Source: Fervidobacterium pennivorans DSM 9078
GTDB lineage: Bacteria; Thermotogota; Thermotogae; Thermotogales; Fervidobacteriaceae
Assembly (NCBI RefSeq): GCF_000235405.2
Contig: NC_017095.1
Span: 1,017,501 to 1,081,500, forward strand
Reading direction: 5' to 3'
Length of the DNA: 64,000 nucleotides
How positions within the stretch are numbered: position 1 is the first letter of the stretch; each line of letters begins with the position of its first letter. The position numbers and the translations under genes were made by a program. The notes under the pieces were generated by a model. It made no database searches. It saw only the letters and a list, made by a program, of their open reading frames with translations, and was not told where the DNA came from. This document shows, one piece after another, positions 1 through 64,000 of the stretch.

Positions 1-1
1 C

Positions 2-322
2 ATGTACGCATTTACCGATGAAAATATACTGGCTTCGATTAAATGGAAACAAAGCCAAGGAATAGATGTTCAAATTGTAACTGACAAATGGTTTTTAAGA
101 AGTCGCATATCGAAATATCTTCAAGGTAACTGCAAAATCATTAGTAGAACCATGTTACATCACAAATTTATTATAGTCGATGACGAACTATTTACAGGGT
201 CCACGAATTACACAGAAAGTGGCTTTCACAAAAACGTTGAGATGATTTGGAATACAAAAGACCGAAGGATTGTTAAGATGTATGAGCAAGTTTTCAAAGC
301 ATTGCTAAATGGGAGTTGGTAA
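2..322 (+). CDS. Phospholipase D-like protein, C-terminal part (5' end outside window)
   Basis: This is the tail of a phospholipase D/nuclease superfamily protein. The visible HKD motif is at about residues 54-71: H-x-K followed by four residues and D, then G-S-x-N, the signature that forms half of the phosphatidyl-enzyme active site. Full-length family members carry two such motifs or dimerise through one, so the first half may lie upstream of the window. The reading frame is open to base 2, so the ATG there is probably internal. It ends 6 bases before the next gene, which suggests cotranscription. Substrate (phospholipid or DNA) cannot be told from this fragment. Confidence 0.75.
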   Translation: MYAFTDENILASIKWKQSQGIDVQIVTDKWFLRSRISKYLQGNCKIISRTMLHHKFIIVDDELFTGSTNYTESGFHKNVEMIWNTKDRRIVKMYEQVFKALLNGSW

Positions 323-328
323 GAATAA

Positions 329-1330
329 ATGAACGGAAATACAACAAAGGTAATTAAAATTTCGGATTTGTATAACGATGATATCCAATATGCTTGCGAT
401 ATTCTCAAAAATGGTGGATTGGTAGCATTTCCTACCGAAACAGTCTATGGGCTTGGCGCCTGTGCATTAAATCCTGAGGCTGTTAAGAAGATATTCGAAG
501 TAAAAGGCAGGCCCCAGGATAATCCTTTGATAGTTCACCTTGCTTCATTCGAGCAAGTAAACGAAGTAGCTTATGTTGAGGAAAAGTATGTTAATGTAAT
601 CAAAAGACTAACCCCGGGACCTGTTACTTTTGTTCTTAAAAAAAAGTCAATTATTCCACCTGAAGTAACCGCTGGATTGGACACTGTAGGTGTACGTATT
701 CCTGCTCATCCCATTGCGCAACGATTGGCTCAATGTGCGGGACCAATAGCAGCACCCAGTGCAAATTTATCAGGCAAACCTAGTCCGACAGATGCAAAGA
801 GTGTAATAGAGGATCTATTTGGCCTTGTGGAATGTATTATCGATGCGGGAGAGAGCGCTTTTGGTATAGAATCAACTATCATCGACTTAACAAAAGAAAA
901 ACCACTTGTCCTTCGCCCTGGTCCTATCACTATCGAAGAGTTGAACGAGATATTCAAAGAATTTGGAGGGGTTGAATTCTATGTTCCGAAAGCTGATGAA
1001 AAGCCACTTGCACCTGGTATGAAATACCGGCATTACGCTCCAGAGAAAACATTAAAAATGGTTGAACCTGAGAAAATCCAGGAATATGCTAATAAAGATG
1101 TCTTAATTTTGTGTACTTTGGAAACTTGTGAGAAGTATCTAAAAGATGCCAAAAATATACATATAATTGGAGAATATGCAAGGCCGTACACTATCGCACA
1201 AAATCTCTACAAAAGTTTAAGACTTGTGGATAAGAGTCCTTATCCTGAGGCTGTAATTGAGAAATTGCCGGAAGAAGGCATATTTTTCTCGATAATGAAT
1301 AGGATTAAAAAAGCAGTTTCAAAGTTTTGA
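329..1330 (+). CDS. sua5: Threonylcarbamoyl-AMP synthase, Sua5 type
   Basis: Makes L-threonylcarbamoyladenylate from threonine, bicarbonate and ATP, the first step of the universal tRNA t6A37 modification. The YrdC/Sua5 catalytic domain fills roughly residues 15-205, with the PTETVYGLG strand (35-43), the K-G-R of the substrate loop (59-61) and P-S-A-N-L-S-G (143-149). After the typical [10 protein letters not shown] linker comes the C-terminal Sua5 domain, so this is the long, two-domain form (333 aa) rather than the short TsaC form. The start follows the upstream gene by only 6 bases and lies behind a GGGAG sequence. The other t6A genes (tsaB, D, E) are not in the window. Confidence 0.93.
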
Positions 1331-1370
1331 AAATCGGTTAGCGTCAAGTCTCGGTAGGAGGGAAAAAAGT

Positions 1371-1931
1371 ATGGCTGAATCTTTTGGAACACGAGAAAAT
1401 CTTTGGCATTCGACCACTGTTATAGCAGTTAGAAAAGATGGGAAAGTAGTAATGGCTGCTGATGGTCAAGTGACCTACGGAGCAACTGTAATGAAAGGCA
1501 CAGCTAAGAAAGTCAGAAAAATTGGAGATGGAAAAGTTCTTGCTGGATTTGCTGGTGCAGTCGCGGATGCAATGACATTACTCGAAAGGTTTGAAACAAA
1601 ATACCGTGAATGGAACGGAAACTTATTGAAAGCTGCTATCGAACTTGCAAAGGACTGGCGATTGGATCGAGCATTAAGAAGGTTAGAAGCAATGCTTATC
1701 GTAGCTGACAAAGAACATCTATTGATTCTTTCAGGAACTGGCGAAGTAATCCAGCCAGATGAAAATGTAGCTGCTATCGGTTCAGGAGGTCCCTACGCAT
1801 TAGCCGCGGCAAGAGCTCTACTTAGAAATACTCAACTTGATGCTCGAAAAGTTGCAGAAGAGGCTTTGAAAATTGCTAGTGAGATATGTATATATACGAA
1901 TGAAAATATAACAGTCGAAGAATTAGAGTAA
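1371..1931 (+). CDS. hslV: HslV (ClpQ) peptidase subunit
   Basis: Threonine peptidase that forms the double-hexamer core of the HslUV ATP-dependent protease. The catalytic N-terminal threonine should be T15 (or T16) in the H-S-T-T-V-I-A-V segment, so a 14-residue propeptide must be removed; this leader is longer than in many HslV proteins. The rest is canonical: AADGQVT near residue 30, GFAGAVADA near 60, and [15 protein letters not shown] near residues 136-150. Length of 186 aa fits the family. A GGAGG sequence precedes the ATG. The ATPase partner gene hslU is not adjacent: the next genes are DUF503 and yqeK-like. Confidence 0.95.
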
Positions 1932-1938
1932 CACTCCT

Positions 1939-2238
1939 TTGGACGTGATAGAACCTATGGTTGTTGCGTATGGGAACATACTTATTAGACTTTTTGGTGT
2001 TAATTCTCTAAAAGAAAAGCGTAGTATTGTGAGAAGCCTCGTAAACGATTTAAGAAAACAGTTCGAAATCTCTGTCATAGAATCGGGAAGACAAGATTCA
2101 AAAGACTACGTGCTTATAGGTATTGCTTTTGCAACACTTAACGAATCAGATGCTGAGGCAAAATTTGATACTATAGAAAACTATGTAGAAGGTCGATATA
2201 CTATAGAAGAATTCACCTATGATTACCATCATTTTTAA
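1939..2238 (+). CDS. DUF503 (YlxP-like) small protein
   Basis: Small protein of the DUF503/YlxP family, function unknown; in Firmicutes its homologue lies near translation and ribosome-maturation genes. The diagnostic segment is S-L-K-E-K-R-S-I-V-R-S-L near residue 24, followed by L-R-K-Q-F-x-I-S-V-I-E and a late T-I-E-N-Y-V-E helix. The start is uncertain. The longest frame begins with TTG at 1939 (99 aa), but an ATG at 1957 gives a 93-residue protein nearer the usual family length. Neither has a strong Shine-Dalgarno sequence. It follows hslV by 7 bases and is probably in the same transcript. Confidence 0.8.
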   Translation: MDVIEPMVVAYGNILIRLFGVNSLKEKRSIVRSLVNDLRKQFEISVIESGRQDSKDYVLIGIAFATLNESDAEAKFDTIENYVEGRYTIEEFTYDYHHF

Positions 2239-2276
2239 ACTCAAATACCAAAAGATGTAACCTGAGGAGGTAACCT

Positions 2277-2855
2277 ATGAACACTCTATTCATCATAGAA
2301 GAACTAAGAGCATTAGTTGACAAATTGGTAAAGCCTGAAAGAATAGAACACGTGAACGGAGTTGTTGAGTTTTGTCTCAAATTAGCAAGAAGGTATAACT
2401 TGGAAAGTGATAAATTAGAAATTATGGCACTTGCTCATGACCTTTTTAGAGATTTACCTGCTGAAAAGCTAAAAAAGATTGCCAGTAGCTATGGTATTAT
2501 CACGGAAGGTGTTTATGAAAAACGTCCTATCCTTTTACATGGACTAGTTGCTGCTGAGTTTCTAAAAAGAAAATACAAAATCGCTGACACAGATATGCTC
2601 TTAGGAGTTGCTTATCATACGTCAGGTCATCCAAATTTCGGACCATATGCAAAAGCCCTTGTGTTAGCTGATTCCCTGGAATTCACAAGGTATTATGAGA
2701 AAGTTAACCAACTTAGAGAAATAGCTTTTTACGATTTGAACATCGCCTATTTCGAAATAATTAAAAACAAAATCACTTATGCAGTGACTCATAACCTTTA
2801 TCTACTACCACTTACAATAGAAACATGGAATGAATTAGTTGAAGGGAAGGAGTGA
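2277..2855 (+). CDS. yqeK: YqeK-like HD-domain hydrolase
   Basis: HD-superfamily metal-dependent phosphohydrolase resembling YqeK, whose known members cleave Ap4A symmetrically to ADP. Putative metal ligands are visible: H25 of the first helix, the H54-D55 doublet in ALAHDLFRD, H88, H114 and the late D in VLADSLEF. Length 192 aa is normal for the family. A strong AGGAGG precedes the ATG with a 6-base gap. The following gene overlaps its stop codon. The arrangement of yqeK next to a membrane-anchored LCP-like gene recalls the yqeK-lytR order of Firmicutes. nadD and rsfS, the other members of that cluster, are not seen here. Confidence 0.8.
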   Translation: MNTLFIIEELRALVDKLVKPERIEHVNGVVEFCLKLARRYNLESDKLEIMALAHDLFRDLPAEKLKKIASSYGIITEGVYEKRPILLHGLVAAEFLKRKYKIADTDMLLGVAYHTSGHPNFGPYAKALVLADSLEFTRYYEKVNQLREIAFYDLNIAYFEIIKNKITYAVTHNLYLLPLTIETWNELVEGKE

Positions 2856-3595
2856 AAGTTCAAACTATGAGAACAAACAAAAGATATGTTGGTAAACAAA
2901 AAAGGCAAACAGAAGGAGCCTCTGCAAAAATTGCGTTGCTGGTTTTAGGTGTTATTCTTCTAGTTGCTGGTCTTTATTTTGGTATCAAAATCATGGCTGT
3001 AAGAAATTCCCCGGATTTTGATTTAAACAAGACTTCTGTATATTACTTTGTTTACCCGGTAAGCACGTCCAACATAGAGACAGTGGTGGGTAGACAAATC
3101 ACAAACAAGCTCTTTATAGTGAATGGTGAAAAAAGAACGATTTACGTAATTGACATCCCACCAACGATTTTTATCAATTCAAAGAAGTTAGATGCAACAA
3201 AAGCAAGTCCAAGGGATTTTCTGACGTATTTTATCGATTTGCTTGCTCTGAAACCAGACTACTCCTACGTTGTTTATCAAAAAGAAGAGTTTTTTAAGAA
3301 GCTGAAAGTAAGAGACATGAATCAATTAGTTGAAACCTACAGCAAACGTGGGCTAAAGTTTTTAGACTATTTATCTTTGCAAAGTCAAATAACGGCATTA
3401 CGTCCGGAATCTGCAATTACAGAAGCAGCACTTGCAAAATTTTACTATTCACTGGGAAGATTTAGTATTGAAAATGTCCAAATTCCATTGCTTACGACAA
3501 TGCCAATTAAGATTACAGTCGATGGAAACGTTTACTACAGGACCTACTTAGACGAAGAGAAACTAAATGAACTTGTAAGTATATTTAATAAATAA
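2852..3595 (+). CDS. Membrane-anchored protein, possibly a divergent LytR-CpsA-Psr relative
   Basis: Single-pass membrane protein with a short basic cytoplasmic N-terminus, one transmembrane helix at about residues 27-49 and a roughly 195-residue external domain. I do not see the arginine motifs typical of LytR-CpsA-Psr ligases. The suggestion of that family rests on its size, topology and position just after yqeK, the place lytR takes in Firmicutes. The GTG start at 2852 overlaps the upstream stop (GTGA); an alternative ATG lies at 2867. It could equally be a Thermotogales-specific envelope protein, and no catalytic function is assigned. Confidence 0.5.
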   Translation: MKVQTMRTNKRYVGKQKRQTEGASAKIALLVLGVILLVAGLYFGIKIMAVRNSPDFDLNKTSVYYFVYPVSTSNIETVVGRQITNKLFIVNGEKRTIYVIDIPPTIFINSKKLDATKASPRDFLTYFIDLLALKPDYSYVVYQKEEFFKKLKVRDMNQLVETYSKRGLKFLDYLSLQSQITALRPESAITEAALAKFYYSLGRFSIENVQIPLLTTMPIKITVDGNVYYRTYLDEEKLNELVSIFNK

Positions 3596-3639
3596 CTGCT
3601 TTCTTAAAACATTCAAAAAGCTTGAGAAGGAGGGTTAGT

Positions 3640-4092
3640 ATGAAAAAAGCGTTTCTTGTTGTATTTATGTTTTTCATGTTTTCCCTGGGTTTTTCTTTTG
3701 AATTGAACATAGGAACGTTTTATTCCTTCAATCAAAACTTTTTATTTGCGGTTGAGCTGAATTCCTTTTCGCAGCTAGTAAACGCTCCGAACACTACCAC
3801 CGGTTTTACCGCAATGGTTTTATCAAACCTTTCTGACAGCCTCCTTGGTATGTTTGGCGGTATCGCCAAATATGATATTCAACTCAACTTTGGGAAGGTC
3901 TCTCTTTACGGAGCTGGCGGAATGCTCTTTCCTTTGACAGGTTTTGGTTTTGAAAAGATAACAAGCATAGTTCGTGTTGGTGCAAAATATTACGCTGGAA
4001 ACTTTGTTTTTAATACTGGTATTTTTTCGTTCTATTTGTCGGATAATTCAAAAGTTGAAGGTGTTGAATTTCTTATCGGTTATACCTTTTAA
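3640..4092 (+). CDS. Small secreted, probable outer-membrane beta-barrel protein
   Basis: 150-residue protein with a classical signal peptide (M-K-K, then a hydrophobic run rich in F, M and V, ending near S-F-S-F). The mature part alternates aromatic and polar residues in short strands separated by glycines and ends in G-Y-T-F. A terminal phenylalanine is the usual BamA recognition signal of outer-membrane barrels. The ATG at 3640 is chosen because GAAGGAGG ends 8 bases before it; an upstream in-frame codon at 3622 has no such site. The predicted size would suit an eight-strand barrel. No family recognised. BamA itself is encoded later in this window. Confidence 0.6.
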   Translation: MKKAFLVVFMFFMFSLGFSFELNIGTFYSFNQNFLFAVELNSFSQLVNAPNTTTGFTAMVLSNLSDSLLGMFGGIAKYDIQLNFGKVSLYGAGGMLFPLTGFGFEKITSIVRVGAKYYAGNFVFNTGIFSFYLSDNSKVEGVEFLIGYTF

Positions 4093-4251
4093 CTACTGAT
4101 TTTCTGAGCATTTTTTCGTATGGTTTTTCATCCGTTGTTTTGCAAGAGTATGCACTTGAAATGAAGGCTTGAAAAGTAGAGATTATTCGTGTAGTATAAT
4201 TCACAGCTATCAGACCTTAACACTTCAAAAACTCCAAGGGAGGTATCACGT
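4093..4251 (+). promoter_or_regulatory. Upstream region of argF with a -10 element
   Basis: A TATAAT hexamer at 4195-4200 lies about 50 bases before the argF ATG. The nearest TTGAAA (4169-4174) is 20 bases away, too far for a standard -35, so the promoter may depend on its -10 region. The segment ATAATTCACA next to it resembles half of an arginine-repressor box, but I cannot confirm a full operator. Confidence 0.45.
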
Positions 4252-5193
4252 ATGGCAGTAAATATGAAAGGACGCTCCATTCTTTCACTGATGGACAACA
4301 CACCAGAGGAAATTCGTTACCTGCTCGACATTGCAAAACAAGTTAAAGCAGAAAGCAGAGCAGGAATTAGGCATCAGAGATTTGTGGGGAAAACTCTTGC
4401 GTTGATTTTTGAAAAAAGGTCAACAAGAACAAGGCTAGCATTTGAAACTGCTTTTGCAGAAGAAGGTGGGCACCCCATCTTCCTTTCCATCCAAGACATA
4501 CAACTAGGAGCTAAGGAATCCATCGAAGATACTGCGAGAGTCCTTGGTAGAATGGTTGATGCCATTGAATTCAGAGGTTTCAAACAAGAAACGGTTGAAA
4601 TTCTTGCAAAGTATTCAGGAGTTCCCGTTTACAATGGTTTAACTGACCTATTCCATCCCACTCAGGTTTTGGCAGACCTTCAAACTATAGAAGAAGAGTT
4701 CGGAAGACTAAAAGGAATTAAGCTTGTTTTCATGGGTGACGGAAGAAACAATATGGCAAACTCCCTCATGGTTGGAGCAGCAAAGATGGGCATGCACTAC
4801 GTTATTTGCTCACCAGAATCTCTCAGACCGGAAAAATGGCTTGTTGACGAATGTATGAAGTTTGCTAAAGAAAGTGGTGCAACAATCGAATTTACCGATA
4901 ATCCAGACGAAGCAGTAAAAGGTGCAGATGTTATCTACACAGATGTTTGGGCATCCATGGGTGAAGAGGACAAAGCAGCAGAAAGAAGAAAATTACTCCA
5001 GCCATACCAAGTTAATGAAGAACTAATGAGAAAAACAGGTAAGCCAGAGACAATCTTTATGCACTGTCTACCAGCTGTAAAAGGCGAAGAAGTTACATTT
5101 GAAGTAATCGAAGGAAAACAATCAAGAGTATGGGATGAAGCTGAGAACAGAAAACACACAATTAAGGCGATACTTATTGCCACATTGCTCTAA
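4252..5193 (+). CDS. argF: Ornithine carbamoyltransferase
   Basis: Transfers the carbamoyl group of carbamoyl phosphate to ornithine, giving citrulline in arginine synthesis. The carbamoyl-phosphate site S-T-R-T-R is at residues 57-61 and H-P-T-Q at 135-138. The ornithine-binding domain holds GDGRNNMANSLM (about 162-173) and the catalytic H-C-L-P-A at 271-275. Length 313 aa matches the family, and GGGAGG precedes the ATG. It stands alone with its own promoter region and ends at a strong terminator. No other arginine genes are adjacent. The HCLPAVKGEEVT segment separates it from aspartate carbamoyltransferase. Confidence 0.97.
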   Translation: MAVNMKGRSILSLMDNTPEEIRYLLDIAKQVKAESRAGIRHQRFVGKTLALIFEKRSTRTRLAFETAFAEEGGHPIFLSIQDIQLGAKESIEDTARVLGRMVDAIEFRGFKQETVEILAKYSGVPVYNGLTDLFHPTQVLADLQTIEEEFGRLKGIKLVFMGDGRNNMANSLMVGAAKMGMHYVICSPESLRPEKWLVDECMKFAKESGATIEFTDNPDEAVKGADVIYTDVWASMGEEDKAAERRKLLQPYQVNEELMRKTGKPETIFMHCLPAVKGEEVTFEVIEGKQSRVWDEAENRKHTIKAILIATLL

Positions 5194-5233
5194 TTATTGT
5201 TGTGCTGAATGACAATCTGAGATACTGCAAACA

Positions 5234-5267
5234 AAAGCGGTGGGAAACACCCACCGCTTTGTTTTTT
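5234..5267 (+). terminator. Rho-independent terminator of argF
   Basis: An 11-bp perfect stem (AAAGCGGTGGG at 5234-5244 with CCCACCGCTTT at 5250-5260), loop of 5, followed by GTTTTTT. The opposite strand has only a broken T tract, so it may serve the convergent minus-strand operon weakly as well. Confidence 0.9.
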
Positions 5268-5306
5268 AAACAAATGATTAGGATTTTTGCATGTTCTCCA
5301 TGTTCT

Positions 5307-7028
5307 CTACATTCTCTCTATTAGTTTGTACAATGTCTTCGCCGCAAGGTAAGTACCTTCTTTTTCGTATCCTTCTACCCCTAACATCGTTCTGATTTCA
5401 CCAACTTTTACTCCCGTTTCAAACATCTTTCTCAAGAACTTTTCTGCGATTTTGTGGTGTTCTTCTTTTCTCTGTACAGCACCAAATGGATTGGCGAAAT
5501 AGCTCTCCGTCATTCCTTCCTCGGATGTTGTTCCTTTCGACATCCTTTTACCTGCGGAAAAGACCTCTAATGCTTTTTCGACATCGTCAAAGAAGATTAT
5601 CCTTTCGTCATCACTATGCACTTCAGTGTAATTATTGGCATATAAAAAGAAATCGATGGGGGTTGGTGTAACTATCTCTCTATAATTGTTGAATGGAACA
5701 ATCACTCTTGCATTGATCTTGTCTGGGTTCATAAAAATACTTCTATCCATTGTATAGTAAGCGTATCCCGGTGGTAAATCGTCTAGTCTCACAAACGCAC
5801 CTGTTTCTGTTCCGTATGCAACTACCCTACCATTAAGTATGTCAAGTGAACCCATGTCGTCTATGATAACATCCACATACGCAACTTCTTCCAACCTATT
5901 CAGCGCATCCAAAGTTTCACTTTTCCCTGCCCCGCTGTCACCAACAAACATTGCAACCCCACTTTTACCATTTTTCAACACTATACGTGCCATAGACCCG
6001 TGGACTGGAAGCCGTCCTTGGTCTATCCTTATCAAGTTGTGAAGTGTAAGCATTGTTTTTTTCATGTATCCGAAATAGTCGTTTTCATCCAAGGCTGGAA
6101 TTACTCCTACGTAAAGCTCCCCATCCTTGAACACAACTCCGTTTTTCCATTCGGTCTTATAATCTGGAATTCTTTCAATAGGTAGCCCGAAAATCAAAAC
6201 CCCTGAGGTTTTCTTGCTTTTTATATCGACGATATTTGCAAATTGGAATAAGTTACCTAAACCTGCAGCATGCGACAGGTACTCTCTGTGCACAAAAACA
6301 TAAACTAACAGTTCGGCTACCAAGACTGGCACAAGAAACCATTCGCGTTCTTTGTTATCTAACTTTATTTGACTCAGAATCTCTTTTTCAACAACTGGTA
6401 GAACTCCCTTTCTTTTATTAGATTTTGTGTAGAAGATAACCGGCGGATCGAATATAGCACCCCAAACTGTTGGTATATTTGTAAATGATTGAAATCTCTC
6501 ATCGGGAATCTCTATATCATCAACCAAAAATGTAACCTGAGCACCACTCGGCAATTGCCTGATAATGTTTGTATCGTCTGGTGTGATGTTCTTCATAATT
6601 GTCCGATACAGATTCCTCACCAAATTCTTGAATTCCTCGGCAATTATAACAGCGGTAAAAAAAATGCTGTTTTTTCTTGCATTATCGATGGTGTACCTTT
6701 CCTTCTTAATCATAAATCTGTGCTTATTCCTCCAAAATGAGTAGAAAGATTCGACAAATTTTGCCAAATCATCCGGGTTCACGTAATTTATAATCGTTGT
6801 AATCTCGCGGATATTTCTCAAAGTCAACAAATGGAGGTATTCAATAAGGTGCTTAACATCGTAATTATCTCCTATGCGAAAAGCCTCCAATGTTCTCAAA
6901 AGCTGCGAATTCTTTTCTTTTAAAATGTCGATATACTCTCGAAGAAGAGATTCAAAGCCTGGGTTACTCAATATCTCGCTTGAGTCTGTGTAGACTATGG
7001 AACCATCGATAATCACACTTCTTCCCAT
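5307..7028 (-). CDS. HPr-kinase-like P-loop protein of unknown role
   Basis: 573-residue protein whose C-terminal half carries the HPr kinase/phosphorylase (PEPCK-like) nucleotide site: V-H-G at about 342-344, then the P-loop G-D-S-G-A-G-K-S (363-370) followed by E-T-L, the order seen in HprK. A possible Walker B stretch, V-I-I-D-D-M, follows. It is nearly twice the length of HprK; the first 330 residues are mainly helical and match nothing I know. Start: ATG at 7028 behind GGAGG, overlapping the Mini-III gene by 16 bases. As the last gene after the glp operon and mrnC it may link carbon status to other processes, but substrate and activity are unknown. Confidence 0.65.
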   Translation of the reverse strand: MGRSVIIDGSIVYTDSSEILSNPGFESLLREYIDILKEKNSQLLRTLEAFRIGDNYDVKHLIEYLHLLTLRNIREITTIINYVNPDDLAKFVESFYSFWRNKHRFMIKKERYTIDNARKNSIFFTAVIIAEEFKNLVRNLYRTIMKNITPDDTNIIRQLPSGAQVTFLVDDIEIPDERFQSFTNIPTVWGAIFDPPVIFYTKSNKRKGVLPVVEKEILSQIKLDNKEREWFLVPVLVAELLVYVFVHREYLSHAAGLGNLFQFANIVDIKSKKTSGVLIFGLPIERIPDYKTEWKNGVVFKDGELYVGVIPALDENDYFGYMKKTMLTLHNLIRIDQGRLPVHGSMARIVLKNGKSGVAMFVGDSGAGKSETLDALNRLEEVAYVDVIIDDMGSLDILNGRVVAYGTETGAFVRLDDLPPGYAYYTMDRSIFMNPDKINARVIVPFNNYREIVTPTPIDFFLYANNYTEVHSDDERIIFFDDVEKALEVFSAGKRMSKGTTSEEGMTESYFANPFGAVQRKEEHHKIAEKFLRKMFETGVKVGEIRTMLGVEGYEKEGTYLAAKTLYKLIERM

Positions 7029-7450
7029 CTTATTCCCTCCTTCAAAAGAAACGCCAAACGCCTTTTATCTGTAAGATAAAGATATCCAATCAATGCCTCA
7101 AAACCTGTGCTTTTGATATAAAGGCGATCATTACCATGCTTTCTAGCACTCTTACTGTTCATGCCACGTCGAACTATATCTTTTTCTTTTTCCGTTAGAA
7201 TAGGTAAAATCTTGTCCAACGCTTTACTCTGACCTTCGCGTGAAACGTAAGTATTAGAAAGTCGGTGCAACTCCCTTGCTTTAATATCTTTTAAAACGTA
7301 TAACTTAATATAAAGATTATAAACAGCATCTCCAAGATAAGCTAGTGCGTCGCTAGATAATTCTTCTACATTAACTGAAGGCTCTGGAAAAACCTCGAAC
7401 GCTTCAGGCTGCACTTGATTTTTCTCTTCTTTCCACATTTCTTGTGGCAA
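7013..7450 (-). CDS. mrnC: Mini-ribonuclease III
   Basis: RNase III-like enzyme without a double-stranded RNA-binding domain; in Bacillus it matures the 3' and 5' ends of 23S rRNA. The catalytic core motif is D-A-L-A-Y-L-G-D-A-V-Y near residues 34-44, with the acidic pair later in F-E-A-L-I-G-Y-L-Y. Length 145 aa is typical. The TTG at 7450 is preceded by AGGAG with a 9-base gap, making it the best start; an ATG at 7438 is the alternative. It overlaps the DUF1667 gene by 47 bases in another frame, an unusually long overlap that implies tight translational coupling with the oxidoreductase operon. Confidence 0.88.
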   Translation of the reverse strand: MPQEMWKEEKNQVQPEAFEVFPEPSVNVEELSSDALAYLGDAVYNLYIKLYVLKDIKARELHRLSNTYVSREGQSKALDKILPILTEKEKDIVRRGMNSKSARKHGNDRLYIKSTGFEALIGYLYLTDKRRLAFLLKEGIRWEEV

Positions 7451-7787
7451 CTATATCAGCTCCTGTATTAAGAACATCTTTAATAATTATGTCTCCAACT
7501 CTCACAGGCGCTTCAACTTTGGTATTTTTCAAGATATCCATTACTTGCATGATAACCCTTCTAGGAATAGGTTTATTTGTTTTTACCGATACCAAAGGCA
7601 TGTCACCATTCAAAACCAATACACTTGAAGTCAATATTCTTAAAGGTTCTACCATCTCTTGTTTACCGTATTCAATTCCACGTGGACATCTATTTCCAGA
7701 AACAGTAATTTCACCGTTATCTTCTTGTTTGACAATCAACCTACATCCCAGTGGACACATGATACAGACCATCTCTTCTACTTTCAT
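7404..7787 (-). CDS. DUF1667 protein of the glycerol-3-phosphate oxidoreductase operon
   Basis: 127-residue protein of family DUF1667, always found next to FAD oxidoreductases of the kind encoded upstream here. The N-terminus carries C-x2-C-x3-C and later C-P-R-G, four cysteines that could hold a metal or iron-sulfur centre (M-V-C-I-M-C-P-L-G-C and G-N-R-C-P-R-G). It probably serves as a small electron-carrying or assembly subunit of the GlpA-type dehydrogenase; that role is inferred from context. Its ATG overlaps the stop of the FAD gene by four bases (ATGA). Confidence 0.85.
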   Translation of the reverse strand: MKVEEMVCIMCPLGCRLIVKQEDNGEITVSGNRCPRGIEYGKQEMVEPLRILTSSVLVLNGDMPLVSVKTNKPIPRRVIMQVMDILKNTKVEAPVRVGDIIIKDVLNTGADIVATRNVERREKSSAA

Positions 7788-9022
7788 TCTAACACCTCCA
7801 CTACGATGTCGCCACTCCCTATTTTCGACTCAGGAATCTTAATGCTTACCATCTCGCTCGGTAAGAGATTTAAGTGTTTTTTGCTGTATAACAAGTTGTT
7901 TCTTTGTTTTACGCGAATAGTTCCTTCTTCCATAGGCTTTTTCACTCGCAAGTAGATATTTAAGTTTGTGCCTTCCTCATACCACGACGGGAAGAGGATG
8001 CCAACATTTTGTCCTTTTTCAACGAAAAATTTTGCTGGTTCCCAGCTGTTCTTGACGTACATCGCTGCAAACTTTCCAGCGACGGTACCTTCTTCTGTAA
8101 CCCAGTCCACAAGGTCATAAATTACCGTACAATTGCCTGCTGCGAAAATCCAGTTAAGAGATGACCTTCCAGAACTTGATGTTACTATCCCTTTTGTCCA
8201 TGGGTCAATTTTGAGAAAATCTTTAAAGAGCGTACTTTGAGGAATTAATCCAACCGATAGTATCAAAGTGTCAACCTTAAACCTTTTTTCCGTTCCTGGA
8301 ATAGGTTTGAAACTCTCGTCAAGTTGGGCAATAACAACCTCCTCAAGCCTTTCCTTCCCATAGATACCAACCACTGTATGGCTCAGGTAAAGAGGAATGT
8401 TAAAATCCTTCAGACACTGCCTTATGTTTCTTTCAAGTCCTCCTGGATAAGGCATCCTTTCAACAACAGCAATAACTTCAACGCCTTCCAGCGTAAGTCT
8501 TCTCGCCATAATCAAACCTATATCTCCAGACCCCACTATTATTGCCCTTCTTCCCGGCAATCTATTTTCCAAATTCACAAACCTCTGAGCAACCCCGGCT
8601 GTAAAAACTCCTGCAGGTCTTGTGCCAGGGACAAGTATTCCTCCCATAGGCCTTTCCCTTGCTCCAGTTGCAACAATTAGCGCTTTTGGCTTGTAAACCG
8701 TTATCCCTTCAGTCGAAGCAACTATAACCTCTTTTCTTTTGTAGTCTATCTGGTGGACGTATTGTTCGACCTTTACATCTATGTTTGGATATTGTTGAAC
8801 TATCCTCTTGATTCTCTCTGCGTACTCAGGTCCTGTCAGTTCTTCTCTGAAATAATGTAGTCCAAAACCATTGTGGATACATTGATTCAACACACCACCA
8901 CTTCTATCATCACGCTCTACCAAAACTACTTCATTAACACCTTCTCGTGCAGCTCCAATTGCTGCACCAAGACCTGCAGCTCCAGCACCGATGACAAGAA
9001 TGTCTACGTTCTTTTCTCTCAT
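7784..9022 (-). CDS. FAD/NAD(P)-dependent oxidoreductase of the glp operon
   Basis: 412-residue pyridine nucleotide-disulfide oxidoreductase-like flavoprotein. Residues 8-20 hold the dinucleotide-binding V-I-G-A-G-A-A-G-L-G-A-A, and a second Rossmann site (I-V-G-S-G-D-I-G-L-I-M-A-R-R) near 163-176 should bind NAD(P)H. A late S-L-N-W-I-F-A-A-G-N-C motif fits the C-terminal FAD contact. In Thermotoga and Firmicutes this gene sits between glpA-type dehydrogenase and DUF1667; the three probably form a complex that passes electrons from glycerol 3-phosphate to NAD(P) or another carrier. Start overlaps the upstream stop by one base (TAATG). Confidence 0.88.
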   Translation of the reverse strand: MREKNVDILVIGAGAAGLGAAIGAAREGVNEVVLVERDDRSGGVLNQCIHNGFGLHYFREELTGPEYAERIKRIVQQYPNIDVKVEQYVHQIDYKRKEVIVASTEGITVYKPKALIVATGARERPMGGILVPGTRPAGVFTAGVAQRFVNLENRLPGRRAIIVGSGDIGLIMARRLTLEGVEVIAVVERMPYPGGLERNIRQCLKDFNIPLYLSHTVVGIYGKERLEEVVIAQLDESFKPIPGTEKRFKVDTLILSVGLIPQSTLFKDFLKIDPWTKGIVTSSSGRSSLNWIFAAGNCTVIYDLVDWVTEEGTVAGKFAAMYVKNSWEPAKFFVEKGQNVGILFPSWYEEGTNLNIYLRVKKPMEEGTIRVKQRNNLLYSKKHLNLLPSEMVSIKIPESKIGSGDIVVEVLE

Positions 9023-10464
9023 TACTTTCTCACCTGCCCTAAGAGTATGAAACTACCTTCGCTACGAAGTCTTATATCTGAAATATCAGTTCCAAACTCT
9101 CTTGCCAGTATTTTCATTATCCTGTGCATGCAGAATCCTCCCTGGCAACTACCAAACATCGCGCGTGTTCTGAACTTTATCCCGTCTATTGTTCTTGCTC
9201 CACGCTTTATGGCTTCAAGTATTTCTCGCTCTGTCACTTTATTACAAAAACATATCATCCTCCCAGCAAGCGGGTCTTTCTTAATCTCTTCATCCCAAAC
9301 GGAAGCGGGTAAGTCTGCGTAGTGCTTTATTCTTTCTCTTGTAGGTTTGAAATCTGACTTTTTCTGGAACGTTTCACCGATCGATTCTTGAACTTCCTCA
9401 ACAATGAACTTTGCAATTGCGGGTGCGGCAGTTAAGCCAGGTGAACGCATAGCTATAACATTGAAAAACCCTATTACACTGGTCCTTCCGACAAAGAAAT
9501 CTTTCTGAGGACTTTCGGGTCTTAAACCTGCAAAGGTTTTTATAGAGGCTCTGAAATCGATTAAAGGAGTCATCTTTAGTGCTTTTGACATGAGAGCTTC
9601 AAATCCTTCAAGTGTTGTAGAAGTATCCTCTCTGAATTCTCGTTCCGGTGGTAGGTCAACGGCAGTGGGTCCAACTAAGATACCCCCATCCACCGTCGGA
9701 GTTACGAGCGTCCCTTTACCAAGTACTGAAGGTGTTGGAAACAGTATACTCTTTACAAAGCCACTGAATTCTTGCTTATCTAAGAGAATATACTCTCCCT
9801 TCCTTGGATGCAATGGTACAAATTCAGCACCAGCCATCTTTGCAACTTCGTCACCGTGCATTCCTGCAGCGTTGATGACAACATCTATCTCAAACTCTCC
9901 CTTATTAGTCACAAGCTTTTTAACTCTTTGGTTTTCTGTCACTATTTCAAGAACTTGTGTGTCAAGAAAGAGTTTAGCTCCGTTCTCAATGGCGTTTTCT
10001 ACTGCTGCCATTGCGACCATCCAAGGTTCCGTTATCCCAGCTGTTGGTGCCCAAAGAGCAGCCATAACTTCGGGATTAATGTTTGGTTCGTATGAAAGGA
10101 TTCTATCTCTATCCCAAATTTCCAGACCTGGTACCCCGTTCATTTCACCACGTTTGTAAAGCTCCTCCAGAATTCTTATTTCCTCATCTTTGAAAGCAAG
10201 TACCAAAGAACCTATTCTCTTCAAATCAAACTGCAATTCTTTTGAAAGCTCAGTGTACATTGCATTTCCTGGAACACAAAACTTTGAACGTACCGTTCCT
10301 GGTTCATCATCATATCCAGCGTGAACTATCGCAGAATTAGCTTTTGTCACTCCCATCCCTACATCCCAATTCTTTTCGAAAATCAAAACTTCAACATCGT
10401 ATCGGCACAACTCTCTAGCAATCAGTGCTCCAACAACACCAGCACCAATAATTCCTATTCGCAC
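9022..10464 (-). CDS. glpA: FAD-dependent glycerol-3-phosphate dehydrogenase (GlpA-like) with [2Fe-2S]-type tail
   Basis: 480-residue flavoprotein of the DAO/GlpA family that would oxidise glycerol 3-phosphate to dihydroxyacetone phosphate. The FAD-binding G-I-I-G-A-G-V-V-G-A-L-I-A is at residues 3-15. The last hundred residues are a BFD-like domain with C-x-C (I-C-F-C-N-K) and C-Q-G-G-F-C, four cysteines for a [2Fe-2S] cluster, as in anaerobic GlpA. It is first in the operon, behind a probable promoter at 10496-10504. glpK and glpF are not in the window. The family also includes other 2-hydroxyacid oxidases, so the substrate is inferred from operon partners. Confidence 0.82.
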   Translation of the reverse strand: MRIGIIGAGVVGALIARELCRYDVEVLIFEKNWDVGMGVTKANSAIVHAGYDDEPGTVRSKFCVPGNAMYTELSKELQFDLKRIGSLVLAFKDEEIRILEELYKRGEMNGVPGLEIWDRDRILSYEPNINPEVMAALWAPTAGITEPWMVAMAAVENAIENGAKLFLDTQVLEIVTENQRVKKLVTNKGEFEIDVVINAAGMHGDEVAKMAGAEFVPLHPRKGEYILLDKQEFSGFVKSILFPTPSVLGKGTLVTPTVDGGILVGPTAVDLPPEREFREDTSTTLEGFEALMSKALKMTPLIDFRASIKTFAGLRPESPQKDFFVGRTSVIGFFNVIAMRSPGLTAAPAIAKFIVEEVQESIGETFQKKSDFKPTRERIKHYADLPASVWDEEIKKDPLAGRMICFCNKVTEREILEAIKRGARTIDGIKFRTRAMFGSCQGGFCMHRIMKILAREFGTDISDIRLRSEGSFILLGQVRK

Positions 10465-10495
10465 ACTTACACCCCCAACTTTAGTGTTCTTATAT

Positions 10496-10504
10496 ATTTT
10501 ACCA
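10496..10504 (-). promoter_or_regulatory. Extended -10 promoter of the glp operon
   Basis: On the minus strand TGGTAAAAT reads at 10504-10496, about 30 bases before the glpA-like start. No convincing -35 is seen 16-18 bases upstream, so recognition would rest on the TG extension. Confidence 0.5.
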
Positions 10505-10595
10505 CAAAAAATACGCCTAATGCTTGCGAATATGTGCTTGAAAAATTGTCATAGTTCTATTACCCTATCTTGAAAGTATCAAAGTATCTCAGCTA

Positions 10596-10604
10596 TGGTA
10601 TAAT
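10596..10604 (+). promoter_or_regulatory. Extended -10 promoter of tmk
   Basis: TGGTATAAT at 10596-10604, some 50 bases before the tmk start. A TTGAAA at 10570-10575 is 23 bases away, too distant for a normal -35. This is a perfect TGnTATAAT. Confidence 0.65.
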
Positions 10605-10652
10605 TTACTTTGAATCGCCATCCAATCAGGCATAGAAAAGGAGGAACATGTC

Positions 10653-11252
10653 GTGTTTGTCTCTTTTGAAGGCATAGATGGTTGTGGCAAAAGCACCCAA
10701 ATAGAGATGTTTACAAAATATCTCCAGTCCAAAGGTATTGAGTTTGTTAAAGTAAGAGAACCCGGGGGTACAAAATTAGGGGAGAAAATACGACAGCTTT
10801 TGATTAGCGAAGAAATGACTTCAAGAAGTGAATTGCTCCTTTTCTTGGCTTCTAGAGCCCAGTTGGTTGAGGAAGTTATAAAACCTGCTTTGGAAGAAGG
10901 AAAAATAGTGGTAGCCGATAGGTTTGCACATTCAAGCGTAGCGTACCAAGGTTGTGGAAGAAACTTGGGTATAGATGTGGTAAAAATGCTTAATGATTTT
11001 GCTACGGATCATGTTTACCCGGACTTAGTGTTCTACATAGACATTCCTGCAGAGGTCGCTATATCGAGAATAAATAAGGAGCAAAGAGACAGGATTGAAC
11101 AAGAAGGTTTAGAATTTTTTGAAAAAGTCAGAAATTGTTATCTGGAGTTGTGTAAAAATGAAAAGAATTTTGTTCTAATTGATGGCACGAAAGATGTGGA
11201 AACTATTAGCAAGCAGATTATAAGGATATTTGAGGGGCTATACAAGGTGTAG
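10653..11252 (+). CDS. tmk: Thymidylate kinase
   Basis: Phosphorylates dTMP to dTDP. The P-loop G-I-D-G-C-G-K-S-T spans residues 7-15; the D-R-F-x-H-S-S-V-A-Y-Q motif near residue 91 binds dTMP, and R-D-R-I-E-Q-E in the lid is near residue 150. Length 199 aa is standard. The GTG at 10653 is favoured because AAAGGAGG ends 8 bases before it and the family begins exactly there; the nearby ATG at 10648 is in a frame that closes at once. Convergent with fliQ; single-gene transcript from the promoter above. Confidence 0.96.
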   Translation: MFVSFEGIDGCGKSTQIEMFTKYLQSKGIEFVKVREPGGTKLGEKIRQLLISEEMTSRSELLLFLASRAQLVEEVIKPALEEGKIVVADRFAHSSVAYQGCGRNLGIDVVKMLNDFATDHVYPDLVFYIDIPAEVAISRINKEQRDRIEQEGLEFFEKVRNCYLELCKNEKNFVLIDGTKDVETISKQIIRIFEGLYKV

Positions 11253-11285
11253 ATTATTGGATATCTCAAGTATTGAGGCGATTAA

Positions 11286-11552
11286 TTAAATCATAGACAT
11301 GTATTTTTCGAGGATATCTCTTATAAAATCTAACATATTCTCTATCATCCAACCAAACAAAAACATAAGGGTCAAAAAAACAACAATGATACGTGGTGCA
11401 AAGGTCAATGTCTGCTCATGAATTTGAGTAGCAGCTTGGAAGATACTAATCAAAATACCAACTGCGAGACTAACAAGCAGAGGGGGAGTTATAAGCATTA
11501 AAAGAAGCTGAATACCGTGTTTCACTATATCCAAGAAAACCTCGAGTGTCAT
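11286..11552 (-). CDS. fliQ: Flagellar export protein FliQ
   Basis: 88-residue integral membrane protein of the flagellar type III export gate. Two long hydrophobic helices (about residues 14-40 and 50-74) and the conserved P-P-L-L-V-S-L-A-V-G-I-L-I-S-I-F-Q-A-A-T-Q-I-H-E core identify the family. Start: ATG behind AAAGGAG with an 8-base gap. No other flagellar gene is near, so it is detached from fliP and fliR. It is probably monocistronic from a minus-strand promoter at 11591-11599. Confidence 0.93.
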   Translation of the reverse strand: MTLEVFLDIVKHGIQLLLMLITPPLLVSLAVGILISIFQAATQIHEQTLTFAPRIIVVFLTLMFLFGWMIENMLDFIRDILEKYMSMI

Positions 11553-11590
11553 GGTGCAAACTCCTTTCTTTCATTTTAAATTCTCCATAA

Positions 11591-11599
11591 ATTATATCA
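11591..11599 (-). promoter_or_regulatory. Extended -10 promoter of fliQ
   Basis: TGATATAAT reads on the minus strand at 11599-11591, about 40 bases before the fliQ ATG. TTGCTT (plus 11614-11619) stands 17 bases further upstream as a partial -35. Confidence 0.55.
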
Positions 11600-11709
11600 G
11601 AAAAAATTTTTGTAAGCAAATAACCGAAACTAACGACTATTAGGATGGGGCAAGATGAAAGTTGTGAGGTATCGAATATACACCGTTATCTTTTAAACAG
11701 AGGTCTTAG

Positions 11710-12065
11710 GGATCCCTTTTTCTACCATCCTGCGGCTATATACCAAAACCTGAGTTTTCGGGAATTACTTATAATGGGAGATTTTACTCCGACTTTAGTA
11801 CTCCAGTAAGCATTGTTAGAAATAAACCAATAACCGTGAATATGAAAGTTTCTGGAAACTACACATTCACATATACCAAAAAGCAAAAGTAGCCGAGGTC
11901 AATTTCTCTGAGTAGACTTATGCATTTAATTTAACAACAACCGATGACAAATACCTTTTTGTTTCAACTGACAGCGGCTTGATAGTATACGATGTATCGA
12001 ACATATCTGACATAAAACCTCTCTTTACCTTAAGTATGCCTATGTTCAAAGCTATTAGAAGATAA
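11710..12065 (+). pseudogene. Decayed gene, remnant of a LVIVD-repeat protein
   Basis: The 690-base space between fliQ and metH has no intact gene but holds two coding-like pieces in different frames. The first (11710-11892) has no start codon and reads as a beta-rich segment with G-I-T-Y-N-G-R-F-Y and S-G-N-Y-T-F-T-Y. The second (11916-12065) reads D-D-K-Y-L-F-V-S-T-D-S-G-L-I-V-Y-D-V-S-N-I, which matches the LVIVD surface repeat (K-x-A-Y-V-A-D-x-x-G-L-x-I-V-D-V-S-N). Both are closed upstream by in-frame stops. This looks like the relic of a secreted LVIVD-repeat protein; the first piece is assigned to it only by proximity. Confidence 0.5.
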
Positions 12066-12105
12066 AGAAGCCACCGCGCAGCATTTACTAATTCAATTGA
12101 AATAC

Positions 12106-12140
12106 AAAGGGGGATGGAACAAACTATCCCCTTTTCTTTT
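12106..12140 (+). terminator. Probable terminator after the decayed gene
   Basis: AAAGGGG-G-AT (12106-12115, one bulged G) pairs with ATCCCCTTT (12126-12134); the right arm runs into CTTTTCTTTT. It suggests the relic was once the end of a transcribed gene and insulates metH. Confidence 0.6.
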
Positions 12141-12183
12141 CTGAAAAAAGTGAGAAAATAGCACTACAAAAATGTTTGATATA

Positions 12184-12192
12184 TGGTAATAT
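12184..12192 (+). promoter_or_regulatory. Candidate -10 for metH
   Basis: TGGTAATAT at 12184-12192, about 55 bases before the metH start, is a weak form of the TGnTATAAT element seen elsewhere in the window. No SAM or cobalamin riboswitch fits in the short leader. Confidence 0.35.
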
Positions 12193-12245
12193 ATACAAAA
12201 AAACAAACGTGAAAAAGATAAAGGTGCAAAGGAGGGAGAGAAAAA

Positions 12246-14600
12246 TTGGAACCCCTTACCAGACAAAAGTTTTCAGAACTCCTATCACAGAGAGTGATGT
12301 TCTTAGATGGTGCTTATGGTACAGAACTTTTCAAACGAGGATATATTAAGAACAGAGAACCCATTGAGTTACTCAACATCACCAATGCTAAAGCGGTTTT
12401 GTCACTGCAATCTGACTACGTTTGCGCAGGGGTTGATTTCCTACTTACAAACACTTTCAGTGCAAATAGGCATAAGTTAATGAAATTGGGATACGATGAG
12501 TATTTTAAGGAGATCAACCAATCTGCTGTAAAGATTGCGAAAGAGGCAACTAAGGTTGCCAACAAGCAGGTCTTTGTTTTAGGGGATATCTCTTCCGTTG
12601 GGGAAATGATAGAACCTCTTGGGGAACTGAAATCGAAATACGTATACAACATTTTCAAAGAGCAAGTTGAAGTCCTGGTTGATGTGGGCGTGGATGGTAT
12701 CATTATCGAAACAATGAGTGATATAAAGGAGGCAAAACTTGCGTATTTGGCGGCAAGAGATGTGGCTCCAGAAATACCTGTATTGGTGAGTATGACTTTT
12801 GAAGAAAACGGCGTTACTGTAACAGGTACAAGTTTAGAAGTTTACGTTGCTTTGTTCAACGATTTGGATGTTGATGCAATAGGTATCAATTGTACGCTGA
12901 CACCTGAAAAGATGGTTCCGCTTGTAAAAAAATTGGTTGCGCTTTCGAAAAAACCGGTTTTTGTTGAACCGAACGCGGGAAAACCTACTCTGTCCGCAGA
13001 TGGAAAATTGACTTACAAAACCACCCCTGAAGAATTCACTATATACATCGAAGATTACGTTGAACTGGGTGCGAATATCGTAGGTGGATGTTGTGGTACA
13101 GGACCGGAACACATCAAGTACATGGTCCAGCATATTGGTCTGAAAAGACCAAAAGCTAGGAAAGTCGAAGAGCTGAATGTGGTTACAAGCAGGGTTCATA
13201 TGTTTAACGTTGCACCATTCTTGGTCGTAGGGGAACGTATCAACGCATCCGCAAGAAAAAAACTGCATAATGAAATTCGAGAATTCAACTTTGAGAACGT
13301 TTTAAAACTTGCTAAATCCCAGGAACAAGAAGGAGCACAAGTAATTGATGTTAACTTTGGAATAGAATCCGTTTTATCAGAAGAACATTTTTCTAAAGCA
13401 ATTGTTGAACTCGACAAAATTGTAAGCATCCCAATCTCTTTCGATATTCAGTACAACGAATTTTTAGAAAGTGCATTGATGGAGTACCCTGGAAGACCGC
13501 TAATTAATTCTTCCAAGGCAACAAAGGAAGAACTCGACAAGAAGATAAGGTTACTCAAAAGGTATGGTGGCTTACTGATTGTTCTTGCAATGGGTAAAGA
13601 GATACCAAAGACAGCAGAGGAACGGTACACATTAGGTAAAATGGCTGTAGAATATCTAGAAAGCCAAGGAATAGACCGTTCAAGGATTTTCGTTGACCCG
13701 TTGGTTTTACCCATTGGTGCAAACCAAGATTACAACGTAACACTTGAAACTATCAAAAAGCTCTCATCCGATGGAATAAAAACAATGATAGGACTTTCCA
13801 ACTTCAGTTTTGGAATGCCAAACCGAGATGAATTGAATGCTTCATTCCTAGCTTTAGCAATGCATTCAGGATTATCAGGAGCGATCCTGAATACATCAGA
13901 AGACGCGACTATGAAAATTCTAAGAGGGATGATAAGAATTTTAGGAAAGGAAAGTGCTCGAATAAGTGAAGAAGTAAAAAGTAGCGAATTAGTACATTTG
14001 CTTCTTCGTGGTAACTTAAACGATGCGGAAAAACATGTACTGTCCTTCTTAGACACATTAACACCAATCGAGATAATTCAAACAATTCTTGCTAAAGCAA
14101 TGGAAGAAATAGGCAACCTTTATGCTGAAAATAAGATTTATCTTCCCCATTTGATTCTTGCAGCAGAAACTTCGAAGCCCATATTTAACAAGCTACTTTC
14201 CATGGTAGCAGAAAAGGATTCTGCAAGGTTGGGCAGGATTCTTCTTGCGACAGTTGAAGGTGACATCCACGATATCGGAAAGAAAATAGTAGCAACAGTT
14301 TTAGAAAGTGCAGGATTTGAAGTAATTGATATAGGCAAGGATGTGCCGGCAAGCGTGATATTGGAAAAAGTTAAGGAATTAAAGCCAGATATTGTAGGCT
14401 TGTCAGCAATGATGACAACAACAGTTATTCAGGTTGGACACGTGGTCAAAACACTTAGAGATAACGGAATAGAAATTCCTGTCATAGCTGGTGGTGCTTC
14501 AATGAATGGAGAGCTTGCTAAGAGATTTGGAAGCTACTACGCAAAAGATGCCCAGGAAGCTGTCAAATTGTGCAAACAAATTTTGACTAATAACCAATGA
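12246..14600 (+). CDS. metH: Cobalamin-dependent methionine synthase lacking the reactivation domain
   Basis: Moves a methyl group from methyltetrahydrofolate to homocysteine through cobalamin. Domains in order: homocysteine methyltransferase (about 1-300) with zinc ligands C216, C282 and C283; pterin-binding domain (about 315-570); B12 cap; and cobalamin-binding domain with D-I-H-D-I-G-K at 673-679, H675 being the cobalt ligand. It ends at 784 residues, so the AdoMet-dependent reactivation domain of the 1,200-residue enzyme is missing. T. maritima has the same short form, with the activation domain as a separate protein; no such gene lies next to this one. The TTG start follows GGAGGGAG. Confidence 0.95.
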   Translation: MEPLTRQKFSELLSQRVMFLDGAYGTELFKRGYIKNREPIELLNITNAKAVLSLQSDYVCAGVDFLLTNTFSANRHKLMKLGYDEYFKEINQSAVKIAKEATKVANKQVFVLGDISSVGEMIEPLGELKSKYVYNIFKEQVEVLVDVGVDGIIIETMSDIKEAKLAYLAARDVAPEIPVLVSMTFEENGVTVTGTSLEVYVALFNDLDVDAIGINCTLTPEKMVPLVKKLVALSKKPVFVEPNAGKPTLSADGKLTYKTTPEEFTIYIEDYVELGANIVGGCCGTGPEHIKYMVQHIGLKRPKARKVEELNVVTSRVHMFNVAPFLVVGERINASARKKLHNEIREFNFENVLKLAKSQEQEGAQVIDVNFGIESVLSEEHFSKAIVELDKIVSIPISFDIQYNEFLESALMEYPGRPLINSSKATKEELDKKIRLLKRYGGLLIVLAMGKEIPKTAEERYTLGKMAVEYLESQGIDRSRIFVDPLVLPIGANQDYNVTLETIKKLSSDGIKTMIGLSNFSFGMPNRDELNASFLALAMHSGLSGAILNTSEDATMKILRGMIRILGKESARISEEVKSSELVHLLLRGNLNDAEKHVLSFLDTLTPIEIIQTILAKAMEEIGNLYAENKIYLPHLILAAETSKPIFNKLLSMVAEKDSARLGRILLATVEGDIHDIGKKIVATVLESAGFEVIDIGKDVPASVILEKVKELKPDIVGLSAMMTTTVIQVGHVVKTLRDNGIEIPVIAGGASMNGELAKRFGSYYAKDAQEAVKLCKQILTNNQ

Positions 14601-14632
14601 AAGAAGGAGGCTCCAAAGCCTCCTTCTTTTTA
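14600..14632 (+). terminator. Terminator of metH
   Basis: A 12-bp perfect stem (AAAGAAGGAGGC at 14600-14611, GCCTCCTTCTTT at 14618-14629), loop of 6, ending in a T run. It overlaps the metH stop codon and the 3' end of the convergent gene. Confidence 0.93.
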
Positions 14633-15025
14633 ACCCTTTTTCGAATAATAGTCAGAAACTATTTCGAACATTTTATCTATCTCTTGGAGCTTTGACTCTT
14701 TCACTTCTGTTGGCAAGCTAGAAGCTAGTATTGCTTTTCTTAGGGCGTAATATCTGTAGGATGCGTCCCAGTAATTATCATAAGGAGTTAACCCAAAAGT
14801 TTTAAAAGCTCTTAACAGTTCTTCATTATCTATACCATTCACTGCACTTCTTCCTTTTCGAAATTCACGCCTGCTACCAACACTTGTTTCTGATTCCGGT
14901 TCTGTGAAAAATCTAAGAAGAGCGTACAATGTGTAAAAAATTAGTATCATAGCTCCTATCCTAAGAACCAGAAAAACCCAACTAATCGGTGGTATCGGGA
15001 AATAGTAATAAAGTTCAAAATCCAT
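14630..15025 (-). CDS. Membrane-anchored J-like protein without HPD (short paralogue)
   Basis: 131-residue protein with one transmembrane helix (about residues 14-41) and a soluble C-terminal domain of about 65 residues. That domain (L-L-R-A-F-K-T-F-G-L-T-P-Y-D-N-Y to the end) has the helix pattern of a J domain: short helix with F-G-L-x-P, a second helix rich in Y-R-Y-Y-A-L, then a final helix ending in F-E-I-V-S-D-Y-Y-S-K. The HPD tripeptide that activates DnaK is absent. It closely parallels the neighbouring gene's tail, so the two are paralogues. Function unknown; a partner-binding role at the membrane is a guess. Confidence 0.55.
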   Translation of the reverse strand: MDFELYYYFPIPPISWVFLVLRIGAMILIFYTLYALLRFFTEPESETSVGSRREFRKGRSAVNGIDNEELLRAFKTFGLTPYDNYWDASYRYYALRKAILASSLPTEVKESKLQEIDKMFEIVSDYYSKKG

Positions 15026-15048
15026 AATACCACCCCGCCTTCATAACT

Positions 15049-15603
15049 TCAACTCATTTTCGAATAGTGTTCCGTTAGTACCTCGTACGCCTTTGCCAGT
15101 TCTTCAAGCATTATTTGCCTATGTGCCTCGCTAATTTTCATGTTATTTACTTTCTTGACGAGCTCATAGTATCTCTCGCTCACTTTTGTATAAGACGCGC
15201 CGGGACGCAACCCAAGAATTCTAAATGCTTCTTGAATATCTAACTTATCCACTTTTGTGTTGATTTCAAACGAATGTGTTGAACTTTCTTGATATTCTCT
15301 ACTATTCTCGTCTTCTGCTTGAATACAACTTTCATTTTGTTCAGCAGTCTTCTGCTGACGTTGTTGAGTTTTTACTTTTCCTTTGATAAGTGAAGATATT
15401 ATGATAAACGTCACAAAGGCAAAAGCTATAAGTACAATAACTATGAAATCTCGTATTAATGTTGGGAAGAATCTAAAAATGCCGTAAGGTATCAACACCT
15501 CAAATATAGATGCTAGTACAGAGATAAAAAACAGAAAAACAACTATTGACATTACACAGCCTAAACAACCCTTACTTTCCTTTCTACCTCCGGCGTTTGT
15601 CAT
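15049..15603 (-). CDS. Membrane-anchored J-like protein without HPD (long paralogue)
   Basis: 184-residue protein with two hydrophobic segments (about residues 15-38 and 45-70), a polar linker rich in Q, E and S, and a C-terminal J-like domain (about 122-184). The domain reads A-F-R-I-L-G-L-R-P-G-A-S, then E-R-Y-Y-E-L-V-K-K, then E-L-A-K-A-Y-E-V-L, the classic three-helix order of DnaJ, but N-N-M-K replaces the HPD loop. The ATG follows GAGGTGA. It lies 23 bases upstream of its shorter paralogue and 7 bases after the stop of the secreted-protein gene, so the three are probably one transcript. Confidence 0.6.
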   Translation of the reverse strand: MTNAGGRKESKGCLGCVMSIVVFLFFISVLASIFEVLIPYGIFRFFPTLIRDFIVIVLIAFAFVTFIIISSLIKGKVKTQQRQQKTAEQNESCIQAEDENSREYQESSTHSFEINTKVDKLDIQEAFRILGLRPGASYTKVSERYYELVKKVNNMKISEAHRQIMLEELAKAYEVLTEHYSKMS

Positions 15604-15610
15604 GCGATTC

Positions 15611-16849
15611 TCACCTCACGATTCCTTTTTGAATGATTGAATCACCTTCAATGTAGGATACGAATACGGCGGATGATTTAATTTTCTTACCCAACATGGT
15701 GTTGATAAGTGGTTCAAAATTAAGGAATATTCCCATGAAATATTTTGTATCATAAATCGACGTGAAAAATGTCCTGTCGCCCGGTTTGTATTTGCTTGGA
15801 TTTACCGTGTAGGTTATCATTCTGTCATTCTTTATAAGTATGTAGCTTTCCATACCGTTTTCAGTAGTCAACACTCCATACTTCTCAGAACCTATCGTTA
15901 CGTACTTTTTCACTTCAGCAGGCATTTTGAAACCTGTTCCGAAAACCACAGAGTATGCAGATATACTTACCTGAGGTGTTGTTTGACTAGATTTGGAACT
16001 TTGTGTTTGCGAATCTGCGCTCAACAATGCACTAACTGCTGCACCAATATCTGCAGAAAGATACATCACTCCTGTTGCATTGACGCTGGTTATATTAAAG
16101 ATGGATACCAAGGCATCTAAAAATGTTTTTCTCAACGCATCAGGAATAGGTCTGTTGACAAACACCAACAAATCTCCACCCACATTCCTGTCAGCAAAGA
16201 TATCAATAGGTTTTGTATTTTGCAACGTTTTGAGCACATTCTTCGCATCTGCCGTTTTGGCATCCAACTTTTGGTAGAAAGTGAGCGCGTTATTTTCCGT
16301 CCTAATGTATCCGTAACCTTCGAATGTGATTTTACCCTCTGTCACATAGGAATATGTTACTCCAAGGTTCCCCTTGAGATTTGAAAGCAGATTTGCTGGA
16401 ACTTTACCACCACCAACTTGTACATCCGAGTATATAAAGTAGTTCTCTGTAAATTTAACTTTTTTTAATGTCTCTGCCTCCAGAAAGCTTTCTAACACCT
16501 TCTTAACTTTCGTAGGACTCTTTACAGGTCCCAGCACAACAGTCGTATTTCCATCTTTATCAATTGCAATAAGCATTTCCTTGCTAAACAAGTCGAAATC
16601 GTCTAATGTGTACTTCATCGATAAAAGTTGCTGTTCTAACACGCCTCTCACAAGCGACTCCAAACCTATTCCTGTATCAGCTAATAAAGTTTGGCCTATG
16701 GGCAATGCTTTAAATGCATCGTAAGCCTTTGGGACATCGGGAACGTAAAGAATTGCTGAGTAATCTTTTGGTAAAAATTTCAAAGCGCTAGAAAATGCAA
16801 GGATGGAGACAAAAAATAACAGTCCGAATACAAATAACTTCTTTAACAT
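15611..16849 (-). CDS. Secreted protein of unknown function (DUF3352-like layout)
   Basis: 412-residue protein with a signal peptide (M-L-K-K-L then a hydrophobic run ending at A-F-S-S-A). The mature part begins K-F-L-P-K-D-Y-S-A-I-L-Y-V-P-D, a layout typical of DUF3352-type extracellular proteins that begin with a phrase about 'P-x-D-x-x-x-x-x-x-V-P'. A low-complexity S/Q/T linker sits near residue 280. The ATG at 16849 is favoured since GGAGG lies 8 bases before it; the upstream GTG at 16858 overlaps that site. No enzyme motif is seen. Placed just upstream of the two membrane J-like genes, it may belong with them in the envelope. Confidence 0.5.
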   Translation of the reverse strand: MLKKLFVFGLLFFVSILAFSSALKFLPKDYSAILYVPDVPKAYDAFKALPIGQTLLADTGIGLESLVRGVLEQQLLSMKYTLDDFDLFSKEMLIAIDKDGNTTVVLGPVKSPTKVKKVLESFLEAETLKKVKFTENYFIYSDVQVGGGKVPANLLSNLKGNLGVTYSYVTEGKITFEGYGYIRTENNALTFYQKLDAKTADAKNVLKTLQNTKPIDIFADRNVGGDLLVFVNRPIPDALRKTFLDALVSIFNITSVNATGVMYLSADIGAAVSALLSADSQTQSSKSSQTTPQVSISAYSVVFGTGFKMPAEVKKYVTIGSEKYGVLTTENGMESYILIKNDRMITYTVNPSKYKPGDRTFFTSIYDTKYFMGIFLNFEPLINTMLGKKIKSSAVFVSYIEGDSIIQKGIVR

Positions 16850-16881
16850 ACTAAACACCTCCAGTGAATAATTCTCGATAA

Positions 16882-18018
16882 CTATTTGTTGTAGACTTCG
16901 GAAAAAACAGCCTCAAAATCTGTTGCTGACAACTTTCTGTTTGGTATGTAATTCGCGAACTCTTCTTTTCCTCCGCCCTTTCCTCCAAACTTTTCAATTA
17001 ACGCTTTTACAAAGTTCCGGACGTCATACTTTTTTGAACCGATGATGTACTTGCTACCATCGTAGAAAACCAAGAACTGGTTGCCAACAATTTTCGACAA
17101 GAAGTTTCCGACTTCTGTGTAACCTTCCAGGTAGACAAAATCACTGTTTTCAATAGTTCGTTTTAATAATTCAGCATAGTCTTGTGAAACTTTTGAAAGC
17201 AACGAACTTTTTTCCCGAAGTTCATCGAGTATCTTTTCAACACGCTGGTTCAGTTCATCGATTGAAGAAGTTAATTGCCTTGAAAGGCTCTTCAGCACAT
17301 TGTTGTACTTTCTGAAATATCTTATAGCCCTCTCCCCTGCGACAAAATACACCCTTGTGAGGTTACCTTTTACTTTTTCCAGATCTATAATCTTTACAAC
17401 ACCTATCTCACCGGTATTGTCAACATGAAACCCTCCGCACGCCGAGATATCTAAGTTCGCTATTTTTATCAACCTCACCTCACCTTTTATCTTGTCGCTC
17501 AAAGGTTTTCTCAATTCAAAAGCTTTAGCTCCTTCAACATCTGTTAATATTTCCTCTACCTGCGTGCACGATTGAACAATCCTGTTCGTCAAATCTTCCG
17601 TTTCCTCGATAACCTCTGGTTCCACATAAGGTATGTCCAAATCTATAGTTGAATACTCTTCGCCCATGTGAAAACTAACAGTCTCAATTTCAGCAACTTC
17701 TATGAAAGCTGCCGACAATATATGCTGCGCAGTATGTTGTTGTGCAATATCTTTCCTACGAAGTTGGTTGATTTGCACATTGTATATACCTGGTTCAATT
17801 ATTCCGGAAAGTTCATGTACAACAAAACCATCTCTTTCACTTACTGCTAATACATCGACATTGCCGATTTTTCCCCTATCTCCAAGTTGTCCACCTTTTC
17901 CATCAGGATAAAATGGTGATGAAAGAGCGTACGCGTAGCATTTACCATTCTTTTCTTCGATTTTGACAATCTCTAATTTATCGTTTTTGTGCACGCTTTG
18001 AATCTTCAAGGCTTCCAA
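16882..18018 (-). CDS. alaX: Alanyl-tRNA editing protein, long AlaX type
   Basis: Free-standing homologue of the alanyl-tRNA synthetase editing domain, which removes serine or glycine wrongly attached to tRNA-Ala. The zinc ligands are visible: H95 and H99 in Q-Q-H-T-A-Q-H, C194 and H198 in C-G-G-F-H. An N-terminal part of about 85 residues resembles the AlaRS beta-barrel (P-F-Y-P-D-G-K-G-G-Q-L-G-D-R-G). After residue 240 comes a long coiled coil and a G-G-K-G-G-G-K segment like the AlaRS C-terminal oligomerisation domain. At 378 residues it is of the longest AlaX class. It lies 39 bases after gltX on the same strand, a translation-related pairing. Confidence 0.9.
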   Translation of the reverse strand: MEALKIQSVHKNDKLEIVKIEEKNGKCYAYALSSPFYPDGKGGQLGDRGKIGNVDVLAVSERDGFVVHELSGIIEPGIYNVQINQLRRKDIAQQHTAQHILSAAFIEVAEIETVSFHMGEEYSTIDLDIPYVEPEVIEETEDLTNRIVQSCTQVEEILTDVEGAKAFELRKPLSDKIKGEVRLIKIANLDISACGGFHVDNTGEIGVVKIIDLEKVKGNLTRVYFVAGERAIRYFRKYNNVLKSLSRQLTSSIDELNQRVEKILDELREKSSLLSKVSQDYAELLKRTIENSDFVYLEGYTEVGNFLSKIVGNQFLVFYDGSKYIIGSKKYDVRNFVKALIEKFGGKGGGKEEFANYIPNRKLSATDFEAVFSEVYNK

Positions 18019-18057
18019 CTCCTTATGTCTTCTTTATAACTCTTGCTGTTAATCAGA

Positions 18058-20638
<2,581 letters not shown>

Positions 20639-20639
<1 letters not shown>

Positions 20640-23050
20640 TATCCTTTAACTGCTCCTTTCACAAGCCCACCGACAATATATTTTTGCATCAACAAGAAGA
20701 GAATCACCATTGGCACCATGCCTATCATTGCAGCTGCTGTAAACAATCCCCATTGTGTTTCAAACGGGCCTGTCGAGAACGTGTACAAACCTATAGCATA
20801 TGTGTACTGTTTAACATCTTGTAATATGATCCTCGCAAGGACGAATTCGTTAAATGTGCCCATGAACGTAAGGATAACGATAACCGCAAGAATCGGAGAA
20901 GCTAAGGGGAGAACAATTTTTACAAACGTCTGCCATCTTGTTGCACCATCAATCAAAGCTGCTTCTTCTAACGAATCCGGAATAGTATCGTAGTAACCCT
21001 TTATAAGGTACATATTATATGCAATACCACCAAGATAAGCAAATATCAAACCAGATAGTTTGTTCAACCCAAACCCTGGAATATACTTTCCGGCAAACGA
21101 TAAGAATGTGTAAATAGCAATCATGTACATAATTGCTGGGAACATTTGAATGAGCAACAATGCCATAATTCCATACTTTCGCCCTTTAAACCTCATTCTA
21201 CTGAATGGGTACGCTGCCAGAGCAGTTACCGCAGTTATTATAATTGCAACACTGAGTGAGACAATGACACTGTTCATAATCCACCTCAACATGTAGTGGT
21301 CCGGTTTTCTTTGCCAAATTTGGTCAATCCTAAACGCTGCTCCATCGAGTTTTTTCAGGCTCGCTGAAAGTTCTTTAATATTCAACTTATCCGACAATTC
21401 TGATGATTTTCTCGACATAACATTCATATTAGGTACTACGTTGTTCCTATATACAGATAGTACAGTGTCAGTTAAACGTTCCATAGCAACAGGTCTGACC
21501 TTTACACCTGTCTTCGAAACAGGCATAAACTTGGGACCCTGAATTTCTATATCCGCGAGGTAAATCTTTAAGTCACTTATGAAAGGTTCGTAGTTTTGTA
21601 AGAAGATGTTGTAGTTCGTAAACATATCTTTTGCAGTACCTGGCCAATCGAGCTTAGAAGCTATTTTTCTAATCTTACTTTGTTTTTTTTGGTCAGTTAT
21701 CATGCTTGCTACATCTGTCGTAATTCCAAATATCCTCTTGGATTGAATGTTAAGCATTTGCAGTTGAGCTGGGAGTTTCACGTTAGCGACTAAAGCTTTT
21801 ATTCTTTCAAGCTGGGTAATTGCAAGTTTTGCTTTTAGATACAACAATGAATCATGTAAAAGCTCGTAAGCTTTTGTAAGCTCAGCACTGGTTTTGCTGA
21901 TTTCTTCTTCTATCTTAGCGTAACTGTTTTTGTATTTCGTTATTTCCGTTTGTAGTTGTAGCATTTCTCCGGTTACATTATTTAATCTGTTCATTAAGCT
22001 TACAGTTTCATTTATCGTACTTGCTATTCTCGTTGTAAAAACATCTATTGTATTCAAGAAATCGGCAAATGGTGCCTTATCCTTATTTGTTGCCTGTGCC
22101 CATTTGTCCATGACCTGGTTGTATCCGTCTTGGAATTCCGATAACGCTTCATAGATATCTTTCAAATCATCAAATTTCTGAACACTTAACTGGACATCTT
22201 TTATCTGTTCAAGTGTTGTTTTGAAACGTTCTAGTATTATATCTTCTTCTGGTAATGATTCTGCCAAAACATTAGAAACCTTTGCTGCTTCGAGCAAATC
22301 AACAGCAGATTTGAGAACTAAGGAGTATTCCTTTAGTTGTGGGACTAAGAAAGAACGAATTGTTTTAGCAAGACTTAGATATTGACTTTGATATGTTTGA
22401 TATGTTTTTTCCAGAGGTTCAATAGCATTCTTCAATGCCATCTTTTCGCTGCTTAATTCTTCTAGTCGCATTTTTCTTTTACCTATCATATCTTCCCAAT
22501 CTCGTTGACCAGCGTATGGGTCAACTTCTGGTATTGTGCTTAAATCCTCGCCTTGTGAGTACAATTCATAAGCAGCGACTTCCAGGTATTTTTTTGGTTT
22601 TTCAAATTGAAGTTCTTTAATGATGTTGTCTATATCGGCTATATAAGATTTTATAATCGTTTGCGAATTCTTCTCAAAATAATCATTAAGATACGCAATT
22701 GCATTGTCTATTTCTTTCTTCAATTGTTCGGTTTCTTGGATATACCTCTTGAATCTCTCAACATCGCGTTGGAAAAGTTCTTTTGCTCTTTCGACCGTAA
22801 TTTTATCATGAGGAGGTGCCATAAGAATAAGCGCGTCCATATCAGAAACCAATCTTGGTCCATTTTTCTCAGGTGCTATAAGATCTATGTAGTTTTGAAG
22901 AGTCATTCTACTACTAAACAATTTTGTTGAGAACGCAGCATTGTCACGTCTTAAGGACGTGGAAACAACCCAGACAATTGGGAATAAGACAACTATGGAG
23001 ACTATTATGAGGATGATATGGGTGAGCCATTTTCTTTCTTTTCGAACCAT
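20639..23050 (-). CDS. malG: MalG-type sugar ABC permease with a giant extracytoplasmic insertion
   Basis: Inner-membrane permease of the CUT1 maltose-type importer. The first transmembrane helix is at about residues 9-30. The five others are packed in the last 220 residues, with the EAA loop E-E-A-A-L-I-D-G-A-T-R-W that contacts the ATPase. Between them lies an insertion of about 530 residues, mostly predicted coiled coil with many K-x-x-x-E patterns, so the protein is 803 aa against about 280-300 for ordinary MalG. Thermotoga maltose permeases are known to be similarly enlarged, so this is not a gene fusion artefact. The start overlaps malF by one base behind GAGGAGG. Confidence 0.9.
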
Positions 23051-24756
23051 TATCTATTCACCTCCTCAAAGGACCCAGACAGGCGGAAGTTGATAAAGCT
23101 CAGTGTTCCGACTATGAAGAATATGATAATAGATATCGCTGAAGCGAAACCGAAATCTTGACCACGTCCTCCTTCGAAAGCAAGTTTGTATGTGTAGGAA
23201 ATCAAAATATCTGTGGAACCAGCAGGTGTTGTTGTATTTGGCATTGCAGGTCCACCACCGGTAAGGAGGTATATGTTGACAAAGTTGTTGAAATTGAACG
23301 CAAAACTACCAACCAGTAAAGGCGCAACAGTAGTCATAAGCAATGGGAATGTAATCTTCCAAAATCTTTGCCATTTGTTAGCGCCATCGATAGCAGCAGC
23401 TTCGTAGTAATCTTCAGGAATACTTTGCAAAGCCCCCAGTGAAACTACCATCATGTATGGGAAACCAAGCCATGTATTAACTGTCAATACAGCGACTTTA
23501 GCCCAGAATGGGTCATTGAACCACCTGATGGGTTCTTTACCAAAAAGTTGAGTGATTATAAACTTGTTTAAAATTCCATATGTTTCATTGAAGAACCCGT
23601 TCTTCCAAACGAGAACAGATATGAAAGCGGGTATTGCCCAAGGTATAATTAAGAGCGACCTGTAAATTGCGCGTCCTCTTAGGTTTGGATTATTAAGAAC
23701 AAGGGCAAGTATCAAACCTATAACAAAAGTGAACAAGACACTCAAAGCTGCCCATGTAAAGTTCCAAACGAATATTTTCGCGAATGGACCAGAAACGGTT
23801 GGATCTGTGAATATTCTCGTAAAATTCTTCAAACCATAGTAAGAGATGTATCCAGCAACGACCACCTTTTCTCCCTTTTCATTTATATCGTAAAACGTAC
23901 CATTCTCCTCGATTAGAGGCCTATTCGTGATGGTATTTATGAGAACAGTCTTTACTATACTTTTCCCCTTCTCTATCGTTTCAGCAAGGCCAAGTTTATA
24001 CAAGTGCCTAATATTGTACATTAAAAACTTGCCTTCCTCATTTTGCCTAATTGCAAATCTACTGCTATTGCTGTCAACGAATTCTATTTTACTCATAATT
24101 GGGAACAGTATTGAATACTTGAAATAATCTTCATTTATGTATGTTTCACTATCTTCAGGGTTGTAAAAGTACCTGAAAATCTTTCCGTTATCTCTAATGA
24201 GCTCTATTTTTCCGTTTTGCCTTTCTAAACTTAATCCACTTTCGTTAAGCTTTATCAATTCGGCTTCACCTAATATCAATTGACCTGCTTCACTTTTCAG
24301 AACACGGTATTCGCGAGCAACATAGTAATCTGAACCAATAGATACAATAACCTTAAAATCATTCGTTGGCTGAGTCCCTTCGAACCTTACATAAACGCTG
24401 TAAGTTAGTGGCGAACTATCTGGAACAATGTAAGTATAAATCGGGTCAACCAGCAATCTCTCGACAACCTCTTGGCGTGTCATAATGTGACCAGTTCCAT
24501 AATTTGTAAATGCAGTTCTAATTGTAAACGCAATTGGATAGAGAACAAGAATAAAAAGTAAAATCAAAGCCGGTATCATGTAGCGATATGGATAGGCGTT
24601 TCTATTAAGAATAAAAAAGTCTATTAGGAATATCAAAACAAAGAGTGTTACAGACAATTCGTAAAAACCTCTTCCAAAAAGGAAGATGGCCCCAAGTATG
24701 CTGAAAACAGTGAATGCTACGAGCATTATGTAACCAAGAACTTTCCAAAATTTCAT
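23050..24756 (-). CDS. malF: MalF-type sugar ABC permease
   Basis: 568-residue inner-membrane permease partner of MalG. Several N-terminal helices (three in the first 75 residues), a periplasmic domain of roughly 200 residues as in enterobacterial MalF (about 85-300), then the core helices with the EAA loop E-A-A-A-I-D-G-A-N-K-W-Q-R-F-W near residue 460. The ATG follows AAGGAGG by 8 bases. The binding-protein gene lies 150 bases upstream across a terminator-like hairpin, so malFG expression probably results from partial readthrough or a second promoter. The ATPase (malK/msmX) is not in the window, as is common for CUT1 systems. Confidence 0.93.
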   Translation of the reverse strand: MKFWKVLGYIMLVAFTVFSILGAIFLFGRGFYELSVTLFVLIFLIDFFILNRNAYPYRYMIPALILLFILVLYPIAFTIRTAFTNYGTGHIMTRQEVVERLLVDPIYTYIVPDSSPLTYSVYVRFEGTQPTNDFKVIVSIGSDYYVAREYRVLKSEAGQLILGEAELIKLNESGLSLERQNGKIELIRDNGKIFRYFYNPEDSETYINEDYFKYSILFPIMSKIEFVDSNSSRFAIRQNEEGKFLMYNIRHLYKLGLAETIEKGKSIVKTVLINTITNRPLIEENGTFYDINEKGEKVVVAGYISYYGLKNFTRIFTDPTVSGPFAKIFVWNFTWAALSVLFTFVIGLILALVLNNPNLRGRAIYRSLLIIPWAIPAFISVLVWKNGFFNETYGILNKFIITQLFGKEPIRWFNDPFWAKVAVLTVNTWLGFPYMMVVSLGALQSIPEDYYEAAAIDGANKWQRFWKITFPLLMTTVAPLLVGSFAFNFNNFVNIYLLTGGGPAMPNTTTPAGSTDILISYTYKLAFEGGRGQDFGFASAISIIIFFIVGTLSFINFRLSGSFEEVNR

Positions 24757-24860
24757 CAGTTCATCCTCCTTGTGGTCATTTTAAGGAACTTCCTTTATTG
24801 GAATTAATTATGTGAGTTAATACTACAACTGTTTTCCCAATTCCTACATAATCAACTTAA

Positions 24861-24889
24861 GAAAAAGCACGGGGGCATTCCCCCGTGCC
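24861..24889 (-). terminator. Hairpin terminator/attenuator between malE and malF
   Basis: GCACGGGGG (24867-24875) pairs with CCCCCGTGC (24880-24888) around a 4-base loop; on the minus strand the stem is followed by TTTTTC. It lies after the malE stop and before malF, and would lower permease relative to binding-protein expression. Confidence 0.85.
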
Positions 24890-24907
24890 CCTTATTCCTT
24901 GGTATAA

Positions 24908-26095
24908 TTATTTAATCTGTGCTTTTATCTGGGCAACTGCATCAGCAAGAGCCTTTTCTGCTGGAACACCCTGGTCAAGTGCTTTTGCGAGAGCATCACC
25001 CATGGCTCCCCAGACAGCAGCCATTTCTGGTACGTTTGGCATTGGAAGACCATATTTTCCAAGGAAGTCGGCAAACTTCTTTGTAAGTGGGTCTTTTGCC
25101 ATAACGAGTTCGTTAACATCTGTTCTAGATGGACATCTTGGGTCTGCTTGCCAAATCTGGTACATGATATCTTTTGTTGCTATGAATTTTGTCAAGAAGT
25201 CAAGTGCGAAGAGTTTGTTTTTACTCTTTGCATTAACCATGAATCCTTGTGCACCAAAGAATGGCTTTGGTTTCTTTCCACCAGGAAGGTCTGGAATTGG
25301 AGCGACATCGAAATTGATACCAGCCTGTTTGTAACCAGGAACTGCCCATGGACCGTTGAGTATCATTGCTGCCAAACCGTCTTTGAACAGACCATCCATT
25401 GTGTTGTAGTTGTCGCCAGGTGTAAGTATCTTTTCGTCAACAAGTTTCTTAATAAGTTTAAGACCTTCAATCGCTCCAGCATTTGCAAGCCCAACATCTT
25501 TCACATTGATTTTTCCTGTCTTATCAGTTCCGAACACGTAACCACCCATACCAAAGAATGCAAATGAGCTGAAGTAGAAGTTTTTGTAGTCGTAAATAAA
25601 TCCTCTAACTTCTCCACCATAGTCTTTTTCTATTTTCTTTGCAAGTGCGATGAGCTCATCAAATGTTTTTGGTGGGTTCTGGACGTAGTCTTTGTTGTAC
25701 ATTAGTGCTGGACCATCGAATGCATATGGAACACCGTAAAGCTTACCGTTGTAAGTAAATCCTTGAAGTGGAGCTGGGAAGTATTTTTCTTTTTCTGGGA
25801 GGTTAATTGGTTCAAGCAACCCGTTAACAACAAGTTCTCCGACCCAGTCGTGTGCTCCAACAATGATATCCGGACCTTCACCTGCAGGTGCTGCTGTCAA
25901 GAATTTTGATTTGATATCCCCAAAATTGACCTGAATAACATCAACCTGAACACCGTACTTCGCTTTGTACTGGTCTGCAAGCTTCTTAAGAATAGGAACC
26001 TGCGCTTCTGATGTCCAAATAGTGATTTTCTTGGCTTGAGCAAATGCCAAGAAAACAAAAAGAACTGCCAAAACAACTGTTAGCCACTTTCTCAT
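24908..26095 (-). CDS. malE: Maltose/trehalose-type sugar-binding lipoprotein or secreted binding protein
   Basis: Extracytoplasmic solute-binding protein of the MalE family, 395 aa from the ATG at 26095. The N-terminus has a classic signal peptide (M-R-K-W-L then L-A-V-L-F-V-F-L-A-F-A-Q-A) with no lipobox cysteine, so it is soluble or anchored by other means. The mature protein begins K-K-I-T-I-W-T-S-E-A and carries the family segments L-M-Y-N-K-D-Y and A-M-I-L-N-G-P-W-A. The start is set by AGGGGAGG about 8-10 bases before it; a longer frame to 26149 overlaps the promoter. First gene of the malEFG importer. Exact sugar (maltose, trehalose, maltodextrin) is not determined. Confidence 0.93.
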   Translation of the reverse strand: MRKWLTVVLAVLFVFLAFAQAKKITIWTSEAQVPILKKLADQYKAKYGVQVDVIQVNFGDIKSKFLTAAPAGEGPDIIVGAHDWVGELVVNGLLEPINLPEKEKYFPAPLQGFTYNGKLYGVPYAFDGPALMYNKDYVQNPPKTFDELIALAKKIEKDYGGEVRGFIYDYKNFYFSSFAFFGMGGYVFGTDKTGKINVKDVGLANAGAIEGLKLIKKLVDEKILTPGDNYNTMDGLFKDGLAAMILNGPWAVPGYKQAGINFDVAPIPDLPGGKKPKPFFGAQGFMVNAKSKNKLFALDFLTKFIATKDIMYQIWQADPRCPSRTDVNELVMAKDPLTKKFADFLGKYGLPMPNVPEMAAVWGAMGDALAKALDQGVPAEKALADAVAQIKAQIK

Positions 26096-26137
26096 ACGCT
26101 CTACCTCCCCTTTCAGGATAATGTGGAAATCAATTGT

Positions 26138-26166
26138 ATTATACCACACCCTGCCTTAAAGTGAAC
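26138..26166 (-). promoter_or_regulatory. Promoter of malE
   Basis: TGGTATAAT reads on the minus strand at 26146-26138, about 43 bases before the malE ATG. TTCACT (plus 26160-26165) is a weak -35 at 16 bases spacing. Confidence 0.65.
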
Positions 26167-26250
26167 CTTGATTTGGAAAAGTTTCCAAAGACTCTGTAAA
26201 AATTCCAGGATATGTATTTTCAAGCCATGTTAATATCGTTGTACTCAGGA

Positions 26251-26290
26251 AAACATACTTTAGCATACTAAAGCATACCAAAGGATACAA
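26251..26290. repeat. Four tandem 10-bp direct repeats, consensus AAGCATACNA
   Basis: Units AAACATACTT, TAGCATACTA, AAGCATACCA and AAGGATACAA follow one another without gaps, so the ATAC core recurs on one face of the helix every 10 bases. They lie between the divergent malE and GTPase promoters, 44 bases upstream of the latter's -35 and 85 bases upstream of the malE -35. This layout suits a protein that binds side by side, such as a direct-repeat-binding activator. Confidence 0.75.
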
Positions 26291-26291
26291 C

Positions 26292-26312
26292 AGTAACAAA
26301 GGAATTGTTACT
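26292..26312. promoter_or_regulatory. Operator-like inverted repeat
   Basis: AGTAACAA (26292-26299) and TTGTTACT (26305-26312) form a perfect 8-bp inverted repeat around AGGAA, right after the tandem repeats. It is followed by a second small palindrome GGTATACC at 26321-26328. There is no T tract, so a protein-binding site is more likely than a terminator. Confidence 0.55.
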
Positions 26313-26333
26313 AATAATTCGGTATACCTGGTA

Positions 26334-26362
26334 TTGAAATGTAGAGCTACTACCTGTATAAT
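26334..26362 (+). promoter_or_regulatory. Sigma-A promoter of the cDPG-synthetase-like gene
   Basis: TTGAAA (26334-26339), 17-base spacer, TATAAT (26357-26362). This is the best two-hexamer promoter in the window and starts transcription about 50 bases before the chosen start codon. Confidence 0.75.
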
Positions 26363-26417
26363 TCTAAATGCTGTGAATCAGTACCAACTATCAACTAAAC
26401 AAACGGAGGTGAACAAC

Positions 26418-27761
26418 ATGGAAAAAAGAAGGAGAAGAGTTATTATACTTGGCGCTGCCGGTAGGGACTTCCACAACTTTAACACGTTCTTTAGGAACAA
26501 CCCTGATTATGAGGTTGTAGCTTTCACTGCTACACAGATTCCTGATATAGCTGGTAGAATTTATCCTCCTGAACTTGCTGGTCCACTCTATCCAAATGGA
26601 ATCCCTATCGAAGATGAAGCACAGCTTCCAGAACTCATAAAAAAATACGATGTAGATGAAGTTATTCTTGCTTATAGCGATTTACCACATCAGTATGTGA
26701 TGGAAAGAGCAGCAATTGCCCTTGCTGCTGGTGCTGACTTCAAACTCATGGGTCCAGATTCAACAATGATAGAATCAACTAAACCTGTTGTTTCTGTATG
26801 CGCTGTACGAACTGGTTGTGGAAAGAGTCAGACAACAAGAAGGGTGCTTGACATTTTAAGAAGCAAAGGACTCAAGGTAATCTCTATAAGACACCCAATG
26901 CCTTACGGTGACTTGGTTGCACAAAAGGTTCAAAGATTCGCGGATTATTCAGATTTAGACAAACACAATTGTACAATTGAAGAAAGAGAAGAGTACGAAC
27001 CACACATCGACAGAAAGAGCGTAATTTACGCTGGAGTTGATTACGAAGCTATTCTCAGAGCAGCAGAGGCGGAAAATCCAGATATTATCCTCTGGGATGG
27101 TGGTAACAACGACTTCCCATTCTACAAAACGGACTTACACATCGTTGTAGTTGACCCACACAGACCAGGTCATGAAGTCACCTACTACCCCGGAATGACA
27201 AATCTACTTATGGCAGACGTAATAGTTATTAACAAAGAGGAAACAGCAAATAGAGATGACATTGAAACAGTTAGAAAGAACATTGCTAAATGGAATCCTA
27301 ATGCAATAGTAGTTGATGCCGCTTCCCCAATTTTCGTTGATGATCCATCACTGATAAGAGGGAAAAAGGTCTTAGTTGTCGAAGATGGCCCAACCCTAAC
27401 ACACGGCGATATGAGATACGGTGCCGGATACGTTGCAGCAAAGAGGTTTGGAGCAAAAGAAATAATTGACCCAAGACCATTCGCAGTTGGTTCAATTGTT
27501 GACACATACAAGAAATACAGCCACTTAGATGTTATACTTCCAGCAATGGGTTACGGTGAAAAGCAAATGAAAGAATTAGAGGAAACAATCAACAAGTCTG
27601 ATGCAGAAGTCGTTATAATAGGCACACCTATCGATTTGAGAAGGGTTTTGAAACTCAACAAGCCTGCAGTCAGAGTTAGATACGAACTCCAAGAGATAGG
27701 CGAACCAACACTTGACCAAATTCTTACAGACTTCCTCAAGAAAAAAGGACTTTTGAAGTAA
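26418..27761 (+). CDS. Cyclic 2,3-diphosphoglycerate synthetase-like P-loop protein
   Basis: 448-residue protein resembling archaeal cyclic 2,3-diphosphoglycerate synthetase and its bacterial GTPase-annotated relatives. Residues about 8-130 form a Rossmann-like domain (V-I-I-L-G-A-A-G-R-D); the P-loop R-T-G-C-G-K-S-Q-T-T-R follows near residues 130-140, and I-L-W-D-G-G-N-N-D serves as Walker B near 220. The ATG at 26418 behind GGAGG is preferred: the longer frame to 26334 would include the promoter. In methanogens the product is a thermoprotectant; whether bacterial members make it is unproven. It diverges from malE over a patterned regulatory region and ends at a strong terminator. Confidence 0.75.
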   Translation: MEKRRRRVIILGAAGRDFHNFNTFFRNNPDYEVVAFTATQIPDIAGRIYPPELAGPLYPNGIPIEDEAQLPELIKKYDVDEVILAYSDLPHQYVMERAAIALAAGADFKLMGPDSTMIESTKPVVSVCAVRTGCGKSQTTRRVLDILRSKGLKVISIRHPMPYGDLVAQKVQRFADYSDLDKHNCTIEEREEYEPHIDRKSVIYAGVDYEAILRAAEAENPDIILWDGGNNDFPFYKTDLHIVVVDPHRPGHEVTYYPGMTNLLMADVIVINKEETANRDDIETVRKNIAKWNPNAIVVDAASPIFVDDPSLIRGKKVLVVEDGPTLTHGDMRYGAGYVAAKRFGAKEIIDPRPFAVGSIVDTYKKYSHLDVILPAMGYGEKQMKELEETINKSDAEVVIIGTPIDLRRVLKLNKPAVRVRYELQEIGEPTLDQILTDFLKKKGLLK

Positions 27762-27782
27762 TCACTAAATAACAAAAAATGG

Positions 27783-27814
27783 AGCGGGTGTGTTGAAAAC
27801 ACACCCGCTTTTTT
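27783..27814 (+). terminator. Terminator of the cDPG-synthetase-like gene
   Basis: AGCGGGTGTGTT (27783-27794) pairs perfectly with AACACACCCGCT (27798-27809) around GAA, followed by a T run. Confidence 0.93.
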
Positions 27815-27864
27815 CAAGTATAAAAAACGTTATTGGATAGCCTACTCTATGGTACAATTCCAGA

Positions 27865-28107
27865 TTATGCAGTTACATCAAGACTCTTACCTTGAAAAAG
27901 TTCGCCAGCAATCCTTACAAGCTTGAGATTCATGTCTTGTTGTTTGTAAAACGCGAATTCCAGAGTTCTAAGCATAAGCTCTTTCGCTTGCTCAACTTGC
28001 TGATTCACGTCAGAAACAGATGTTCCAGAAGTTGATACACCCTTTACTCCAACAGGCATTTGATGATACACAGATGTTAAAATACTATTTACGCCAGAAA
28101 TAGTCAT
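27865..28107 (-). CDS. Small protein of unknown function
   Basis: 80-residue protein, no family recognised. It begins M-T-I-S-G-V-N-S-I-L, continues with a G/S/T-rich stretch (residues 18-34), and ends in an amphipathic helix (Q-Q-V-E-Q-A-K-E-L-M-L-R-T-L-E-F-A-F). The layout is loosely like YjfB-type small motility-linked proteins, but that is a weak resemblance. Start: ATG 28107 behind AGAGGTGA. It stands between the GTPase gene and the two-component kinase, 58 bases after the latter's stop, so it may be the last gene of that operon. Confidence 0.5.
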   Translation of the reverse strand: MTISGVNSILTSVYHQMPVGVKGVSTSGTSVSDVNQQVEQAKELMLRTLEFAFYKQQDMNLKLVRIAGELFQGKSLDVTA

Positions 28108-28165
28108 AAATATCACCTCTGCTAACGTTATCGACAAAAAGTTAACTTATTTTAGAGTTACCTTT

Positions 28166-29395
28166 TCAATCTTTCACTATCTTAAAAATAGTTCTTTCTT
28201 CGTTACTATCAACTTGTATCTTCAAACCCAACTTTTTAGCAATTTCGTTTGCAATATAAAGCCCCAAACCTGTGCCTGTTGATTTCTCACCTTTGAAAAA
28301 GCGTTCAAAGATTTTTGGAATAACCTCTTCTGGTATCTTTTCACCATGGTTAACAACTGCGATTTCGTTGTTTTTTATTTCAATTAAGTAGGGAGGTGCC
28401 CCATGGTTGAAAGCGTTGTCAAGCAATATCGTCAAAATTATACCCAGTCCTTCCCTATTTGTTTTCATTGTTCCTTTCCCACGAATTTCCACATCGATAG
28501 ATTCATGATTTCTGTTTCTAAATTTCTGGTGAAGTAACTCTTCGCAAAAGCTCTCTAGTTCTATATTCTCCTCTGTAAGAGTTTCCACCCTCGCAATCAA
28601 GAGCATGTTTTCAATTATTTGTTTTATCTCTTTACTACTTTCCTCTATTGCCTGAACTGACTCCCTCAAAACATTCTCGTTGTTCATACCCCAACGTTTA
28701 AGCATATTAACATAACCTACCAACGTTGCAACAGGTGTTCTTAATTCGTGCGATACGGCCGAAACAAAAGCTTCTTGAGCTTTATAGGACCTCTCTATTC
28801 TTTCCATCAATTCGTTGAACTTTTGAACCAGCTCTTTCAATTCATACGTGGTAGTCGCCATCTCAACTCTTTTTGTAACATCCGTGCCACCAAGCAATTC
28901 AATTTGTGCTATGAACTCCTTCAATTCTTTAACGTTCTTCCTTGTCAGAAAGTAAGTAAACACTGCTACACCTATTGCAAGAAGCAAAATAGCGAGGATA
29001 AAAAGCTTCCGAATGTTTTCGAGAAATCTGATTACTGCAGTTATTTCCTTTCCTACTATCACATTTTGAACGGACATCATGTAAAAATAGCGATTTCCTA
29101 TTTTCTTTAACCCCGTTTCTTCAACTAGACCTATTCCATATGGGTCATTAACTACTACCCGTTCTTCCAAATCTGCAACATATACATCCCATCTTAACAC
29201 AATGTATTGCTTACCAAAAGGTGTAGAAACAACGGTTACAAACCTTCCGGGGTTGGAAAAATCTTCAAGGACAGGTCTCATGGCGAGCTTGTAGAAGTAT
29301 AGATAAGTAAGTCCTAAAACGAACGAAACCAGAATGACCGTTGCAAAAGTATTTACAAGCGCAAGCTTAGTGGTTAGTTTCAAGTTCTTCACCAA
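28166..29395 (-). CDS. Sensor histidine kinase
   Basis: 409-residue membrane kinase of an OmpR-type pair. Transmembrane helices at about residues 11-36 and 131-151 enclose an external sensor of about 95 residues; a HAMP-like linker follows. The phosphorylated H216 sits in S-A-V-S-H-E-L-R-T-P. The ATP-binding domain has the N box (L-L-D-N-A-F-N-H-G), a diverged D-box region (I-A-V-V-N-H-G) and the G box G-T-G-L-G-L-Y. Its start lies inside the regulator gene (29-base overlap), so the two are translated together. The signal is unknown; the neighbouring malE and GTPase genes are not clearly linked. Confidence 0.92.
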   Translation of the reverse strand: MVKNLKLTTKLALVNTFATVILVSFVLGLTYLYFYKLAMRPVLEDFSNPGRFVTVVSTPFGKQYIVLRWDVYVADLEERVVVNDPYGIGLVEETGLKKIGNRYFYMMSVQNVIVGKEITAVIRFLENIRKLFILAILLLAIGVAVFTYFLTRKNVKELKEFIAQIELLGGTDVTKRVEMATTTYELKELVQKFNELMERIERSYKAQEAFVSAVSHELRTPVATLVGYVNMLKRWGMNNENVLRESVQAIEESSKEIKQIIENMLLIARVETLTEENIELESFCEELLHQKFRNRNHESIDVEIRGKGTMKTNREGLGIILTILLDNAFNHGAPPYLIEIKNNEIAVVNHGEKIPEEVIPKIFERFFKGEKSTGTGLGLYIANEIAKKLGLKIQVDSNEERTIFKIVKD

Positions 29396-30056
29396 CCAGT
29401 CTGTAACCTATTCCCCTCACTGTTTTTATCAAATCAGGTGAGAGCTTTTTTCTGAGGTAATTTATGTAAACCTCCACAGTGTTGTCTGAACCATAATAAT
29501 CTATGCCCCAAACAGCATTTAGTATTTCTTCTTTGCTAACAGCTCGATTTCTGTTTTTAACTAAATACATCAACAACTCAAACTCAGTTTTTGTTAGGTC
29601 AATTTCTTTACCATCATAGTACACAGTTCTTCTATCTTCGTAGATTTCTAAACGACCTATCCTGTATGGTCTTGAGACATCGATATGCTTTCTTCTTAAA
29701 AGTGCTTTAATACGAGCTAAGAGTTCTTCATTATCAAAAGGCTTTGTAAGGTAATCATCTGCTCCTGACTCAAATCCTGTAAGTTTATCTTTTTTCATCC
29801 CAAGAGCTGTGAGCATCAAGATTAGCACATCTGGACTAAGTTTTCTTAGATTTTGCGCTATTTCATAACCGTCCATATCTGGAAGCATTATATCGAGTAT
29901 CACTAAATCTGGTGCTAATTGCTTGAAATTCTCAAGAGCATCTATACCATTATCAAATGAAGCTACTTTGTAACCTGCATGTTCAAGTTCCATCTCTAGA
30001 AGTCGGCGAAGTTTTCTGTCATCTTCAACAATCAGAATTTTTGGAGCGTTTTCCAT
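29367..30056 (-). CDS. OmpR/PhoB-family response regulator
   Basis: DNA-binding response regulator, 229 aa from ATG 30056. Receiver domain in the first 120 residues with acidic pair E-D-D, phospho-acceptor D55 (L-V-I-L-D-I-M-L-P-D), the T-A switch residue and K in L-T-K-P-F. The C-terminal winged helix carries L-T-K-T-E-F-E-L-L and the recognition region N-T-V-E-V-Y-I-N-Y-L-R-K-K-L. The chosen ATG has AGGGG 8 bases before it; a GTG nine bases upstream overlaps that site. OmpR-type regulators often bind direct repeats with about 10-11 bp spacing, which makes this protein one candidate for the repeats at 26251-26290. Confidence 0.93.
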   Translation of the reverse strand: MENAPKILIVEDDRKLRRLLEMELEHAGYKVASFDNGIDALENFKQLAPDLVILDIMLPDMDGYEIAQNLRKLSPDVLILMLTALGMKKDKLTGFESGADDYLTKPFDNEELLARIKALLRRKHIDVSRPYRIGRLEIYEDRRTVYYDGKEIDLTKTEFELLMYLVKNRNRAVSKEEILNAVWGIDYYGSDNTVEVYINYLRKKLSPDLIKTVRGIGYRLVGEELETNH

Positions 30057-30116
30057 GGACTCCACCCCTAGCTCAAAAAGTAATTAAGGTTCAGCCTATT
30101 GCAAAACTTTAAAATA

Positions 30117-30144
30117 TTGAAAATTACAAAAGCTATGGTATACT
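30117..30144 (+). promoter_or_regulatory. Promoter of tRNA-Ser
   Basis: TTGAAA (30117-30122), 16-base spacer, TATACT (30139-30144) with a TG extension (TGGTATACT). It lies 15 bases upstream of the mature tRNA 5' end. Confidence 0.75.
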
Positions 30145-30158
30145 ATCTACTGCTGGAC

Positions 30159-30247
30159 GGAGGCGTGTCCGAACTGGCTAAGGAGCCGGTCTCGAAAATC
30201 GGTGGACCTTACGGTCCTTGTGGGTTCGAGTCCCACCGCCTCCGCCA
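30159..30247 (+). tRNA. tRNA-Ser (anticodon CGA)
   Basis: An 89-base class II tRNA. Acceptor stem GGAGGCG pairs with CGCCTCC, discriminator G, and CCA is encoded. The anticodon stem CCGGT/ATCGG encloses the loop CTCGAAA, so the anticodon is CGA and reads UCG. A long variable arm (TGGACCTTACGGTCC region) fits serine. The T loop is the canonical GGTTCGAGTCC. It is followed at once by 21 consecutive T residues on the plus strand (30248-30268), which presumably end transcription. Confidence 0.97.
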
Positions 30248-30268
30248 TTTTTTTTTTTTTTTTTTTTT
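30248..30268 (+). terminator. 21-base T tract after tRNA-Ser
   Basis: An uninterrupted run of 21 T follows the CCA end. There is no separate hairpin between the tRNA and the run; the tRNA acceptor/T arm itself may act as the stem. Homopolymer length is also a known place for sequencing error. Confidence 0.6.
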
Positions 30269-30291
30269 AATATCTTTTTGTCCTGTACAAG

Positions 30292-30951
30292 TCATTGGTT
30301 GTGTGATGTTCCTCTCTGTGCTGTATATTCATCCAACGCCTTTTGCCACAAATCTTTAAAAGGAACACCGTAAGTTTGAAGCTCTTGAATAAGATCGGTT
30401 GCTAGAGATTCTATTAGTATCCTTGCGTATTCGTCATCAAAAATAACAAGATAATAATACGTTGTCACTTCACCTTTGCTCTTTTTCCAAATTTTGTAGG
30501 TAACAGCCAGTACGTCGTCAAATGTGATTCTTAGGTAAAGCTGGTCAAATAATTCGGCTATTCTTGTACTCATTGTTTTCGCTCTTTCCTCGTTGAAAAG
30601 TGAAATAACCTGTGCTGTAAGGCTGTTTTTCACCGTTTCTAGTTCTGCAATCAAACCCTGATAAGCTATTTGTTGAGCTCCCTCTCTGATGCTTTTTTCG
30701 TTAAAAGTAGGACCTGAGGATTCTCCCAATGAATAAATAACAACTTTCCCTTCGAGAAACTTACTCAGTTTTTCGCTGAGAATTTCATTTTCATATATTA
30801 ATTGCGCATCAGGATCCTTTTTGCTTAAGTCTGGTAGCTCAATACTCGTGAGTTGAGGAACTGTCGGTTTCGATGTAACCGCAACTGTTTGGGTAATTAT
30901 CAATGTTGCTGCTACAATAGAAAAAATCAACCAGAAGATAAGTTCTTGCAT
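30292..30951 (-). CDS. Membrane-anchored protein of unknown function
   Basis: 219-residue protein with an N-terminal hydrophobic helix (residues 4-26) acting as an uncleaved anchor or signal peptide, then a soluble domain with E/L/K-rich helices and a central beta segment (Y-Y-Y-L-V-I-F-D-D). I recognise no family. It is 36 bases downstream of the radical SAM gene on the same strand, the last gene of a run beginning with metG or gyrA. Its end faces the tRNA. Confidence 0.5.
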   Translation of the reverse strand: MQELIFWLIFSIVAATLIITQTVAVTSKPTVPQLTSIELPDLSKKDPDAQLIYENEILSEKLSKFLEGKVVIYSLGESSGPTFNEKSIREGAQQIAYQGLIAELETVKNSLTAQVISLFNEERAKTMSTRIAELFDQLYLRITFDDVLAVTYKIWKKSKGEVTTYYYLVIFDDEYARILIESLATDLIQELQTYGVPFKDLWQKALDEYTAQRGTSHNQ

Positions 30952-30986
30952 TTAACCACCTCAATTTGAACTGAGAAAATCTTTTT

Positions 30987-31964
30987 TCAAATTACTGCTG
31001 AATACTTCTTTAACATCTCTGAAAGTGGTATCCCATCGAAAAATATATTCTCTTCTTCAGCAAGTTCAAGAAATTTTACTTGGAGATTTTCGTTTCCATA
31101 AGCTTTAATCCAAGACGTAAATCTTCGACTATAAGCAATATGTTTCACTTCAAACCTCTCAACTATCATTCTTATGATTCTGCTTCGCACCAAGTCACCA
31201 AATGAAGGATGGTATGGACCGGCAACAACAAATTTTAATTGAGATTGTGGAATATGATAGCCAATTCTGATAACTTTTCCATCCTTACCTTCAGCAATTA
31301 TAACCATTTCAGCCACAACAGACGTGGCTTCTTCGAGTGTCTGAGGCTTGTATAAACCTTTTTCAAAAAGACCTTCTAGCTCCGTGTTTCTAAAAACAAT
31401 TGTAGGATGTATTCTAAAAGTTCTAATACCTTCATTGATAAGAAGTCTAACACTTTCCAAATCTTTCTCTCTGCTATCTTTAGGAAGTCCGGTCATCAAA
31501 TGTGCAACAATTTCAAAATTGCCTTTTAATAGTGATATCGCTTTAAAAATATCGCGGCTCGAATAATTTCGTTTGGAGTGGAAAAGTACTTCATCATCGA
31601 TACTTTCAATGCCTAATTCTATCGTTTTTACGTTCCCTCTTTTTAAAATTTCAACAATATTTTCATCTATAACATCGGGCCTAGTGGAGACTCTTTTTGG
31701 TATGTCCGGTCTTATCGAAAGTAACTTTTCCATTAGCTCCAACTTCAAGCCTGTAAACGTGCCACCGTAGTATGCTATCTCATCTATCTGGGTTACAGAT
31801 GCTACTTCTTCAGCAATCTTGTCAATATTTGGGATCGTTTCTCCCGTCATAATTACCTGGTTACAATAAACACAACGTGTCTTACAACCAAGGTTCGGTA
31901 GAAAGACTGGAAATATCTTAGGTTTTCTTTCACCTGCTTTTTCTTTTAATTCCACCTGATTCAC
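30987..31964 (-). CDS. Elp3-like radical SAM protein
   Basis: 325-residue radical SAM enzyme. The [4Fe-4S]-binding cysteines are in C-K-T-R-C-V-Y-C (C-x3-C-x2-C, about residues 26-33), followed by Y-Y-G-G-T-F-T-G (the GGE-like motif for SAM) and T-R-P-D near residue 95. It resembles the catalytic half of Elp3, without the acetyltransferase domain, so a tRNA-modification role is not certain. The C-terminal part (I-R-I-G-Y-H-I-P) is a conserved extension of this subfamily. It overlaps the YqeY gene by four bases. Confidence 0.8.
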   Translation of the reverse strand: MNQVELKEKAGERKPKIFPVFLPNLGCKTRCVYCNQVIMTGETIPNIDKIAEEVASVTQIDEIAYYGGTFTGLKLELMEKLLSIRPDIPKRVSTRPDVIDENIVEILKRGNVKTIELGIESIDDEVLFHSKRNYSSRDIFKAISLLKGNFEIVAHLMTGLPKDSREKDLESVRLLINEGIRTFRIHPTIVFRNTELEGLFEKGLYKPQTLEEATSVVAEMVIIAEGKDGKVIRIGYHIPQSQLKFVVAGPYHPSFGDLVRSRIIRMIVERFEVKHIAYSRRFTSWIKAYGNENLQVKFLELAEEENIFFDGIPLSEMLKKYSAVI

Positions 31965-32404
31965 TTGAGGAGCTCCTTTACAACTTCGTTCACTAATTTT
32001 CCATCGGCAGAGCCTTTGACCCTTGCCATTACTTCTTTCATAACCTTTCCAAAGTCTTTAGGTGTAGCATTCAGTTCTGATATTACAGCTGAAACGATCT
32101 GTTCTATCTCCTCTTTGGAAAGCATCTTAGGCGCGTATTCCTCTAGTATTTTGAGCTCTTCTTCTTCAGCTTTTGCTAAGTCTTCCCTACCTGCAGTCCT
32201 GTATGCCTCTATTGATTCTTGACGCTTTTTAATTTCTTTAAGGATAATCTTTTGCACGTCTTCGTCGGACGCCTCTTTTTTCTCTCCTTCAACTTCGAAA
32301 TAACCTATAGCCGTTTTTATCGACCTTAAAACTCGTAATCTTATTTCATCTTTATTTTTCATAGCCTCTTTCATGTCATTGAGTATTTTTTCCTTAAGTC
32401 CCAT
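31961..32404 (-). CDS. yqeY: GatB/YqeY domain protein
   Basis: 147-residue helical protein of the YqeY family, related to the tail domain of the amidotransferase subunit GatB that helps recognise tRNA. The conserved N-terminal L-R-S-I-K-T-A-I and L-P-x-x-L-S-type regions (here Y-A-P-K-M-L-S-K-E-E-I) are visible. Its function alone is unknown. It starts with ATG behind GGAGG and is followed by the radical SAM gene with a four-base overlap. Confidence 0.9.
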   Translation of the reverse strand: MGLKEKILNDMKEAMKNKDEIRLRVLRSIKTAIGYFEVEGEKKEASDEDVQKIILKEIKKRQESIEAYRTAGREDLAKAEEEELKILEEYAPKMLSKEEIEQIVSAVISELNATPKDFGKVMKEVMARVKGSADGKLVNEVVKELLK

Positions 32405-32443
32405 ACGAATCCTCCTTCTGTTGTTAAACAGTTTTAATTCTAG

Positions 32444-33427
32444 CTATTCTCCAAGAAGACCTGCAAGGAAATTTTTGACTGCTACAAGGTTAGACCTTGA
32501 GTTGTAACCACCTTCATGCACAATAACGAGATAGTCACTCACTAAAGAATTAGCTATCAAAGAGCCAATAGTTTTGTAGTCTTTAGACAAGAGAGCGAAT
32601 CTTCCAACAGGGTCTTTTATGTGCGTGTCTGTACCGAAAGAAATCATAAGCGCGTCTGGTTTAAAGTCCTTCAACTTTTGAATAGCCTTTTTTAAAGCCT
32701 CGCCATATGCATTTATATCTGAGTTCTCAGGCAAAGGAATATTTAAATTCGTTCCATACGCGTTCCCTTCTCCACATTCTGTCTCGTAACCGCTGAACCA
32801 CGGGTAAAACTTTCTGGGGTCTCCATGTATAGAAACGTAAAGCACGTTTGGGTCTTTGTAAAATATATCCTGCGTCCCATTGCCGTGGTGGAAATCTAAG
32901 TCAAGAACAGCAACCCGCATACCTTTTTCTTCAAGGTACCTAGCTGCAACTGCAGCGTTGTTGAAATAACAATATCCACCACCATAATTGACCATCGCAT
33001 GGTGTCCCGGTGGTCGTGTAAGCGCGTACGTTATAACTTTTTGCTCGAAAGCATATTTTGTTGCACTGAGAACTATATCCACAGCCCTTTTGGCTGCAAA
33101 GAAAATCTCTTTCTTGATAGGGGTTCCGGTATCAAATATTTGGTCAACAAAAAATACTTCTGGGAGGTATTCGTCCTCCACTTCCTGAGATTTCTTGACT
33201 AAGTAGTTAAAATACTTTTCGCTGTGTACTTTAAGAATATGTTCCTCGCTGAACTGCAATGGTTGAATTGCTGGGAATCTTTCTTGAAGATACTGCAAAA
33301 CAAACCTTAACCTGTTTGGTTTCTCAGGATTTCTTATAAATTTTCCTTTATCTATTTCTTTTTTCGGGACAAAATACTCATTCAAGTCAGCGCAGAAAAA
33401 CAAACAGCTTTTTTCACCATTTAACAT
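32444..33427 (-). CDS. Histone-deacetylase-like amidohydrolase
   Basis: 327-residue zinc amidohydrolase of the HDAC/acetoin-utilisation superfamily. The catalytic core reads R-P-P-G-H-H-A, then L-D-L-D-F-H-H-G-N-G-T-Q-D with the metal-binding D and H, and S-F-G-T-D-T-H-I-K-D-P carries the third ligand. Bacterial members act on acetylated polyamines or on acetyl-lysine; the real substrate here is unknown. Immediately downstream of rpiB with no gap between the genes, so the two are coexpressed. Length is typical for class II-like bacterial enzymes. Confidence 0.88.
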   Translation of the reverse strand: MLNGEKSCLFFCADLNEYFVPKKEIDKGKFIRNPEKPNRLRFVLQYLQERFPAIQPLQFSEEHILKVHSEKYFNYLVKKSQEVEDEYLPEVFFVDQIFDTGTPIKKEIFFAAKRAVDIVLSATKYAFEQKVITYALTRPPGHHAMVNYGGGYCYFNNAAVAARYLEEKGMRVAVLDLDFHHGNGTQDIFYKDPNVLYVSIHGDPRKFYPWFSGYETECGEGNAYGTNLNIPLPENSDINAYGEALKKAIQKLKDFKPDALMISFGTDTHIKDPVGRFALLSKDYKTIGSLIANSLVSDYLVIVHEGGYNSRSNLVAVKNFLAGLLGE

Positions 33428-33865
33428 TTATTTCTCGAGCTCCTCGATTTTCTTAACTCTTCTTTCATGTCTTCCACCCTCAAAAGAGGAATTCAAAAAC
33501 GCGTCGACAGTCCACTTTGCCAACTCTATTCCCATCAATCGCCCAGGTAGAACCAGAATATTTGCGTCGTTATGCTTGCGTGCATACGCAGCCATCTCTG
33601 GGAACAAGCAAAGCGCAGCACGAACACCCTTTATCTTATTTGCTGCAATAGACATTCCTATCCCTGTTCCACACATAAGGATTCCAAAATCACATTCTTT
33701 GCTTGTAACTTTTTCTGCAACCTTTTTCGCGTAGTCAGGATAATCAACACTTTCAATCGAATAGGTGCCACAATCGATAACTTCTATACCTGCCTTCTGA
33801 AGATGTTCCTTTACTCTCTCCTTCAATTCAAAAGCAGCGTGGTCACTACCTATTGCTATTTTCAT
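33428..33865 (-). CDS. rpiB: Ribose-5-phosphate isomerase B
   Basis: Interconverts ribose 5-phosphate and ribulose 5-phosphate in the pentose phosphate pathway. The motifs I-A-I-G-S-D-H-A-A-F-E-L at the start and the active-site loop C-G-T-G-I-G-M-S-I-A-A-N-K are clear. The ATG at 33865 is preferred over the one at 33871: AGGAG lies 9 bases before it and the family begins M-K-I-A-I-G. 145 aa is typical. It follows the first STAS gene by 12 bases and shares the order STAS-rpiB with Thermotoga maritima. Confidence 0.95.
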   Translation of the reverse strand: MKIAIGSDHAAFELKERVKEHLQKAGIEVIDCGTYSIESVDYPDYAKKVAEKVTSKECDFGILMCGTGIGMSIAANKIKGVRAALCLFPEMAAYARKHNDANILVLPGRLMGIELAKWTVDAFLNSSFEGGRHERRVKKIEELEK

Positions 33866-33877
33866 TTCCATGCACTC

Positions 33878-34213
33878 CTATTTAATAGAGTTAACAGCGT
33901 CCATAACTGATGGGAATACTTTAATAACCTTGTCCAAAGCCGTCATTGTAAGGAGCTTTTTAACGTTGTCGTTGACGTTGGCAAAAGCTATAGTTCCGTT
34001 CGCAGACAGGGCAGTTTTGTGCAAACTAACAAATGTGCCCAGTCCAAAACTGTCAACAGAATTAACTCTTGTGAAATCAAAAACGATTTTTGACTTGCCT
34101 TTCTTGATAAGGTTGTCGACCACCCAATTTCTTAAAGTCATCGCATTTTGCATAGTGATGTCGCCTTCAAGAGAAACAATAACTACGCCAAATTGTTCAG
34201 TGTGTGTGTACAT
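33878..34213 (-). CDS. STAS-domain anti-sigma factor antagonist (copy 1)
   Basis: 111-residue single STAS domain of the SpoIIAA/RsbV type. The phosphorylatable serine is S55 in N-S-V-D-S-F-G-L-G-T, matching the D-S-x-G-L-G consensus, so it should switch between free and phosphorylated forms under an RsbW/SpoIIAB-like kinase. No kinase or sigma factor is adjacent. It lies 40 bases downstream of its paralogue and just upstream of rpiB. Confidence 0.93.
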   Translation of the reverse strand: MYTHTEQFGVVIVSLEGDITMQNAMTLRNWVVDNLIKKGKSKIVFDFTRVNSVDSFGLGTFVSLHKTALSANGTIAFANVNDNVKKLLTMTALDKVIKVFPSVMDAVNSIK

Positions 34214-34253
34214 AAATCTTATACCTCCTTTTGCAAGAATTGTTCAAAGTAGC

Positions 34254-34589
34254 TTACTTATTTAAAAATTCGACAGCTTCCTCTTCATTATCGTATATAT
34301 TCAAAATCCTGTCGAGCGCTGTCATTTTGAGCAAATTTTTTATATTGCTATCAAGGTGTAAAAAGACAACAGCACCTGCGTTCATAAGCGCTTGCTTATG
34401 TATCGCAACCATCACTCCCAATCCTGTAGAATCGATATATTTCGTCTTTGAAAAGTCTAGAATTACCTTCTTGAACCCTTTTTCAAAAGCGTCTTCATAA
34501 ATCATTTTCTTGATTTGTTGCGCATTGGTTAGTTCTAACTCCTCTGGTATAACAAATTTTACAACATCCCCCATTACACTTTTTTGCAT
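34254..34589 (-). CDS. STAS-domain anti-sigma factor antagonist (copy 2)
   Basis: Second SpoIIAA/RsbV-like STAS protein, 111 aa from ATG 34589 (GAGG lies 8 bases before it; the upstream GTG and ATG overlap that site). The target serine is S54 in Y-I-D-S-T-G-L-G-V. It shares with copy 1 the late L-L-T/K-M-T-A-L-D-x-x-x-x-V/I block, so the pair arose by duplication but has diverged widely. It follows lexA by 33 bases, which would place it in the gyrA-archease-lexA transcript. Confidence 0.92.
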   Translation of the reverse strand: MQKSVMGDVVKFVIPEELELTNAQQIKKMIYEDAFEKGFKKVILDFSKTKYIDSTGLGVMVAIHKQALMNAGAVVFLHLDSNIKNLLKMTALDRILNIYDNEEEAVEFLNK

Positions 34590-34622
34590 ACTCATCACCT
34601 CAAACGTACTGTTTAAAACTGC

Positions 34623-35219
34623 TTATCTTATAATCCTTATTAATCCCACCATTTTCCCAATGATTCTAACTTTTTTTGGTTCATATCGCATAATTGGATA
34701 CGACTCATTTTCTGGAACAAGTTCCACTAAATTGTCTTTTAAAATGAATCTTTTCAAAGTTATTTTATCATCAATCACCGCAGCTACTATTGAGTTGTTT
34801 TCTGCTGTGTATTGTTTCTTAAGTATGACGTAGTCTCCGTCAATAATGTGTGCATTTGTCATGCTATCTCCTTGAACTTTGAGAGCAAAATATTCGCCGT
34901 AGCCTCGAAGCATTTCGATAGGAACTTCTATCTCTTCGTCAACTTCTTCAAACATTTCTATGGCTTGACCGGCAGCTATCTTTCCCTTAACGGGGACTAC
35001 TATACTTTCCTTGCGATCAGCAAGCGTTATTGCCCTCGCACCTTTGGAACGTTTTATATATCCTTTCTTTTCAAGTGCGATAATATGTTGTTGAGCTCCT
35101 CTAGGCGTCATTTTAAAATGTCGAGCAACATCTCTAATCGAAGGCGCGTAACCCTTTATTGTTATGTACTCTTTTATAAATTCGTAGATTCGCCTTTGTC
35201 TTTCGGTTAATTCTCTCAT
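34623..35219 (-). CDS. lexA: LexA SOS repressor
   Basis: 198-residue transcription repressor that self-cleaves when RecA is active. N-terminal winged helix (residues 1-66) with S-I-R-D-V-A-R-H-F and the recognition helix P-R-G-A-Q-Q-H-I. The cleavage bond is A83-G84 in I-A-A-G-Q. The catalytic dyad is S119 (G-D-S-M) and K156 (I-T-L-K-R). All key residues are present. It overlaps the archease gene by four bases and has no promoter of its own, so it appears coupled to gyrA rather than to an autoregulated SOS promoter. Confidence 0.97.
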   Translation of the reverse strand: MRELTERQRRIYEFIKEYITIKGYAPSIRDVARHFKMTPRGAQQHIIALEKKGYIKRSKGARAITLADRKESIVVPVKGKIAAGQAIEMFEEVDEEIEVPIEMLRGYGEYFALKVQGDSMTNAHIIDGDYVILKKQYTAENNSIVAAVIDDKITLKRFILKDNLVELVPENESYPIMRYEPKKVRIIGKMVGLIRIIR

Positions 35220-35671
35220 ATATCAAACACCACCTTCAGGCTTATTCTTTCACCGAGTTTTACTTCCAGCCCATGATACGTCAGCGCCTTGATACGTAGT
35301 ATAACGCGTTTTCTTGTGAAATATACACATTGATTTTCAACTTTCACCGGGAAGTATCCTCTGTCAACCAAAGAGATTATATCGTTGACAGCGTCAAATA
35401 GGTTGTCTACAAATTCACTATCATTACTTTTGTTGATATTATAACATTTTTTCATAACGTTTTGCAAATCTGATGTGCCTTCGTTGTTACTTTTGTTAAC
35501 AATATTGGACATTGATTCTGGAATGTCCGTGTCAGACTTCTCAAAAATTTCAGAATTTTGAATAATTATTGTTATAAAATCTTGCAACATCTCATTTACA
35601 TTTGCAGCTTCTATTTCATAAGCGAGGTCTGCAGTATGAGAGATTTCTCTGAACAAATTATTCTTCACCAC
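35216..35671 (-). CDS. Archease
   Basis: 151-residue archease, the cofactor that accelerates RtcB RNA ligase guanylylation. Conserved H-T-A-D-L near residue 12 and the C-terminal [11 protein letters not shown] ... V-V-F-D-I block identify the family; T. maritima has it at the same place. Residues about 44-78 form a polar, N/S-rich insertion that is not seen in compact family members. The archease gene starts inside the gyrA 3' end (14-base overlap). No rtcB is in the window. Confidence 0.85.
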
Positions 35672-38141
35672 CTATAACCGCAAAGTCTGCAACTACGTCA
35701 CCTTCTGCTAAGTGTATAACCCTAACACCCTGAGCAACTCTTCCCCTTGAAGGAACATCCGCCACTTTGAATTTTATAGAAGCTCCGTCTTTTGTAAAGA
35801 CCACAACTTCTTCATCTCCTTTTACATATGCAACTCCTACAACAGGACCTGTTTTTTCAACTTCTGCGATGTTTTTGATTCCTAAACCATCCCGCGATTG
35901 TTTTCTGTATTCACTTGCCTCGGTAAGCTTCCCGAAACCTTTTTCAGTTATTGTCAGTATGTATCCGCTATCGTCTTTTAAAATTGTGGCAGACACTACT
36001 TGATCTCCTTCTCTTAATCTAATGCCTCTAACACCTGCAGCATTCCTCCCCATTGTGCGAACTTCATCAACTGGGAATCTTATACTCATACCAAGTTTGG
36101 TTGAGATTAAAACTGTGCTATCTTCTGATTCTACACGCAAAACTGAAACAAGTTCGTCTCCATCTCTAAAAGTAATTGCCCTTATACCTTTAGATGTAAT
36201 ATTCTTGAAGTCTTCTAAACTTGTTCGTTTAACTACGCCGTTTTTTGTGACAAACAGCAAATCGCCTTTGTAATCTGAGATGTCCATCATAGCAAGCACT
36301 CTTTCATTTGGTTCCAGCTTGATATATTTAGTAATCGGTTTTCCTTTTGTAGCTCTACCGCTTTCTTCTATATCTATGTTTTCTATCTCGTATACTTTGC
36401 CTTGCGAAGTGAAGAATAATGTTTTATTGTGCAACTTGGTATAAATAATCTGAGATATTATGTCGTCTTCCATCAAATTTGCCCCAGTAACACCTTTACC
36501 ATTTCTCCTCTGCGTTCTGAATGCGTTCAAATCCATGAGCTTTAGGAATCCTTTTCTTGTAAGAGTCATAACAACATCTTTGTTTGGTATAAGGTCTTTC
36601 TTGCCAAATTTCGTTATAACTTCTTCGTGTTCTGTTATTTCTGTTCTACGAGCGTCTCCGTATTTCTCTTTAACCTCAAGCAACTCTTGAACAATCACTT
36701 CGTAAACTTTTTCATCGCTCATTAAGAGTTCTTTTTCTTTCTCAAGCCTTAAAAGAACCTCTCTGTATTCCGATTGGAGGTTCTGTGTCTCGAGGTTGGT
36801 TAATCTACCAAGTCTCATATCAAGCACAGCTTTTGCTTGTTCTTCAGTCATCTGTAAGATTTCCATAAGCTGAGACATAGCATCAGATGTATCTTTTGCA
36901 TTCCGAATAATTTCTACGACAGTATCAATAGACTTTGAAGCTTTTATTAGTCCCTCCAAAATGTGCGCTCTTCGTGAGTCTTGTTGATAAGCGTACTGCG
37001 TCCTTTTCCTGATAACTTCGAATCTGTGCTTTATATAAGCTTCAACAAGTTGCTTTAAGTTCATCAATTTTGGTTGTTTGTCAGCGTCAATAACAAGAAA
37101 TGTTGCATTAAATCGTGTTTGAAGGTTAGTTCTTTGATAGAGATTGTTTAAGATAACCTCTTCGTTTATATCCTCGGGAAATTCTATAACTATTCTAAGT
37201 CCTTCCTTATCACTTTCATCTCTTAGGTCCCTAACAGGAACTTCTTCTTCTTGTAAGTAGGCTGCTATTTGATTTATCAGGTCTGCTTTACTTACACCAT
37301 ACGGTATCTCAGTGATAATAATCGATTTTTTCTTTTTATCATGTTTTACTTCGACTCTTCCTCTAACTGTGAAACTTCCTTTACCGGTAACATACATTTC
37401 CCTGATACCGGCTTTACCTATAATGATACCTCCTGTTGGGAAATCAGGACCTTTTATTATATCAATCATCTCTTCCAACGATATATCAGGTTTCTTTATA
37501 ACTGCAATTATGGTATCAACAACATCTCGTAAATTATGCGTTGGTATACTTGTTGCCATTCCAACAGCAATACCACTTGCACCATTTAAGAGGAGGTTCG
37601 GAAGCTTCGAAGGGAGCACTTCCGGTTCTTGTAGTGAGCCGTCGAAGTTGTCGAGCATCCGAACAGTTGATTTGTCTATGTCTTCGAGCATTTCTTCGGC
37701 AATTTTGTGCAACCTGGCTTCAGTATACCTCATTGCAGCAGGTGGATCACGGTCGATGGAACCAAAATTTCCCTGCCCTTCAACAAGTGGGTATCTCATC
37801 GACCAAGGTTGTGCCATTCGAACAAGCGCCTCGTATATTGCAGCATCACCATGAGGGTGGTATTTACCCATGACTTCACCAACGATACGTGCTGACTTCT
37901 TAAATGGTTTGTTGTGGAGCAACCCAAGCTCATACATGGAATATAATATCCTTCTTTGTACTGGCTTTAGCCCATCTCTCACATCCGGTATTGCACGACC
38001 AATAATGACACTCATTGAATAGCTCAAGTAAGACTTAACAAGCTCTTCCTCGAGTACACGTTCTATTACATTATTTGAATTGTTGTTCTCTCTTAACTCA
38101 TTATTAGATAATGTATCCTGCTTAATTTCTCTTTCATCCAC
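35658..38141 (-). CDS. gyrA: DNA gyrase subunit A
   Basis: 827-residue breakage-reunion subunit of type II topoisomerase. The catalytic tyrosine is Y139 in [16 protein letters not shown]-type G-segment regions are intact ([10 protein letters not shown] near 61-70). The C-terminal half is the beta-pinwheel with repeated D-x-x-x-x-x-T-x-x-G-x-x-x-R units; the GyrA box reads Q-R-R-N-G-K-G. An N-terminal extension of about 25 polar residues precedes the usual start of homology. GGGAGG lies before the ATG. First gene of the gyrA-archease-lexA-STAS-STAS-rpiB run. Confidence 0.97.
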
Positions 38142-38181
38142 AGAAAATTACCTCCCAACGTTTTCAATATAGTTTGCCTTT

Positions 38182-38195
38182 GCTTAAATTTAAGC
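38182..38195. repeat. 14-bp perfect palindrome between metG and gyrA
   Basis: GCTTAAATTTAAGC reads the same on both strands. It sits in the 61-base gap between the metG stop and the gyrA start, just upstream of gyrA, so it could be an operator. There is no T tract. Confidence 0.6.
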
Positions 38196-38202
38196 TATTC
38201 CA

Positions 38203-40164
38203 TTAGGAAATTTTTGCTCCTGGTTCTATTTCACCAGACACTGTTAAAAGTGTAAGTCTGTCATTCTTTTTTGCAGCAAGAAGCATACCTTTAGATTCAA
38301 TCCCCATAAGTTTTGCTGGTTTTAGGTTTGCTACAACAACTATCAGTCTTCCAACAAGTTCCTCGGGTTTGTAGAATTGAGCGATTCCGGCAACGATTTG
38401 TCGTGTCCCAAGTTCTCCCAGGTCAATTTGCAATTTAATTAACTTTTCTGATTTCTCAACCTTTTCAGCTGATATAATCTTTGCTACTCTAAGATCAACC
38501 TTTTTGAAGTAATCAATATCTATAAGTTCGTCCAAAGAAACAACATTTTCTGCCTGGCTTACAACACTCTCTTGCTTTTCCATAGGTTTATCCCCCTGCT
38601 TATTAGATTTTTGTGGTTTTTGGATTTCCTTTTCTGTTTTCTCTATCTTTTTAAAGAGAGGTTCGCCATGAACAACCTTGCGCCCTTTAAGTATGTTCCA
38701 TCCTTCCAGAAACTTTTCCGAGAACGCTTCATTTACAGAAAGCCTGCTGTAAATCTCCCTTGAAGAATTCGGCATTACACACGATACAAGTGTTGCTACT
38801 TTGAAAATACTTTCAGTTACAAGAGAAAGAACCGTTCCAAGTCTCTCCTTGCTTCCTTCTTTAGCAAGTATCCAAGGTTTTGCCTCATCAAAATACTTGT
38901 TTAAATCACCTATAAACTGCCAAAGTACCTCTAGTGCTTCGGTAATTCTGTATTTATCCATAAGTTCAATATAGGTTTGCTTAGTCTTTTCGTAATTTTC
39001 CACTAATTTCTTGTCCAGTTCTTCCAATTCTCCAATTCCTGGTATCTGAGCATCAAAATGTTTTACTATCATTGCAAGCGTTCTATGTAAAAGATTTCCG
39101 TAATCGTTGGCAAGGTCTGAATTTAGTCTTTTGACCAAGTTTTCTTCAGAGAAATCCCCATCTTTACCAAAGACAATATCTCTGACAAGGTAATACCTAA
39201 CAACATCGTTACCATACTTCTTAACGTATTCCCTTGGATCTATGGCATTTCCAAGCGACTTACTAATCTTTTGACCATTTACTGTTAACCAACCATGCGC
39301 GAAGATTTTTTTAGGTAATGGTAGACCAACCGACATCAACATCGCGGGCCAAATCAAACTATGAAACCTGTTAATTTCTTTTCCAATCAGATGCACATCA
39401 GCAGGCCACCATTTGTTGAATGTATCCATATCATCAGGATATCCTATAGCAGAAACGTAGTTTATAAGCGCATCGACCCAAACGTATATGACATGCTCCG
39501 GGTCATTTGGCATCGGAACTCCCCACTTCAGAGTCGTTCGAGTTATTGAAAGGTCCTTCAACCCCGATTCAAGAATCTTAAGCATCTCGTTTCTTCGAAA
39601 ATCTGGCTCTACAAAATCGGGATTTTCTTTAAAATGTTTCAGGAGGGGTTCGTTGTATTTTGATAGTCTAAAGAAGTAATTTTCTTCTCTAATCAACTGC
39701 ACTTCTCGTTTACATGATGGGCAAAGGTGTTTTCCATCTTCTGAATGTTCGAGTTCATCTTCATTCCAGTAAGTTTCACAAGGTACGCAATACCAACCTT
39801 CGTAGGTCCCCTTATAGATGTCGCCATTCTCCATCATCTTTGAAACAAAATATTGCACAGTTTTCATATGATGTTCATCGGTTGTTCTGATGAAATAATC
39901 GTTAGTAATTTCAAGCTCTTTCCAAAGCTCTTTAAACTTCTGGGCTAATTCATCACACAATTGCTGTGGTTCAACTCCTCTTTCCTTCGCTGCTTGCGCT
40001 ATCTTTTGTCCGTGCTCGTCGGTACCGGTTAAGTAAAAGACATCATAACCCATCATCCGCTTGTAACGAGCAAGAATGTCACCAATGATAGTTGTATAAG
40101 AACTTCCAATGTGTGGCTCAGCATTAACATAATAAATAGGGGTTGTAATATAAAACTTCTTCAC
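38203..40164 (-). CDS. metG: Methionyl-tRNA synthetase with C-terminal tRNA-binding domain
   Basis: 653-residue class I synthetase. The HIGH-type site is P-H-I-G-S (residues 18-22), the KMSKS loop K-I-S-K-S near 298, and a zinc knuckle with C-V-P-C and C-P-S-C near residues 127-147. The last 110 residues form an EMAP/Trbp111-like OB fold (V-D-L-R-V-A-K-I), which binds tRNA and dimerises. It follows a terminator and its own promoter, and ends 61 bases before gyrA. Confidence 0.97.
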   Translation of the reverse strand: MKKFYITTPIYYVNAEPHIGSSYTTIIGDILARYKRMMGYDVFYLTGTDEHGQKIAQAAKERGVEPQQLCDELAQKFKELWKELEITNDYFIRTTDEHHMKTVQYFVSKMMENGDIYKGTYEGWYCVPCETYWNEDELEHSEDGKHLCPSCKREVQLIREENYFFRLSKYNEPLLKHFKENPDFVEPDFRRNEMLKILESGLKDLSITRTTLKWGVPMPNDPEHVIYVWVDALINYVSAIGYPDDMDTFNKWWPADVHLIGKEINRFHSLIWPAMLMSVGLPLPKKIFAHGWLTVNGQKISKSLGNAIDPREYVKKYGNDVVRYYLVRDIVFGKDGDFSEENLVKRLNSDLANDYGNLLHRTLAMIVKHFDAQIPGIGELEELDKKLVENYEKTKQTYIELMDKYRITEALEVLWQFIGDLNKYFDEAKPWILAKEGSKERLGTVLSLVTESIFKVATLVSCVMPNSSREIYSRLSVNEAFSEKFLEGWNILKGRKVVHGEPLFKKIEKTEKEIQKPQKSNKQGDKPMEKQESVVSQAENVVSLDELIDIDYFKKVDLRVAKIISAEKVEKSEKLIKLQIDLGELGTRQIVAGIAQFYKPEELVGRLIVVVANLKPAKLMGIESKGMLLAAKKNDRLTLLTVSGEIEPGAKIS

Positions 40165-40208
40165 CTTAAAGCACCTCCAAAAAAGTCTATAATTATGATT
40201 CTTTGTAT

Positions 40209-40217
40209 ATTATACCA
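40209..40217 (-). promoter_or_regulatory. Extended -10 promoter of metG
   Basis: TGGTATAAT reads on the minus strand at 40217-40209, about 45 bases before the metG ATG. The -35 region shows no clear match. It is a perfect TGnTATAAT. Confidence 0.65.
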
Positions 40218-40264
40218 CACTTTGAATCCCATTGTGTGAAACTTGTGAAAACTTTATTAGCTAT

Positions 40265-40301
40265 AAAAAGCGAGGTGGAAGGGCTTTCCACCTCGCTTTT
40301 T
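40265..40301. terminator. Bidirectional terminator between the nucleotidase-like gene and metG
   Basis: A 16-bp perfect stem (AAAAAGCGAGGTGGAA with TTCCACCTCGCTTTTT) around a 5-base loop. Both arms have A/T tails, so it can stop transcription on either strand; here it closes the minus-strand nucleotidase-like gene. Confidence 0.92.
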
Positions 40302-40340
40302 ATTTGTCATATTTGTTATATATTAAAAACTAATAAATCT

Positions 40341-42140
40341 CTATCTTGCCTCAAAAAGCTCTCTAAGAGGTGGAATGAGGTCAAGGTATTTTTTGTAATA
40401 AACGATTTCCCATCCAGGTCTAATAAGGTTCGGGTTTTTGATAATGGGATTAAGTGTCATAAGTTCCACTATCGCTAATGGCAAATCCTCATCTGAAGTT
40501 GCAATACCTAATCTGTAAGCTATCCGAGCCAAAGTATCTCCAGGTTTCACTGTGTAAGTAAGTTGCACCAACGAGACTCGATTATTATCTTCCTTTGTAT
40601 CTAAGACACCTTCAGGCAGAATTTTTTTAACTTGAGAGAAGAGAATTTTTTGAACAGGTATTTCGAATTCTTCCACTATTGCCCCGCTAATAATAGCGTT
40701 TTGACCGTAAGTTCTCACGGATGGAACAGAAACAACAAAGACATCAGAGTCATTGATGACCTTCCCCATAAATTGTATCTTTCTCAATTCTTTTTTGTTA
40801 ATTACAACTTCATATTCAAGATTTTCGAACAAATCGTAGATCCAAGGAGAACTTACAAGACTTTTTTCAAAAACAACCTTTCCATCCTTAAAAGAAAGCA
40901 TATTTAGACTCTTCATGATAATCTCTTTCACCTGTTTTCCCGTCAATTTCAACGTTTTAACTGTAGTTGTTCTACCCACTAAAGCGTAAAGGTCTCGCCT
41001 CGTAATATCTCCTTCAATAAAGCCTTCAAAATTTGGGTTAAACACGTTCCATATTCCGATATGTGAGTTTGTATACTCGATTATCGATTTATTAACTATT
41101 TCTGTGACTAAGGTATCTTCTAAAATTGCCATGTACTTGTTAAATCCTATTGTTATGTTCGACTTTATTACAGGAGTATCTAGCCACTTTTCTACGTATG
41201 TTTCAAATTGCTGAGCCCAGTTCATTACGTTTTCTACAGGCTTTATCTTTTCTAGCTTTACATTTTGTACAGCTACTTTACTGATTTTCCATTTGCCGCT
41301 TGTTTGTGAAAGAGATATGTCTATTTGATTTACGGAAGTCCCTTCACTACCGGGAATTGAAAAAACTTTATTTTGCTTGTTTATGCCTGTGTAAACAAGT
41401 GTCTGATTACCGAAAAGGAAAATATCTACGTCTTTGTTGAATTCTTTAACCAAAACATCACCTAAGTTCAAGGCACTCTGGATCGAGATTTGCTTTCCAC
41501 TTACCGGGTCATATGTTATTCCAGCGCTGGTTGCTAAGATAATAACATCTGGCTGAACCTCCGATTTCAATTTTTGTATAACTGATTTAATTGTGTTGAC
41601 ATAGTCTGCTGAAGCTAAATTACCGTATGGTGGAACGACACCTACTGTAGCAACTTTTAAACCGTTGCGAAAAACTTTGACGTAGTAATTTTTAATAAAA
41701 CCAAACTTATTCACCAAATTAGATGCCAGTACGTATGTTTTCAAGCTTTTCAAATTTTTTTCAAATTTTTCACTTTCAAGCGTTAACTCAAATGTACCTG
41801 GCACGAACACATCATAACCAATTTGGTTGAATAAAGTAACAACAGGATTTTCACTTGCATCGTTTTCTAAAAAGTAATCGCCAAACGGGCTGCCGTATAA
41901 TAAATTCCCGGTGTCAACTAACAATAACTCTGATGATTTTTGTCTAAGCTGTGAAACATAGGAATAAATTTGCACCAAACCTTTTGATTCATAAGTATTC
42001 GTGAAATAGTTGAACGGGAGAACATTCCCGTAAATATTGGCAGTATGAATAATAGTGACCGTTGTTGAAGTAGCCTGACCTAAGACTAAAACTGCCAGAA
42101 CAAATAAACCTACCAGTGTAAGTGTCGTTCTTCCTTTCAT
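40341..42140 (-). CDS. Secreted 5'-nucleotidase-fold protein without metal ligands, LysM tail
   Basis: 599-residue secreted protein. Signal peptide in the first 22 residues; metallophosphatase-like domain about 26-260; 5'-nucleotidase C-terminal domain about 315-500; LysM (Y-T-V-K-P-G-D-T-L) in the last 70. Aligned by eye with UshA, every metal ligand is replaced: H-T-A-N-I-Y-G for H-T-N-D-x-H-G (N35, Y37); N79 for the D of GGD; T116-F117 for N-H of GNHE; S205 for H of ATH; N245 and T247 for the H and Q of GGHSQ. It is therefore a probable pseudoenzyme, perhaps binding nucleotide or peptidoglycan. Start overlaps tdk by four bases. Confidence 0.8.
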   Translation of the reverse strand: MKGRTTLTLVGLFVLAVLVLGQATSTTVTIIHTANIYGNVLPFNYFTNTYESKGLVQIYSYVSQLRQKSSELLLVDTGNLLYGSPFGDYFLENDASENPVVTLFNQIGYDVFVPGTFELTLESEKFEKNLKSLKTYVLASNLVNKFGFIKNYYVKVFRNGLKVATVGVVPPYGNLASADYVNTIKSVIQKLKSEVQPDVIILATSAGITYDPVSGKQISIQSALNLGDVLVKEFNKDVDIFLFGNQTLVYTGINKQNKVFSIPGSEGTSVNQIDISLSQTSGKWKISKVAVQNVKLEKIKPVENVMNWAQQFETYVEKWLDTPVIKSNITIGFNKYMAILEDTLVTEIVNKSIIEYTNSHIGIWNVFNPNFEGFIEGDITRRDLYALVGRTTTVKTLKLTGKQVKEIIMKSLNMLSFKDGKVVFEKSLVSSPWIYDLFENLEYEVVINKKELRKIQFMGKVINDSDVFVVSVPSVRTYGQNAIISGAIVEEFEIPVQKILFSQVKKILPEGVLDTKEDNNRVSLVQLTYTVKPGDTLARIAYRLGIATSDEDLPLAIVELMTLNPIIKNPNLIRPGWEIVYYKKYLDLIPPLRELFEAR

Positions 42141-42739
42141 AATGTTCTTCCCTCCTCTTCATCTATGTTTTGTGCATTTCTTTCATAACTTTCATAACAA
42201 TCTTTACAAACGGCGATGTATTTGTCCTTCCCGCCGACATCAAAAACACCACCGTTGTTTTTTAATTTGTAAGATAACGTTGCCTTGTATTCGCCACATA
42301 CTTCACAAACTGCTTTCTTTTTGATAATCTCATCTGCAAGTGCCATCAATTTTGCAGTCGTTTCAAAAGGTTCCCACAAATAACTCATATCCAGTCCTGC
42401 ACAATAAACATCTACTCCATCTAAGGTTATTTTTTTGGTGATATTAACTAGTTCGACATCGAAAAAGTGAACTTCATCTATAAACACCGCATCCGGCTTT
42501 TCGATTAAAGAATTATAGTATTCAAAAAGCTCGGTCGAATCTTTGACAACCCTTGCAGGCATTTTGTGAAACTTGTGAGTTACAACGTCCTCAGCACTGT
42601 AGCGGGTATCGATAGCTGGCTTGAAAATCAAAGTTTTTTTCTTACCAATTTCGTAAATCTCAGCAAAGTTTAGAAGTTCTGTTGTCTTACCTGAATACAT
42701 TGGACCAGTAATTACAGTGAGCTTCCCGATCGTTTTCAT
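42137..42739 (-). CDS. tdk: Thymidine kinase
   Basis: 200-residue type II thymidine kinase that salvages thymidine to dTMP. The P-loop G-P-M-Y-S-G-K-T is at residues 12-19, with I-D-E-V-H-F-F the Walker-B/catalytic region near 90 and a zinc ribbon C-E-V-C ... C-K-D-C near the end. tmk occurs elsewhere in the window, so the salvage route to dTDP is complete. It ends by overlapping the nucleotidase-like gene by four bases and has a probable promoter at the palindrome 42861-42878. Confidence 0.95.
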   Translation of the reverse strand: MKTIGKLTVITGPMYSGKTTELLNFAEIYEIGKKKTLIFKPAIDTRYSAEDVVTHKFHKMPARVVKDSTELFEYYNSLIEKPDAVFIDEVHFFDVELVNITKKITLDGVDVYCAGLDMSYLWEPFETTAKLMALADEIIKKKAVCEVCGEYKATLSYKLKNNGGVFDVGGKDKYIAVCKDCYESYERNAQNIDEEEGRTL

Positions 42740-42860
42740 AGTTTAACATTTACACCTCTCTTTTGTCCTATATTTTTTCAAAGTTACACCATTTATCATA
42801 TTACCACAAAGTTAAGTTTTTGTCGATAAAGCAGAGCAACTGTAAAAAATCTTAGCATAT

Positions 42861-42878
42861 CTGGTATAATTATACCAG
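42861..42878. promoter_or_regulatory. Palindromic double extended -10 between tdk and tatD
   Basis: CTGGTATAATTATACCAG is a perfect 18-bp palindrome. Each strand reads TGGTATAAT (plus 42862-42870, minus 42877-42869), so the same DNA could serve tatD on one strand and tdk on the other, with start sites on opposite sides. Only weak -35 matches are seen on either side. Confidence 0.6.
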
Positions 42879-42897
42879 AAAAAGGAGGAATAGAAAA

Positions 42898-43743
42898 ATG
42901 GATATGGGAAGAGATGAAAGATACCTCGTAGATACGCATGCACATTTGCATATGCCACATTTCAAATCAGACTTTCAAGATGTCCTTAAAAGGACTTCTC
43001 AACTACGTTTTGTCCTGAATGTTTCGACAAGTTTGAACGATATACAACCATGCATCGATATCGCCAAAACTCTGGGAAACACTTACACAGCTATAGGAAT
43101 TCATCCGCATGATTCAACTGATGCTTTCAAAACCGGAACAGAATACCTTGATATTTTGGAAAAGACGGCAACGAAAGTAAACAGAGTCATTGCTATAGGT
43201 GAAATAGGTTTGGATTACTATCGAAATATATCTTCTGTGGATGTTCAAAAGAAAGTTTTTGCTGACCAGGTAGCACTGGCACTACACTTAAAACTACCAA
43301 TAATTTTGCACATCAGGGAAGCATACGATGATACATACGATATTCTTAGAACCTTTTCTTTTGAAGGCTTACGTGGAATAGTGCATGCTTTCAGTAGCGA
43401 CGAAACCTGGGCAAAGCGTTTTGTTAAATTAGGCTTTAAAATAGGAATTGGAGGTCCTATCACTTATCCAAAGAACGAAATGCTAAGGTCCGTGGTCAAA
43501 ATAATTGGAGAGGAAAACATCGTTCCAGAGACGGATTGTCCTTACCTACCACCACAGCCTTACAGAGGTAAGCGGAATGAACCAATTTATGTATCTTACG
43601 TCTACGAAGAACTCGAAAAAATCTTTGGTCACGACGTTTCGGAACGGCTATGGAAAAATGTTCAAGAAATCTTCGAAGTTAGTCTTGCTGAAAGTTTTGC
43701 AAACATAGAACAAAGCACGGAATCTGGAGATGGTGAAAAATGA
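42898..43743 (+). CDS. tatD: TatD-family metal-dependent deoxyribonuclease
   Basis: 281-residue amidohydrolase-fold nuclease; TatD members act as 3'-5' exonucleases or AP-site enzymes. Metal ligands: H-A-H in V-D-T-H-A-H-L (residues 13-17), E in G-E-I-G-L-D-Y near 102, H in I-L-H-I-R near 138, H near 165 (I-V-H-A-F), and D in P-E-T-D-C-P. AAAGGAGG precedes the ATG. The next gene ruvA starts inside its 3' end (four-base overlap). The pairing tatD-ruvA suggests a DNA-repair operon. Confidence 0.93.
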   Translation: MDMGRDERYLVDTHAHLHMPHFKSDFQDVLKRTSQLRFVLNVSTSLNDIQPCIDIAKTLGNTYTAIGIHPHDSTDAFKTGTEYLDILEKTATKVNRVIAIGEIGLDYYRNISSVDVQKKVFADQVALALHLKLPIILHIREAYDDTYDILRTFSFEGLRGIVHAFSSDETWAKRFVKLGFKIGIGGPITYPKNEMLRSVVKIIGEENIVPETDCPYLPPQPYRGKRNEPIYVSYVYEELEKIFGHDVSERLWKNVQEIFEVSLAESFANIEQSTESGDGEK

Positions 43744-44303
43744 TAGAACTAGTTCGCGGAAAATTCTTGGGACGTAGTGAAGGGAAAGTTCTTGTCGATA
43801 TCGGTAATTTAGTAGTTGGTATTATATGCGATGCGGAAAGTTTTTCGGAAACAAAAGAAGGACAAGAAATTATTGTGTTTACAAAACTGATAGTAACGCA
43901 AGAAGATATAAGTATATACGGCTTCGATTCCAAAGAAAAGAGAGATGTTTTTGAAAAGCTCATAAAAGTATCAAAGTTAGGACCGAAGAGTGCAATAAAG
44001 ATTCTATCTTCAGCAAGCATAGAATTTTTATCAACGGCAATCGCAAATGGTGATGTTGAAAGACTCTCGTCGATTCCTGGCATTGGAAGAAAAACAGCAG
44101 AAAGAATAGTTGCTGAACTTAAAGACGAATTTGAGCCAATGCAGGTTGATGACGTATCGCTTGAAGCAATCGAAGCACTTGTATCACTTGGATATGCGAA
44201 AACACAAGCTCAAAACGCTGTGAAACAAGCGAGGAAAGAATCTCCTGATGCAAATCTATCGAAATTGATAAAAGAAGCACTTAAGATTTTGTCAAAGATG
44301 TGA
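43740..44303 (+). CDS. ruvA: Holliday junction DNA helicase subunit RuvA
   Basis: 187-residue junction-recognition subunit that loads the RuvB motor. OB-fold domain at about 1-62 (I-E-L-V-R-G-K-F), helix-hairpin-helix motifs at about 70-130 (L-G-P-K-S-A-I-K-I-L; I-P-G-I-G-R-K-T-A-E-R-I-V), and the C-terminal RuvB-binding domain at about 142-187 (A-L-V-S-L-G-Y). Length is normal. Neither ruvB nor ruvC lies next to it. Confidence 0.96.
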   Translation: MIELVRGKFLGRSEGKVLVDIGNLVVGIICDAESFSETKEGQEIIVFTKLIVTQEDISIYGFDSKEKRDVFEKLIKVSKLGPKSAIKILSSASIEFLSTAIANGDVERLSSIPGIGRKTAERIVAELKDEFEPMQVDDVSLEAIEALVSLGYAKTQAQNAVKQARKESPDANLSKLIKEALKILSKM

Positions 44304-44371
44304 GGAAACATAAGGAAAGCATAAAAGAAAGAAGGTATTAGTATGGGGTAGGTCCTGTTGGTGGAATTTCA

Positions 44372-44887
44372 ATGACAAATTCACCAAGCGTGGTCAACCC
44401 CGTTCTGGGTTATAAATTAGATCCCGGAGAACCCGGTGTTCCTTTTGGTGCACCGGCGAGCCAAAGTTTTTTAAGAGTGATGAACCAAGAATTTGCAAAT
44501 TATATTGACTTTAAAAAGCAAGCTGCCGAGCAGGGTGGATTTATAATATACGGTGGTATATACCTTGATGTTCAAAAACGAGGCTCTTTCCTAGCGGCAG
44601 TTGCAGGTAAAACCAAAGTCTTAATCTATGTGCCTGGGCAGAGAAATGGTAATACTACGCAAGAAAACCAGCAAAACAAAATAGGTGAAGACAGTAGTTT
44701 GAAAAGAAACGAAATTGAAAGGAAAATAGATGAACTGTACAGAAAGCTACAGCAAACAGCGGATCCTATGGAGCGAGAAAAATTATTGCAACAGATTCTT
44801 TTACTAACAATGGCCATAAACGCACTCATGGTTGGTATGAAGATTCCAGAGCTACTTGTTGGAATGATTTTGAATACAACCGTGTAG
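44372..44887 (+). CDS. Protein of unknown function
   Basis: 171-residue protein, no family recognised. It opens with a P/G-rich segment (L-G-Y-K-L-D-P-G-E-P-G-V-P-F-G-A-P), has a central beta-like part (I-I-Y-G-G-I-Y-L-D-V), a polar Q/N-rich linker near residue 95, and closes with an amphipathic helix and L-M-V-G-M-K. The start is behind GGTGGA; the gene stands between ruvA (68 bases) and the DRTGG gene. Its coding character matches its neighbours. Confidence 0.45.
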   Translation: MTNSPSVVNPVLGYKLDPGEPGVPFGAPASQSFLRVMNQEFANYIDFKKQAAEQGGFIIYGGIYLDVQKRGSFLAAVAGKTKVLIYVPGQRNGNTTQENQQNKIGEDSSLKRNEIERKIDELYRKLQQTADPMEREKLLQQILLLTMAINALMVGMKIPELLVGMILNTTV

Positions 44888-44943
44888 TTAATATACTTAA
44901 CTCTCATAAAAACTTCCGGAATATTTCAGGGGGAGGGGCTTTT

Positions 44944-45273
44944 GTGAAAATTTCCGAAATAGCAAAAACCATAGGTTTGAAAGAGGTTGTGTTCTGCCAC
45001 GATTACGAAATCGAACATTGTTACGTTGGTGACTTACTAAGTGTTGTTATGCGTTCCGCTCAACAAAATAGCATTTGGCTCACGGTCCAAAGTCATGTCA
45101 ACATAATTGCAGTTGCTGCACTAACAGGAATAAAAGCAATTGTACTGTGTGAAGGACTTGATTATCCGCAAGACACTATCGAAAAAGCAAAAGAGGAAGG
45201 TATAAATCTTTACGTCTCTTCGGAGAGTTCCTATTACATTGCTGGTAAGATCTACGAATTAGGGATTCGATGA
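44944..45273 (+). CDS. DRTGG-domain protein
   Basis: 109-residue DRTGG-type domain with V-G-D-L-L-S-V-V-M-R-S-A near residue 28, then N-I-I-A-V-A-A-L-T-G-I-K-A-I-V-L-C-E-G. Such domains are thought to sense ligands in HPr-kinase-related and hydrogenase-related regulatory systems. The GTG/ATG start lies behind GGGGGAGGGG. It is followed by PHP and histidine-kinase-ATPase genes in the same direction. The same trio of domains appears beside [FeFe]-hydrogenase genes in other anaerobes as far as I recall; no hydrogenase is seen here. Confidence 0.78.
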   Translation: MKISEIAKTIGLKEVVFCHDYEIEHCYVGDLLSVVMRSAQQNSIWLTVQSHVNIIAVAALTGIKAIVLCEGLDYPQDTIEKAKEEGINLYVSSESSYYIAGKIYELGIR

Positions 45274-45311
45274 TTAGATATTTTAGTTGATTATGAGAAA
45301 GTTGATGATAC

Positions 45312-46004
45312 ATGTACAGGGCTGATCTTCACGTTCATTCTTGTTTGTCCCCTTGTGCAGAGCTTACGATGGTTCCTTCGGTGGTCTGTGATTCAGAAGT
45401 AGAAATCATATCAATCACTGACCATAACTCCGCACGTAACGTTGCGGCTTTTATTTCTTTATGTAGTAACAAAATTATCGTTCCTGGCATTGAAATCCAT
45501 TCACTTGAAGACGTTCACGTGCTTGGTTACTTTCCGGATATTAAAGATGCGTTAGCTGTTTCAGAAGTCGTTGAACAAATGCTGCCAAAATTCGAGTATG
45601 ATCCCGAAAAGTATGGTTACGAAGTAGTTTTGAATGAGCAGGAAGAATTCACAGAATCCCTGGATTATTACCTCGGTTTTCCTGTAAGTATGACTATCGA
45701 AGATATTTTACAACTAATTACAGAGCACAACGGTCTTCCAGTCTTTGCACACGTCGATAGAAGATTTGGCGTCATTCAACAACTCGGGATGGTGCCCCAT
45801 AATGTCAAACACGTTGAAGTTAAGAAAAAGGAGCTTGCTTTTGAATTGCGAAGCAAGGGATTTATAATTTTAACTTCTTCTGATGCTCATACCCCCGACG
45901 AAATCGGCTCAAGGAAAGTATATTTTGAAGAGCAACCAAAGAGTGCAGAGCATGTCATAAAACTAATTCAAGAAGGGAGGTTTAAAACCATTTGGGACTT
46001 ATAA
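45312..46004 (+). CDS. PHP-domain phosphoesterase
   Basis: 230-residue PHP metallo-phosphoesterase. Metal-binding motifs: L-H-V-H-S near residue 6-10, I-T-D-H-N near 36-40, E-I-H near 58, F-A-H-V-D near 150, and the late S-S-D-A-H. It belongs to the small PHP group near DRTGG and ATPase genes. Substrate is unknown. Its 3' end overlaps the next gene by 13 bases, which indicates coupling. Confidence 0.88.
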   Translation: MYRADLHVHSCLSPCAELTMVPSVVCDSEVEIISITDHNSARNVAAFISLCSNKIIVPGIEIHSLEDVHVLGYFPDIKDALAVSEVVEQMLPKFEYDPEKYGYEVVLNEQEEFTESLDYYLGFPVSMTIEDILQLITEHNGLPVFAHVDRRFGVIQQLGMVPHNVKHVEVKKKELAFELRSKGFIILTSSDAHTPDEIGSRKVYFEEQPKSAEHVIKLIQEGRFKTIWDL

Positions 46005-46531
46005 CTCTCGCAGACCACGTGCATGATATAGCAGAAAATTCAATAAATGCGAAAGCAAAGAATGTGAGGTTGGTAATCAAAGAAACAGATGAAATTTTTT
46101 ATTTCTTAATAGAAGATGACGCGGGCGGAATTAGACCTGATATCCTTGAGAAAATCTTTGATCCATTTGTAACAACCAGAAAAAAAGAGATTAGAAGGGT
46201 GGGACTCGGGTTACCTTTTTTAAAGCAATCCGCCGAAGCAACTGGTGGTTATGTAAAAGTATATTCCGAATACGGTAAGGGTACAAGAACAGAAGCTTTG
46301 TTCTACAAATCCCACATTGATTGTCAACCGGTGGGAAACCTTGTCGATACATTTCTTGTTCTTTTGCTAAATCAAAATATAAAGTGGTTTATCACACGGT
46401 GCTATAATGACAATTGCTACGAAATTTCTTCTGAAACAATCCGAGAATACCTAGGAGTTTTGGACACGCCAGAAAAAATAAAAGCACTGTCAGAAATGCT
46501 GGAGGAACTTGAAAGCTCAATTAAGGAGTAA
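45992..46531 (+). CDS. Histidine-kinase-type ATPase domain protein (no kinase core)
   Basis: 179-residue protein with a GHKL ATPase domain: N box D-I-A-E-N-S-I-N-A (about residues 12-20), G1 E-D-D-A-G-G-I and G2 R-V-G-L-G-L-P-F-L, then a G-K-G-T segment. It has no dimerisation/phosphoacceptor histidine, so it may be an RsbW-like kinase or a sensor ATPase. TTG start at 45992, behind GGGAGG, inside the PHP gene. Third gene of the DRTGG-PHP-ATPase group. Confidence 0.85.
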   Translation: MGLITLADHVHDIAENSINAKAKNVRLVIKETDEIFYFLIEDDAGGIRPDILEKIFDPFVTTRKKEIRRVGLGLPFLKQSAEATGGYVKVYSEYGKGTRTEALFYKSHIDCQPVGNLVDTFLVLLLNQNIKWFITRCYNDNCYEISSETIREYLGVLDTPEKIKALSEMLEELESSIKE

Positions 46532-46566
46532 ATAAAATAGAGAATTACAACAAGGGAGGAAAAAAG

Positions 46567-48777
46567 ATGAGGAAAACAGCAGTTTTACCCATTTTAACGG
46601 TACTTTTTGTCTTCATCAGTATAACTTTACATGGTTTTGTGTTGAAAGACGTGAAGTTCGAGGGATTAAAAACTATTCAAAAAAACGAGTTAACTTATGC
46701 TTACAGTGCTTACATAGGAAAAGACATAAACATGTATGCAATAGAAGACATTGTCTCCCAACTTGAAGAACTTGGATACTTCGAAGACATTCAATACGTT
46801 CTGGAAGATGTTCCAGGGAAAGAAAATGAAAAAATTTTGCTCATAAAGGTTGTAGAAAACGAACCTGTCTCACAAGTTTCCTTAGAAATCACAGGACCCG
46901 GAATTATTGCCAAGGAAACACTCCAAGGCTCGATAACCTTACAAGAAGGTAAGGCCTTTAGTTTTGAAAAGTTCTGGGAAAGTATAAACAACATTGCGAA
47001 AATTTACACTGATAATGGTTACATTGTAGCAACTCCGAAATCTCAAGATAAGACTTTTGCTTTTGTCTACATATCGGGTCGTATTGATGGCAGTAATGTA
47101 CTGTTCAAAGTAACAGAATATGTACTTTACGATGTAAAATTTGAAATTCAAAGCAACGATGAACAGTTCAAATCAGAGTTCCAAAATATCGAAAAGCAAT
47201 TAAGTTTGCCAAAATACAAAGATTACGAAGTCAAAGCTCCACTCTTAAGGATTTTCGACAGCCCAAAGAATTACGTTCCAACCTTACAAAAGTTCCAGGA
47301 ATTTTTCCAAAACCTTTCTAAATACGTATACTTCAAAGTGATTGATATTTCTACCTTTGAAGAGGAAATAGACATTCCCGCAAAAAGTCTTGTAATTACA
47401 CTAACAGACAACACTATCGTAAATCAGCCTGCCCAATTAAAGGGAATCAGAACTAAGGGTAATACAATCTTTAGCGAAAGGGAACTCGTTGGTGAGGTAA
47501 AAGAAGGAACATACACAAATTTTGAGATTTTGAAAACGATACAAAAAGTAAAAGACAAATACGATAAATCCGGATACATCGTAAATCTGAATCTGGAAAC
47601 TGACAAAGAAGGTTACCTGTACATAGTAGTAAGTGAAACCAAAGTTCGAAACGTTAAAATAACAGGGAATGAACGAACAAAAACCTATGTTTTCGACGAT
47701 TTGATAGCCGTTAAACCCGGCGATTATTTAAACCGTAATCAGCTGCAAGTCACGTATATTGAACTCAAAAAGAGCAACTTCTTCAAAGACGTGAATTTAA
47801 ACTTTGAACCAGTGGATAATGACAGTGTCGACATTGTTGTAAACGTCTTGGAAAAAGACAAGAAATTCGACTTCCAAGGTGGAATAACATGGGGGCCAGT
47901 GAAAGACAAACCTTGGTATGAGGGATTTGCAGGTATACTCTCACTATCTTCTACAAATCCTTTCGGTTACGGTGAGAACTTCTCCATATCGTTGCAAAAA
48001 GCACTTTCTACCACGAACCTGTCGCTCAATTTTGGTATAAGAAAGCCCTTTGAAATGCCATTAAGTGTATCGTCCTCAATTTCATTTAACCAGGAAACCC
48101 AAGAGGGAACAACAACAACAAAATGGAGCACTTCAGCCGGAATAAGCACTCTAAAAATGCCTATTGGTCAATTTTCTTTGACAGCGAATTACTCTGAAAC
48201 CACGACCTCGTCTACAACAACGCTCACTACCAAAACCCTGGCTTTAACAGGAAGCTACGTTTATGAAACTTTAGATAACCTTTACGTCCCGATGAAAGGT
48301 TATTCATTCACCTTCAGTGGAACAAAATATTTCCCACTCTCAGAACAAGGTTCTGACGCTGTAAGTTACTTTACAGAGGCAACATACCACTTGCCATTAT
48401 CCGAGACTGTTTCATTAGCAAGCCGCATTTATAACGCCCAAGTCTTTCAAACAGCGGGGGCTCCTGTGAACTTCAGCCTTGCTGGTCCATATCAGGTGAG
48501 AGGTGTAAAGAGCGAAGAAAAAGGAACCGTGCTTGTTTTAAACAACAACGAAATCAGATTTAAAGAACCAGACCAAATATTCTACTTTTCCATTTTCTAC
48601 GACCTTGGATTCATAGGTCAAGCTTACACATTTGACAACCTCAAATCTTCAGCAGGTGTTGAACTGGGCTTAGTGTTACCTATGTTTGGTTTGGTGCGTT
48701 TTGGCGTAGGTTTGCAGATTTTACCAACATTTTCTCCGAACTTCAACACATATTTCATTTTTGGTCAGACATTCTAA
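46567..48777 (+). CDS. bamA: BamA/Omp85 outer-membrane assembly factor
   Basis: 736-residue outer-membrane protein insertase. Signal peptide in the first 20 residues; POTRA modules fill roughly residues 22-425 (several units with the V-K-x-V-x-x-x-G/N-N-x-x-x-x pattern); a 16-strand barrel follows, with loop motif V-R-G-V (usual V/I-R-G-F/Y) and a last strand ending in F-G-Q-T-F. Length is a little shorter than E. coli BamA, but the layout is the same. GGGAGG precedes the ATG. It provides the machinery for barrel proteins such as the one at 3640. Confidence 0.93.
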   Translation: MRKTAVLPILTVLFVFISITLHGFVLKDVKFEGLKTIQKNELTYAYSAYIGKDINMYAIEDIVSQLEELGYFEDIQYVLEDVPGKENEKILLIKVVENEPVSQVSLEITGPGIIAKETLQGSITLQEGKAFSFEKFWESINNIAKIYTDNGYIVATPKSQDKTFAFVYISGRIDGSNVLFKVTEYVLYDVKFEIQSNDEQFKSEFQNIEKQLSLPKYKDYEVKAPLLRIFDSPKNYVPTLQKFQEFFQNLSKYVYFKVIDISTFEEEIDIPAKSLVITLTDNTIVNQPAQLKGIRTKGNTIFSERELVGEVKEGTYTNFEILKTIQKVKDKYDKSGYIVNLNLETDKEGYLYIVVSETKVRNVKITGNERTKTYVFDDLIAVKPGDYLNRNQLQVTYIELKKSNFFKDVNLNFEPVDNDSVDIVVNVLEKDKKFDFQGGITWGPVKDKPWYEGFAGILSLSSTNPFGYGENFSISLQKALSTTNLSLNFGIRKPFEMPLSVSSSISFNQETQEGTTTTKWSTSAGISTLKMPIGQFSLTANYSETTTSSTTTLTTKTLALTGSYVYETLDNLYVPMKGYSFTFSGTKYFPLSEQGSDAVSYFTEATYHLPLSETVSLASRIYNAQVFQTAGAPVNFSLAGPYQVRGVKSEEKGTVLVLNNNEIRFKEPDQIFYFSIFYDLGFIGQAYTFDNLKSSAGVELGLVLPMFGLVRFGVGLQILPTFSPNFNTYFIFGQTF

Positions 48778-48812
48778 AGAGCATAGTAAAGGGGACTTGG
48801 AGGTTTATAATA

Positions 48813-49439
48813 ATGCACAATATTGACGAGTTACTTAAAAATCTCGAGTCGATTAGAGAACAAGCAAAACCTCTTGTTGAATCAAGATGGGAAGAATTTG
48901 AAAAACTAAGGCAGGAAGGTTCTGAAGAAGATTTATTTTCGGAGTTGTGTTTTTGCATTCTAACGGCGAACTGGAGTGCGCAGGGTGGTATTAAAGCACA
49001 GAAAATCATCGGACGTGGTTTTGTATATATGTCAAAAGAAGAGTTAGTTAGCAAACTACGGGAAGTTGGGCACAGGTATCCTGAAGCTAGAGCTGAATAC
49101 ATAATATCAAACAGGTGGATTATCGGCAAATTAAAAGAGTTAATTAAGCAGGAGGATCCTCGTGAGTACATCGTAAAGAATGTCAAAGGACTCGGTTGGA
49201 AAGAAAGCTCCCATTTCTTACGCAACATTGCGTTCACAAACTATGCTATCTTGGATAAGCATGTTCTAAGAATTATGAACAAATACGGTCTTATCGAAGA
49301 GATACCAAAAGGATGGACGAAAAAACGCTATTTAGACTACGAAGAAAGGCTTAGAAAAGTTGCAGATATGTTTGGAGAGCACTTAGGGAAGTTTGACCTC
49401 TACCTGTGGTATATGATAAAAAAGACTGTGGACAAATAA
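48813..49439 (+). CDS. ogg: 8-oxoguanine DNA glycosylase/AP lyase, Ogg2 type
   Basis: 208-residue DNA repair enzyme that removes 8-oxoguanine and nicks the strand. Helix-hairpin-helix with the catalytic lysine K130 in K-G-L-G-W-K-E and aspartate D148 in A-I-L-D-K-H. It belongs to the Ogg2 family, known from Thermotoga and archaea; the usual C-terminal I-K-K-T-V-D-K end is close to the family's. TTGGAGG precedes the ATG. It lies 35 bases after bamA. Confidence 0.93.
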   Translation: MHNIDELLKNLESIREQAKPLVESRWEEFEKLRQEGSEEDLFSELCFCILTANWSAQGGIKAQKIIGRGFVYMSKEELVSKLREVGHRYPEARAEYIISNRWIIGKLKELIKQEDPREYIVKNVKGLGWKESSHFLRNIAFTNYAILDKHVLRIMNKYGLIEEIPKGWTKKRYLDYEERLRKVADMFGEHLGKFDLYLWYMIKKTVDK

Positions 49440-49474
49440 ACAACTTTGTTCTAACTTAAGGAAGGGGGATTTCC

Positions 49475-50389
49475 ATGAAACTAATCGAAAGCGTTCCAAA
49501 TTTCAGTGAAGGTAGAAGGGAAGAGATTGTCAGGCAAATTATCGAAGAAGCCAGTAAGTATCCAAAAGTTAAGGTACTTGACTGGTCAATGGATAAGGAC
49601 CACAACAGGTCTGTCGTCACGCTTGTTGGTGAACCAGAGCAGGTTCTCAACGCACTTTTCGACATGACAAAGAAGGCAGCCGAGCTAATAGATTTGCGCT
49701 ACCATAAAGGTGAACATCCAAGGATGGGTGCTACGGATGTTATTCCTCTTGTTCCACTCATAGGAACAACCATGCAAGAATGTGTAGAGTGGTCAAAACA
49801 ATTGGGCAAAAGAATAGGCGAAGAACTTGGGATTCCCGTTTACCTATACGAACGCAGCGCAACGCGTCCAGAGAGGGAGAACCTCTCAGAAATTAGAAAG
49901 GGAGAATTCGAGGGATTTTTTGAAAAAATCAAAGACCCAAATTGGAAACCAGACTTTGGTCCAGATAGAGTCCACGAAACAGCGGGTGTCACAGCTGTTG
50001 GCGCAAGAGAATTTCTCATTGCGTTCAACGTGAACTTAGGGACGAATAATATTGAAATTGCAGACAAGATAGCAAAAGCTGTAAGACACATTAGTGGTGG
50101 ATACAGATACGTCAAAGCAATGGGTGTAGAATTAAAAGAAAAGGGCATAGTTCAAGTATCAATGAACCTCACAAACTATAAAAAATCTCCTATCTTCAGG
50201 GTTTTTGAAACAATCAAACGGGAAGCCGCGAGGTACGGTGTTCCTGTTGTTGGAAGTGAAATAATAGGTATGGTACCACTCCAAGCTGTTGTCGATACAT
50301 TTGCATGGTATTTGCAGATCGACGACTTCGGGACTAACAGAGTTATAGAGGAAAGGTTACTTAACGAATTGACAAAAGAAATAGAGTGA
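49475..50389 (+). CDS. ftcD: Glutamate formimidoyltransferase
   Basis: 304-residue enzyme that moves the formimino group of N-formimino-glutamate to tetrahydrofolate, a late step of histidine degradation. Family features: V-P-N-F-S-E-G-R near residue 7, H-P-R-M-G-A-T-D-V-I-P near 82, and I-A-F-N-V-N-L-G-T near 180. It is the transferase part only; no cyclodeaminase domain is attached. No hut genes are adjacent, so its place in a pathway here is unclear. Confidence 0.93.
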   Translation: MKLIESVPNFSEGRREEIVRQIIEEASKYPKVKVLDWSMDKDHNRSVVTLVGEPEQVLNALFDMTKKAAELIDLRYHKGEHPRMGATDVIPLVPLIGTTMQECVEWSKQLGKRIGEELGIPVYLYERSATRPERENLSEIRKGEFEGFFEKIKDPNWKPDFGPDRVHETAGVTAVGAREFLIAFNVNLGTNNIEIADKIAKAVRHISGGYRYVKAMGVELKEKGIVQVSMNLTNYKKSPIFRVFETIKREAARYGVPVVGSEIIGMVPLQAVVDTFAWYLQIDDFGTNRVIEERLLNELTKEIE

Positions 50390-50428
50390 AATAAGATATT
50401 TTTCACAATCTCAAAATTCAAGATTTTT

Positions 50429-50461
50429 CGGGAGGTGCACTTGCATCTCCCGTTGTTTTTG
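50429..50461 (+). terminator. Terminator of ftcD (overlaps the next promoter)
   Basis: CGGGAGGTGC (50429-50438) pairs with GCATCTCCCG (50443-50452), one G-T pair, loop ACTT, then TTGTTTTTG. The hairpin's right arm holds the -35-like TTGCAT of the following promoter. Confidence 0.88.
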
Positions 50462-50470
50462 TGATATAAT
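50441..50470 (+). promoter_or_regulatory. Promoter of the aldo/keto reductase gene
   Basis: TTGCAT (50441-50446), 18-base spacer, TATAAT (50465-50470) with TG extension (TGATATAAT). It lies inside and just after the ftcD terminator, 63 bases before the start codon. Confidence 0.7.
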
Positions 50471-50532
50471 ATAGCGGGTAAAAAGTTCGCATCTCGAACT
50501 TTTGATTTATCCTACAGCAGGAGGTGAGTATT

Positions 50533-51486
50533 ATGGAATACAGGAAAGTAGGTAAGTGGGGATTAAAAATTAGTGAAGTTTCTCTTGGAACGTGGCTGAC
50601 ATTTGGAAACCAGCTGGATTTAAAATCCACTCGCGAAGTTGTGAGATATGCTGTGTCTAACGGTATTAACTTCATTGACACAGCCGAGGCATATGCAAAT
50701 GGAATTGCAGAGTCTATGCTTGGTATGATTTTGAAAGAATACAGAAGAGAAGACCTTGTCATATCTACAAAAATCTTCTGGGGTGGCGATGGTCCAAACG
50801 ACAAAGGACTTTCGAGAAAGCATCTTTTAGAAGGTACTTGGAACTCTCTTAAGAGATTACAACTGGACTATGTAGACATTCTCTACTGTCACAGACCAGA
50901 CCCGGAAGTTCCTATGGAAGAAGTAGTCTGGACAATGGATCAAATTGTCAGGAGTGGACTCGCATTTTACTGGGGAACGAGCGAATGGAGTGCCGAAGAA
51001 ATAGAAAGGGCACACCAAGTTGCAAAAGAGTTGAACTGCATACCACCTGTTGTTGAACAACCTCAGTACAACCTCATATTTAAAGACAGGGTTGAAAAAG
51101 AATACGCGCCACTTTACGAAAAATACGGTATGGGTCTAACCACATGGAGTCCTCTTGCATCAGGGGTCCTTACTGGGAAGTACTTGGAAGGAATACCTCA
51201 AGGCTCAAGACTCGATAGATGGCCCTGGCTTAAACAAGTGATGGAAGAAAGAGGAATATTTGGAGAAGAGACAACAAACAAAATCAAAAGGTTAAAACAA
51301 ATCGCTGACGACCTGGGTGTTACTATGTCACAACTATCTATCGCTTGGTGTCTTAAAAATCCACATGTTAGTAGCGTCATACTTGGTGTAAGCTCCCTCG
51401 AACAACTCAAGGAAAACATAAAAGCTGTTGAAGTGAAAGACAAAATAACTGATGAAATCTATAAAGAATTAAGTTCCCTGTTTTGA
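50533..51486 (+). CDS. Aldo/keto reductase
   Basis: NAD(P)H-dependent oxidoreductase of the AKR superfamily, close to the potassium-channel beta-subunit-like branch. The TIM-barrel signature features are D-T-A-E-A-Y-A-N-G (residues about 50-58), the catalytic K in T-K-I-F-W-G, H in L-D-Y-V-D-I-L-Y-C-H-R-P-D, and the phosphate-binding V-I-L-G-V-S. ATG 50533 is preferred because AGGAGG lies 8 bases before; a GTG nine bases upstream overlaps it. Monocistronic between two terminators. The substrate is unknown. Confidence 0.93.
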   Translation: MEYRKVGKWGLKISEVSLGTWLTFGNQLDLKSTREVVRYAVSNGINFIDTAEAYANGIAESMLGMILKEYRREDLVISTKIFWGGDGPNDKGLSRKHLLEGTWNSLKRLQLDYVDILYCHRPDPEVPMEEVVWTMDQIVRSGLAFYWGTSEWSAEEIERAHQVAKELNCIPPVVEQPQYNLIFKDRVEKEYAPLYEKYGMGLTTWSPLASGVLTGKYLEGIPQGSRLDRWPWLKQVMEERGIFGEETTNKIKRLKQIADDLGVTMSQLSIAWCLKNPHVSSVILGVSSLEQLKENIKAVEVKDKITDEIYKELSSLF

Positions 51487-51504
51487 GAACAACTCAATTA
51501 AGTA

Positions 51505-51530
51505 GCCGCGCAGTCGCGCGGCGCTTTTTA
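51505..51530 (+). terminator. Terminator of the aldo/keto reductase gene
   Basis: GCCGCGC (51505-51511) pairs with GCGCGGC (51516-51522) around AGTC, followed by GCTTTTTA. It also separates the convergent alpha-mannosidase gene. Confidence 0.9.
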
Positions 51531-54500
51531 TCATTCAATCACCATAGTGTAGATTTTAAAAGGTCTGTACTCTACCATAATAGCCCCTGCATTTACATGT
51601 ACCTCTCTAACGTCTTCTTCCAAAATATTCGTAAGATACACCCTACTGAAGCTGAACTCTGGAATTATCTCCAAGTTTCCTGTTGAACCGACCTGCTCGC
51701 ATAACCTTAGTACCTTCTTGCCATTTACTTTTCTGTAGGAAAGTATTTTAAAGTTGTCAGACTTAACATCTATCAAATTTTTTGGTTGACTTAATAAACC
51801 TTCGAAGACTATTATTTTCTTGTTGAAATTGTCGGCTCTCTTCACAATGTCTTTCACATCGCACGGTCCATGTACATAAATAGCATAGCTGAATTCTTGC
51901 AATCCTTCGTCATCGTAAAAATCTGGATATATACCTGCCTTGAGAGCCGTCAAACTTATGGTTGAATCTTCAACAGAATGTCCATATTTACCATCGTTTA
52001 TTATCGTCACCCCAAGGTCGTATTGAGAAATATCCACCCACCTGTGAGCCAAAACTTCAAAACGGGCCTTTTCGAAGTTCGTGTTTCTGTGTGTGGCTCT
52101 CTCTATAAAGCCTCCATCAATATCAAACTTTGCAGTCCTTGAAAGTATGTTAGTTGGGAATTTAATCTTTAGAACTGTTCTTCTCATATGCCAATCAATA
52201 CGAGTTCTAACAACAACTTCTTCACTGTCGGAACCAATAATAAAGTACTGTTCGACCATTGAACCCTCAATTGTGTATTGGGCTTTCAGAACTTTTCTCA
52301 GTTCATTATCTTCAACTACAGAAACGTTATCTGCTTTCAAAATCTTCTCAGAAAGGTGAGAATGGTAATCAATATCCCAATTGTCCCAGTAAGCAGGAAT
52401 ATCCTTGTACAAGGCTAACAGATTTCCTTTGCCTTTAAAAGCATACTTTCCTAAACGCTTGTTGTATATCTGTAGCGAACCATCGTTAAAGATACTCACC
52501 TTCATATGAATGTTTTCAATTTGGTATCCGTCTCCATCTTTTTTGAGTGTAAAATCCTCTCTTACTGCTGAATTTTGAACACTATCGACAGGATTCTTGA
52601 TGCTTAACGAGAGGAGCTTTAGCGGTTCAATAGTGGTGGTATCATCACCCAGCTTATAGAAATACTTCCCATCGTACGTTGGAACTCTTTTCAAGGGCTT
52701 ACCATTGAAGCTAAGCTCAAGCTCCTTTTCCAGTTCGAATTCGACGCTTCTTGAAAAAGAAGAAGTATTAAACAAAGTAATATATCCACTCTCTGAAACT
52801 ATGTTTTCTAAAAATAGCTTTTGCTGTAGTTCTTTGCAATGTTGTATAATATAGCTCAACTCAGCGTTTGTTGTTTCGTATACCTCATGTATTGAGGAAC
52901 CAGGAAGAATGTCATGAAACTCATTGCGAAGGAGAATCTTCCATAACTCGTCAATCTCTGGTTGCAATTCCCCGTCATATAACGCATTTAAGATTTCTGT
53001 AACCCTTAAATAATCTTCCGCAATTTTGTGAAGACGTTTTGTTCTGCTTTGCGAAGTTAACGTTCCACGATGAAGTTCCAGATAAAGTTCCCCGTCCCAC
53101 ACAGGCAATTTATCAAAAGAAAAATCTTCTTTCAATTTTTCGAAGAAATTCTCAGGTGTTGAATATACTGTATCTGGTATTCCTGGTACGTACTTCAAAG
53201 CATAGTAGTTCTCGCACATTTCTTCGGTAGGACCACCGCCGCCGTCACCGTATCCAAATGTTAGGAAAACTTTGTCTGTGAGTTCTTTCTGGCGGAAATT
53301 TTGCCACGTATTAATAATGGATTTTGCACTAATCCGACCGTTATAACCTTCTTCTAAATTCTTGTAACTGTAATACACAACCTCTGTTCCGTCAATTCCT
53401 CGCCATTTGCATATATCATAAGGGAATTCATTCGATTCATTCCATGTTAGTTTTGTTGTCACAAAATATTCTATACCAGATTGTTTTAAAACCTGTGGTA
53501 ACACCCAAGAAAATCCAAAGACATCTGGCAACCAAGCTACTTTAGAAATCTTACCAAATTCTTTCTTGAAAAAGCTCTGACCGTAGTAGAATTGCCTGAT
53601 AAGAGATTCTAAACTCGGAACATTACAATCTGATTCAACCCACATACCGCCAACAGGTTCCCACTTTCCCGTTTTGACCAGCTCTTTGATTTCGTTATAT
53701 AGCTCTGGAGAGATTTCTTTTAGGTCTGCATACATCTGCGCAGAAGATTGGATGTATATAAACTCCGGATATTTCTTTGCTAATTGTACTGCATTGGCAA
53801 AGGTTCTTACGATTTTTCGTTTTGTTTCTTCAACTGGCCAAAGCCATGCATAGTCTATATGCGCATGCCCTGCTAAATAAACTTTTCCTAGTTTTGGGAA
53901 TCGCACAGACACTTTTGATAATTCGGATCTAAATTTCTCATAAGCAATGAGCAAAGTTTCTCTAACTTCTTTTCTCCATAATGCAACCTGAGAAGAAATC
54001 TCTGGAGGTTCCCAAACGCTAAGTACAAGATTCTTAGCTGATTTATTCTCGCTTAATCCCTCCAAATAACTTTTTGTACCGCGTGGGATCTCTATTAACT
54101 GAATATGCTCGTCCAACAACCCCAATATTAGTGTTGATAGTCCTTCATCGTTTGTTTCTTGAACCACATCAATAGCATTTTTAAAGAATCTCACTGCCTT
54201 TAGCATATCGACATCGTAACAAATTAAGTGACCTTCGCTAAACAATGGCTCAGATTTTGTTCCGAAAAGTCCTCGTGGCATGGTTTCAACAGTGAGGTTG
54301 TGTTTTCTCCCATCGCAAAATTGAGTAAGATTTATTTCCCTGTGGTATTCATTTATTTCACCAAGAGTTAGTCCATCTAGTTTGATAAGCGATTCCCCAC
54401 CAAACCAGGCACGTAGATAACACGTATGAAAACTTTCCAGTAGACTCTGTTGAAATACTGATTCAAAAATGGCTGGTTCATTTCCCGCTTCCCACCTGTA

Positions 54501-54626
54501 CGGAAGTCTTATCATTTTTCCTTTATGTATCCAAGTAAGTTTTTCAATTCTTGTAACACAATACGGCATTACCTCATCCAGTATCTTGGAAAATCTCGCA
54601 CAGTCGATTTGTTTGTTCCTGTACAT
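51531..54626 (-). CDS. Alpha-mannosidase, GH38
   Basis: 1031-residue cytoplasmic glycosidase of family GH38, which hydrolyses alpha-mannosides with retention. The N-terminal helical part is followed by the catalytic domain with G-H-A-H-I-D-Y-A-W-L-W (zinc ligands H and D near residue 253) and the nucleophile D in W-L-P-D-V-F-G-F. The C-terminal third is the beta-sandwich of the family. ATG 54626 is behind GGGAGG with 9 bases gap; the upstream GTG overlaps that site. No signal peptide, so it acts on imported glycans. It diverges from the nanE operon over 300 bases. Confidence 0.95.
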   Translation of the reverse strand: MYRNKQIDCARFSKILDEVMPYCVTRIEKLTWIHKGKMIRLPYRWEAGNEPAIFESVFQQSLLESFHTCYLRAWFGGESLIKLDGLTLGEINEYHREINLTQFCDGRKHNLTVETMPRGLFGTKSEPLFSEGHLICYDVDMLKAVRFFKNAIDVVQETNDEGLSTLILGLLDEHIQLIEIPRGTKSYLEGLSENKSAKNLVLSVWEPPEISSQVALWRKEVRETLLIAYEKFRSELSKVSVRFPKLGKVYLAGHAHIDYAWLWPVEETKRKIVRTFANAVQLAKKYPEFIYIQSSAQMYADLKEISPELYNEIKELVKTGKWEPVGGMWVESDCNVPSLESLIRQFYYGQSFFKKEFGKISKVAWLPDVFGFSWVLPQVLKQSGIEYFVTTKLTWNESNEFPYDICKWRGIDGTEVVYYSYKNLEEGYNGRISAKSIINTWQNFRQKELTDKVFLTFGYGDGGGGPTEEMCENYYALKYVPGIPDTVYSTPENFFEKLKEDFSFDKLPVWDGELYLELHRGTLTSQSRTKRLHKIAEDYLRVTEILNALYDGELQPEIDELWKILLRNEFHDILPGSSIHEVYETTNAELSYIIQHCKELQQKLFLENIVSESGYITLFNTSSFSRSVEFELEKELELSFNGKPLKRVPTYDGKYFYKLGDDTTTIEPLKLLSLSIKNPVDSVQNSAVREDFTLKKDGDGYQIENIHMKVSIFNDGSLQIYNKRLGKYAFKGKGNLLALYKDIPAYWDNWDIDYHSHLSEKILKADNVSVVEDNELRKVLKAQYTIEGSMVEQYFIIGSDSEEVVVRTRIDWHMRRTVLKIKFPTNILSRTAKFDIDGGFIERATHRNTNFEKARFEVLAHRWVDISQYDLGVTIINDGKYGHSVEDSTISLTALKAGIYPDFYDDEGLQEFSYAIYVHGPCDVKDIVKRADNFNKKIIVFEGLLSQPKNLIDVKSDNFKILSYRKVNGKKVLRLCEQVGSTGNLEIIPEFSFSRVYLTNILEEDVREVHVNAGAIMVEYRPFKIYTMVIE

Positions 54627-54925
54627 ATTTCTCACCCTCCCTTGCTTTGAACTTCATAATAAATTTCACGCACATCATAAATTATAAATTTAGAAACGTA
54701 AGACCTCCTCTGAAAGAGGCACAAAGAATAAAGAGCAATTCTAAGATAAAGAAAGCAATTCTAAGATAAAGTTTGATACAAGTTTTTTTCTTAAATTGTT
54801 TAATTGATTCTTATTTTTTTACACCAAAAAAAGTTTTTTTGGAAATAATCTCCAATGGTAAAATTTGTATGGAAATAATCTCAAAAAATGTTTTCGAAAT
54901 CGTAAACGAGAGGGTGAACTAATTC
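54627..54925. promoter_or_regulatory. Regulatory region between the alpha-mannosidase and nanE genes
   Basis: About 300 bases of AT-rich DNA. It holds two tandem 20-base repeats (AGCAATTCTAAGATAAAG, at 54734 and 54754), long T tracts, and two exact copies of TGGAAATAATCTC at 54840 and 54870, 30 bases apart, that flank an extended -10 TGGTAAAAT (54856-54864) for nanE. The copies on either side of the -10 look like operators. Confidence 0.65.
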
Positions 54926-55621
54926 ATGAAAATAAAACCCGGTATTATACTGAGTGTTCAACTGGAACCAACAGACCCAATTGTAGACCCTTGTTTTGTG
55001 CTTAGCATGGGAAAAATTGCTGAAAGTGTAGGTGCAACGGCAGTAAGAACAAACGGAGGAAAACACGTCAAAATATTGAAACAAAACTTAAGAATCCCGG
55101 TTATTGGATTGGTTAAAAACAGAGCTTATGAAGCATACATAACCCCTACATTTGACGATGTCAAAGAAGTAGTGAGTTCAGGTTGTGATGTTGTAGCTAT
55201 AGATTGCACTCGTCGCAATCGCCCCATCCCGCTAGAAGAACTATTTGGGATGATCAGAACAAATTTTCCCTATGTCGAGATAATAGCTGATATAGCCGAC
55301 GAAATTGATGCACAGCAAGTTTTACCTTTGAAACCAGATTATATTGCTACAACTCTCAGTGGGTACACTGAGTACACGAAAAATACCTGGTTACCGAACA
55401 TACGACTCGTAAAAGAGTTGGCTTCTTTCTCGCCGGTCCCAGTAATAGCGGAAGGTGGTTATTCAACCGAAAAGGAAATTGTAGAAGCTTTTCTTTCGGG
55501 AGCATATGCCGTTGTCATTGGAACAGCTATAACACGGCCTTGGGTTACACTATCTAAATTTATCGAAGCATTCAGAAACATTAACAACATAGGAGGGAAC
55601 AAAAATGACTCTCGATTATGA
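54926..55621 (+). CDS. nanE: N-acetylmannosamine-6-phosphate 2-epimerase
   Basis: 231-residue TIM-barrel enzyme converting ManNAc-6-phosphate to GlcNAc-6-phosphate, a late step in sialic acid or ManNAc use. Family motifs: S-V-Q near residue 10, V-A-I-D-C-T near 91, P-D-Y-I-A-T-T-L-S-G-Y-T near 134 and V-I-A-E-G-G-Y near 172. GAGGGTGAACT precedes the ATG. First gene of the plus-strand carbohydrate operon; no nanA lyase or nanK kinase is seen, so ManNAc-6-P must come from another route or from genes beyond the window. It overlaps the next gene by 17 bases. Confidence 0.93.
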   Translation: MKIKPGIILSVQLEPTDPIVDPCFVLSMGKIAESVGATAVRTNGGKHVKILKQNLRIPVIGLVKNRAYEAYITPTFDDVKEVVSSGCDVVAIDCTRRNRPIPLEELFGMIRTNFPYVEIIADIADEIDAQQVLPLKPDYIATTLSGYTEYTKNTWLPNIRLVKELASFSPVPVIAEGGYSTEKEIVEAFLSGAYAVVIGTAITRPWVTLSKFIEAFRNINNIGGNKNDSRL

Positions 55622-56897
55622 CGTTGCTGTTTTTGGTGCAGGCTTAGCAGGAATAAGTGCTGCTGTAACTATTCGTAGACTCGGAAAAAGAGTAATCTTA
55701 ATTGAACAAAGTGCCGTTGTTGGTGGTAATGCAACAGCTGGTCTTGTTAATCCATTTATGAAATTTTGGCTTGATAACAAAACACTTTGCGGAGGTTTCT
55801 TCAAAGAACTGATAGAAGATCTAAAAAACCGGGGAGGAATAATTGAAAATTGCTTTGACTCAGAAATTCTCAAATTAGTGTTGATGGAAAAATTGCAGGA
55901 TGTAGACGTACTTTTTAGAGCCATACCTGTATTTGTAAAAACCAGTGAAGATGGCAAAACAAGACAAAAAAGAATAGAGCATGTAGTAGTTAAAACTTCT
56001 TTGGGAAACGAGTATGAAATAAATTCCTCACTTTTTATTGATGCTACAGGGGATGGTAGCCTTTCTTATCTTGCAGGTTGTTCGTATGATTCAGGTGACG
56101 AGACAACAGGCGAGAACCAAGGGACAACACTTATTTTTACATTGTCAAACGTAGATTTTGAAAAAGTACGCGAATCTGTACGCAGAGATCCTGATAACTT
56201 TTTTAAGTGGGTTTCACCTAACTCAAAGGTCTTATCGGTAGGGGGTTACTTTAAGGAGGTGAGAAGAGCAAGGGAAGAAGGTCTAAACTATCCGGTCGAC
56301 TACTTCTTTTTCAACCAGCTTCCAGGAACAGGTAGAGTTACAGTTAACACAACTCATGTCTGGGTTAAAACAACTGATGATTTCGAACTCTCAAAAGCCC
56401 TAAAAGAACTATATAAACAAGTTGAGACAGTGTACATATTTGCCAAGCATTATGTACCTGGTTTTGAGAACTGCTATATTGAAAAAATAGCAACATATCC
56501 CGGGGTCCGTGAAAGTCGTCGTATACGCGGACTTTACAGTTTTTCTGGTGACGATGTTATGAATAAAAGAAAATTCAAAGATGCAGCTGTCAAAGCCGTA
56601 TATGGTATCGATGTTCATAAAAGGACTCAGGAGAGTAACTCGAAAGGTGAGTTTGAGGTTCCAATGGATGAAGACTATTATGAAATACCAATAAGGTCAC
56701 TTATTTCCAAGGACTTTGTAAACTTAGGCATCGTCGGGCGTAATTTTTCTGGAACGTTCTTAGGTCAATCCGCCGCAAGAATAATGGCAACCTGCTCGGA
56801 CATGGGGGAAGCAATTGGGCGCATAGCAGGCGTTACGAAAGGCAGTTTTTACGAAATATTAGGATTTAGCGAACCAAATAACAAGAAGGAGGGGTAA
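55605..56897 (+). CDS. FAD-dependent oxidoreductase of the sugar locus
   Basis: 430-residue flavoprotein of the FAD_oxidored type. Dinucleotide-binding G-A-G-L-A-G-I-S-A-A at about residues 11-20, then E-Q-S-A-V-V-G-G-N-A-T-A-G, the loop characteristic of this family, and a final G-R-N-F-S-G-T-F-L-G-Q-S-A-A-R. Such proteins recur in carbohydrate-use clusters of bacteria, with no established reaction. GGAGGG precedes the ATG, inside nanE. It would oxidise a sugar hydroxyl or an amino-sugar derivative if context is a guide. Followed by the binding protein with a 3-base gap. Confidence 0.82.
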   Translation: MTLDYDVAVFGAGLAGISAAVTIRRLGKRVILIEQSAVVGGNATAGLVNPFMKFWLDNKTLCGGFFKELIEDLKNRGGIIENCFDSEILKLVLMEKLQDVDVLFRAIPVFVKTSEDGKTRQKRIEHVVVKTSLGNEYEINSSLFIDATGDGSLSYLAGCSYDSGDETTGENQGTTLIFTLSNVDFEKVRESVRRDPDNFFKWVSPNSKVLSVGGYFKEVRRAREEGLNYPVDYFFFNQLPGTGRVTVNTTHVWVKTTDDFELSKALKELYKQVETVYIFAKHYVPGFENCYIEKIATYPGVRESRRIRGLYSFSGDDVMNKRKFKDAAVKAVYGIDVHKRTQESNSKGEFEVPMDEDYYEIPIRSLISKDFVNLGIVGRNFSGTFLGQSAARIMATCSDMGEAIGRIAGVTKGSFYEILGFSEPNNKKEG

Positions 56898-56900
56898 CCA

Positions 56901-58148
56901 ATGAGAAAGATTTTTTTGATGATTTTTGTTCTTATCACAGTACTTGGAGTATGTAAGACAATAACACTTGAATTTTGGACACTTTCTTTAAGTCCCACCT
57001 TTGATGCCTACATAAAAGAAATGATCGCAGATTTTGAAAAGAACAATCCAGGTATTAAAATCAACTGGTTGGATATTCCATATGCCTCTGCAGTCCAAAA
57101 GCTAACCGCATCCATTGCAGCAGGACAAGGTCCAGATGTTGTAAACCTCAATACAACGTGGGCCGTGGATTTTGCTGTGCAGGGTGCTCTGATACCTGTG
57201 GACAACCTGGTTCCACCAATCACCATTAAACAGTACTGGGAAAGACTATGGAATGCAACAGTAGTAAACGGAAGAGCTTACGCTTTTCCATGGTATGCAT
57301 CAACTCCTATATTAATGTACAATAAAGACTTGTTCAAAAAAGCTGGTCTTGACCCCGCCAAGCCTCCGAAAACTTGGGATGAAGTCCTTGAATATTCAAG
57401 AATCATAAGGTCCAAATTGGATATATACGGTTTTGAGCCAAACATAATTGCTATCGACGAACTTCTCTTAGAAGGCGTACCAATAGTAACACCTGATGGC
57501 AAAAAAGCCGCCTTCAACACCCCGGAAGCAGTAGCCAAGTTAGAATGGTTCCAGAAGGCTTACAGAGAAAACCTGATGCCGAGATCACTTGGAGGCTATG
57601 GAGAGGGTAGAGAATTCTACCAACAGGGTAAGATAGCGATGTACCCTGCTGGTCTAACTATGTTAAAGCATATAGAAATAAATAGTCCTAATATCTTCAA
57701 AGTTACAGAGGTAGCGCCTTATCCTGTTGGAAAAGCTGGAATCGTAAAAGTCTCCTTGATGAATCTCGCAATTCCTATAACTTGTAAATATCCCAAAGAG
57801 GCAGCTAAGTTTGCAGCACACGTAACCTCTCCAAAATGGCAGATAGAGTTTAGCAAATATGCCACTGTTATTCCATCAACTATCCAAGGTTTGGAAACAA
57901 GTGAATACTTTAGACAACGTGTCAAGGCAGGAGACCTTAATGCCAAAGCCATGTACATGGCAAGTCTTTCTATGAAAAACGCTGTTGACCTTAACGCTCC
58001 TGCTGTCATAGGTGTTCCGGCTAACAAGCTTCCAGATGTCCGAAAAGTCCTACAAGACTATTGGATGAAAGCAATCAAAGGCGAATTGAGCGCAAAAGAA
58101 GCACTCAGCTTGGCCGAAAAAGAGGTGAACGCAATACTGGGCAAGTAA
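56901..58148 (+). CDS. Sugar ABC transporter substrate-binding protein
   Basis: 415-residue extracytoplasmic binding protein of the CUT1 family. Signal peptide M-R-K-I-F-L-M-I-F-V-L-I-T-V-L-G-V-C; mature part begins K-T-I-T-L-E-F-W-T-L-S, with the family segments I-L-M-Y-N-K-D-L-F-K-K-A-G-L-D and W-Q-I-E-F-S-K-Y. A cysteine stands at the end of the signal peptide (G-V-C), so it may be a lipoprotein although the lipobox is weak. GAAGGAGG precedes the ATG. The gene is followed by a 13-bp hairpin and then the two permeases. Confidence 0.93.
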   Translation: MRKIFLMIFVLITVLGVCKTITLEFWTLSLSPTFDAYIKEMIADFEKNNPGIKINWLDIPYASAVQKLTASIAAGQGPDVVNLNTTWAVDFAVQGALIPVDNLVPPITIKQYWERLWNATVVNGRAYAFPWYASTPILMYNKDLFKKAGLDPAKPPKTWDEVLEYSRIIRSKLDIYGFEPNIIAIDELLLEGVPIVTPDGKKAAFNTPEAVAKLEWFQKAYRENLMPRSLGGYGEGREFYQQGKIAMYPAGLTMLKHIEINSPNIFKVTEVAPYPVGKAGIVKVSLMNLAIPITCKYPKEAAKFAAHVTSPKWQIEFSKYATVIPSTIQGLETSEYFRQRVKAGDLNAKAMYMASLSMKNAVDLNAPAVIGVPANKLPDVRKVLQDYWMKAIKGELSAKEALSLAEKEVNAILGK

Positions 58149-58169
58149 TTTGTTCTTTGTTGTGTAATT

Positions 58170-58198
58170 CACATGTGGGGACATTGTCCCCACATGTG
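58170..58198 (+). terminator. Strong intercistronic hairpin between binding protein and permease
   Basis: CACATGTGGGGAC (58170-58182) pairs perfectly with GTCCCCACATGTG (58186-58198) around ATT. There is no T tract, so an mRNA-stabilising or partial-attenuation role is more likely than full termination. Confidence 0.7.
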
Positions 58199-58221
58199 TT
58201 AGATTATGTGAGGTGATAACA

Positions 58222-59097
58222 TTGCGTGCAAGAAAAAGACAGACGATAATAATAGCTGTTCTCTTTTTGGCAGTACCTTTGACGTTACTATCCATCTTTA
58301 CATACTACCCGATAATAAGAGGCATAATTCTCTCCTTTTGTGACTACAACATGTTCACAAAAAAAATAACATGGGTTGGTCTAAGCAATTATAAAGAGAT
58401 ATTTAGGAACAAATACTTTTACGAAGCGCTTGTAAATATCCTTAAATATCTTATCGTAGTTCCGTTTATTCAATTTGTGGCAATTCTTACCGCAATACTT
58501 GTAAATCAAAAACTCCCTGGGATTAAATTCTTTCGTACACTTTTCTATGTCCCCGTGATAACTGGTTCAGTTATAGTAAGTATGACTTGGCGGTGGATAT
58601 ACAATGTTGATGGTTTGCTAAACAGCTTTTTGCTCTCAATAGGTGTGATAAAAGAACCGGTAATGTGGTTAACAGACGAACGCTTCGCACTTTATAGTGT
58701 TATGTTTGTCACGTTCTGGAGAGGTATTGGTTATTACATGGTCATTTACCTTGCAGGTCTCCAAAATATACCAACTGAACTTTACGAAGCGGCAAAGATT
58801 GACGGGGCCAATAGCAGGCATCTATTAACTAAAATTACTTTACCACTTCTTAAGCCAACAATGTTGTTTTGTTTTACTATATCGAGCCTAGCTGCTCTCA
58901 AGGTATTTGAAGAAGTTTTCTTAATGACACAGGGCGGTTCGGGAACAACAACAATGATGTACTTGATCTACGACTATGCTTTTGTCAGATTCAAGTTTGG
59001 GCTTTCCACAGCAACTTCAGTTATCTTTGCAGGTATTCTAATAACTTTCACGGTGATAAACTTCAAATTCTTTGGACCAAGAGGTGAGAAAAAATGA
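58222..59097 (+). CDS. Sugar ABC permease, MalF/UgpA type
   Basis: About 291-residue inner-membrane permease with six helices and the EAA loop Y-E-A-A-K-I-D-G-A-N-S-R near residue 195. A TTG at 58222 lies 8 bases after GAGG and is preferred; a GTG at 58213 overlaps the Shine-Dalgarno. Partner of the next gene, which overlaps it by four bases. The ATPase is not encoded here, as for the mal system. Confidence 0.92.
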   Translation: MRARKRQTIIIAVLFLAVPLTLLSIFTYYPIIRGIILSFCDYNMFTKKITWVGLSNYKEIFRNKYFYEALVNILKYLIVVPFIQFVAILTAILVNQKLPGIKFFRTLFYVPVITGSVIVSMTWRWIYNVDGLLNSFLLSIGVIKEPVMWLTDERFALYSVMFVTFWRGIGYYMVIYLAGLQNIPTELYEAAKIDGANSRHLLTKITLPLLKPTMLFCFTISSLAALKVFEEVFLMTQGGSGTTTMMYLIYDYAFVRFKFGLSTATSVIFAGILITFTVINFKFFGPRGEKK

Positions 59098-59921
59098 AAA
59101 TAAGAAAGCTAATTCAAACGCTTTTTAGCTATTTTATTCTGATATTGTTAGCTGTATTCTTTACTTTCCCTTTTATATGGGTGTTGTCAACATCATTTAA
59201 AGGTCCAGGTGAAGACTTATTTACTTGGCCTCCGAAGTTTATTCCGGAACACCCAACATTTGAGAATTATATAACTGTCTTCAAGAAAGTACCGATGATA
59301 CGATATTTCGCCAACACAATAATAATAACCTCTCTCGGAGTAGCTTTCCAAGTAGTATTAGCTGCATTTGCCGCTTATCCTCTTGCACGACTTGAGTGGA
59401 AAGGAAAAGAACTTGTTTTTAAATTCATCTTGCTACCTTTATTGATACCAATGGAAGGTGCGCTGATCGTCAATTTTATAACCATTCTAAAAATGGGATT
59501 GTACGATACCCATTTGGCGGTTGTTCTTCCAAGTGCCGTATCAATCTTTGGCATATTTCTAATGCGTCAACATTATCTCTCAGTTCCTGCAGAGCTAGAG
59601 GATGCTGCTAGGATAGACGGGTGTAATGAGTTCCAGGTGTTCTGGAAAATAACATTTCCACTTGTTCGACCAGCAACCGCAGCACTTGCAATCTTTGCAT
59701 TTACAGCCTACTGGAACTCTCTGCTGTGGCCACTTATTGTGCTAAGGACACCTGCAAAATACCCTATTCAGGTTGGGTTGTCTCAGTTGAGTAGCACATT
59801 TGAACCGAATTTCAGAACAGCATCGGCTGCTATTGTCATAGCCATGATTCCTATTTTAGTATTCTTTTACTTCACACAAAGGTACTTCATAGAAGGTTAC
59901 AAGGGAGCAATAATTCAATGA
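59094..59921 (+). CDS. Sugar ABC permease, MalG type
   Basis: 275-residue permease with six helices; P-A-E-L-E-D-A-A-R-I-D-G-C-N-E-F is the EAA loop. It has the normal short form (no large insertion), in contrast to the MalG at 20639-23050. ATG overlaps the upstream stop (ATGA). It ends 41 bases before the secreted glycosidase gene, within the same transcript. Confidence 0.93.
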   Translation: MKIRKLIQTLFSYFILILLAVFFTFPFIWVLSTSFKGPGEDLFTWPPKFIPEHPTFENYITVFKKVPMIRYFANTIIITSLGVAFQVVLAAFAAYPLARLEWKGKELVFKFILLPLLIPMEGALIVNFITILKMGLYDTHLAVVLPSAVSIFGIFLMRQHYLSVPAELEDAARIDGCNEFQVFWKITFPLVRPATAALAIFAFTAYWNSLLWPLIVLRTPAKYPIQVGLSQLSSTFEPNFRTASAAIVIAMIPILVFFYFTQRYFIEGYKGAIIQ

Positions 59922-59962
59922 TTCACTCCCTGGATTTTATTTAAAAGGAGGAGTGAGAGGAT

Positions 59963-62866
59963 ATGAGAAAAATTTGGAGTAGAGTTTTTTGCGGTTTCTT
60001 GATTTTGATAACCACGGTTGTTACAGCTCTTCCCTCTATTGGAATATTGTACTCACCGACAACAGAAGGTTACTACACAAAACCAACCTATGACAACATA
60101 ATCCGTGGTGTGCTTGCAGTCTTGGATTATGGCAAATTGGAATACGAAATCATCAATACAAGTGAGGTTACAAGTATCCCCGAATATATAAAGCTTGTTG
60201 TTGATCCTTCGAATGGAGCTTTATCCGATAACGAGGTTGACCTTGTTGAATCTTATCTGATGAAAGGTGGAAAAATACTTGCTTGCTACGAAAGCAGTCT
60301 TAAAGATGCCAAAGCCAAAAACAGAGGAAACTTTGCATATTCGAAATTCTTGGGTATAAAGTTTATTTCCTGGGATAGTGGAAAATACTATAACATGAAG
60401 CCGACTCAATTAGGAGAATCAGTGTTCCAAACTAACAAGAGCGTACCTTTGTCCAGAGGTTTCACATTTGTTGTAGAGGTCACACAAAACGCAACACCTT
60501 TGGCAATTTGGTATACCAAAGACGGAAAAGTTTCAAACGAGAAGTACCCTTATGCTGCTGTTCTTTCACCATTCGGTATTTACTTTGGTGAAAATGTCTT
60601 CCTGCAGGCAGCAACAAATGAAGAGTTAAAATCCCTGGTGCTGAACGCTATAACTTACTTACTTGGAGAGCCCGTGTCTACAGTTAATCCCCTGTTTTAT
60701 ATGAAGGCATCACTGGATGAAAAGATATACAGTCTTGAACAGAAACTCCTTGAATATAGAAAGAAGTTATCTAAGTCAAAGCTTTACGAATTACAGGAAA
60801 TCATCTGGAATCTTAAAGACGCCGCGAAGAAGGTCTCTGATGTGTCCGAACTGAAAAAGCTTCAAAAAACAGCAGATTTGCTCGAGATACAACTCTTACC
60901 ACAGTTCAACGTTCAGTTAAGAGGGATTTGGTTTGATAGTTACGCAATTAGAGATTGCGAAACCCCTGAGAAGTTGCGAGAACAAATAAGAGAGCTTAGC
61001 GAATTAGGATTCAATGCTGTGTTTCCTGAAGTTATTTACAAAGGTATGACCATATCTCCAAAACTTTCTAAATTCCCACAAGACCCTGCGTTCAGAGATT
61101 GGAAAGAAGACCCATTGGAAATTATAGTTGATGAAGCCAAAAAAGTTGGTATGGAAGTCCATGCATGGTGCTGGGTGTACGCTGTTGCTACTGGTGGGGT
61201 GAAAACACCTTTCATGGAAGCTCATCCCGACTGGATTGAAAAAGACAAGTTTGGAGGTATTTTTTCAAAAAACAATACGGCCTGGTTGTCACATGCTAAT
61301 CCAGAAGTGAAAAACTATCTCATTGACGCACTACTAGAAGTGGTACAAAAATACGAAATCGACGGTATAAATCTGGACTATATACGATATGACGGCGATG
61401 AGTTTGGATACGAGGAATTCGCGGTGAAGAGATTCAAAGAAGAAACCGGCATAGATCCGTTCAGTATAGAAAAGTATAGCAAAGAGAGTGTTGTATGGCA
61501 AATGTGGCGAGAAGAAAACGTGAACACATTTGTCCAGGAGTTCTATAGTAAAGCTAAAAAAATGAAAAACGATTTGATAATAAGTGCAGCGGTATATCCT
61601 ACGCTCAGTGGTGCTCGTATGGAAAAAAAGCAAAACTGGGAATACTGGGTAAAAAAAGGATATCTAGACCTCCTTATACCAATGGATTATAGAACCTCGG
61701 TTGAAGACCTTAAGATTCTTTTTGACATGCAGTTAGAATACAAGAGCGATGTATACCTCTGCCCTGGACTTCAACTCATATCCTTGGACGAACCCAAGAA
61801 AGTCATTGACCAGATTTCCCTTGCGAGTGATTATTTCAAGGCTGGATTTGTCTTGTTCTCTGTCTCTCATATAAAAAAGTTCTCAAAAGATTATGAATAC
61901 TTTAAAAACGCTATGTCGAAAAAAGCCATAACACCGTTTAGAAAAATGGAAGAATTGGTAGTTGCTTTCGACGAAGCTCTAAAATCAGAACTTCAAATCT
62001 TTGCTGAGAACGACACTGTAAAAAATGATATTGAAGTTGTCTTTTCAGAATTTGAGAAAATTAAGAAATGCAAAGATTACGCCGAGCTCACGGAGAGTAT
62101 TTCGAAAGCAATTTTTACCATATCCGATAATGTAAAAAACCCTGAATTGGCTTTAGCAGCAGTAGATTTGTTGCATTGGATGCTTGAAATCGTGCGTCCA
62201 GCAGCAAACAGATTAAAGCCAAGAGCAGATTTCTTTCCACAGAAACCAAAAGAAATGGTCGTGGTTGATAACATAGTTCCAATACCAAAATTAGCAGTTC
62301 GGCAAGGCAGTTCAAATCTTAATCGAAATCTTGATGAATGGAAAGATGCAGAAGCTACCGGCGAATTCCTTTACCATGATAGTGGGCAAAAACCTGACGT
62401 AAAGACATTTGCAAAGGTCATGTACGACACTGAGAATTTGTATGTTCTTTTCATATGCGAAGAACCGGATCTCAGCTCTGTAAAAATAGTTTCTGGACCA
62501 CGTGATACTCGTACTTACTTAGGCGACTCTGTTGAGGTCTTTATACTTAAAGATGAAAAGAACAATACTTATTACCACTTTGTCGTAGGCTTCGATGGTA
62601 CTATTTACGATGAAGTGGGTTACGATAGCAAATGGAACGGCGATATTGTAGCAACCACCTGGAAGGAGAACAATGTGTGGTATGCAGAGATAAAGATTAA
62701 TATGAATTACTTAGGGTTGTCTTTAGATGATATCTCTGAACTCAGAGTCAATTTGTGCAGAAATCGTTGGAAAGGCAATGATGCGTTTTACTATGCTTGG
62801 AGTGTCACTTATGGTACGTTCCACACACCTGAAAGGTTCGGAAAATTTATTTTTGGTAGAAAATAA
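59963..62866 (+). CDS. Secreted GHL10-type glycoside hydrolase with CBM9-like C-terminal domain
   Basis: 967-residue secreted protein. Signal peptide M-R-K-I-W to A-L-P (about 1-25); an N-terminal Rossmann/GATase-like domain (about 25-235) with Y-L-M-K-G-G-K-I-L; a coiled linker (about 245-310); then a GHL10/DUF187 TIM-barrel (about 315-640) with L-R-G-I-W-F-D-S-Y, W-C-W-V-Y-A, G-I-N-L-D-Y-I-R-Y-D and L-I-P-M-D-Y. The C-terminal part (about 790-967) reads L-D-E-W-K-D-A ... Y-D-T-E-N-L-Y-V-L-F-I-C, a CBM9-like fold. AGGAGG precedes the ATG. It probably cleaves a polysaccharide outside the cell for the importer encoded upstream. Confidence 0.88.
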   Translation: MRKIWSRVFCGFLILITTVVTALPSIGILYSPTTEGYYTKPTYDNIIRGVLAVLDYGKLEYEIINTSEVTSIPEYIKLVVDPSNGALSDNEVDLVESYLMKGGKILACYESSLKDAKAKNRGNFAYSKFLGIKFISWDSGKYYNMKPTQLGESVFQTNKSVPLSRGFTFVVEVTQNATPLAIWYTKDGKVSNEKYPYAAVLSPFGIYFGENVFLQAATNEELKSLVLNAITYLLGEPVSTVNPLFYMKASLDEKIYSLEQKLLEYRKKLSKSKLYELQEIIWNLKDAAKKVSDVSELKKLQKTADLLEIQLLPQFNVQLRGIWFDSYAIRDCETPEKLREQIRELSELGFNAVFPEVIYKGMTISPKLSKFPQDPAFRDWKEDPLEIIVDEAKKVGMEVHAWCWVYAVATGGVKTPFMEAHPDWIEKDKFGGIFSKNNTAWLSHANPEVKNYLIDALLEVVQKYEIDGINLDYIRYDGDEFGYEEFAVKRFKEETGIDPFSIEKYSKESVVWQMWREENVNTFVQEFYSKAKKMKNDLIISAAVYPTLSGARMEKKQNWEYWVKKGYLDLLIPMDYRTSVEDLKILFDMQLEYKSDVYLCPGLQLISLDEPKKVIDQISLASDYFKAGFVLFSVSHIKKFSKDYEYFKNAMSKKAITPFRKMEELVVAFDEALKSELQIFAENDTVKNDIEVVFSEFEKIKKCKDYAELTESISKAIFTISDNVKNPELALAAVDLLHWMLEIVRPAANRLKPRADFFPQKPKEMVVVDNIVPIPKLAVRQGSSNLNRNLDEWKDAEATGEFLYHDSGQKPDVKTFAKVMYDTENLYVLFICEEPDLSSVKIVSGPRDTRTYLGDSVEVFILKDEKNNTYYHFVVGFDGTIYDEVGYDSKWNGDIVATTWKENNVWYAEIKINMNYLGLSLDDISELRVNLCRNRWKGNDAFYYAWSVTYGTFHTPERFGKFIFGRK

Positions 62867-62931
62867 ATCACACTGAAACTTCGGTCATTTAAACCAAAGT
62901 AAAATCAAACATACTAGAGTGGGAGGTGTTT

Positions 62932-62986
62932 TGTACGCACCTTGCTTTCGTAAAAATGCTCGGTTTTAAACTGCAAGGTGCGTACA
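62932..62986 (+). repeat. 14-bp perfect inverted repeat upstream of the DUF4127 gene
   Basis: TGTACGCACCTTGC (62932-62945) and GCAAGGTGCGTACA (62973-62986) pair around a 27-base loop. A strong GGGAGG (62921-62926) lies just before the left arm. There is no T tract. A 12-codon frame opens with TTG at 62931, 4 bases after GGGAGG, and closes at TAA 62967-62969 inside the loop. Confidence 0.85.
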
Positions 62987-62994
62987 TTTTGCAA

Positions 62995-64000
62995 ATGAGA
63001 GTGCTATTTCTTCCTATAGACGAAAGATTTTGCACAAAGGATTATTTCCTACATCTCTGTTCGTCCGTCGGAATAGATGTTCTCGTTCCTGAATATTTCG
63101 GTCTTAAGAAAATACCAGCTGACGTTGACTACATAATTAACTGGTTATTTGAGAACTCAAGTAACTGCGATATAGCAATACTATCATTAGACATGCTTTT
63201 GCACGGTGGACTTGTCCCTTCGAGGTTGGATTACACACAAGAGGAAACGTTAGTCAAACGGCTGAACGTATTATCTCTGTTAAAAAGGCAAAATACTAAC
63301 CTAAAAATATACGTAACAAAAAGTATTACAAGAATCCCGACTTATAATTCGATGGAGGAAGAACCAGATTACTGGGGCTATTTTGGAAAAGCACTTTACG
63401 AGTATTCGCTTGAACTTGCAAAGGGGTCGAAAGTAAAAAAGACAGATATTCCAAATTGGATTATTGAGGACTTTTTGTGGAGAAGAAGGAGAAATCTGAA
63501 AATAATAAGAGAAACCATCAAACTTGTTCGGTCAGAGGTTATAGATTTTCTTACCATCATGCTCGATGACAACTCTGAAGGAAGCCTTGTTTACAAGGAA
63601 GCTTGCGAACTTCATGAGCTGGTCAAGCAACAAGGATTAAGCGACAAAATACAAATCAGAAATGGAGCAGATGAAGCTTCTTTAAGTTTGCTTTCGAAAT
63701 CTCTGTGTGATTACTTTGGTCTCCAACCAACCTTCAAAATTGTTTACAGGAAACCAGAGTACGCCCATCTCGTCCCCCCATATCACAGTGACGATTTAGA
63801 TACGTCAACTAAGTCACATATTGTCGGTGCTGGAGGAAAGTTAACCGACTCAGAACGTGAATTTGATATATTGCTTTACGTAAACAACTTCGCTCCGGAC
63901 GAACCAAGGGAAGCACCTTTTCAAGAAAACTTACATGAACAAGAAAGTCACGACAAATTGAAGCACTTGATAGAGTTAGCCCTTGAGCAAAGCAAAATAA
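62995..64000 (+). CDS. DUF4127 family protein, N-terminal part (continues past the window)
   Basis: The frame from ATG 62995 stays open to the window end. It begins M-R-V-L-F-L-P-I-D-E-R-F-C-T, which matches the start of DUF4127 proteins (K-I-L-Y-L-P-L-D-E-R-P-C-N type), and continues with S-L-D-M-L-L-H-G-G-L-V-P-S-R and L-D-D-N-S-E-G, also typical. Function unknown; members cluster with carbohydrate genes. No Shine-Dalgarno lies close to this ATG; the nearest, GGGAGG at 62921, is on the far side of the inverted repeat. In-frame GTG 62926 and ATG 62956 are possible earlier starts but would add residues not typical of the family. Confidence 0.75.
   Translation, partial: MRVLFLPIDERFCTKDYFLHLCSSVGIDVLVPEYFGLKKIPADVDYIINWLFENSSNCDIAILSLDMLLHGGLVPSRLDYTQEETLVKRLNVLSLLKRQNTNLKIYVTKSITRIPTYNSMEEEPDYWGYFGKALYEYSLELAKGSKVKKTDIPNWIIEDFLWRRRRNLKIIRETIKLVRSEVIDFLTIMLDDNSEGSLVYKEACELHELVKQQGLSDKIQIRNGADEASLSLLSKSLCDYFGLQPTFKIVYRKPEYAHLVPPYHSDDLDTSTKSHIVGAGGKLTDSEREFDILLYVNNFAPDEPREAPFQENLHEQESHDKLKHLIELALEQSKI

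Follow-up and report, generated by a model that had tools for sequence, protein, structure and literature searches.

The 64,000-nucleotide stretch of DNA from the thermophilic bacterium Fervidobacterium pennivorans DSM 9078 analysed here (the window) ends inside a cluster of genes for glycan use (Table 1). All of the genes named from the sequence in the initial annotation (GH38, NanE, an FAD oxidoreductase, a CUT1 importer, GHL10-CBM9 and DUF4127) were found in place with strong Pfam family matches. From NanE to DUF4127 the genes either overlap or, with the listed starts, are separated by gaps of at most 64 bp, so that a single transcription unit is plausible; no ABC ATPase gene was seen in this unit. 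Of the two operator-like sequences ahead of it, the first has similar sites upstream of NanE in three other loci (L024, L027 and L028). The operon is probably controlled by its own RpiR regulator, which may be the protein that recognises this paired operator.

Table 1. Features of the cluster in the window and, where indicated, beyond its end.
Feature	Position	Strand	Match or remark
GH38 alpha-mannosidase, Ams1-like	51531-54635	-	Pfam GH38 N-terminal, middle and C-terminal domains
Palindromic operator-like site TTGGAAATAATCTCCAA	54839-54855	.	Upstream of NanE operon
Second operator-like site ATGGAAATAATCTCAAA	54869-54885	.	30 bp downstream of first site
NanE, ManNAc-6-P 2-epimerase	54926-55621	+	PF04131, 135.6 bits
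FAD_oxidored-family flavoprotein, cytoplasmic	55605-56897	+	PF12831, 313 bits
CUT1-type sugar-binding protein	56901-58148	+	PF01547
ABC permease 1	58213-59097	+	PF00528
ABC permease 2	59094-59921	+	PF00528
GHL10 glycosidase-like protein with C-terminal CBM9-like domain	59963-62866	+	PF02638, 137 bits; PF06452, 35 bits
DUF4127, 5' part	62926-64000, open at window end	+	PF13552, 433 bits (whole protein)
DUF4127, gene end	genome 1081976, beyond window	+	Complete genome
ROK kinase	genome 1082018-1082905, beyond window		
RpiR regulator	genome 1082909-1083745, beyond window		
SIS deaminase-like protein	genome 1084125-1085060, beyond window		
NagA	genome 1085101-1086156, beyond window		

Past position 64000 the complete genome continues with the rest of DUF4127, the ROK kinase, the RpiR regulator, the SIS deaminase-like protein and NagA. 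The earlier statement that no sugar kinase or deacetylase is visible was therefore an artefact of the window edge, and the view that the route to ManNAc-6-P and onward is unexplained is not supported: a kinase, a deacetylase and a putative deaminase follow just past that edge, and NanE is fused to a ROK kinase in a related locus, which supports the kinase as a candidate ManNAc kinase. NanE exceeds its cut-offs in both Pfam and NCBIfam (PRK01130, 192.1 bits against 189) and aligns along its full length with solved NanE structures. NagA, the sole copy in the genome, scores 258 bits against a cut-off of 225.65 (TIGR00221). Checks across the whole genome were run one protein family at a time. The ROK protein carries the ExGH and CxCGxxGC motifs and lies near glucokinase and NanK alike, and the best solved match of the SIS protein, which does not reach the curated cut-offs for GlmD and NagB-II, is 1j5x, named as a glucosamine-6-phosphate deaminase. 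Gene content, linkage and the family membership of these lower-pathway proteins are all supported by sequence. Because the ROK kinase, the deaminase and NagA sit past the window edge, the conversion of ManNAc through ManNAc-6-P, GlcNAc-6-P and GlcN-6-P to Fru-6-P is encoded, as judged from protein families, without a sialic acid lyase and with ManNAc as the presumed substrate of the kinase.

The notion of a conserved glycan-use locus is borne out by comparison, with the same gene set recurring in many bacteria and the gene order kept in Thermotogota. NanE is found in 23/32 genomes with DUF4127 versus 13/89 without it, and in 19 of the 23 genomes that have both, the two genes are no more than 11 kb apart. 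Across 79 dereplicated loci, many of them from Bacillota, NanE lies within eight genes of DUF4127 in 40, and this neighbourhood arises repeatedly across the tree. Among 61 relatives, DUF4127 is present in every genome that carries this type of flavoprotein (9/9). The initial annotation had proposed the flavoprotein and DUF4127 as members of the locus and had regarded a lack of linkage in relatives as evidence against it; on checking, the two proved tightly linked. By this comparison of genomes, they are genuine and undescribed members of the unit. The FAD enzyme is missing within eight genes of DUF4127 in 46/79 loci, so DUF4127 can probably work without it. One DUF4127 subtype pairs with the FAD enzyme and a transporter and mostly lacks NanE, which suggests that some members of the family do not feed ManNAc.

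The match of the DUF4127 protein to PF13552 exceeds the curated cut-off and spans positions 1-488 of 489; alignment points to the ATG at 62995 as its likely start. Most members of the family lack a leader and it is mostly cytoplasmic. The predicted model is a confident, Arg-rich alpha/beta fold in which several of the invariant charged residues sit at strand ends. A structure search gave no good PDB match, and a viral structure library yielded one strong relative. In the library searched, queries on DUF4127 and on N-acetylmannosaminidase returned no paper mentioning the family and no paper, respectively. After one strand there is a [DEQ]D pair ('LDDNSEGS') resembling the DD motif of GH84, a motif also found in the GH84 proteins of two other loci (L109 and L088). 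GH84 ranked top in the fold search, but with a TM of only ~0.2, and hhalign comparisons with known glycosidases including GH84, made with shallow profiles, were negative; we therefore rejected a GH84-like catalytic pair and treat the likeness as a hint. An open reading frame joining DUF4985 to DUF4127 (L060) was not counted as a fusion, since it lies in a GC-rich genome, where the stretch ahead of DUF4127 may be read as coding spuriously. The flavoprotein retains an invariant GxGxxG motif together with E34 and H338, and its AlphaFold model has a pLDDT of 90.5. The literature match for PF12831 is reportedly a study of the Brucella ovis flavoproteome.

With moderate confidence, we interpret the cluster as a conserved operon for the catabolism of an N-acetylmannosamine-yielding HexNAc glycan. 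The GHL10 enzyme, probably secreted given its N-terminal hydrophobic leader, would break a polysaccharide into fragments, and the CUT1 transporter would take up the resulting oligosaccharides. These would be degraded in the cytoplasm by DUF4127, whose most likely reaction is cleavage of the glycosidic bond that frees ManNAc from the HexNAc oligosaccharides taken up; the FAD enzyme would play an accessory part, acting on a modified residue. As the initial annotation suggested, the flavoprotein might tailor the sugar before epimerisation. Known HexNAc glycosidases (GH84, GH20C) adjoin DUF4127 in other loci. The ROK kinase would then convert ManNAc to ManNAc-6-P, NanE would epimerise this to GlcNAc-6-P, NagA would deacetylate it and the SIS deaminase would deliver fructose-6-P. 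Our best guess for the natural substrate is a ManNAc-GlcNAc bacterial cell-wall polymer. Several points count against this reading: neither profile nor fold comparison links DUF4127 to a glycosidase, its subtype with the FAD enzyme mostly lacks NanE, and the ROK protein falls below the curated NanK cut-offs. Moreover, among the relatives compared, SIS-NagA lies next to the cluster in the F. pennivorans genome only, and an operator matching the pair ahead of NanE was sought before SIS-NagA and not found.

The alternative that survives best, although we consider it unlikely, is redox-assisted cleavage, in which a HexNAc glycoside, once imported, would be oxidised at C3 by the FAD enzyme, with DUF4127 as the 3-keto-glycoside lyase or hydrolase. 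The C2 stereocentre would be lost in elimination and hydration, which could give ManNAc and would thus explain the need for NanE. The constant company that DUF4127 keeps with this FAD type is consistent with such a scheme, as are the retention of the pair in the subtype without NanE, the leaders on both partners in one locus (L118) and the presence, in some Bacillota loci, of GFO/IDH/MocA and AP_endonuc_2 proteins, families known from 3-keto-sugar routes. A possible analogy is offered by the 3-keto-glycoside pathways in which a dehydrogenase is paired with DUF1080, formerly a family of unknown function (PMC9007349). However, the protein families differ, no sequence relationship with DUF1080 or further enzymes known to act on 3-keto-glycosides was shown, a structure search with the FAD model found likeness to general flavoenzymes only, and more than half of the DUF4127 loci lack a neighbouring FAD enzyme.

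Scavenging of peptidoglycan or MurNAc is a much less probable account, in which GHL10 would be a lytic transglycosylase and the operon would consume anhydro-muropeptide sugars. It draws on the sole solved relative of the GHL10 protein, the likewise secreted Cwp19 of C. difficile, which is a lytic transglycosylase (PMC6016235), and on a genome profile check in which F. pennivorans gave no strong MurQ match and no AnmK match. However, in a pairwise alignment the position of Asp196, proposed for Cwp19, is a Tyr, within an LDYIRY motif found in Thermotogota relatives where Cwp19 has an FDD-type motif at its proposed active site, and the protein carries a CBM9-like domain rather than CWB2 domains (PMC6016235). 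A Cwp19-like activity was rejected on the ground of the Asp196 position. MurNAc use does not require NanE, and the idea that the operon replaces the MurNAc route was rejected because MurQ and AnmK are present as well in several relatives with the cluster. Equally doubtful is a mannose-rich glycan locus centred on GH38, as the title of the initial annotation implied. GH38, whose best solved relatives are of the Ams1 type, adjoins the cluster divergently in all three genus members that have it, but it also occurs in 5/6 members without DUF4127, and in G014, G018 and G023 GH38 and the cluster lie on separate contigs. Since most genus members have GH38 without the cluster, it probably just lies beside the unit without belonging to its core. 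A sialic acid pathway supplying ManNAc from Neu5Ac is hardly credible: of the kinase and lyase that would make up the standard pathway downstream, the NanK-like ROK kinase is present beside NanE, but the lyase, correctly noted as missing before, was not found in the genome, where the single DHDPS-family gene is DapA-like (353 bits, cut-off 206, and far under the NanA cut-off), and no protein of the unit matches a sialidase family.

The lower pathway is textbook knowledge, and the cluster shares with the NanK-NanE-NagA-NagB system the grouping of a ROK kinase, NanE, NagA and a putative deaminase, together with an RpiR regulator. It differs in having no NanA lyase, in its SIS-type deaminase and in its entrance, formed by the ABC importer, GHL10, the FAD enzyme and DUF4127. 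The chitobiose regulon of Thermotoga maritima, from the same bacterial order, likewise includes nagA and nagB as well as a sugar importer of the ABC type; its operon includes the chitobiose hydrolase cbsA and the ROK regulator ChiR (PMC3750489), whereas the cluster has NanE, DUF4127, the FAD enzyme, GHL10 and RpiR instead. By contrast, the two conserved proteins at the entrance to the pathway, DUF4127 and its FAD partner, have putative reactions only. It is possible, if somewhat short of probable, that DUF4127 is the first of a new family of enzymes whose fold the PDB does not yet contain and which would perform the missing cleavage step feeding ManNAc to NanK-NanE, possibly by FAD-assisted redox chemistry, in Thermotogota and Bacillota. 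Because its genomic context leaves only a handful of candidate sugars to try, this family, spread over both phyla, can be assayed directly, and ManNAc might turn out to have a source besides sialic acid.

The genome is a single contig of 2,166,381 bp, and the window (C1:1017501-1081500) ends within the DUF4127 gene, truncating it at position 64000; the true end of the gene is at genome position 1081976. The ORFs and families named in the initial annotation were all found in place by ORF and family checks. Its central puzzle, an unexplained route from the imported sugar to ManNAc-6-P, is an artefact of the window edge, as a ROK kinase and NagA are encoded just past position 64000 (see table). 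A gap of 379 bp separates the RpiR regulator and SIS protein genes, and an unrelated MoxR-type gene comes next after NagA. Downstream of the operon there is also a 902 aa WD40-repeat protein (L003:11304-14012), which apparently bears no relation to it.

Genes found downstream of the DUF4127 gene
Gene	Genome coordinates	Position
ROK kinase	1082018-1082905	directly 3' of DUF4127
RpiR regulator	1082909-1083745	after ROK kinase
SIS protein	1084125-1085060	after gap
NagA	1085101-1086156	after SIS protein

NagA scores above its curated cut-off, and a family search of the genome gave no second copy. The top solved match of the SIS protein is 1j5x, named glucosamine-6-phosphate deaminase, and the ROK protein, which has ExGH and CxCGxxGC motifs, is closest among solved structures to glucokinases and ManNAc kinases. 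Given these identities, the genome encodes a route leading from ManNAc to fructose-6-phosphate, for which we infer the kinase substrate. NanE reaches ~500 aa in some relatives; in the one scanned (L029) it is joined to ROK, an arrangement predicted to couple the kinase product to the epimerase. The suggestion that a sialic acid lyase is missing holds genome-wide: there is no NanA, and the sole DHDPS-family gene is DapA-like.

Among whole-genome relatives, the order NanE-FAD-SBP-permease-permease-GHL10-DUF4127 is kept in several Thermotogota families, often with ROK and RpiR. The possibility that the FAD and DUF4127 genes are unlinked in relatives is not what we observe. The operon's FAD type occurs in 9/61 relatives and DUF4127 in 11/61, all nine of the former having DUF4127 (Fisher p = 3e-9), and NanE is present in 23/32 genomes with DUF4127 versus 13/89 without (p = 5e-9); both p-values overstate the evidence because the genomes are related and not independent. 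NanE and DUF4127 lie ≤11 kb apart in 19 of the 23 genomes holding both. Of the 79 DUF4127 loci left after dereplication at 70% identity, 40 have NanE ≤8 genes away and 33 have an FAD_oxidored-type protein within that distance. A binomial estimate is rough, with NanE copy number assumed and kinship ignored. The 80 GTDB loci are a non-random sample of the DUF4127 family, because they were chosen as best matches to one peptide pattern. By a quick tree method, the NanE label requires ~17 changes on the DUF4127 tree, and most Thermotogota with NanE and FAD form one strongly supported group.

A second, divergent DUF4127 subtype (L025, the first copy in L037, L042, L046, L047 and L048) has an FAD enzyme and a CUT1 transporter as partners, most such loci being without an adjoining NanE. 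It is usually accompanied by a protein of ~225 aa, of which a single example was scanned (L037:1147-1824), giving no match in Pfam or NCBIfam. Bacillota and other DUF4127 loci also hold GH84, GH20C, DUF4434, esterase, GFO/IDH/MocA and AP_endonuc_2 proteins. An Acholeplasmataceae MAG has three consecutive DUF4127 genes between GHL10-like genes (L088:4740-9324), and an in-frame TGA breaks the DUF4127 of G062 (L044:9695-10882).

An alignment of 27 DUF4127 relatives contains 27 invariant residues, including R34, R100, R136, R187, R189, R444, R504, D32, D215, D249, E225 and E507, and this Arg-rich set would suit an anionic substrate. In the predicted model, which is of high confidence (pLDDT 89.3, pTM 0.91), strands and helices alternate, and several invariant residues sit just after strands. 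No PDB chain was matched by sequence, a fold search of the PDB gave only matches of TM ~0.2, and comparison with profiles of GH84, GH20C and others, which are shallow, was negative; the predicted fold thus appears to be without a known counterpart as far as the PDB is concerned. An unnamed viral protein model (BFVD A0A346TNQ6) matches most of the DUF4127 model (TM 0.76, 19% identity). Under a simple hydrophobicity rule, only three DUF4127 proteins have a clear leader (L036, one in L056, and L118). Hydrophobic leaders are present on DUF4127 as well as on both FAD_oxidored proteins of L118 (9914-17425, Desulforadius tongensis), as if the pair worked outside the cytoplasm there.

The FAD enzyme has an invariant GxGxxG motif, E34, Y333, D336 and H338 in alignment. 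Its predicted model is good and resembles general flavoenzymes (TM 0.3-0.5), a likeness that does not identify the substrate. The only solved relative of GHL10, C. difficile Cwp19, itself a GHL10 protein, is a lytic transglycosylase (PMC6016235) with Asp196 as a proposed active-site position (PMC5765458). In contrast, the GHL10 here has Tyr at this position, within an LDYIRY motif common to most Thermotogota relatives (LDYVRY in L043). Judged by this alignment, transglycosylase activity as in Cwp19 should not be assumed here ahead of an assay. In G007 the GHL10 gene is split into two ORFs (L027:7036-9939); it is intact in the near-identical G008 locus.

We treat the divergent GH38 gene as a neighbour of the operon. 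Full-length GH38 is found in 5/6 genus genomes without DUF4127 and 3/3 with it, adjoining the cluster in these three. In G024 it is separated from NanE by ~6 kb; in G014, G018 and G023 it and the cluster are on different contigs.

Two palindrome copies, TTGGAAATAATCTCCAA and ATGGAAATAATCTCAAA, spaced by 30 bp, lie upstream of NanE. On the strand scanned, no other site in the 64 kb window matches TGGAAATNATTTCCA when ≤2 mismatches are allowed, and no other site in the genome matches TGGAAATNATYTCCA when ≤1 is allowed. The first match is partly by construction because the pattern was drawn from this locus and its relatives. Better evidence comes from the second copy and from similar matches 5' of NanE in L024, L027 and L028. 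This putative operator would most naturally be bound by the RpiR protein. There is no such palindrome in front of SIS-NagA, and a promoter scan found no sigma-70 site on the plus strand here.

ManNAc-GlcNAc polymers occur in bacteria of the kind that often carry DUF4127; the secondary cell-wall polymer of Paenibacillus alvei has a 4,6-pyruvyl-ManNAc-GlcNAc repeat (PMC11464976). We would guess that such a polymer is the operon's substrate, which fits with NanE, the GH84/GH20 neighbours elsewhere and the Arg-rich site of DUF4127. The initial case for DUF4127 and the FAD enzyme as proteins of interest stands, and the linkage data make it stronger. This is a real, conserved amino-sugar operon in which an ordinary lower pathway is combined with two unexplained entry enzymes.
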